This document shows positions 1 through 32,141 of a DNA stretch of 32,141 nt, piece after piece (position 1 is the first letter of the stretch; each line of letters begins with the position of its first letter). The notes under the pieces are model-generated. The model saw only the letters and a list, made by a program, of their open reading frames with translations. It made no database searches and had not been told where the DNA came from. The stretch lies in the NCBI GenBank assembly GCA_945875915.1, contig CAMCMT010000030.1:1-32141 (forward strand). Reading direction: 5' to 3'. Source of the DNA: Synechococcus sp. UW140 (GTDB taxonomy: Bacteria; Cyanobacteriota; Cyanobacteriia; PCC-6307; Cyanobiaceae). The position numbers and the translations under genes were made by a program.

Positions 1-160
1 CGATTAATCCATCGGTCGGCGGGGGGGGCAGGCCGATGGATTGACGCAAGGACTCTTGATCGCCAAGGACCTGGTCGCCCAGGTAAGGACTCACCTGGGG
101 CGGCGTGGCGCCTTGGGCGGCAGCGACCTGTCCATCACCGCCCAAGGGATGGCCGAACAT
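1..160 (-). CDS. Unidentified protein, N-terminal part, cut by window edge
   Basis: On the minus strand an ATG at 158-160 opens a frame of about 53 codons that runs off the left edge without a stop. It begins MFGHPLGGDGQ and is rich in Gly, Gln and Pro, with a short proline run near the edge. No signal peptide or known domain is visible, and I do not recognise it. The frame stays open upstream of this ATG to a TGA at 248-250, but no ATG, GTG or TTG lies in that stretch, so 160 is the only sensible start. It would be divergent from proS. No ribosome-binding site is visible, and the frame could be spurious in such GC-rich DNA. Confidence 0.3.
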   Translation of the reverse strand, partial: MFGHPLGGDGQVAAAQGATPPQVSPYLGDQVLGDQESLRQSIGLPPPPTDGLI

Positions 161-316
161 GCGAGACGAATCTAAGACAATCGAGAAAAAAGCTAGCAGC
201 CTTCCTGGCCGCTGTCCTGGCCGTTTCGGTGCGGTTCTGCCGCCCCATCAGGGCAGGAAGGGGCCGGCGCCCCTGGCGGCGGTGATAGGTTCCGCCCCAG
301 TGCTCTTTTGACTGCC

Positions 317-2188
317 ATGCGCGTCTCCCGCCTGATGCTGGTGACGTTGCGGGACGACCCGGCCGAAGCCGAAATCCCCTCCCACAAGCTGCTGCTGCGG
401 GCCGGATACATCCGCCGGGTGGCCTCCGGCATCTACGCCTACCTGCCCCTGCTGTTTCGGGTGTTGCAGAAAATCTCGGCGATCGTGCGCGAGGAACTCA
501 ACGCCACTGGAGCCCTAGAGACCCTGCTGCCCCAGCTCCAGCCAGCCGACCTCTGGCAGCGCAGCGGCCGCTGGAGCGGCTACACGGCCGGCGAGGGGAT
601 CATGTTCCACCTCAGTGATCGCCAGGGTCGGGAGCTGGGCCTGGGCCCCACCCATGAGGAAGTGATCACGGCCCTGGCCGCCGATCTGCTGCGCTCCTAC
701 CGGCAGTTACCGGTCAATCTTTATCAGATTCAGACCAAATTCCGGGACGAGATCCGGCCCCGCTTCGGGCTGATGCGCGGCCGCGAATTCATCATGAAGG
801 ATGGCTATTCCTTCCACGCCGATGAGGCCAGCCTGAGGGAGTGCTACGCCGAGATGGACCGGGCCTACAGGCGGATTTTCAGTCGCTGCGGTCTCAAAAC
901 CGTGGCGGTCGAAGCCGACAGCGGCGCCATCGGCGGCTCCGCCAGCCAGGAGTTCATGGTTACTGCCGAGGCCGGCGAGGACCTGATCCTTAGCAGCGGT
1001 GATGGCAGCTACGCGGCCAACCAGGAGCGGGCCGTGTCCCTGGCTCCAGAGGGCGTGCCCCTGGCGGCCCAGCCCTGCCGCGACCTGGCCACCCCCAGCC
1101 AGACCAGCATCGAAGCCCTCGCTGCCGCCCATGGCTTCGATCCCACCCAGATCGTCAAGGTGCTGCTGCTGCTGGCCCGCTGCGCCGATGGCAGCCTGCT
1201 GCCGGTGCTGGTGAGCCTGCGCGGCGACCAGCTGCTCAACGAGGTGAAACTGGCCAATGGCGTGAGCGCCCGCCTGGCGCCCGAGCAAGGCGGGCTGCTC
1301 TCGATTGAACCGCTCACGGCCGATCTGGTGCGAACCGAGCGGCTGCCCCTGGATCTGGCCGCCATTCCCTTTGGCTACCTCGGCCCGGACCTCAGCGACG
1401 CTGTCTTGGCGTCCACCGAGGCCAGGTCGGGCCTTGGCAATGCAGCTCTGTCCTCCAAGCCCCAACCCCGGCTGATCCCCAAGCTGCTGCGGCTCACCGA
1501 TCCCACGGCCGCCCAACTGGACGCCTTCGTTTGCGGCGGCAACAGCCCCGATCGTCACCGGGTTGGAGCCAGCTGGGCCGGCCTGGGGCTCAAACCCGAG
1601 GTGGTGGATCTGCGCGCCGCCCAGCCGGGCGATCGCTGCCTGCACGATTCCAACCAAAATCTCGTGGCTTCCCGCGGCATTGAGGTGGGCCACATCTTCC
1701 AATTGGGGCGCAAATATTCCGAAGCCCTCGGCGCCCGCTTCACCAACGAAAGCGGAACCGAAGAAGCCCTCTGGATGGGCTGCTACGGCATCGGCGTCTC
1801 CCGCCTGGCCCAGGCCGCCGTGGAACAAAACCACGACAGCAACGGCATCTGCTGGCCCGTGGCGATCGCCCCCTTTGAGGTGATCGTGGTGATTGCCAAC
1901 CTGCAGGAGCCCAGCCAGCGCCAGCTGGGCGAAGAGCTCTACACCAGCCTGCTGGCGGCGGGACTCGATGCCCTGCTCGATGACCGCGATGAGCGGGCCG
2001 GCGTCAAGTTCAAGGACGCCGACCTGCTCGGCATCCCCTGGCGGGTGGTGGTAGGCCGCGGCGCCAAGGACGGTCAGGTGGAACTGGTGCAGCGCCAGGG
2101 CAGCCTCAAGCGGGAGCTGGCAGCTGGGGATCTGCTCGCAGAACTGCCCGGCCTGATCGGGGCGGAGCGCTCCGGCCTGCTGGCCTGA
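317..2188 (+). CDS. proS: Prolyl-tRNA synthetase (bacterial type, with editing domain)
   Basis: Charges tRNA-Pro with proline in the cytoplasm. The product is 623 residues and starts MRVSRLMLVTLRD, the usual cyanobacterial N-terminus; a TTG nine bases upstream would add three residues and is less likely. Class II motif 2 begins near residue 140 (FRDEIRPRFGLMRGREF) and motif 3 is GCYGIGVSR near 488. Between them lies a long INS-type domain (roughly 220-400), which in bacterial-type ProRS hydrolyses mischarged Ala-tRNA-Pro. The anticodon-binding domain occupies about 510-610. Length and order match the full bacterial-type enzyme. psb27 follows on the same strand after about 115 bases. Large open frames on the opposite strand are codon-bias shadows. 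Confidence 0.97.
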   Translation: MRVSRLMLVTLRDDPAEAEIPSHKLLLRAGYIRRVASGIYAYLPLLFRVLQKISAIVREELNATGALETLLPQLQPADLWQRSGRWSGYTAGEGIMFHLSDRQGRELGLGPTHEEVITALAADLLRSYRQLPVNLYQIQTKFRDEIRPRFGLMRGREFIMKDGYSFHADEASLRECYAEMDRAYRRIFSRCGLKTVAVEADSGAIGGSASQEFMVTAEAGEDLILSSGDGSYAANQERAVSLAPEGVPLAAQPCRDLATPSQTSIEALAAAHGFDPTQIVKVLLLLARCADGSLLPVLVSLRGDQLLNEVKLANGVSARLAPEQGGLLSIEPLTADLVRTERLPLDLAAIPFGYLGPDLSDAVLASTEARSGLGNAALSSKPQPRLIPKLLRLTDPTAAQLDAFVCGGNSPDRHRVGASWAGLGLKPEVVDLRAAQPGDRCLHDSNQNLVASRGIEVGHIFQLGRKYSEALGARFTNESGTEEALWMGCYGIGVSRLAQAAVEQNHDSNGICWPVAIAPFEVIVVIANLQEPSQRQLGEELYTSLLAAGLDALLDDRDERAGVKFKDADLLGIPWRVVVGRGAKDGQVELVQRQGSLKRELAAGDLLAELPGLIGAERSGLLA

Positions 2189-2303
2189 GGCCCCGGGGCG
2201 TTCGGCTGAGCTGATCGGGGTTAGCCAATCCTGGGCCCTAGGCGCCGCAGGGGTTGGAATCCTGGACTTGCCTAGGATGGTCCCCTTCTCTCCCCCGATC
2301 CCC

Positions 2304-2714
2304 ATGGCAGCTGGATGGCGTCGTGTGATGGCCGCCCTAATGGCGGTGTGCCTCAGCCTCAGCCTGGCCCTGACGGCCTGCTCCTCAGCCGGCGGACCCC
2401 TGAGCGGTAACTACGTCGAGGACACCATGGCCGTAGCGGAACGGCTGCTCGCCACGATTGCCATTAGCCCGGAAGATCCCGAGCGCAGCGCGGCTGAAAC
2501 CGAAGCCCGCTCCCTGGTCACCGCCTACACGGCCCGCTACCGGCCCCAGGCCAAGGTCAATGGGCTGGCCTCCTTCACCACGATGCAGACCGCCATCAAC
2601 TCCCTGGCGGGTCACTACACCAACTACGCCAACCGCCCCCTGCCCGAGGCTCTCAAGGCTCGGCTTGAGAAGGAACTCAAACGGGCTGAAGCCAGCGTCG
2701 TGCGCGGCGCCTGA
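2304..2714 (+). CDS. psb27: Photosystem II assembly lipoprotein Psb27
   Basis: Psb27 is a lumenal lipoprotein that binds CP43 in photosystem II assembly and repair intermediates before the manganese cluster forms. The 136-residue product has a basic N-region (GWRRV), a hydrophobic core and a lipobox LTAC with the lipid-attachment Cys at 26. The mature part is a helical bundle with the conserved segments SGNYVEDT, YRPQAKVNGLASFTTMQTA and NYANRPLPE typical of the family. The start at 2304 gives a normal lipoprotein signal; an in-frame ATG at 2277 would precede it with a proline-rich stretch that does not fit. A strong terminator follows at 2774-2798. Confidence 0.95.
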   Translation: MAAGWRRVMAALMAVCLSLSLALTACSSAGGPLSGNYVEDTMAVAERLLATIAISPEDPERSAAETEARSLVTAYTARYRPQAKVNGLASFTTMQTAINSLAGHYTNYANRPLPEALKARLEKELKRAEASVVRGA

Positions 2715-2773
2715 GGCCCCAGCAGGCAGCTGCCCCTGGCTTATCGAAGCGAAAGCGGGGCCTAATCGTCGGC

Positions 2774-2798
2774 AAGCGGTCCTCCTGGACCGCTTTTT
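2774..2798 (+). terminator. Intrinsic terminator after psb27
   Basis: A perfect 9-bp stem AAGCGGTCC/GGACCGCTT (2774-2782 with 2787-2795) closes a TCCT tetraloop and runs into TTTTT ending at 2798. This is a textbook rho-independent terminator about 60 bases after the psb27 stop. It separates proS-psb27 from purA. Confidence 0.88.
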
Positions 2799-2881
2799 GA
2801 TGGCCCTTTCTTTGACGAAGGGACCGGTGATCTGAGAAGCTCCCAAGTTGTGCTCAGTTGCGGCTTCAGGCCGCCTTGTCC

Positions 2882-4195
2882 TTGGCCAACGTTGTCGTCA
2901 TCGGTGCTCAGTGGGGTGACGAGGGGAAGGGCAAGATCACCGATCTCCTTAGTCGCTCGGCCGATGTGGTCGTCCGCTACCAGGGCGGAGTGAATGCCGG
3001 TCACACGATCGTGGTGGACAACAAGGTGCTCAAGCTGCACTTGATTCCATCGGGGATCCTGTATCCCGAAACCACCTGCCTGATCGGCTCCGGCACCGTG
3101 GTGGATCCCAAGGTGATGCTGGGCGAGCTCGACATGCTGGCCGATAATGGCATTGGCGTGGCCGGCCTGAAGCTGGCCTCCACGGCCCACGTGACCATGC
3201 CCTACCACCGCCTGCTCGACCAGGCGATGGAGCAGCGCCGGGGCGACCGCCGCATCGGCACGACCGGCCGGGGCATTGGTCCCACCTACGCCGACAAGGC
3301 CGAGCGCAACGGCATCCGCGTGATTGACCTGCTCAATGAGGACCGGCTGCGGGACCGCCTCGCCGGCCCCCTGGCCGAGAAGAACCTGCTGCTGGAACGG
3401 GTCTACGGAATCGAACCCCTCGATTACGAGGCGGTGATCGCCGAATACGCCGCCTACGGCAAGCGCCTGGCCCCCCACGTGGTCGACTGCATCCGCACGA
3501 TCCACCAGGCAGCCCGGGCCCGCAAGAACATCCTGTTTGAGGGCGCCCAGGGCACCCTGCTCGACCTCGACCACGGCACCTACCCCTACGTCACGTCCTC
3601 GAACCCGATCTCCGGCGGGGCCTGCATCGGTGCCGGCGTGGGCCCAACTTTGATCGACCGGGTGATTGGCGTGGCCAAGGCCTACACCACCCGGGTGGGC
3701 GAGGGCCCCTTCCCCACCGAACTGCAGGGCAGCCTCAACGACCACCTCTGTGACCGCGGCGGTGAATACGGCACCACCACCGGCCGGCGCCGCCGCTGCG
3801 GCTGGTTTGATGGCGTGATTGGCCGCTATGCGGTGGAGGTGAACGGCCTCGATTGCCTGGCGATCACCAAGCTCGACGTGCTCGATGAGCTCGATGAGAT
3901 CCAGGTGTGCGTCGCCTACGAACTCGATGGCCAGCGCATTGAGCATTTCCCCAGCGGCGCCGAAGATTTCGCTCGCTGCCAGCCGATCTTTGAAACCCTG
4001 CCCGGCTGGGAGTGCTCCACCGAGCAATGCCGCAAGCTCGAAGAATTACCCGCCAAGGCGATGTCCTACCTGCGCTTCCTGGCCGAACTGATGGAGGTGC
4101 CGATCGCGATCGTATCCCTGGGCGCTAACAGGGACCAAACGATCGTGATCGAAGATCCGATTCATGGTCCGAAGCGGGCCCTTTTGAGCGCCTGA
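2882..4195 (+). CDS. purA: Adenylosuccinate synthetase
   Basis: Joins IMP and aspartate using GTP to make adenylosuccinate, the first committed step to AMP, in the cytoplasm. The product is 437 residues from a TTG start read as [18 protein letters not shown]. The P-loop-like GDEGKGK is at 12-18, with the catalytic Asp13 and His41 (VNAGH) in the same positions as the E. coli enzyme. Other family blocks are [36 protein letters not shown] (near 225) and [12 protein letters not shown] second TTG at 2876 would add two residues and cannot be excluded. No ATG is available in frame near the start. Confidence 0.96.
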
Positions 4196-4196
4196 G

Positions 4197-4237
4197 CGGC
4201 AATTGGGTTCCTCAGCTGCTGAATGACTCAATTGCCG
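4197..4237. repeat. Nested inverted repeat between purA and the kinase gene
   Basis: A perfect 9-bp inverted repeat CGGCAATTG/CAATTGCCG (4197-4205 and 4229-4237) starts just after the purA stop codon. Inside the 23-base interval is a smaller TCAGC-T-GCTGA palindrome. There is no T-tract on either side, so it could be an mRNA 3'-end stabiliser, a weak terminator or a protein-binding site. Confidence 0.55.
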
Positions 4238-4333
4238 AGTGACGAAACGACGAAGCGCCCGGGCCTCTGCCGATCGCTTGAACGGTTCTGATCACTTGGC
4301 CGATCCCCATCCCTTTGTCCGTTTCCGTTGCCC

Positions 4334-5362
4334 GTGCCTGAGTCCGCCCCGCCCCAACCCATCGACGGGCCCCGCTTTGATGTCGTCGGCATTGGCAACG
4401 CCATTGTTGATGTGCTGGTCAAGGCGGAGGACGACGTCCTCCATAATCATGGCCTGACCAAAGGCACCATGGCCTTGGTGGATGAAACCCAAGCCGAGCG
4501 GCTCTACGCCAGCATCGGCCCGGGTCTGGAAACCTCCGGCGGCTCCGCCGCCAACACCATGGCCGGCATTGCCCAGCTGGGCGGCCGGGCTGGCTTCATT
4601 GGCCGCGTGCGCGATGACCAGCTGGGCGCCATCTTTGCCCACGACATCCGCGCCGTTGGTGCCAGCTTCCAGACCCCAGCGGCCAGCAGCGGCCCGTCAA
4701 CCGCCCGTTGCCTGATCCTGGTCACCCCCGATGCCCAGCGCACGATGTGCACCTACCTGGGGGCCTCCGTTGGCCTGGATCCGGCCGACCTGGACCTGCA
4801 GATGGTGGCCGACGCCAAGCTGCTCTATCTGGAGGGCTACCTCTGGGACAGCGAAGCGGCCAAGCGGGCCTTTATCGCCGCGGCCGAGCTGATCCGCGCC
4901 CAGGGGGGCCAGGTGGCCCTCTCCCTTTCCGATGCCTTCTGCGTTGAACGGCACCGGGACAGCTTCCAGGAGCTGGTCGATGGCCATGTCGATGTGCTGT
5001 TCGCCAACGAAATGGAGATCATCGCCCTCTACAAAGCGAACAGTTTTGAGGAGGCCGTCGATCAGGTGCGCGGCCGCTGCCAGGTGGCGGCCCTGACCCG
5101 CAGTGAGCTGGGCTCCCTGGTGCTCGCGGGCGACCAAAGCCACCCGATCGAACCCTTCCGCCTCGGCGAACTGGTGGACACCACCGGCGCCGGCGACCTC
5201 TATGCGGCGGGCTTCCTCCACGCCTACACCCGGGGCCTGAATCTGGAGACCTGCGGCCACCTCGGCTCCCTTTGCGCCGGCCAGGTGGTGACCCAGCTTG
5301 GTCCCCGCAGCCAAGGGAGCCTGCGCCAGCTTGCCGCAGACCACCTGGGCCTGAGCTTCTGA
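4334..5362 (+). CDS. PfkB-family carbohydrate/adenosine kinase
   Basis: A ribokinase-fold kinase of about 342 residues that phosphorylates a sugar or nucleoside with ATP. Cyanobacterial relatives are usually called adenosine kinase, but the substrate cannot be read from sequence alone. The N-terminus RFDVVGIGNAIVDVLV is the first strand of the fold. PfkB signature 1 is GGSAANTMAG at about 69-78, and signature 2 is DTTGAGDLYAAGFL, with the catalytic base Asp in GAGD near 288. I chose the GTG at 4334 (MPESAPP...); a TTG six bases upstream is also possible. It lies about 140 bases after purA, which would suit a purine-salvage role (inference). It converges on cobK. Confidence 0.9.
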   Translation: MPESAPPQPIDGPRFDVVGIGNAIVDVLVKAEDDVLHNHGLTKGTMALVDETQAERLYASIGPGLETSGGSAANTMAGIAQLGGRAGFIGRVRDDQLGAIFAHDIRAVGASFQTPAASSGPSTARCLILVTPDAQRTMCTYLGASVGLDPADLDLQMVADAKLLYLEGYLWDSEAAKRAFIAAAELIRAQGGQVALSLSDAFCVERHRDSFQELVDGHVDVLFANEMEIIALYKANSFEEAVDQVRGRCQVAALTRSELGSLVLAGDQSHPIEPFRLGELVDTTGAGDLYAAGFLHAYTRGLNLETCGHLGSLCAGQVVTQLGPRSQGSLRQLAADHLGLSF

Positions 5363-5366
5363 GCCT

Positions 5367-5380
5367 GGCCCCCTGGGGCC
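5367..5380. terminator. GC-rich hairpin between convergent kinase and cobK genes
   Basis: The near-perfect palindrome GGCCCCCTGGGGCC lies 4 bases after the kinase stop and 39 bases from the cobK stop. It could end transcription from either side. It lacks a T-run, so the call is tentative. Confidence 0.35.
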
Positions 5381-5419
5381 GGACATCTGAAAACTGGGAC
5401 CTCCCCAAGGCTTGTGGGA

Positions 5420-6388
5420 TCAGGCTGGATAGCCCAGGGCCTCCAGCAAGGCCGAAAACTCCAGGCCCGGCGGGTGATCGCCACCGCGGGGCTGGCGCAG
5501 CACCAGCAGCTCGAGGCCCAGGTCAACGCAAAGCTCACTCCATAGCGTCTCGGTGATACCGCCGGATTGGCGGCACAGCACCGCATCAATGCCCCAGCGG
5601 CGACACAGGGCCCGCTCGATCGCGCCAGACGTTGGGGTGGCCGCCCCAGCGGGATGCAAGCAGGCCAGCTGGCCGTCTCCTAATCCCGCGGCCAGGGCCA
5701 GGGCCAGGGCCTCGGGATTGGGCAGGATGCGGGCGAAATGGCCCTTGGCGGGGCTATGGGCCAGGGCCTCCCCCAGCCGTCGCGCCCCGATCGCCAGCAG
5801 CAGCCGCTTGCCGCCCAGGTCAAGGCCAGCGAGATCTGCGAGGCTGCCGAGCACTTGGCGCCTGGGCAGGCCCTTGATCCCTCGGGAAAGGCTGCTGCCA
5901 GCCCCAGTGCTTTCAAACAGAACCGTTGATGCCGCCTGGATCGGGATCGGGACCGCGACCGCGACCGGGGGCCGTTGCAGGCGCAGCAGGGGCTGGTCCA
6001 GGTGCCTGCAGGCGGCCAGGAGATCAGCGCTAATTCGCTCGGCAAAGGGATGGGTGCCATCCACCACCCAACGAAAGCCACCCTGGCGCCGCGCCGCCAC
6101 GAGGGCGGCAGCGATGGCCTCGGAGCCTGCCAGGGCCCCTACCTGCAGCTCCAGGGCTGGATGGGGGGAGTAGGCCCGGCCCGCCGCCTCGCCCACCACA
6201 CTCACCCGCAGGCGCCAGCCCCGCGCCAGCAAGGCTCTGGCCAGCCGGGGCCCCTCGCCGATGCCACTCACTAGCCAGATCGCCCCAGCTGGTGGGGGGT
6301 GGGGCGGCTCGGGCCCAAGTGGTTGGCCAGCTCGAAAAGGTTGGCCCGCGTCAGCCGCTAGCCCCTGGTGGATTTCGGGACCGTGCAT
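5420..6388 (-). CDS. cobK: Precorrin-6A (cobalt-precorrin-6A) reductase
   Basis: Reduces the corrin macrocycle (precorrin-6A to 6B, or the cobalt form) with NADPH in cobalamin/pseudocobalamin synthesis. From the ATG at 6388 it is 322 residues. A proline-rich leader of about 35 residues is followed by the first Rossmann strand IWLVSGIGEGPRLARALL. The family motif DGTHPFAERIS lies near 110-120, and the C-terminal block includes CRQSGGITETLW. The frame stays open upstream to 6460, but that would overlap the divergent ssb start at 6421, so the internal ATG is preferred. Two low-complexity stretches (VAVAVPIPIQ and LALALALAAG) come from hexanucleotide DNA repeats. Confidence 0.88.
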   Translation of the reverse strand: MHGPEIHQGLAADAGQPFRAGQPLGPEPPHPPPAGAIWLVSGIGEGPRLARALLARGWRLRVSVVGEAAGRAYSPHPALELQVGALAGSEAIAAALVAARRQGGFRWVVDGTHPFAERISADLLAACRHLDQPLLRLQRPPVAVAVPIPIQAASTVLFESTGAGSSLSRGIKGLPRRQVLGSLADLAGLDLGGKRLLLAIGARRLGEALAHSPAKGHFARILPNPEALALALAAGLGDGQLACLHPAGAATPTSGAIERALCRRWGIDAVLCRQSGGITETLWSELCVDLGLELLVLRQPRGGDHPPGLEFSALLEALGYPA

Positions 6389-6420
6389 CAGGATGGGGCC
6401 CCTTGGCGAACTCCTGATCC

Positions 6421-6987
6421 GTGAACCAATGCTTGCTGGAGGTGGAGGTGATCGAAGCACCCCAGGTGCGTTACACCCAGGACAACCAGACCCCCGTGGC
6501 CGAGATGGCCGTGCAAATTGAGGGGTTGCGTCCGGATGATCCCCCCGGCCAGCTGAAGGTGGTGGGCTGGGGCAGCCTGGCCCAAGACCTCCAAAACCGG
6601 GTGCAGGTGGGCCAGCGCCTGGTCCTGGAAGGCCGCCTGCGCATGAACACCGTGACCCGCCAGGACGGAGTAAAGGAGAAGCGTGCCGAATTCACCCTCT
6701 CGCGCCTCCATCCCTTGGCAGGCGCCGGCGCGGCCTCCTTCGGCGCCGCCCCTGGGGCTGCCGCTGGAGCCCCAGGCCAATCCAGCCCCCAGGAGTTCTC
6801 GGCCAACCCCGCCAATGGCGGCGGCGGCCGCCCCTCCGGCCGCCCGCCGGCGCCTGCCCCCACCCGCCGGGAGCCCACCCCTGCCCCGGCACCAGCTCCA
6901 GCGGCGGCCTCTGCCGAGATGCCCACCTGGAACACGTCGCCCCTGGTACCCGATTTCCCCGAGGGCGAAGACGACATTCCCTTCTGA
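6421..6987 (+). CDS. ssb: Single-stranded DNA-binding protein
   Basis: Binds and protects single-stranded DNA and recruits repair and replication partners. The 188-residue product starts at GTG (MNQCLLEVEV); the nearby ATG is out of frame. Residues 1-100 form the OB-fold, with YTQDNQTPVAEM and LKVVGWGSLAQDLQNRV. A Pro/Ala/Gly-rich disordered linker follows, and the last ten residues are FPEGEDDIPF. This is the acidic C-terminal tip that docks partners such as PriA, RecO and exonuclease I in the well-studied bacterial proteins; priA itself lies 3.2 kb downstream. ssb is divergent from cobK, with only about 32 bases between likely starts. Confidence 0.94.
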   Translation: MNQCLLEVEVIEAPQVRYTQDNQTPVAEMAVQIEGLRPDDPPGQLKVVGWGSLAQDLQNRVQVGQRLVLEGRLRMNTVTRQDGVKEKRAEFTLSRLHPLAGAGAASFGAAPGAAAGAPGQSSPQEFSANPANGGGGRPSGRPPAPAPTRREPTPAPAPAPAAASAEMPTWNTSPLVPDFPEGEDDIPF

Positions 6988-7075
6988 TTGGCGTCCTAGC
7001 CCAGGGGATCGGCCCAGCGCCCCTTCCCCTGCCCCCCCCCATCCAGCCCCGCCACCCAAGGGGCCCGGCCGCCGC

Positions 7076-7369
7076 TCAGTTGCCCTTGACCCGCTGGCTG
7101 GCCTGCTCAAGCACCTGGCCCAATTCCCGTTCCAGGGCTGCCAAATCCAGGCGCAGGTCGCTCCAGTGGCCGCCATCGATCTGCTGCAGCAACCAGAGCC
7201 GGTCGGCGGCGAGCCGCTCCAGGAGCTGGTCGGTGCTGAGGGACGCTCCAGTGGGGGACTCCCCGCCCGGGGGTTGGTGAGCCTCCACGGCTGGAGTGCC
7301 AGGAAAAGATTCAGTGCTGGTGCCTTCGCTATCGCGATCGGGCACCCCGTTGGCCGAAGATGGCGCCAT
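7076..7369 (-). CDS. Small hypothetical protein with C-terminal coiled coil
   Basis: A 97-residue product if started at the ATG at 7369 (MAPSSANGVPDRDS). The first half is polar and probably disordered. The second half (STDQLLERLAADRLWLLQQI... through LERELGQVLEQASQRV) has leucine-spaced heptads suggesting a helical coiled coil. I do not recognise a family. A GTG at 7402 would extend it by 11 residues into the divergent gene. The ATG here and the ATG of the CCB gene overlap in a single CATG, so at least one of the two starts may be further inside. It converges with ssb across an 88-base C-rich spacer. Confidence 0.5.
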   Translation of the reverse strand: MAPSSANGVPDRDSEGTSTESFPGTPAVEAHQPPGGESPTGASLSTDQLLERLAADRLWLLQQIDGGHWSDLRLDLAALERELGQVLEQASQRVKGN

Positions 7370-7952
7370 GCAAGCAATCGCATCGCCCGGAAGCCTAATC
7401 ACGATCGCCGGCGCCGTTCTGACGGTGGTCGGTTCGATCGCCTATGTCACCGACAGCCCCACCCTGAGCCTGGCGGGGGTGTTTTACGGCGTGCCCGTGC
7501 TGCTGGGCGGCCTGGCCCTGAAATCCTCGGAGCTGCCTCCGGCCGAATTGCTGGAGCCCTCGCCCGAAGCCGAAGCCCTGCGGGAGGCCGAGGCCAGCCA
7601 GCCCCTGCGCAAGTTGGTGAAGGACGTCAACCGCTGGCGCTACGGCCAAAAGGCCCACCTGGAAAGTTCCCTCGAAGCCCTCAAGCTCTGGGATGAGCAG
7701 GATCCACCCCAGCTGCTGCGGGTGGCCGAACTGGCGGAGGCCGGCGGCTATGGGATCGATCTCACCTTCCAGTGCCAGGGCGTTGGTTTTGATCGCTGGC
7801 AGGCCCGCCAGGACCGGCTCGGCCGCTTCTTTGGTCCGGGCCTGCGGGCCGAGGTGAGCCAACTGGGCAAGGGCAAAGTGCTAGTCCGCCTGCGGCCCCT
7901 GGTCGAAACGGCCCCGGTGGCCGAGGCTGGCGAGGAACCCTCTGGTTCCTAA
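7368..7952 (+). CDS. Cofactor assembly of complex C subunit B (CCB2/CCB4-like, DUF2930)
   Basis: A 194-residue membrane protein of the family that, in chloroplasts, helps attach haem ci covalently to cytochrome b6 of the b6f complex. Two adjacent transmembrane helices are visible near the N-terminus (about 9-27, LITIAGAVLTVVGSIAYVT, and 35-52, LAGVFYGVPVLLGGLALKS), followed by the conserved SSELPPAELL. The soluble C-terminal domain of about 130 residues carries WRYGQKAHLESSLEALKLW and ends in an acidic tail. The ATG at 7368 puts the first helix at the right distance; upstream in-frame codons are Ser/Thr-rich and unlike the family. Assignment comes from recalled family features and has not been searched. 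Confidence 0.8.
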   Translation: MQAIASPGSLITIAGAVLTVVGSIAYVTDSPTLSLAGVFYGVPVLLGGLALKSSELPPAELLEPSPEAEALREAEASQPLRKLVKDVNRWRYGQKAHLESSLEALKLWDEQDPPQLLRVAELAEAGGYGIDLTFQCQGVGFDRWQARQDRLGRFFGPGLRAEVSQLGKGKVLVRLRPLVETAPVAEAGEEPSGS

Positions 7953-8099
7953 GCCCTGCGGCTCCTGGGCCCCGGCCCAAACCCTGATCAGCCCCTAACC
8001 AGGCCAAGGGGAGCAAACGCCCTACCCCACTCTCCCGACTGCCCCGCCCCAGCCAGCCCCCGGCCCTGCGCCGAACCCGCGCCCCCAGCCCGTTTCGCC

Positions 8100-8996
8100 T
8101 TGAGCACCGATCCCGCCATCTCCGCCGCCGACACCCTGCGCGTCTCGGTGTTGAGTGAGGCCCTGCCCTACATCCAGCGCTTTGCCGGCCGGCGAGTCGT
8201 GGTCAAGTACGGCGGCGCCGCCATGGTGCGCCAGGACCTGCGCGAGGCCGTCTTCCGCGACCTGGCCCTGCTGGCCTGTGTGGGCGTCCAGGTGGTGGTG
8301 GTGCACGGTGGCGGACCGGAAATCAACGAATGGCTGGGCCGGTTGCAGATCGAGCCCGAATTCCGCAACGGCCTGCGGGTCACCACCCCCGAGACCATGG
8401 ATGTGGTTGAAATGGTGCTGGTGGGCCGGGTCAACAAGCAGATCGTCAATGGCATCCACCAGGTGGGAGGGCGGGCCGTGGGGATCTGCGGGAGTGATGG
8501 GGGGTTGGTGCTGGCCCGCACCTACGGCGATGGCTCCAATGGCCTGGTGGGCGATGTGGCGGCCGTGAATCCGGCGGTGCTTTTGCCCCTGCTCGAGAAC
8601 GGCTACATCCCGGTGATCTCGAGCGTGGCCGCCAACGCCGAAGGCCAGGCCCACAACATCAATGCCGACACGGTGGCGGGCGAACTGGCCGCGGCCCTCC
8701 AGGCCGAAAAACTGATCCTGCTCACCGACACCCCCGGCATCCTGCGGGACCGGGACGATCCCGGCTCCCTGATCCGCCAGGTGAGCCTGGCCGGTGCCCG
8801 CGAGCTCATCGAGAGCGGGGTCGTGGCCGGCGGCATGACCCCCAAAACCGAGTGCTGCATCCGGGCCATCGCCCAGGGGGTGGCGGCGGCCCATATTGTC
8901 GATGGCCGCAGCCCCCATGCCCTGCTGCTGGAGGTGTTCACCGACGCCGGCATCGGCACGATGGTGGTGGGCAGCCAGCGCCAGATCAGCAGCTGA
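8100..8996 (+). CDS. argB: Acetylglutamate kinase
   Basis: Phosphorylates N-acetyl-L-glutamate, the controlled step of arginine synthesis. The product is 298 residues from a TTG start ([28 protein letters not shown]). The N-terminal helix before the kinase core is the feature of hexameric, arginine-inhibited enzymes, which in cyanobacteria are also activated by PII. The phosphate-binding segments are VVKYGGAAM and [11 protein letters not shown]. The C-terminal half includes LLTDTPGIL and [10 protein letters not shown]. The upstream 147-base spacer is very C-rich with no obvious ribosome-binding site. A GTG gene follows after only 3 bases, so the two are probably co-transcribed and perhaps translationally coupled. 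Confidence 0.96.
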
Positions 8997-8999
8997 ACC

Positions 9000-10148
9000 G
9001 TGGCGGACTTGCTGCCTAGCGAGAGCCCTGCCGATGGCCAGAGTGGCGCCATCCAGCCCGAGCCGCCGGAGCTGGCCCTGGCCCATCGGGCCCTAGAGAG
9101 CGGCGACTACGGTGCCTGCCTACGGGGGCTCACGCCCCTGGCCGATGCCCATGGCGCCAGCACGGCCCTCGGGGGGCGGATCCGCTTGTTGATGGCCACA
9201 GCCCTAATGGGCCAGGGCGACTCGGCCGGGGCGGCGGCCTGTTGCCGCAGCCTGCGGGGCTGCAAGGATCTCACCTTGCGCCAACAGGCCAGGGACCTGG
9301 AGGAGGTGCTGGAAGCGCCGGCCCTGCAGCGGCCGCGCAACTGGTCGGTGCAGATGCCGAGCCTGGGGGAGCTGGAACGACTGCAAGGGGGCTCGCCGAT
9401 GCAGAGCTGGCGGCGCCGACCCCGGCCCGAGCCACCGCCACCGCCACCCGTGGGGACCCCCAAGACACCCTGGGGCTTTGCCCTTGTAGCCGTGGCCCTG
9501 CTGCTGCTCAGCACCTTGCTGGCGGGCTGCGTCCAGCTGGAAACCAGCCTGAGCTTCCCGGCACCTGGCCGCCTCCAGATCACCCAAACCAGCACCAGCA
9601 GCACGGGCCAAGCCCTGCCCTGGCAACGGGACCTGGCAGCGGCCCTGGGGGGCGGCTCGGTCGTTGTCGAGCGCGACCACGGCCGCCAAAGCCTGCGCAA
9701 CCATGCCTTGCCCGCAGGCCAAGCCCTCGACTGGCTCGGCCAAAGTCTTCAGCGTGGCGCGGCCCTGGCCGGCGTCAGCCTGCCCAAGCCCGAACTAACC
9801 CTGCGCGAGCGCAACTGGCTGATCGGCGTGCAACAACAGATGGAGCTGGCCATCGATCTCAGGGCCCTGGAAGCGCTGCCGGGCCTCGACCTGTCCTTCC
9901 GGTTTGCCCCCCTCGAGCCCCAGGCCATCGAGCGGGCCACGCCCAGACCGGTGCAGGTGGGCCCTGGTGCCAAGGAGCTGAGCTGGCACCTGGAGCCAGG
10001 TGCCCTGAACCGGCTGGCCTGGCGCACCTGGCGCTGGAGCCACCTGGGCCTGGGCGCCGGGGTCGTGGCCCTGCTGCTGGGGCTGGCCTTGCTGCTCCAG
10101 CGACTGCGGTTGCGGGCTGGCTTTGGCTTTCCCCAGTTACCCGGCTGA
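9000..10148 (+). CDS. DUF3153 membrane protein with N-terminal helical-repeat-like extension
   Basis: A 382-residue protein of unknown function from a GTG three bases after argB. Residues 20-110 are Ala/Leu-rich and helical and resemble a short TPR-like array (ALAHRALESGDYGACLRGL, LLMATALMGQGDSAGAAACC). A proline-rich stretch (PEPPPPPPVGTPK) precedes a hydrophobic segment at about 158-178 ending LLAGC, which looks like an internal lipobox. The DUF3153 extracytoplasmic domain follows (LETSLSFPAPGRLQITQTSTSS onward), and a second membrane helix near 348-370 ends in Arg-rich residues. The internal ATG at 9400 would give a conventional lipoprotein start, so this may be a fusion or a gene with a second start. 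Function unknown. Confidence 0.8.
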   Translation: MADLLPSESPADGQSGAIQPEPPELALAHRALESGDYGACLRGLTPLADAHGASTALGGRIRLLMATALMGQGDSAGAAACCRSLRGCKDLTLRQQARDLEEVLEAPALQRPRNWSVQMPSLGELERLQGGSPMQSWRRRPRPEPPPPPPVGTPKTPWGFALVAVALLLLSTLLAGCVQLETSLSFPAPGRLQITQTSTSSTGQALPWQRDLAAALGGGSVVVERDHGRQSLRNHALPAGQALDWLGQSLQRGAALAGVSLPKPELTLRERNWLIGVQQQMELAIDLRALEALPGLDLSFRFAPLEPQAIERATPRPVQVGPGAKELSWHLEPGALNRLAWRTWRWSHLGLGAGVVALLLGLALLLQRLRLRAGFGFPQLPG

Positions 10149-10158
10149 GGCTTGGCCT

Positions 10159-12477
10159 TCAAAGCTCCAGGGGATCGGGGTCGATAGTCAGGCTCACATC
10201 CCTGGCGAGCCCCTCCCGCAGGATGGCTTCAGCCGGCAAGGGCAGATTGCTGCCAGCGGGGCCATGCAGCAGCAGCTGCCAGCGGCTGCGACCCGCCACC
10301 CGGGCGATCGGGGCCGGGGCTGGGCCGATCAGTAGCCAGCCGCTGGCCATCGCCTGGCCGCGGATTCGTTCCGCCAGGGATGCTGCTGCCGTAGCAGTGC
10401 CACTGGCCGACGGGCCAGCCAGGCGCAGCAGGCAGGCGCGGCTAAAGGGCACCAGATGGGCGGAGCGCCGCAGGGCCAGCTCCGCCGCCAAAAAGGCCTC
10501 GTAGCGGCCATCCACCAGGTGACGAATCACCGGATGGTCGGGGCAGTAGGTCTGCACCAGCACTTCCCCGGGCCGGTCGCCCCGGCCGGCCCGGCCCGCC
10601 AGTTGCAGCAGCAATTGCAGGCTCTGTTCGCCGGCGCGCAGGTCGGGCCGGTGCAGCAGGCCATCGGCGGCCAATACGGCCGCCAGGGTGACGGCCGGCA
10701 GGTCCATGCCCTTGGCGAGCATCTGGGTGCCCACCAACACATCCGCTTCCCCGGCGGCAAAGCGCTGCAGCAGACGGCGGTGGCCATCGCGGCCCCTGGT
10801 GGTGTCCCGGTCAAAGCGCAGCAGGCGCAGGCCTTCGAGCTCTTTGTCGAGTTGCTCCATCACCCGCTGGGTGCCAGCCCCGAAGGGCTTAAAGGCGGTG
10901 GAACCGCAGTGGGAGCAGCGTTCCGTGATCTCGGCGCGGTGGTCACACCAATGGCAGCGCAGCCACTGGGGCCCGTCGCTGCGGCCATGGACCGTGAGCG
11001 CCACATCGCAATTGGGACAGAGCACCACCTCGCCGCAGCTGCGGCAACTGAGAAAACTGCTGTGGCCGCGGCGGGGTACCAGCAACACGGCCTGCTCGCC
11101 CCGCTCGGCCAGGCCGCCAAGGCGCTGCATCAGGGGCCGGCTGATCAGGCGGCGATGGCCATCCTCCAGCTCCAGACGCATGTCCACCAGGCGCACCGGT
11201 GGCAGGGGCCTGCCACCAATGCGCTCGGGCAGGCGCAACAACTCGGTGGTGGCTGCCGGCCCCTGGCAGGTCTGCCAGGTTTCTAGGGAGGGGGTGGCGC
11301 TGCCGAGCACGAGCCGGGCGCCACTGCGGCGGGCCCGGTGCCTTGCCACGTCCCGGGCGTGATAGCAGGGCATCGGACTGTCCTGCTTGTAGGAGCTGTC
11401 GTGTTCCTCATCGAGCACGATCAGGCCCAGGGTGCTGATCGGCAGAAACACGGCCGAGCGAGTACCCACCACCACCAATGGCGCCCCATCGGCCTCAAGG
11501 CAGCGGCGCCAGGTCTCAATGCGCTGGCCCTCACTACAACCGCTGTGGAATTCGGCCACCGCCGCGCCAAAGCGCTGGCGGCAGCGATCCAGCAGTTGGG
11601 GCACCAGGCCGATTTCGGGGGTCAACAGCAACACCCCCTGGCCGGCTGCCAAACAATCGGCGGCGGCCTGGAGATACACCTCGGTTTTGCCTGCGCCGGT
11701 GACGCCCCAGAGCAGCAGGCCCTGGCCCCCAGGCGCGCGGCGAATCTGTTGCAAGGCGGCGGCCTGGTCGCCTGTGAGGGTTTGGGACGGTGCCAGATCC
11801 GGGCGGGGGGTCCCTTTGGCGACATCAGCGCCCTGGAAAACCAGTGCCTCTTTACGCACCAGGCCGCGCCGCTCCAGGCCGTCCAGCACCGAACGACTGC
11901 AGCCACCGCTGGCCAGCAACTCCGCTTGCCAAGCACCGCCACCCAGGCCAGCCAGCTGGTCGACCAGGGCCTGTTGCTTGGCTGAAAGGGCAAGGCCGCT
12001 GGCGCTTGTGGTGGCCGCTTCATCGGCCAGGGCAACCCAAACCCGGCTGCGGGGGGCGGCGGCCGCCTTGGCGGGGCGTTGCCCCAGCCAGCCCGGCGGC
12101 AGGGCGCTTTTGAGGGTGCGAAACAGGCTGGTGTGGCAATCGCGGGCCACGTCCTCGATCAGGCCATGCCACTGGCCATCCACCGCCGCCCGCTGATGCA
12201 GCGCCTCGATCGCAACCAGCGTCACACCCTCAAGCCCCCCAGGCCGCACCTGCAGGGTTTCCACCACCAGGCCAACGTGGCGCCTCCCCCGCAAGGGCAC
12301 CCGCACCAGATCCCCACTGGCCAGCGCCAGGCCATCAGGATTGGCATAGGTGAAGACCTGGCCCTCCCGGCCAGCCTCCACCCACACCTGAACCCAGGGG
12401 TCCCCCTGGCTAGCCAGGGGCCCATCGACGGACTTGGGACGATCAACTTGGATGGGCAACCTTGCAGAACTCACCAC
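10159..12477 (-). CDS. priA: Primosomal protein N' (replication restart helicase)
   Basis: A superfamily 2 3'-5' helicase that recognises stalled forks and reloads the replisome. The product is 772 residues from a GTG. The N-terminal fork-binding domain (about 30-150) is followed by Walker A GVTGAGKT at 258-265, the DEEH box at 356-359, and LGSATPSLETW near 391. A zinc-binding insertion contains eight cysteines between about 478 and 523 (CRSCGEVVLCPNC, CHWC, CSHCG). Helicase motifs V/VI include LVGTQMLAKGMDLP and LQLAGRAGRGDRPG. Length is normal for the family. The gene converges on the DUF3153 gene with a 10-base gap and is divergent from rpoD. Confidence 0.96.
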   Translation of the reverse strand: MVSSARLPIQVDRPKSVDGPLASQGDPWVQVWVEAGREGQVFTYANPDGLALASGDLVRVPLRGRRHVGLVVETLQVRPGGLEGVTLVAIEALHQRAAVDGQWHGLIEDVARDCHTSLFRTLKSALPPGWLGQRPAKAAAAPRSRVWVALADEAATTSASGLALSAKQQALVDQLAGLGGGAWQAELLASGGCSRSVLDGLERRGLVRKEALVFQGADVAKGTPRPDLAPSQTLTGDQAAALQQIRRAPGGQGLLLWGVTGAGKTEVYLQAAADCLAAGQGVLLLTPEIGLVPQLLDRCRQRFGAAVAEFHSGCSEGQRIETWRRCLEADGAPLVVVGTRSAVFLPISTLGLIVLDEEHDSSYKQDSPMPCYHARDVARHRARRSGARLVLGSATPSLETWQTCQGPAATTELLRLPERIGGRPLPPVRLVDMRLELEDGHRRLISRPLMQRLGGLAERGEQAVLLVPRRGHSSFLSCRSCGEVVLCPNCDVALTVHGRSDGPQWLRCHWCDHRAEITERCSHCGSTAFKPFGAGTQRVMEQLDKELEGLRLLRFDRDTTRGRDGHRRLLQRFAAGEADVLVGTQMLAKGMDLPAVTLAAVLAADGLLHRPDLRAGEQSLQLLLQLAGRAGRGDRPGEVLVQTYCPDHPVIRHLVDGRYEAFLAAELALRRSAHLVPFSRACLLRLAGPSASGTATAAASLAERIRGQAMASGWLLIGPAPAPIARVAGRSRWQLLLHGPAGSNLPLPAEAILREGLARDVSLTIDPDPLEL

Positions 12478-12490
12478 TCTTTCTTAAGAT
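12462..12490 (+). promoter_or_regulatory. Possible sigma-70-type promoter at the priA/rpoD divergence
   Basis: TTGCAG (12462-12467) and TAAGAT (12485-12490) are spaced by exactly 17 bases. The -10 matches four of six consensus positions and the -35 three of six. It overlaps the priA start region and would drive rightward transcription of the candidate RNA or a long rpoD leader. Confidence 0.3.
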
Positions 12491-12496
12491 GTGAAG

Positions 12497-12642
12497 GTTG
12501 AGCAGCTGCTCCCAGCTGCTGTCGGAACCCGGCAGAGTTCCGTCCAGAGGGAAGATCGATGCCCGCGTCCAGGGAGTTTCCAGCCCTGAACCGCCGATCT
12601 GCGAACTCCCCTGACAGCCCTGCCGGGGCCTTGCCCATTTTT
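12497..12642 (+). ncRNA. Candidate structured small RNA upstream of rpoD
   Basis: Complementary segments fit a compact branched fold. GCTGTC (12518-12523) pairs with GACAGC (12613-12618), closing a hairpin GGAAC/GTTCC (12524-12528 with 12537-12541) and a second hairpin GGGAGTT/AACTCCC (12572-12578 with 12604-12610). GGGC-CTT-GCCC followed by A and T5 (12626-12642) could act as a terminator. The 5' part holds the perfect palindrome GAGCAGCTGCTC (12500-12511). The 5' end is inferred from the possible promoter. It could equally be a leader of rpoD or chance pairing in GC-rich DNA, and it matches no RNA family I recognise. Confidence 0.28.
12626..12642 (+). terminator. Short GC hairpin with T5
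   Basis: GGGC (12626-12629), a three-base CTT loop and GCCC (12633-12636) are followed by A and five T residues (12638-12642). The stem is only 4 bp, so this is a weak intrinsic-terminator candidate on the plus strand. Confidence 0.35.
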
Positions 12643-12988
12643 GTTCTGTCCAGGTCAGGTTCCTGCCACACGTCTTAAGCCAGTCCAGTCCCCTGCAACC
12701 CACACCTACCTTGCCGCCCAAGCGTGGTTAGGAGTGGAGGGTGCAACCTGATCACCATGCCGTATTCACGGCACTGGTCCCTGCTTGTGCAGCCCCCAAG
12801 GGCTTAATTGAAGCTTGATTGGTTCCTTCGTCAGGATTCCGCCGCCCGCTGGGGCTCCAGGCCTGAAGTTCTGCCCCAATCCAGGACCTGCCAACTCCAG
12901 CGCCGGATCGCTCCTGCCTGCTGCCTTCCCCCCCCCCCCCCGCGACACCTACGCCGCCCGTAACGACTTCCCCCGTCTTCCCATTCCC

Positions 12989-14620
12989 ATGAGCCCTGTT
13001 GCCGCATCGGTCAAAACCGACCTTCCCGAGATCCTGATGGTGGCCACCACGTCAGGTGAAACCATCCAGGTCAAGGAGGTCAAGACCCGCAAGGCCAGCA
13101 GCAAGGCCAAGGCCCCGGCCCATGCCAACGGCGCCCCCGCGGTGGAAGGGGAGGACAGCAACAGCAAGCCTGTGGCCAAGGCAAGTAAAGCCAAGGCGGC
13201 CCCCACAGCTGGCACAACCGCCAAACCCAAAGCCCCTCCCAAGCCCAAGACGGCACCAGCGGCCGCCAGCGGCAAGTCGCCGGCCCCCAAGCCCCCAGGC
13301 GCCAAGGCTGGGGCCGTGAAAACGACCACGGCCAAAACCAGCACCACCAAAACCGGTACGGCCAACTCTGCTGTTGCCAAAACTGCCCCTGCCAAAACCA
13401 CCACGGCCAAGGCTGGCGCCGCCAAAGCGGTCCCAGCCAAGGCCCCTGGCGCCAAGGTCACAACCGCTAAAGCCGCTGCCAAGACCGCAGGGACGAAGGC
13501 CCCTACTAGCGCCAAGGCAGCCAGCAAGGGCGCTGCCGGTCTCGATCTGGAGGTCGACCCCAATGCCGCCGCCGATGACCTGGTCGATGGCCTCGATACC
13601 GCCGCCGTCGCCAAGGCCGCTAAGGACGCCAAGGCCAAGGCCCTCGCCAGTATCAAGGTGGGGCCCAAGGGGGTTTACACCGAGGACTCAATCCGGGTTT
13701 ATCTGCAGGAAATCGGTCGAATCCGCCTGCTACGGCCAGATGAGGAGATCGAGCTAGCCCGCAAGATCGCCGATCTGCTCCAACTCGAAGAATTGGCCTC
13801 CCAGTTTGAGGTGGACCACGGCCACCATCCCGACACGAAGGAATGGGCAGTGCTGGTGGACATGCCCGTGATCAAGTTCCGCCGCCGTTTGATGCTGGGC
13901 CGCCGCGCTAAGGAAAAGATGGTGCAGTCCAACCTGCGCCTGGTCGTGTCGATCGCCAAGAAATACATGAACAGGGGCCTGTCCTTCCAGGACCTGATCC
14001 AAGAAGGCAGTCTCGGCCTGATCCGCGCCGCCGAAAAGTTCGACCACGAAAAAGGCTACAAATTCTCCACCTATGCCACTTGGTGGATTCGCCAGGCAAT
14101 CACCCGCGCCATCGCCGACCAGAGCCGCACGATCCGCCTGCCGGTTCACCTCTACGAAACCATCTCCCGCATCAAAAAAACCACCAAGGTGCTCAGCCAA
14201 GAATTTGGCCGCAAGCCTACCGAGGAGGAGATTGCAGAAAGCATGGAGATGACGATCGAGAAACTGCGATTCATCGCAAAATCGGCCCAGCTGCCCATCT
14301 CCTTGGAAACCCCGATCGGCAAAGAAGAGGATTCGCGCCTGGGCGACTTCATCGAAGCCGATATTGAAAATCCAGACCAGGATGTGGCCAAAAACCTGTT
14401 GCGCGAAGACCTTGAAGGGGTTTTGGCCACCCTCAGCCCCCGGGAGCGGGATGTGCTGCGCCTGCGCTATGGCCTCGATGACGGTCGCATGAAGACCCTT
14501 GAAGAGATTGGCCAGATCTTTGATGTGACCCGTGAACGCATCCGCCAGATCGAGGCCAAGGCCCTACGCAAATTGCGGCATCCCAACCGCAACGGCGTGC
14601 TGAAGGAATACATCAAGTAG
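12989..14620 (+). CDS. rpoD: Principal RNA polymerase sigma factor (group 1, RpoD/SigA)
   Basis: The primary sigma-70 factor, directing RNA polymerase to housekeeping promoters. From the ATG at 12989 it has 543 residues. Residues of about 30-200 form an Ala/Lys/Thr/Pro-rich tail with repeated AKT, AKA and PAK units, resembling histone H1. Region 1.2 starts near 225 ([21 protein letters not shown]). Region 2 includes [25 protein letters not shown] and the -10 reading [15 protein letters not shown] near 358. Region 3 follows, and region 4 has [14 protein letters not shown] and [20 protein letters not shown]. The frame extends upstream to 12815 through a C14 tract, but that part is proline-rich and unlike sigma factors. 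A glycosyltransferase begins 5 bases after the stop. Confidence 0.96.
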
Positions 14621-14625
14621 GCCGG

Positions 14626-15750
14626 ATGCCCGCTTCCTCCTCCCTGGGGGCAGCCCCTGCTATCCCCAGGGTTTCGATTGTTCTTCCCACCTACAACGAA
14701 CGGGGCAACATCGAGCCCCTGCTGGCGCAGCTTCTGCCCCTCAAGGCCCATTTCGACCTGGAAATCCTGGTGGTGGATGACGACTCCGCCGATGGCACCG
14801 CCGAACTGGTGCGCCAGCTTGCCCACGGCGAACCCTGCCTGCGCCTGATCCGCCGGGTCGGCCGCGCCGGCCTGGCCAGCGCCATCAAGGAGGGGTTGCT
14901 TGATGCCACCGGCGATTTTGTGGTGGTGATGGACAGCGACGGCCAGCACCAACCCAGCTCCGTGCTGGACGCCCTCACCACCCTGCAGCAGGGGGACTTC
15001 GATCTGGTGATCGGCAGCCGCTTCCACGCCCAAGCCCAGATCCAGGGCCTCAGTGGCCGGCGCGAGACCGGTTCCACCTGGGCCAACAAGTTGGCCCGGG
15101 CCAGCCTGCCGGGCTACCGCCAGCTCAGCGACTACATGAGCGGTTTTTTTGCCCTGCGGTTAGATCGCTGCCTGCACCTGGTGCGGGCCGTGGATGTGAA
15201 CGGATTCAAGTTTCTCTATGAACTCCTGGCCCATAGCCGCGGCCAGTTACGCGTCTGCGATATCCCCTTGAGTTTCCAGCCCCGGGGCTATGGCACCTCC
15301 AAGTTGGATATGGCGGTGCTGTGGGATTTCGGCATCTCGATCCTGCACACCCTTTGCCTGCGCCTCTTGCCCCGGCGGGCGATCAGTTTTGGCCTGGTGG
15401 GCGCCTCTGGCTTCCTGGTGCAGATTCTCGTCACCCAGCTGGTGATGCTGCTGGGGGTGACCTTCGCCCAAGCCCTGCCGGTGGCCGTGGTGGCTGCCGC
15501 CAGTTCCAACTACTTGGTCAATAACGCCCTCACCTTCCGCTTCCAGCGCCAGAGAGGCCTGGCCCTGCTGAGGGGCCTGCTCAAGTTCCTGCTGGTGGCC
15601 TCCCTGCCGGTGCTGGCCAATGTGGGGGTGGCGTCAGCCTTTTACAGCTACGTTGCCCACAACACCTTCTGGGCCCAGCTAGCAGGAATTGTGGTGGTGT
15701 TTGTTTGGAATTACGCCGCATCGTCCCGCTTCGTCTGGAACACTCCCTGA
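14626..15750 (+). CDS. Glycosyltransferase family 2 (DPM1-like) with GtrA-like membrane domain
   Basis: A 374-residue membrane-linked transferase, probably moving a sugar from a nucleotide donor to polyprenyl phosphate. The GT-A domain (about 15-240) opens with VSIVLPTYNERGNIEPLL, has VVDDDSADGTAEL, and carries the metal-binding DSDGQHQP near 105. FKFLYELLAHSRG and FQPRGYGTSKL match dolichol-phosphate mannosyltransferase relatives. The C-terminal 120 residues form about four hydrophobic helices with the GtrA-type pattern (FGLVGASGFLVQILV, NYLVNNALTFRF, WNYAASSRFVW). It starts 5 bases after rpoD, so the two are probably co-transcribed. It may use products of the nucleotide-sugar cassette 7.5 kb away (inference). 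Confidence 0.88.
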   Translation: MPASSSLGAAPAIPRVSIVLPTYNERGNIEPLLAQLLPLKAHFDLEILVVDDDSADGTAELVRQLAHGEPCLRLIRRVGRAGLASAIKEGLLDATGDFVVVMDSDGQHQPSSVLDALTTLQQGDFDLVIGSRFHAQAQIQGLSGRRETGSTWANKLARASLPGYRQLSDYMSGFFALRLDRCLHLVRAVDVNGFKFLYELLAHSRGQLRVCDIPLSFQPRGYGTSKLDMAVLWDFGISILHTLCLRLLPRRAISFGLVGASGFLVQILVTQLVMLLGVTFAQALPVAVVAAASSNYLVNNALTFRFQRQRGLALLRGLLKFLLVASLPVLANVGVASAFYSYVAHNTFWAQLAGIVVVFVWNYAASSRFVWNTP

Positions 15751-15779
15751 CGAGGGCCCAGCCCCCTTACGCCCCATCC

Positions 15780-16262
15780 ATGACCAACGCCCCTGCCCCC
15801 AGAGATTCGATGGCCCCTGCCGAGCCCAAGCCAGCGCCCAAAGCCCCTGGGGAGCTCACCCTGGCGGACCTGGCCAGCCTGCGCACGGCCCCAGCCCTGG
15901 CAGCCCAGCAGCGCCCGGGCCTGCTGACCGAACTAAAGTCCCATCTGGCGGCCTGTGACTGGTTCACGATCGGCGTGATGGCCCCCTCGGCGGCAACCGC
16001 CCTGGCGGCCCTGCGGGCCTGCGAAGGAACCCTCGGCTGGCCAGCCCTCTCTGCCCAGGCTCAAAATCCGGAACCGGGGAGCGTGGCAGGCCCGGTGTTC
16101 CTGAAGGGGAACCAGCACTCGGGCCAGTTCCTGCTGCGGGCGGAAGCCGGGCTGGGCGAGGGGATCTTGATCACTGGGCACCTCAAGGGCGAGCCCAATC
16201 CAGCCCTGGAAGGCACCTGGGGCCCCCTGCCCCTCGACCTTTTCAACTCCGAACGTCCCTAG
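15780..16262 (+). CDS. DUF1824 family protein
   Basis: A 160-residue soluble protein of a family I know mainly from cyanobacteria and chloroplasts; its role is not established. A Pro/Ala-rich N-terminus (to about residue 40) is followed by a helix with the conserved CDWFTIGVMAPSAATALAALRA. The C-terminal block includes GPVFLKGNQHSGQFLLR, EGILITGHL and a terminal GTWGPLPLDLF, which is the family hallmark. The ATG at 15780 lies 29 bases after the glycosyltransferase stop. A second in-frame ATG at 15810 would remove ten residues. The upstream frame is open to 15705 but overlaps the glycosyltransferase. Confidence 0.85.
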   Translation: MTNAPAPRDSMAPAEPKPAPKAPGELTLADLASLRTAPALAAQQRPGLLTELKSHLAACDWFTIGVMAPSAATALAALRACEGTLGWPALSAQAQNPEPGSVAGPVFLKGNQHSGQFLLRAEAGLGEGILITGHLKGEPNPALEGTWGPLPLDLFNSERP

Positions 16263-16337
16263 GGGGCCCCAGGAGCAATCCGTAGGCGTCCAGCCTCCAC
16301 CCGGCTATTCCCGGCCAGGGCCCTTTCAACAGGTCAA

Positions 16338-16374
16338 GAGTTACCGCGGCAACGTGGGGTTGGACCCGCAACTC
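16338..16374 (+). promoter_or_regulatory. Possible stem-loop in the hemC leader
   Basis: GAGTT (16338-16342) pairs with AACTC (16370-16374), enclosing GGGT-TGG-ACCC (16357-16367). The structure ends about 52 bases before the hemC start. It could be a leader element, but short pairings of this kind are common at this base composition. Confidence 0.22.
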
Positions 16375-16426
16375 CCTAGGCTGGGCCGCTGTTGTCAGGC
16401 AGCAAGCGCTGCCCCGAAGGTTTCTG

Positions 16427-17380
16427 ATGGCCGGTTCCACCCTGCGCATTGCTTCCCGTCGCAGCCAGCTGGCCATGGTGCAGACCCATTGGGTGCGCGA
16501 TGAGCTGACCTCGGCCCATCCGGGCCTGGAGATCAGCATCGAAGCGATGGCCACCCAGGGGGACAAGATCCTCGATGTGGCCCTGGCCAAGATCGGCGAC
16601 AAGGGCCTGTTCACCAAGGAACTGGAAACCCAGATGCTGCTGGATCGGGCCGATATCGCCGTCCACAGCCTCAAGGACCTGCCCACCAACCTGCCCGAGG
16701 GGCTGATGCTCGGCTGCATCACCGAGCGCGAAGACCCGGCCGATGCCCTAGTGGTGCACGCCAAGCACAAGGACAAAACCCTCGCCACCCTGCCCATTGG
16801 GGCCGTGGTCGGCACCAGCTCCCTACGGCGCCTGGCCCAGCTGCGACACCACTTCCCCCACCTGGAGTTCAAGGATGTGCGTGGCAACGTCATCACCCGG
16901 CTGGAGAAGCTTGATTCGGGCGACTATGACTGCCTTATCCTGGCCGCCGCTGGCCTGGGGCGCCTGGGCTTGGGCGACCGCATCCACGAGCGCATCGATC
17001 CCTCCATCTCCCTGCATGCCGTCGGCCAGGGAGCCCTGGGCATCGAATGCCGCCTCGGCGATGACACCGTGCTGGCCCAAATCAAGGCGCTCGAACACCT
17101 GCCCACGGCCCGCCGCTGCCTGGCCGAACGGGCCTTCCTACGCCAATTGGAAGGGGGCTGCCAGGTGCCAATCGGCGTCAACAGCCGCTTTGAGGGCGAG
17201 GAGCTGATCCTCACCGGCATGGTGGCCAGCCTCGATGGCTTGCGACTGGTGCGTGATGAGGTGCGCGGCCCCCAGGAGGACCCCGAAGCGATCGGCGTCG
17301 CCCTGGCCCTGGCCCTGCGCGCCCAGGGAGCCGGCGAAATCCTGGAGGAGATCATTGCAAGCGTCCGGCCCCAGGCCTGA
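16427..17380 (+). CDS. hemC: Hydroxymethylbilane synthase (porphobilinogen deaminase)
   Basis: Polymerises four porphobilinogens into the linear tetrapyrrole that leads to haem, chlorophyll, bilins and corrinoids. The product has 317 residues. The N-terminus [14 protein letters not shown] binds substrate, and the catalytic Asp in HSLKDLP is at 84, as in E. coli. The dipyrromethane cofactor attaches to the Cys in [10 protein letters not shown] at residue 245. The block [13 protein letters not shown] carries substrate-binding arginines. The ATG at 16427 has AAGG about 8 bases upstream, one of the few visible ribosome-binding sites here. Its last 26 bases overlap the likely start of the ClC gene. 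Confidence 0.97.
17344..17350 (+). promoter_or_regulatory. Ribosome-binding site deciding the ClC start
   Basis: GGAGGAG at 17344-17350, inside the end of hemC, lies four bases before the TTG at 17355. Strong Shine-Dalgarno sequences are rare in this window, and this one supports an overlapping TTG start for the ClC gene. Confidence 0.55.
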
Positions 17381-19448
17381 ACTGCCCAATCCCCTAAATA
17401 CTTCGGATCCAGGCCAGGCCGAGCCCCTGGATCCAGGCCCGCTTGAGCTGGATCCGAGCCAAGCTGAAGCCAGGCCCCTAGCCTTCCAGTGGAGCCTGCT
17501 GGCCTGGGCCGGCCTGGTGGGCGTGCTCACCGGCTTTGCCGTGGTGGGCTTCCACGAGCTGCTTGGCTTCATCAACAACGTGCTGTTCGGCCCCGGCGTG
17601 GAGCTGCTGCTCCGCCTGATTGGCGACAGCCAGCCCCAGCCGCCGCCGCTGGTTGAGATGGTGGCCCTACCCGCCGATAACGGCACCCCCTTGAAGGCCT
17701 TGCTGCAGATCGGCCTAGGCGGCCTGGGCTTTGTGCCCCCACCACCGGTGCCGGTGTTGCCCGACCCGATTCCAGCCCAGCCGCTGTTGCTCAGCTGGCT
17801 GGCCTCCTGGCCCGTGGTGCTGGTGCCCCTGGTGGGTGGCCTAGGAGTCGGTTTGTTGCGCTTTTTTGGCGGCGATCTCGGCCCAAGCCTGCCGAGCTTG
17901 ATGGCCATGGCCGATGGGTCGGTAAAGGCGGCAGCGAAATTACCGCTGCTACGCCTGGTGGCGGCCTCCCTAAGCCTGGGCAGTGGTGCCTCCCTCGGAC
18001 CTGAGGGCCCCAGCGTGGAGAGTGGCGGCAACATTGGCCTCTGGATTGCCAGCCGCTGCGGCCTCTCACCCAGCAACCAAAAGGCCCTGGTGGCCGCCGG
18101 GGTCGCGGCCGGCTTGGCCGCGGGTTTCAAGGCACCAATTGCAGGCGTGTTCTTTGCCTTTGAGGGCAGCTACAGCACCATCCCGGGCCGGCCCAGTGTG
18201 CGGGCCGTGCTGGTGGCGGCGGTGAGCTCGGAATTGGTCACCCAGCTCTGCCTGGGGGATGAACCGATCTTCCGCCTGCCGGCCTACGAGGTGCGCTCGC
18301 CCCTGGAGCTGCCCCTCTACCTGGGCCTGGGCCTGGTGGCAAGCCTGATGTCCTGGGCCCTGGTGGCGGTGCTGGCGGCCGGCCGCAGCGATGGCGTTCA
18401 GCGCCAGCTGGCCCGCTTGCCCGCCTGGCTGGTCACGGGCCTGGGCGGCCTGGGCGTGGGCCTAATGGCCCTGGGATTTCCCCAGGTGCTGGGCGTGGGC
18501 TACGACACGATTGAGGCCCTGCTGGGCAGCAATGGCGGCATTGCCCTCACCACCTTGCTCGCCCTGTTGTTGGTCAAACTGCTGGCCACGGGCCTCAGCA
18601 GTGCCACGGGCTTTGTCGGCGGTGGCTTTGCCCCCGCCCTCTTTCTGGGGGCGGTGCTCGGCAATTGCTACGGCCAGATCCTGGGCGAGAGCGGCTTCCA
18701 CTTACCCGTGGCCGAACCGCCGGCCTACGCCATGGTCGGCATGGCGGCGGTGCTTGCCGGCAGTGCCCGGGCGCCGCTCACGGCCCTGTTGCTGCTGTTC
18801 GAGCTCACCCATGACATTCGTATCGTGCTGCCCCTGATGGCGGCGGCCGGCCTCAGTGCGGCCCTAGTGGAACGGTGGCAAGGTCTGGCGGATCCAGGCC
18901 TACTCGGGCCAGACCCCCTCGAGGAGGAGCGGCGGCGCCACCTGGCTGGCCTGGCCGTGGCCGAAGCCCTGGAGCCGGAAGCACCCTTGGTGCTCGAGGC
19001 CAGCACCCCAGCCGCCAGCGCCCTGGACCAACTGCTCGCCGCCCATGGCCACTGCCTGCTGGTGGAGCAGGACGACTGGGTGATCTCCCTCGTCACCCTG
19101 GGGGACCTCCAGCGGGCCCTAACGGCCGAAAGCGAAGCCGAGTTGGCCCTGGCAGATTGCCGCCGCTCCGATCTGGTCTGGCTACCAAGCGGCGCCAACC
19201 TGGCCCAACTCGAGGACCAGCTCAGCCCCAATGGCCTGCGCCAGCTCCCGGTGTTTGAGCTCAGTGCCCCCGCCCCGGCCGTGCTGCCCGAGGGAGTGCC
19301 CCCGGGCGGCCTGCCCCTGGCGGCCCTGCGGGGCCTGGCCAGCCGCGATGGCATGGCCCGGGCCCTGGCCCGGAGCCGCCACCAGGGACTGGGTCCCAAC
19401 CCCAGCCCAGGACCCCTTGAAACCGAAGGGGCCCCTGGGGCGGCCTGA
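17355..19448 (+). CDS. ClC-family chloride channel/transporter with C-terminal CBS-like region
   Basis: A 697-residue membrane protein moving chloride, either as a channel or a Cl-/H+ exchanger. The first helix ([21 protein letters not shown]) follows a 40-residue Pro/Glu-rich leader. A proline-rich loop at roughly 90-140 separates helices early in the fold. The filter blocks are [20 protein letters not shown], whose GPEGP carries the gating glutamate at 217, and [12 protein letters not shown]. After the membrane core, residues of about 540-660 look like a degenerate CBS pair ([33 protein letters not shown]). The TTG start overlaps hemC by 26 bases and has a good ribosome-binding site. It converges on ppa. 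Transport mode is not decided by what I see. Confidence 0.9.
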
Positions 19449-19453
19449 GCAAA

Positions 19454-19473
19454 GAGCCGCTGGCACCCGGCTC
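19454..19473. terminator. Hairpin between convergent ClC and ppa genes
   Basis: GAGCCG (19454-19459) pairs with CGGCTC (19468-19473) across an 8-base loop in the 48-base convergent gap. There is no T-tract. It may end transcription from both sides. Confidence 0.35.
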
Positions 19474-19496
19474 AGACCTGCCGCTTCGTGGCGGGC

Positions 19497-20084
19497 TTAA
19501 TCAACCAGTTTCGGCTCGATGGTGTCGAGGTAGCGCTGCTCGCACTCCTTGATAATTTTCACAGCCGCCGCCACATCAAGGAAACCGTTCACTTTGCAAG
19601 TGCCGGGCTTTTTGAGATCCTTGTAATGCTCCCAATAATACTGGGTTTCGGTTTTCCAGTGGGCACCGAGTTGCTCAAAGCTGGTGATGTGATCCATGCG
19701 CTTGTCATCGGCCAGCACGGCGATCACCTTGTCATCCACCTCACCGCCATCGTCAAAGGTCATGATACCGATGATGCGGGCTTCCACTAGGGAACCTGGC
19801 ACCAGGGGCTCGGTAACTCCAACGATTTCAATATCAAGGGGGTCGCCATCCTCATCCCAGGTGCGGGGAATACAGCCGTAGGCAAAGGGATAGGCCAGGG
19901 AGGAATAGCCAACCCGATCGAGCTTGAGGTGGCCGGTTTCGGTGATCAGCTCGTATTTGTTGATCGTGTTGGAGTTCAACTCAACGATGGTGTTGAGACG
20001 CAACTCGCCCTCATCGGCGAAGGCCGGCAGCACGTGCAGGAGGTTGAGCATCGTGCGGCTGGGGGCGTGGTCAATGTTCGCCAT
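19497..20084 (-). CDS. ppa: Inorganic pyrophosphatase (family I, soluble)
   Basis: Hydrolyses pyrophosphate to drive biosynthesis forward. The 195-residue product starts MANIDHAPSRTMLNLLHVLP. The metal-binding signature DGDPLDI is at 79-85, preceded by YPFAYGCIPRTW; later blocks are DDKVIAVLADDKR and WKTETQYYWEHYKDL. Length and motif order fit the bacterial hexameric enzyme. The frame is open upstream to 20300, but that part is Gly/Arg-rich and overlaps the OsmC gene, so the ATG at 20084 is the start. It lies 92 bases after osmC on the same strand and is possibly co-transcribed with it. Confidence 0.96.
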   Translation of the reverse strand: MANIDHAPSRTMLNLLHVLPAFADEGELRLNTIVELNSNTINKYELITETGHLKLDRVGYSSLAYPFAYGCIPRTWDEDGDPLDIEIVGVTEPLVPGSLVEARIIGIMTFDDGGEVDDKVIAVLADDKRMDHITSFEQLGAHWKTETQYYWEHYKDLKKPGTCKVNGFLDVAAAVKIIKECEQRYLDTIEPKLVD

Positions 20085-20176
20085 GGCGGGCGGGGGCCTC
20101 AATGGTGCTGGACGGCATCCTACGGAGTGCCCCAGGGCCGCTTCCCCAAGCGGGCGAGCTCCGAGGCCCCAATCGC

Positions 20177-20578
20177 TCAGATCCAGTGCAGCTCCATGGC
20201 CACGGTCCCCTCCAGGCTCTCCTTCACCGGGCAGCCCTCGGCGGCCCGCTGCAGCACCGCCTTGGCCTGATCCTCCAGGCCTGCCGGCCATTGGATCCAC
20301 ACCTCGAGTTTGGCGATCTTGCGCCGGCCGCTGGTTGTCATCGTTTTCTCAACCCGGGCGCTGCAACCCTCCAAAGCCCAGCCATGGCGCTCCGCCATGA
20401 TCCCCATCACGGTGAGGATGCAGCTGGCCAGGGCCGTCGCCACCAAATCGGTGGGGGAGAAGCGCTCGCCCTTTCCCTGGTTATCGACGGGGGCATCCGT
20501 TTCCAGGCGCGAGTGGGAGGGGCCGTGGTCGGCCTGGCAGCGCAGGCCGCCGGAGTACTCGCAAACGATCGACACCAT
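20177..20578 (-). CDS. OsmC/Ohr-family protein
   Basis: A 133-residue protein of the OsmC superfamily, whose members reduce organic hydroperoxides through two redox cysteines. The conserved segment GERFSPTDLVATALASCILTVMG carries the first Cys at 53, and EGCPVKESL carries the second at 116. The Glu and Arg residues usual around the active site are less certain from reading alone. The ATG at 20578 gives the standard N-terminus (MVSIVCEYSGGLRC); earlier in-frame codons are Pro/Gly-rich and unlike the family. A peroxidase role would suit a photosynthetic cell, but some OsmC relatives lack that activity. Confidence 0.88.
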   Translation of the reverse strand: MVSIVCEYSGGLRCQADHGPSHSRLETDAPVDNQGKGERFSPTDLVATALASCILTVMGIMAERHGWALEGCSARVEKTMTTSGRRKIAKLEVWIQWPAGLEDQAKAVLQRAAEGCPVKESLEGTVAMELHWI

Positions 20579-20902
20579 GACAATCGGGCCAAGCTGGACG
20601 GGGAACCCCAGACTGGCAGGAGCGGACGGATTGCCTGGCGGAAGGCTTGCCTGGCTGACTGCCTTTTGGCCTGGCCAGCCTGCCCGTCTCATCCCCTTTA
20701 GCCAGCCAGGGCCGAATCTCGGCGTAGTCATGGCCAAATCACTAGTCGCTGGGTCCCGATCCATAGGTCCAGCAGCCTCAGTCCAGGGCGGCCTCCATTT
20801 CGAGGTGGTACTGGAGACCCCAGGCGTGCTGGCCGAGTCGAAAGGCCTAATCGCGGCAATGGCTGGACCGGATCAGGGGGCACCCAGCCTCGAGCAGCAG
20901 GT
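20579..20902. other. 324-base spacer upstream of the OsmC gene
   Basis: No gene that I can support. A plus-strand open frame (20730-20921, 63 codons, starting MAKSLVAGSRS) runs into the 3' end of the opposite gene. Its third codon positions are clearly less GC-rich than in the real genes nearby, so I treat it as non-coding. The stretch presumably contains the promoter of the OsmC gene and the 3' end of the cysteine-motif gene transcript. It could also be the remains of a lost gene. Confidence 0.5.
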
Positions 20903-21157
20903 CTATTTCTTGCGGCAGTAACCGCCACCCACATTCATCCAGCCCTCCAGGCAGGCCTTGCCTTGGGTCGGCACGACCGTGTAGGTCATCAACCCCAGGG
21001 TGGAGCACTTGCCGTTGAAGGTGTCCACGTAGCCCATAGGACACACCACCTGCAGCTTGGGCACAACCCTCTGGGCCTGGGCCGGAGGCACCAGGGCCCC
21101 GGCGGCAACGCTGCTGGCCAGCAGGAGGGCCCAACGGGACAAGGAACGGCGGCCCAT
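20903..21157 (-). CDS. Small exported protein with two C-x2-G-[YW] cysteine motifs
   Basis: An 84-residue product from the ATG at 21157. A typical signal peptide (GRRSLSRWALLLASSVAAGAL, ending PPAQAQ) suggests cleavage near residue 29, leaving a mature protein of about 55 residues. The mature part holds two matching units, CPMGYVDTFNGKC and CLEGWMNVGGGYC. Each has cysteines 11 residues apart, Gly-aromatic after two residues, and a Gly two before the second Cys. The protein ends in a basic KK. I do not recognise a named family. Two intramolecular disulphides, or metal or cofactor binding, are possible. An upstream in-frame start (to 21244) would destroy the signal peptide, so it is not used. 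Confidence 0.7.
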   Translation of the reverse strand: MGRRSLSRWALLLASSVAAGALVPPAQAQRVVPKLQVVCPMGYVDTFNGKCSTLGLMTYTVVPTQGKACLEGWMNVGGGYCRKK

Positions 21158-21245
21158 GGTGTCGCGAAACGCTGGTGCGCTTCGAGTCTGGCCCGATGGG
21201 GGAATTCGGCAAGGGATGGCGATGGGCTTGATTTCGCCAGGCAAG

Positions 21246-21644
21246 ATGGCTCCAGCTCAACTCCCAGGTGCCATGGCGCAGCGGCGCCCCGAATCCGCAG
21301 CGCCCGAGGCCGGGTTCCAGCAGCTCGCCGAGGAACTGGCGGGCCTGCGCCAGGAGCTGGCGGCCCTTCGAACCACGCTCGCAGAGCTAGTTGGTGCCCT
21401 GGCGGCAGCTGGAACCCCAGCAACGGCCCAGGCCCTAGGTACCGCGGCCCCGATTCAGAGCGAGGTACGGCCCCTGGGCTCCCCCAGCCCCAGCGCCCTG
21501 CTCGCCCGCCGTAACGCCGAACGGCTGGCGGGGGAGGTGCAGCGCCGCGCTGCCCTGGCCAGCGATCCAGGCGACGACACCGAGCTCGATCTCCTGATTG
21601 ATCGCTTGCATGAGCTGGCCCTGGCCAAAGGAGCCGAGCCCTAG
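21246..21644 (+). CDS. Hypothetical protein with coiled-coil segment
   Basis: A 132-residue product from the ATG at 21246 (MAPAQLPGAMAQRRPES); an in-frame ATG at 21273 is equally possible. Residues of about 30-60 (FQQLAEELAGLRQELAALRTTLAEL) form a strong predicted coiled coil. A disordered Ala/Pro stretch follows, then a second helical part (LARRNAERLAGEVQRRAAL, LDLLIDRLHELALAKG). No membrane segment or enzyme motif is seen and I do not recognise the family. It is divergent from the cysteine-motif gene with about 88 bases between. The dehydratase gene follows on the same strand after 65 bases. Confidence 0.6.
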   Translation: MAPAQLPGAMAQRRPESAAPEAGFQQLAEELAGLRQELAALRTTLAELVGALAAAGTPATAQALGTAAPIQSEVRPLGSPSPSALLARRNAERLAGEVQRRAALASDPGDDTELDLLIDRLHELALAKGAEP

Positions 21645-21709
21645 CCGTCGACCCCGCACTGCTGGGGGCGACGGCGCCTGCTGGAATGGCGTCCAGTTGC
21701 CCCCGCGCC

Positions 21710-22018
21710 ATGGCCACCCTGCTCTGCGCCGAAACGGTGGCTGGATTGGCGCACAGCCTGGCCGGCTGGCAGCTGCGGGAGGGCCGGCTGCACCGGGAGC
21801 TGCGGTTTGCTGATTTTGTCGCCGCCTTCGGCTTCATGGCCCAGGTTGCCCTGCTGGCCGAAGCCCTCGGCCATCACCCCGATTGGAGCAACAGTTGGAA
21901 CCAGGTGGTGATCGACCTAACCACCCACGATCTCGGCGGCCTAAGCGACCTGGACCTGGAGCTAGCCCAACGCATTAACCAACTCCTGGAGACAAGCCCC
22001 AACCGAACCTTGCCTTGA
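21710..22018 (+). CDS. Pterin-4a-carbinolamine dehydratase
   Basis: Dehydrates 4a-hydroxytetrahydrobiopterin during recycling of the pterin cofactor. The 102-residue product has the family layout: AGWQLREGRLHREL strand, FGFMAQVALLAEALGHHPDWSN with the catalytic HHP at 55-57, and LTTHDLGGLSDLDLELA. The start at 21710 gives MATLLCAE, matching the usual N-terminus; an ATG at 21686 would add eight residues. No phenylalanine hydroxylase gene is visible in the window, so its pterin partner is unknown here. A possible GC hairpin (CCAGCC/GGCTGG, 22020-22034) follows the stop. Confidence 0.9.
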   Translation: MATLLCAETVAGLAHSLAGWQLREGRLHRELRFADFVAAFGFMAQVALLAEALGHHPDWSNSWNQVVIDLTTHDLGGLSDLDLELAQRINQLLETSPNRTLP

Positions 22019-22019
22019 C

Positions 22020-22034
22020 CCAGCCCTGGGCTGG
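22020..22034 (+). terminator. GC hairpin after the dehydratase gene
   Basis: CCAGCC-CTG-GGCTGG is a perfect 6-bp stem with a 3-base loop, directly after the stop codon. It has no T-tract, so termination is only a possibility. Confidence 0.35.
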
Positions 22035-22177
22035 CGGGCCCGCTCAGGCAGAATCGGCGCCGCGGCCCGAGTGAGTCGGCGTGGACCCAGGGCGGCACGG
22101 GCTCAATGAATGGCCGACCCAACGGCGAACCCGGCCCCGATTGATTGATTCCTTCTGTTCATTACCTTGCCCTGACC

Positions 22178-23374
22178 ATGCCGCCGCTCAAAACAGCCCT
22201 GATCACCGGCATCACGGGGCAAGACGGCAGCTACTTAGCCGAGTTGCTCCTCGAGAAGGGCTACGCGGTGCATGGCATCAAGCGGCGGGCCAGCAGCTTC
22301 AACACGGCCCGAATCGACCACCTCTACCAAGATCCCCACGAACTCGATCCGCGCCTGGTGCTCCATTACGGCGATTTAACCGATAGCACCAACCTGATTC
22401 GCATCATCCAGCAGGTGCAACCCGATGAGATCTATAACCTCGGCGCCCAGAGCCATGTGGCCGTCAGTTTTGAAGCGCCGGAATACACCGCCAATTCCGA
22501 TGCCCTAGGCACCCTGCGCATCTTGGAAGCGGTGCGGATGCTGGGGCTAAGCGAGAAAACCCGCATTTATCAGGCCAGCACCAGTGAGCTCTACGGGCTC
22601 GTGCAGGAAATTCCCCAGAAGGAAACCACGCCCTTCTATCCCCGCAGTCCCTACGGGGTTGCCAAACTGTATGCCTACTGGATCACGGTGAATTACCGCG
22701 AGGCCTATGGCATGTATGCCTGCAACGGCATTCTGTTCAACCATGAAAGCCCTAGGCGCGGTGAAACCTTCGTAACCCGCAAGATCACCCGGGGGCTAGC
22801 CCGTATTGATGCCGGACTGGATCAATGCCTGTATATGGGCAACCTCGATTCCCTGCGGGATTGGGGTCACGCCCGCGACTATGTGGAGATGCAGTGGCGC
22901 ATGCTGCAACAGGAGAGTCCCCAGGACTTTGTGATCGCCACGGGCCGCCAGGAGAGCGTGCGCCGCTTCATCGAGCTGGCGGCCCAGGAACTGGGCTGGG
23001 GCGGCAACGATCCGGCCAGCGGCGCCATCGAAGCTGGAGCGCCCATCCTCTGGAGCGGCGAGGGTCTGGAGGAAACGGGCCGCCGCGCCGACACGGGCGC
23101 CGTGGTGGTGTGCATCGATCCGCGCTACTTCCGTCCCGCCGAGGTGGAAACTCTGCTGGGCGATCCGACCCGGGCCCGGGAGGTGCTGGGCTGGACCCCC
23201 ACCACCACCTTGGAAGAGCTGGTGGCAGAAATGGTGAGCTGCGATAAGGAGGAAGCCGCCAAGGAAGCCCTGCTGCGCCGCAAGGGTTTCAACGTGGTGG
23301 GCTCGATGGAAAATCCCCCCACCAACCCGGCGGCCGTGGCCGCAGCCAGTGACCGCCATGGGGGGCAGGCCTGA
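22178..23374 (+). CDS. gmd: GDP-mannose 4,6-dehydratase
   Basis: Converts GDP-mannose to GDP-4-keto-6-deoxymannose, the first step to GDP-fucose. The product has 398 residues from the ATG at 22178. NADP(H) binding is by [15 protein letters not shown]. The active site has STSELYG and [15 protein letters not shown] (YxxxK), and the family block [19 protein letters not shown] is intact. The C-terminus, after [10 protein letters not shown], has an extra tail of about 35 residues ([15 protein letters not shown], then Pro/Ala-rich). The frame is open upstream to 22145, but the internal ATG fits the family. The stop overlaps the fcl start by one base (TGATG), which suggests translational coupling. 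Confidence 0.96.
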
Positions 23375-24360
23375 TGGGGGCGCACCAGCCGGACCTGTTA
23401 ATCCAAGCCAGCGACCGCATTTTCATTGCAGGTCACCGCGGCATGGCGGGCAGCGCCATCGTCCGGGCCCTGCGGGCGGCCGGCTACACCAACCTGCTGA
23501 CGGCCGAGCGCACCAACCTCGATCTGCTCGATCCGATTGCGGTGAACGCCTGGTTTGAAGCCAACCGTCCCGACGTGGTGGTGCTGGCAGCCGCCAAGGT
23601 GGGCGGCATCCTCGCCAACAGCACCTACCCAGCCGATTTCCTGCTCGACAACCTCAAAATCCAGAACCATGTAATTGAGGCCGCCTGGCGCCATGGGGCC
23701 AGGCGGTTGCTGTTTCTCGGCAGCAGCTGCATCTATCCCAAATTCGCTGAGCAACCGATCCGCGAAGAGGCCCTGCTCACCGGTGCCCTGGAGCCCACCA
23801 ACGAGTGGTATGCGATCGCCAAGATCGCCGGCATCGAACTCTGCCGCGCCCTGCGCCAGCAGGTGGGCTTCGATGCGATCAGCCTGATGCCCACCAATCT
23901 CTATGGCCCGGGCGATAACTACCACCCCACCAATAGCCATGTGTTGCCAGGCCTGATTCGCCGCTTCCACGCAGCCCAGGCAGCTGGCGAGCCGAGCGTG
24001 ACCTGCTGGGGCACGGGCACGCCCTTGCGCGAATTCCTGCATGTGAACGACCTGGGCGACGCCTGCGTATTCGCCCTCGAGCAGTGGCAGCCCGCTGCCG
24101 ATCAACTCCAACACCTCAACGTGGGCACGGGGGTCGATCTCTCGATCAAGGCGCTAGCCGAAGCGGTGGCCGCGGCCACGGGCTTTGAGGGAGAAATTCA
24201 CTGGGATACCAGCAAGCCCGATGGCACGCCGAAAAAACAGCTGGATGTGGGCCGCCTGGCGTCCCTGGGCTGGCGGGCCCGCATTCCCCTGGCCCAGGGG
24301 TTGGCTAGCACCGTGGACCTGTTCCGCCAGCAGTTGGCCAAGGGCGAGCTGCGGCTTTAG
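23374..24360 (+). CDS. fcl: GDP-L-fucose synthase
   Basis: A 3,5-epimerase/4-reductase that turns the Gmd product into GDP-L-fucose. The product has 328 residues. A short extra N-terminus ([14 protein letters not shown]) precedes the NADPH-binding strand IFIAGHRGMAGSAIVRAL. The catalytic YxxxK is Tyr146 and Lys150 (WYAIAKIAG), and SSCIYPKFAEQPI and LMPTNLYGPGDNYHP are family hallmarks. The end includes LDVGRLASLGW. The start codon shares its A with the gmd stop. The next gene begins 87 bases later at a GTG. Confidence 0.96.
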   Translation: MGAHQPDLLIQASDRIFIAGHRGMAGSAIVRALRAAGYTNLLTAERTNLDLLDPIAVNAWFEANRPDVVVLAAAKVGGILANSTYPADFLLDNLKIQNHVIEAAWRHGARRLLFLGSSCIYPKFAEQPIREEALLTGALEPTNEWYAIAKIAGIELCRALRQQVGFDAISLMPTNLYGPGDNYHPTNSHVLPGLIRRFHAAQAAGEPSVTCWGTGTPLREFLHVNDLGDACVFALEQWQPAADQLQHLNVGTGVDLSIKALAEAVAAATGFEGEIHWDTSKPDGTPKKQLDVGRLASLGWRARIPLAQGLASTVDLFRQQLAKGELRL

Positions 24361-24447
24361 GCAAGGCCCGATCCGGCTCCACCTGCTGGCCCAAGTCCCC
24401 AGCAAACCCCGCCCAAGCACACTCTCCAATCCCGTCGCCCCTATCCC

Positions 24448-25382
<935 letters not shown>

Positions 25383-25386
<4 letters not shown>

Positions 25387-26840
25387 GCCGCTCCGCCCCC
25401 GACCTCGCCGAAGTCCTGTCCGGGCAACCGGCGCCCATTCGCCAAATTTGCTGCATTGGCGCTGGCTATGTGGGCGGGCCCACCATGGCGGTGATCGCCG
25501 ACCACTGCCCGGCCATCCAAGTGACGGTGGTCGATCTCAACGAGGCTCGCATTGCCGCCTGGAACGATCCGGATCTCTCCCGCCTGCCGGTCTATGAGCC
25601 AGGGCTCGATGCGGTGGTGGGCCGTTGCCGGGGCCGCAACCTCCATTTCACAACTGCGGTGGAAGCGGCGATTGCCAGCGCCGATATGGTGTTTCTCTCG
25701 GTGAACACCCCCACCAAAACCCGCGGCATCGGTGCCGGCCAGGCCAGTGACCTGCGCTGGATCGAAGCCTCGGCCCGCCAGGTGGCCGCCTGCGCCCAGG
25801 GCCACACAATCGTGGTTGAAAAAAGCACCTTGCCGGTGCGCACGGCCGAAACCGTGAAGGCGATCCTCACCGCGGCCCAAGGGGCCGGGGGCCAGACAAC
25901 CTTTGCCGTGCTCTCCAACCCGGAATTCCTGGCCGAAGGCACGGCCATCAACGATCTGGAACATCCCGATCGGGTCTTGATTGGCGGCGAGGACCCCGAA
26001 GCGATCGATGCCCTGGCAGCGATCTACGGCCATTGGGTGCCCGCGGAGCGCATTCTGCGCACCAATCTGTGGAGCAGTGAACTCTCCAAACTCACCGCCA
26101 ACGCCTTTCTGGCCCAGCGCATCAGTTCGATCAATGCGATCGGCGCCCTGTGTGAGGCCACCGGCGCCGATGTGCGCGAAGTCGCCAGAGCGATCGGCAG
26201 CGATAGCCGCATCGGCTCAAAGTTTCTCGCCGCCGGCCCGGGCTTTGGCGGCAGTTGCTTCCAAAAAGACATCTTGAACCTGGTCTATCTCTGCGGCCAC
26301 TACGGCCTGCAGGAGGTGGCCAACTACTGGCAACAGGTGGTGGAGCTCAACAGCTGGCAGCAACACCGCATCGCCAACCTGGTGGTGCGCTCCCTGTTTG
26401 GCACGGTCACGGGCAAACGGTTGGCCGTGTTGGGCTTTGCCTTCAAAGGCGACACCAACGACACGCGCGAATCGCCGGCGATCCGCATCTGCCTGGACCT
26501 GATCGAGGAGGGGGCCCACCTGGCGATCTATGACCCCAAGGTCTCCAGCGCCCAAATCGCTGCCGACCTGGGCCAGGCCGAAGCTGACCAGGGGCAGGAC
26601 CAGCCCCAGCCAGGCCAAGGGGAGGGACGCTGGCAGCTGGCCCGATCCGCCGGCGAGGCCGCCAGGGGCGCCGATGCGGTGCTGATCCTCACCGAATGGC
26701 GCGAGTTTCGCCAGCTCGACTGGGCGGCCCTGGCCCCATCGATGCGCCAGCCCGCCTGGCTGTTTGATGGCCGGGCGATCGCCGATACTGCGGCAGCCCG
26801 GTCCGCCGGCCTGAATGTCTGGACCGTGGGAGAGGGCTGA
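25383..26840 (+). CDS. ugd: UDP-glucose 6-dehydrogenase (eukaryotic-like form)
   Basis: Oxidises UDP-glucose to UDP-glucuronate with two NAD+. The 485-residue product has a 20-residue leader and then [18 protein letters not shown], the nucleotide-binding strand as found in animal and plant enzymes. The catalytic cysteine is Cys292 in [18 protein letters not shown], also the eukaryotic-type wording. [24 protein letters not shown] and [14 protein letters not shown] are intact. A Gln/Gly/Pro-rich insertion ([16 protein letters not shown]) near 398-418 is unusual. It starts inside the uxs stop by four bases. galE follows after 4 bases. Confidence 0.95.
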
Positions 26841-26844
26841 GGCG

Positions 26845-27930
26845 ATGCAGGTTCTAGTCACAGGGGGTGCGGGCTACATCGGCAGCCATGCGGTGCGGGC
26901 GCTGCAACGGGCCGGCCACCAGCCGGTGATCCTCGACAACCTCGTCTATGGCCACCGGGACATCGCGGCCACCTTGGGGGTGCCCTTGGTGGAGGGCCAG
27001 GTGGGCGATCGGGCCCTGCTCGATACCCTGCTCTCAGGCCAGCATTCCGCCCTAGCCGGCACGGCGGCAGCAGGGCAACCGATCGGAGCGGTGATGCACT
27101 TTGCCGCCTATGCCTATGTGGGCGAATCGGTGGCAGATCCCGCCAAGTACTACCGCAATAATTTGGCCGACACATTGGTGTTGCTCGAGGCCCTAATTGA
27201 CCCGCGCCACCATCGCCAGCGCAGTAATCAAGCTGGCGGCGCCGGCGCCAACCTGGCCAACGGGCCCATGCCGATTGTGTTTTCCAGCACCTGCGCCACC
27301 TATGGGGTGCCCCAGCAGATTCCGATCACCGAAAATCACCCCCAGGCGCCGATCAATCCCTACGGCCGCAGTAAGTCCATGGTGGAGCAACTGCTTCGCG
27401 ATTTTGGCGAAGCCTACGGGCTGCCCAGTGTGATTTTCCGCTATTTCAATGCCGCCGGCGCCGATCCCGATGGCGATCTGGGTGAAGACCACAACCCGGA
27501 AACCCACCTCATCCCCTTGCTACTCGATGTGATGGCGGGCCGCATCCCCTACCTGCAGATCTTCGGCGACGACTACCCCACCCCCGATGGCACCTGCATC
27601 CGCGATTACATCCATGTGAGCGACCTGGCTGAAGCCCATGTGCTCGGCCTCGGCCGCCTACTCAACCAGGCTCCCCAGGCCGAACCGCTCGTTTACAACC
27701 TTGGCAACGGCACCGGCTATTCGGTGCAACAGGTGATTGAAGCCGCCAAGGCCGTAACCGGCCGGGGCCTGCTGGCCCATGTGGCGCCCCGGCGCCCCGG
27801 CGACCCCGCCCAACTGGTGGCTGGCGCCGAAAAGGCCCGCCGCGAACTGGGCTGGCTGCCCCGCTATCCCCAGCTAGAGGTGATCCTGCAGCACGCCTGG
27901 GCCTGGCACCAGGCCCGGCATCGGGGCTAG
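26845..27930 (+). CDS. galE: UDP-glucose 4-epimerase
   Basis: Interconverts UDP-glucose and UDP-galactose using bound NAD. The product has 361 residues from the ATG at 26845, with GAGG just upstream. MQVLVTGGAGYIGSHAVRAL is the NAD-binding strand, VFSSTCATYG carries the catalytic Ser/Thr, and YxxxK is Tyr173/Lys177 (NPYGRSKSMVEQLL). HVSDLAEAHVLGL and YNLGNGTGYSVQQVIEA complete the family set. Two extra loops, around 65-85 (Ser/Ala/Gly-rich) and 118-140 (HHRQRSNQAGGAGANLANG), push the active-site tyrosine about 24 residues later than in E. coli. The enzyme is otherwise complete. Confidence 0.95.
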   Translation: MQVLVTGGAGYIGSHAVRALQRAGHQPVILDNLVYGHRDIAATLGVPLVEGQVGDRALLDTLLSGQHSALAGTAAAGQPIGAVMHFAAYAYVGESVADPAKYYRNNLADTLVLLEALIDPRHHRQRSNQAGGAGANLANGPMPIVFSSTCATYGVPQQIPITENHPQAPINPYGRSKSMVEQLLRDFGEAYGLPSVIFRYFNAAGADPDGDLGEDHNPETHLIPLLLDVMAGRIPYLQIFGDDYPTPDGTCIRDYIHVSDLAEAHVLGLGRLLNQAPQAEPLVYNLGNGTGYSVQQVIEAAKAVTGRGLLAHVAPRRPGDPAQLVAGAEKARRELGWLPRYPQLEVILQHAWAWHQARHRG

Positions 27931-28190
27931 TCGGCAACAGCCGCAGAACTCTGCTGCTCTCCATGCCCTAAGCAATGGCTACCAGGCCCAGCCCAGGCCC
28001 GACCATCCCCCGGCCACGGGCTGCCGCCCAGGAGGACAGGGAGCGGCCCGGGCCCGATGGGCAGCACGCGGCTCTGAACTCGACCTTTGGATCCATCCAT
28101 AGGCCAGCTAGAGAACAGCAATCTGCCTCCCTTGGCCCATAGCAGAACAAGCCCACAGGGCCCCATTCATTAGATCAGAAACCCTACTAT

Positions 28191-28202
28191 TTGTTGCAAC
28201 AA
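28191..28202. promoter_or_regulatory. 12-bp perfect palindrome, possible operator
   Basis: TTGTTGCAACAA reads the same on both strands and is followed directly by further CAACAA units. It lies 67 bases before the DUF4173 start codon and just upstream of a possible -35 box, a position that suits a regulator site. No known regulator is assigned. Confidence 0.3.
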
Positions 28203-28218
28203 CAACAAAGCAAGGCCG

Positions 28219-28247
28219 TTGCCGGCCATACCATTTTGGCATAGTTT
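28219..28247 (+). promoter_or_regulatory. Possible promoter of the DUF4173 gene
   Basis: TTGCCG (28219-28224) is followed by CATAGT (28240-28245, 15-base gap) or TAGTTT (28242-28247, 17-base gap), about 22 bases before the ATG. Both -10 matches are imperfect. Confidence 0.25.
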
Positions 28248-28268
28248 TAGGGCCCACCGGCTGTACCC

Positions 28269-29762
28269 ATGGAAGCCAATCTTGACCAAGCTGGCGCCAT
28301 CGATCCTGGGTCTGCCCAACTGGACAACAAGCAACTGCGTGCCTGGCCCCTGGCGATCACGGCCCTTGCCCTGGGGGGACTGGGGGACCTGCTGCTCTTT
28401 CACCCCGGGCCGGGACTAGGTACCAGCCTTTTCCTGCTGCTGTTGCCTGCCGCATTCGGGGGGCTGCTGCGGATCCACGGCCTGCGCCCCCACGGCCCGA
28501 GCCTCTGGCCCCTGCTGGGGGCCTATGGCTTCTTCGCCACCATGCTGTCGGTGCGCGCCAGTGCCTTTGTCACCGCCCTCAATGGGCTGGCCTGCCTACT
28601 TCTGCTGGGTCTCCTGACCTGCCTGGCCCTCCCCGGCCAACTCCTGGAGCTCCGATTCGCAGCGATCTTCAGCGCCCCCTGCCGGCTGCTGGCCGCCAGC
28701 CTGTACCGGGCAGCCCCGATCGTGGCATCAACCCTCGACTCCGTCTTGGGCTATCTCAAGAACACCGACCAACGAAGCACCATCTGGCCCCTTCTTCGGG
28801 GTCTGCTATTTAGCATCCCAGTTCTGGTGATTCTGGTCCCCTTACTAGCATCAGCGGATTCGGTCTTTGCCGATCATCTGCTCCTGCTGGGTCGCTGGTT
28901 CAACCCTGAGCAGATTTTCGACACAATCTGGCGCCTAAACCGGGCTGGGTTCCTGTCCTGGTTAACGCTTGGCGGACTTACTTTCGCTTTAACAGTAAAG
29001 CCGTTTGCACCGAAAAGCCCATCAGAAGATGCACGCCCCCTTGGCTTTATCGAAGCCATGACGGTTCTCTCGAGCGTTGCACTGGTGTTTGGCTCCTTTC
29101 TTTCGATCCAAATCACCTATCTTTTTGGCAGCGCCACGAGAGTTCTTTCGATTACGGGCATGACTTTTACGGAGTACGCACGTCGTGGCTTCGCTGAACT
29201 TGTACTGGTCTCCCTACTGACCCTAATCTTGATTTTAGGCCTCTCAGCGGTAACCCGGCGTACGGGACAACAAACCATCGGCTTCTCCGCCCTGGCAACC
29301 GTGATTGTTGCCGAAACCCTGGTGCTACTTTGCTCTGCCTGGAGCCGAATGGCCGCCTACGAAGCATTGCATGGGGCGACCCAGACCAGAATCCAAGTGG
29401 ATGTCTTCATTCTCTGGCTAGGAGCAGCCCTGCTCTGGTTGGTGTTCACGCTTTGGTCGCGCTCCTGGGCACAACGGTTTACATTTGGCGGGCTGATCTG
29501 CAGCCTTGGCTACGTCGCCAGCTTGAACCTACTCAATCCCGATGCCCTGGTCGCCAAGCGCAACATTCAGCGCTGGCAAGAGACTGACAAACTCGACATG
29601 AGAGCCCTTTGCGCCCTCTCCGATGATGCCAAAGAACTGGTCTTCCCATTGAAGGATAAATTACAAAATAAAAAATCACGCCAAGCCATCAACACCTGGA
29701 TTGCGTCCCACCACAAGCCAATCAAGACTTGGCAAAGCTGGCACTGGGCCAAGCAAAACTGA
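28269..29762 (+). CDS. DUF4173/DUF4153-type polytopic membrane protein
   Basis: A 497-residue membrane protein of unknown function with about ten to twelve hydrophobic helices (for example WPLAITALALGGLGDLLLF, LVLVSLLTLILILGLSAV, ILWLGAALLWLVFTLW). The conserved DUF4173 core is IQITYLFGSATRVLSITGMTFTEYARRGFAELV. After the last helix (about residue 435) a soluble tail with NPDALVAKRNIQRW, DMRALCALSDDAKELV and a Trp-rich end is present, as in the family. The first 470 bases have the high GC of the surroundings. From about 28750 the GC content falls steadily and codons ending in A or T become common. No Shine-Dalgarno sequence is seen. Confidence 0.82.
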   Translation: MEANLDQAGAIDPGSAQLDNKQLRAWPLAITALALGGLGDLLLFHPGPGLGTSLFLLLLPAAFGGLLRIHGLRPHGPSLWPLLGAYGFFATMLSVRASAFVTALNGLACLLLLGLLTCLALPGQLLELRFAAIFSAPCRLLAASLYRAAPIVASTLDSVLGYLKNTDQRSTIWPLLRGLLFSIPVLVILVPLLASADSVFADHLLLLGRWFNPEQIFDTIWRLNRAGFLSWLTLGGLTFALTVKPFAPKSPSEDARPLGFIEAMTVLSSVALVFGSFLSIQITYLFGSATRVLSITGMTFTEYARRGFAELVLVSLLTLILILGLSAVTRRTGQQTIGFSALATVIVAETLVLLCSAWSRMAAYEALHGATQTRIQVDVFILWLGAALLWLVFTLWSRSWAQRFTFGGLICSLGYVASLNLLNPDALVAKRNIQRWQETDKLDMRALCALSDDAKELVFPLKDKLQNKKSRQAINTWIASHHKPIKTWQSWHWAKQN

Positions 29763-29897
29763 TTCAGACTATCACCCACCCAAAAGGCTACTTGCCGTCA
29801 AACAGAACAGCGAAAAACTAAAGCCGCCAGCATCGCAAAACCTTATTAAGGCCAAATATCAGAAAGAGGAAAACCAAACTTTAAAATCCATCCCAAC

Positions 29898-30611
29898 CTA
29901 ATTCCCCGAAGAGCCCCGATAGCGACTAATCAGCACTCCCATCACCAGGGCCAAATAGGTGGTGCCAATTAAGGACACCGCCACACTAAACATCTGGGCC
30001 TGGGGAGTCAACGGAACGATGTCGCCAAAGCCCACGGTCGTGAGGCAAACAAAGGCGAAATAGTTGAGCCGCATGAAATTGATTTTCCACACGGAACTGA
30101 ACACATCCTCCGCCCCCGGCGTCAGGATGATCACCGCCCCGCCCGAGCCGTTAGTACTGGTAAAGCTGCCAGGCACCACCGTTTCCAGGGCACTAAATAG
30201 CAGGCCAGCAGTCAGGCCCACCAGCAGGTAGCCGGCCAGGGCCCCCATCAACACCTTTTCACTCACCTCAGGTTCCTGGGCCAAGCCCCGAATCAGCCGC
30301 AGGCTGCTCCAGCCCACAAAGCCACCCCAGAGCACCAACATCGGCACGCCTGTGCCACGCATGTAGACCGGGGTCAGGGTCCAGACCAACGAGGAGAGAA
30401 ACGCCGCAATCCCCAGCAGCCGAAACAGGCGATGGGGCACCCGGCCAAAGGGACGCCGGCCAAACGGTTCGCCCAGACCGCGAATGATCACCAGTGGCAA
30501 CAAGTTGTAGCCCACCAAGCCCAGCCAATTCATGCCCTTGGGCAGGGTAAAGGTAACCATCACCACCAGGCAGATGGCCAGCAGTTGGGCATAGCAGCGA
30601 TGGCGCCGCAT
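29898..30611 (-). CDS. Potassium channel family protein
   Basis: A 237-residue ion-channel protein with the selectivity filter TVGFGD near 192-197 (CLTTVGFGDIVPLTPQAQM), a clear potassium-channel signature. About five hydrophobic helices precede the pore (YAQLLAICLVVMVTFTL, LVGYNLLPLVIIRGLG, LLGIAAFLSSLVWTLTP, VLWGGFVGWSSLRL, LMGALAGYLLVGLTAGLLF) and one follows (FSVAVSLIGTTYLALVMGVLI). This resembles a six-helix channel without a charged voltage sensor or an attached RCK domain. The ATG at 30611 is chosen; the frame is open to a GTG at 30728, but that would translate the 18-bp hairpin. It ends 135 bases from the DUF4173 stop on the other strand. Confidence 0.85.
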   Translation of the reverse strand: MRRHRCYAQLLAICLVVMVTFTLPKGMNWLGLVGYNLLPLVIIRGLGEPFGRRPFGRVPHRLFRLLGIAAFLSSLVWTLTPVYMRGTGVPMLVLWGGFVGWSSLRLIRGLAQEPEVSEKVLMGALAGYLLVGLTAGLLFSALETVVPGSFTSTNGSGGAVIILTPGAEDVFSSVWKINFMRLNYFAFVCLTTVGFGDIVPLTPQAQMFSVAVSLIGTTYLALVMGVLISRYRGSSGN

Positions 30612-30679
30612 CACTCCGCTGAACTCTGATGGCAAAGGGCCCTCGGACTGGTTGGGGGTGATTGTGACCGAGGGAGCCG

Positions 30680-30724
30680 CCCTCGCTACGGCCCCAACCA
30701 GCCTGATTGGGGCCGTAGCGAGGG
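30680..30724. repeat. Perfect 18-bp inverted repeat with 9-base loop
   Basis: CCCTCGCTACGGCCCCAA (30680-30697) is exactly complementary to TTGGGGCCGTAGCGAGGG (30707-30724), with loop CCAGCCTGA. It sits in the 134-base spacer between the SRAP gene and the potassium-channel gene, both on the minus strand. No T-tract follows on either strand. It may be an mRNA-stabilising or terminating hairpin, or a mobile palindromic repeat. Confidence 0.8.
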
Positions 30725-30745
30725 GCACCCGCTGGAGGAGCCGAT

Positions 30746-31396
30746 TCAGCCGAACAACGGCAACTGGGCAGAAGCGCCCTGGACAACTGGTGGGCGCAGG
30801 GGCGGCTGAATCTCCCAGCCCGCCGGATCCCAGCCGCCCAGGAGCGGCTGTAGGGCCCGCAGGTCAGGGCCATCGGCGGCGGCCAACCAGGCCTGCTCCA
30901 GGCCATCGGGCAGGAGCACCGGCATGCGCTCATGCAGGGGACGGATCAGCCCATTGGCGGCGGTGGTGATCACGCAACAGCTCTCCACCTCACTGCCGTC
31001 GGGGCCGATCCAGCGGTCCCAAAGGCCCGCCAACCAGAAGGGGGCGCCATCGCTGCGGCGGATCATGCGACCCTTCTCATAAAAGCCATCGGCGGGCAAC
31101 AGGCAGCGGCGGTGGCGCCAGGGACCCCGGAAACTGGCCTTTTCCGGCACGGTTTCGCCGCGGGCGTTGAAAGGACGATGGGCCAACAGAGCATCCTTAC
31201 TCCATTCCGGTAGCAGGCCCCAGAGCATCAGCGCCGCCTCCGGCCGGCCGTGCTCCTGGCGCAGGGCCAACACCGGTTGGCCAGGGGCGATCAGGGGACA
31301 CGGGGCGTAATAGCGCTCCAAACCCGGCGGTAGGCCCACCCCCAGCCGGCTGCCCAGGGTTCTGATCGGGATGGTGAGGCTGAAGCGACCACACAT
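30746..31396 (-). CDS. SRAP-domain protein (HMCES/YedK family)
   Basis: Shields abasic sites in single-stranded DNA by forming a covalent thiazolidine link through its second residue, cysteine. The 216-residue product starts MCGRFSL, so removal of Met exposes the catalytic Cys2. The other active-site residues are present: Asn77 and Glu81 in FNARGE, Glu107 in GFYEKG, and His155 in LHERMPVLL. GFYEKG differs from the common GFYEW form: the aromatic residue after Glu is Lys. The upstream open frame (to 31537) is discarded because Cys2 must be N-terminal. It is divergent from ftsH. Confidence 0.94.
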   Translation of the reverse strand: MCGRFSLTIPIRTLGSRLGVGLPPGLERYYAPCPLIAPGQPVLALRQEHGRPEAALMLWGLLPEWSKDALLAHRPFNARGETVPEKASFRGPWRHRRCLLPADGFYEKGRMIRRSDGAPFWLAGLWDRWIGPDGSEVESCCVITTAANGLIRPLHERMPVLLPDGLEQAWLAAADGPDLRALQPLLGGWDPAGWEIQPPLRPPVVQGASAQLPLFG

Positions 31397-31552
31397 AGTT
31401 GGAACACACGCGAGTGGGGGCAAACCAGGATCCAGCCCTCCCGATCGCCGGCAAGGCCCTGGGCGTTCGGTTCTCACCCTCAACGGTGGGCTCCGCCGGG
31501 GCATGGGCCACCTAGTTTGAGCCCACCTACCCGCCAATCGCCCGTTCGCCCC

Positions 31553-32141
31553 ATGGCCATCCGTCAGGACGAGACCCCCCCGAACAGGCGTTTTGGGATC
31601 GTCAACCTGGTTTTGATCGGTTTAGGCGTGTTGCTGCTGGTCAGCAGCTTCTTGCCTAACCAGGCGATCCAGCAGGTGCCAAGGGTTCCTTACTCTTTGT
31701 TTATTAATCAGGTGGATGATGGCGCCGTGAAGCGGGCCTTTATCACCCAGGACCAGATTCGCTACGAGCTCAATAATGCCGAAGAGGGCGCCCCCTCGGT
31801 GCTCGCCACCACGCCGATCTTCGACATGGAGCTGCCCCAGCGGCTCGAGCAGCATGGTGTTGAATTCGCCGCTGCCCCACCGAAGCGCCCCAGCTTCATC
31901 ACCACGGCCCTGAGCTGGGTGGTGCCTCCGCTGATTTTCATTCTGGTGCTGCAGTTTTTCGCCCGCCGCTCCATGGGCGGCGCCCAAGGGGCCCTGAGCT
32001 TTACCAAGTCGAAGGCCCGGGTCTATGTGCCCGATGAGGAATCCCGGGTCACGTTTGCCGATGTCGCTGGCGTGGATGAGGCCAAGGACGAACTGACCGA
32101 GATCGTTGATTTCCTAAAAACCCCTGAGCGCTATACGGCCA
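31553..32141 (+). CDS. ftsH: ATP-dependent zinc metalloprotease FtsH, N-terminal part (cut by window edge)
   Basis: A membrane-bound AAA protease; in cyanobacteria FtsH complexes remove damaged D1 from photosystem II. The first 196 residues are present. They comprise a short cytoplasmic start, TM1 (about 14-36, FGIVNLVLIGLGVLLLVSSFL), a lumenal/periplasmic domain beginning VPRVPYSLFINQVDDGAVK, TM2 (about 121-141, ALSWVVPPLIFILVLQFFARR), and the linker SFTKSKARVYVP. The start of the AAA domain, VTFADVAGVDEAKDELTEIVDFL, is followed by the edge. The Walker motifs and the HExxH zinc site lie beyond the window. Which of the several cyanobacterial FtsH copies this is cannot be told. Confidence 0.95.
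   Translation, partial: MAIRQDETPPNRRFGIVNLVLIGLGVLLLVSSFLPNQAIQQVPRVPYSLFINQVDDGAVKRAFITQDQIRYELNNAEEGAPSVLATTPIFDMELPQRLEQHGVEFAAAPPKRPSFITTALSWVVPPLIFILVLQFFARRSMGGAQGALSFTKSKARVYVPDEESRVTFADVAGVDEAKDELTEIVDFLKTPERYTA

Follow-up and report, generated by a model that had tools for sequence, protein, structure and literature searches.

A putatively exported picocyanobacterial micro-protein with a duplicated cysteine unit that resembles the GBP/EGF hairpin

Introduction

The insect GBP/ENF/SRP cytokines (PDB 6ee9; reviewed in PMC6439351) are exported peptides with a one-disulphide hairpin, and they have a unit core in common with the bacterial family described here. According to the same review, the insect GBP motif is C-x(2)-G-x(4,6)-G-x(1,2)-C-[KR], and GBP resembles the C-terminal part of EGF, forming a short hairpin with one stabilising disulphide. 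The EGF C-terminal hairpin (cEGF, PF12662) is itself a Cys-Gly-aromatic hairpin closed by one disulphide, as is predicted for the unit considered here. CPW-WPC proteins (PF09717) combine a signal peptide with repeated cysteine domains beginning CPxx[WY], a build that recurs in our superfamily; PMC3637178 describes them as Plasmodium ookinete surface proteins with 4-6 cysteines per domain and a WxC domain end.

Here we describe a micro-protein gene from Synechococcus sp. UW140, found in a window of 32,141 nucleotides (the whole stretch of DNA that was analysed). In contrast to the insect GBP/ENF/SRP peptides, the family of the window protein is bacterial, has two or three tandem units, and has a mature part that follows the signal peptide immediately. 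The other disulphides of EGF are absent from the window protein's units. Unlike the CPW-WPC domain as described in PMC3637178, the units have two cysteines and end mostly in YC or KC, without WxC.

Results

The gene and its product

The gene and the parts of its product are as follows.

20903..21157, minus strand: complete gene of the 84-aa putatively exported micro-protein (P0002), from ATG at 21157 to TAG at 20905-20903
21074..21157, minus strand: predicted signal peptide, residues 1-28, ending ...PPAQA before Q, read from the sequence by its hydrophobic start
21005..21070, minus strand: repeat unit 1 (RVVPKLQVVCPMGYVDTFNGKC), residues 30-51, with Cys39 and Cys51 (22-column repeat by hhalign; Cys in 80/80 relatives)
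20981..21004, minus strand: first part of the linker that separates the Cys pairs, residues 52-59 (type 1 spacing C51-x17-C69; type 2 has x15)
20915..20980, minus strand: repeat unit 2 (TVVPTQGKACLEGWMNVGGGYC), residues 60-81, with Cys69 and Cys81 (hhalign repeat; full GBP-type motif with the following Arg)
20906..20914, minus strand: basic C-terminal tail RKK (Arg or Lys right after the last Cys in 80/80 relatives)

A preliminary description, made from the sequence alone, had placed a signal peptide and two 13-residue cysteine units at 20903-21157 with no strand stated. Translation confirmed this on the minus strand; the mature part, put there at roughly 55 residues, is 56 aa counted from Q29. 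Cysteine unit 1 is CPMGYVDTFNGKC (residues 39-51) and cysteine unit 2 is CLEGWMNVGGGYC (residues 69-81). Nothing comparable is encoded by the plus strand across 20903-21157, the gene is single-copy in the source genome, and a promoter and terminator scan returned 0 promoters and 0 terminators. The 84-aa ORF is a real gene under purifying selection: the median dN/dS of the mature parts was 0.18 (313 usable of 351 pairs), comparison of the window protein with L001-L004 gave values from 0 to about 0.17, and nucleotide differences in the mature parts fell mostly at third positions (3815, 2385, and 7981 at codon positions 1, 2, and 3). None of 1,000,000 composition shuffles of the mature part contained the pattern C..G[YWF].....G.C twice, and 336 contained it one or more times. 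Composition shuffles, conservation, and profile shuffles with the cysteines held fixed together ruled out a chance origin of the two-unit pattern.

Export, as first proposed, is supported by the signal peptide read from the sequence and by the cleavage-site columns of 80 relatives, with Ala at -3 in 74/80, Ala at -1 in 77/80, and Gln at +1 in 80/80. The RR close to the N-terminus varies (it is RP in L004), and because this RR is not conserved, the route would be Sec rather than Tat. Sec export of the micro-protein is thus predicted, with a putative cleavage site and location.

Conservation and distribution of close relatives

Conservation was counted over 80 distinct sequences among 93 full-length relatives, with L086, which has an internal stop codon, left out. 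All four cysteines are invariant (80/80), as are Pro2 of unit 1 and the Tyr preceding the last Cys; the homologues thus keep the four cysteines, whose loss would have spoken against the original description. Gly4 is present in unit 1 of 80/80 and unit 2 of 78/80 relatives, and the aromatic residue at position 5 is Tyr in 79/80 in unit 1 and Trp in 80/80 in unit 2. The residues first thought to be shared by the two units therefore hold for Cys, Gly4, and the aromatic at 5, whereas Gly11 of unit 1 is not a feature of the whole family: Gly occupies that column in 51/80, in type 1 only. Two types were distinguished. Type 1, the kind of the window protein, comprises 51 sequences with a linker of 17 residues; type 2 comprises 29 sequences with a linker of 15, many of them with a C-terminal LGIF/LGIL extension. 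The Cys pairs within both types are fixed at C-x11-C.

A pattern scan of a genome contig collection yielded 36 loci out of 449 pattern matches, all of them in cyanobacterial records and mostly titled Synechococcus or Cyanobium. Matches occurred in 31 of 386 phylum genomes, all within the window's own family, and the A2 profile matched 104 of the 201 genomes of that family, with distant branches among these matches. In the search of the 386 genomes, 0 of the 13 listed genomes of one genus (g2; genomes of 1.6-1.7 Mb, presumably of the Prochlorococcus size class) had a match. Three family copies (L086, L136, and L169, in genomes G288, G201, and G550) have in-frame stops, which suggests that loss is under way in some lineages.

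Repeat structure and disulphide pairing

The profiles of the N-terminal and C-terminal units aligned over 22 columns with a score (hhalign probability 90, E 1.6e-6) that none of 200 column shuffles with fixed cysteines reached; the alignment and the shuffles support the internal duplication proposed earlier. In fixed-register permutation (20,000 permutations, cysteines excluded), the 13-mer reached p 0.0043 and the 22-mer p 0.0002, while similarity of the flanks taken by themselves was weak (p 0.051). The repeat extends over about 22 residues from VxP (VVPxxxxxC), starting some 8 residues before the 13-residue unit, with a period of about 30. Judged from these alignments, a longer repeat has the 13-residue cysteine unit as its core; at the outset this core was recognised correctly, and the repeat was taken to be shorter than it is.

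Either one disulphide per unit or a four-Cys site for a metal or cofactor had been offered for the cysteines. Among 13 two- and three-unit proteins, the cysteine gap was 10-11 in nearly every intact unit, against 15-19 from one unit to the next; the exceptions were the Bosea protein, which has extra Cys, and the broken L136. Since relatives have one to three units with two cysteines each, one disulphide per unit is favoured over the four-Cys site, with a putative pairing within each unit. Each unit also appears to be self-contained, because two- and three-unit relatives keep one C-x10/11-C pair per unit and single units occur in larger proteins. The source genome encodes a VKOR (E 7.3e-25, over the cut-off, in an open frame of 369 aa), the expected partner of oxidative folding in an extracytoplasmic compartment.

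Structure prediction, another suggested check, gave a hairpin in unit 2. The model of the mature part (mean pLDDT 75.6, pTM 0.43) has strands at 45-49 and 52-55 in mature numbering, which make up the unit 2 hairpin, and short strands only in unit 1. With the signal peptide included, pLDDT was 62.8 and pTM 0.35. Searches with the mature model gave 0 of 7 Foldseek matches at E <= 0.001 and 0 of 20 VIA-align chains at Z >= 2.

Genomic context

Three neighbouring genes form the context of the micro-protein gene.

20177..20764, minus strand: OsmC-like gene, downstream, recognised by eye
21243..21644, plus strand: uncharacterised coiled-coil-like protein, divergent neighbour, start uncertain (tblastn)
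21686..22018, plus strand: pterin-4a-carbinolamine-dehydratase-like (PCD-like) gene, so named from its HHPDW/THDLGGL motifs

Neighbours were counted over the 36 loci of the genome contig collection, some of whose contigs end early; neighbourhood clustering was left aside, since it took in wrong-frame ORFs. On the divergent side, the PCD-like gene is present in 26/36 loci and the coiled-coil-like gene in 16/36. In 19/36 loci the OsmC-like gene follows downstream on the micro-protein strand, at a variable distance of up to about 2.2 kb; the first impression that this neighbour may be coincidental is plausible. Such a neighbourhood marks a chromosomal place that has been inherited, not an operon with OsmC.

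Four genomes of one genus (G139, G189, G221, and G225 of g5, marine-type by inference) have a type 1 gene and a type 2 gene in tandem. These tandem loci (L049-L052, L072, L080, L081, and L083) diverge from a PCD-like gene followed by a GTPase gene, presumably COG0523-type, and a zinc link is possible.

A wider superfamily of CPxG units

The window protein belongs to the type 1 branch of a superfamily that has no name and whose members have from one to three CPxG[Y/W] units. It has the features by which we delimit the superfamily, namely at least two C-x10/11-C units with Pro/Gly and an aromatic residue near the first Cys, following a signal peptide. Superfamily members are found throughout the picocyanobacteria and sporadically among other cyanobacteria; cyanophage S-CBS4 has one, and so do plasmids of proteobacteria and Sulfurospirillum, the occurrence in other phyla being taken from plasmid records only. 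The A2 profile retrieved distant relatives (L117-L127) in which the repeats are clearer. Two-unit relatives from Prochlorococcus-sized genomes have IPKRGSVCPNGTSYRSGGYC / LPKQGSVCPGGTSSRSGGYC, and larger picocyanobacteria have CPLGYYSSGSYC-type units in two or three copies. A single CPxG[WF]..GGG.C unit was seen within the larger proteins L119, L121, and L122, where the unit is reused outside micro-proteins.

The branches are connected by their profiles. A profile of CPLGYYSSG-type relatives with no type 1 or type 2 member inside retrieved types 1 and 2 at E of about 7e-10 to 3e-5, and alignment of profiles A2 and A5, which have no rows in common, gave a probability of 96.6 and E 6.5e-10. The A4 and A5 profiles aligned at E 8e-21; as A4 contains two A5-kind rows, this comparison is not independent and A2 versus A5 was used instead. 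The A3 profile, made from distant relatives, matched 20 of the 386 phylum genomes, including one from another family (G280, with the clear two-unit protein L137). Two of the 29 genomes in the order of G280 have a match, one with an internal stop. One of the 20 A3 matches, in G297 (L147, E 7e-4), was dropped as false, since its sequence has no units.

When a three-unit protein was used as a tblastn query, 7 of 72,556 plasmid records matched (Sulfurospirillum, Bosea, Microvirga, Allochromatium, and Thiodictyon), the Allochromatium match being weak (E 0.02), and 2 of 50,697 phage records matched, both of Synechococcus phage S-CBS4. The Microvirga query also matched seven plasmid records, with Alteromonas gained (E 7e-4) and Allochromatium absent. 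These CPxG-repeat proteins of bacteria, plasmids, and S-CBS4 have the same unit in two or three copies with a period of about 27-32, and they are short exported chains that in most cases end 3-4 residues past the last Cys, like the window protein. They differ from it in their shorter hairpin (mostly C-x10-C), more regular repeats, and sporadic occurrence, and they are hypothetical proteins where annotated.

In S-CBS4, gp076 (L158:5977-6168), annotated as hypothetical, has two units behind a short hydrophobic start and adjoins an exonuclease gene. On Sulfurospirillum diekertiae plasmids (L159:3983-4231 and L160:2983-3219), a three-unit CPSG-repeat gene adjoins a membrane-protein-like gene, and a gene for an S24-type peptidase lies close by; the L160 copy is frame-shifted ahead of the third unit. 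Two IMG/VR contigs called viral (L164 and L165) each contain a three-unit relative; the neighbours on L164 are host-like by eye (DprA-like and restriction-nuclease-like), and its viral label is doubtful. The window gene was also considered as a phage or plasmid gene. This was rejected, as the window protein had no match in phages or plasmids and the family profile had none in viral contigs. Its phage and plasmid relatives belong to other branches of the superfamily only.

Comparison with GBP, EGF, and CPW-WPC

The window protein had no match in Pfam, NCBIfam, PHROGs, or PDB sequences (none in Pfam at E <= 1 and none in PDB at E <= 10), so no well-characterised family took it in. The preliminary statement that no named family with the pattern was known is not supported, because the core fits the insect GBP motif published in PMC6439351. 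Of the 80 relatives, 74 have the GBP core in unit 1 and 77 have it in unit 2; 77 show the full motif with [KR] in unit 2, and none shows it in unit 1. In the window protein, unit 2 has the full motif, and unit 1, with Ser after the Cys, has the core only. Among 6160 background ORFs, 36 had one GBP core, 11 had the full motif, and 0 had two cores 10-40 residues apart. The best PDB match of the unit consensus of superfamily profile A3 was Stress-response Peptide-1 (6ee9, RVGTCPSGYVRRGTFCFP), a weak one at E 0.03; this peptide was placed with the GBP-like cytokines by its name and by the review PMC6439351.

The cEGF domain matched 3 of 9 A5 members (best E 2.1e-5); the rows with scores reached 12.8 and 17 bits, below the cut-off of 26.6, and the window protein had no match. 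CPW_WPC matched 27 of 33 A2 members at E <= 1, the best being L073 (8e-5, 23.9 bits, cut-off 23), the only protein above the cut-off among those scanned one by one. The CPW_WPC matches are only 15-24 residues long, always at a single short hairpin stretch within positions 5-29 of the 59 in the profile, and the WPC end is missing from them. A genome search for CPW_WPC gave 0 of 81 family genomes, a count that says nothing on absence, since the search found no match anywhere, controls included.

The unit may thus work like the GBP/EGF hairpin rather than being a member of GBP, EGF, or CPW-WPC, and the GBP/EGF resemblance is short and probably convergent. A literature search of titles and abstract beginnings, motif strings included, did not find the CPxG-hairpin family itself. 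The family is unnamed in the libraries searched (Pfam, NCBIfam, PHROG, and PDB), and the GBP core is already published.

Discussion

We give about an even chance to the reading that the micro-protein is a Sec-exported, non-catalytic binding or structural element of the cell envelope with two disulphide hairpins. The small protein would be exported by Sec to the periplasm, thylakoid lumen, or medium, where each repeat unit would fold into a short beta-hairpin with one disulphide (Cys39-Cys51 and Cys69-Cys81) made by a periplasmic VKOR/DsbA-type oxidation system. The two hairpins and the 17-residue linker might then form a rigid, cationic, non-catalytic element that binds or scaffolds in the cell envelope; its contact surface would be the Gly-aromatic turn together with the basic tail. 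The binding or structural envelope role is our best guess, based on anatomy and conservation, and is the least certain part. Because inheritance appears vertical and core-gene-like (PCD-like neighbour in 26/36 loci) and selection is purifying, a standing cellular role is suggested.

The same anatomy might belong to a peptide with two disulphide hairpins that the cell secretes into the medium and that affects other cells, either as a signal or in the manner of a bacteriocin. The small size, the positive net charge (+1 to +7 for type 1 mature parts, median +4), the hairpin build like that of the insect cytokines GBP/SRP, and the presence of some relatives on plasmids and in phage S-CBS4 would all fit such a peptide. 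However, type 1 keeps a stable chromosomal place beside the PCD-like gene under strong purifying selection, no immunity, export, or processing gene is evident among the conserved neighbours, and the double-glycine leader that known cyanobacterial secreted peptides use (PMC4997328) is absent by eye. We regard a secreted peptide as rather unlikely.

The invariance of the four cysteines could also reflect a metal (e.g., zinc) or cofactor site built from both units, as in a periplasmic metal carrier, and the GTPase gene after the PCD-like gene in the four tandem genomes, presumably COG0523-type, would agree with this. Such a site is unlikely, since one- and three-unit relatives keep two cysteines per unit and the four genomes with the GTPase gene all belong to one genus. 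Moreover, C-x10/11-C is not known as a usual metal-knuckle spacing.

If the protein were instead a bacterial EGF/GBP or CPW-WPC member, homologous by descent or transfer and not by convergence, the matches of the superfamily to 6ee9 (E 0.03), cEGF (E 2.1e-5), and CPW_WPC (8e-5 for L073) would be its traces; with CPW_WPC matches of 15-24 residues that lack the WPC end and a window protein without any Pfam match, this is very improbable. A thiol-redox protein partnered with the OsmC-like peroxidase can scarcely be what the same-strand gene downstream in 19/36 loci indicates, since there is no CxxC active-site motif, the OsmC-like gene is found at differing distances of up to about 2.2 kb, and the four cysteines are kept in relatives with no OsmC found nearby.

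A bolder reading, speculative and quite unlikely, is that the EGF/GBP-type hairpin with its single disulphide arose in bacteria on its own, or is shared with them through an ancient transfer, as a stand-alone ligand module, that picocyanobacteria keep it as a conserved two-hairpin extracellular ligand or adhesin, and that the phage and plasmid copies are mimics or vehicles of exchange.

No part of the proteome of picocyanobacteria is less well understood than the exported proteins; PMC4949707 gives 54% of their predicted exported fraction as uncharacterised. The micro-protein gene is conserved, its product is small enough for synthesis, and it yields a testable prediction, two intra-unit disulphides. 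The unit in plasmids and a cyanophage points to a broader, unnamed bacterial repeat family that was missed by the libraries searched. Should the hairpin prove to be a module for binding, it would give a handle on how abundant photosynthetic cells present or sense at their surface.
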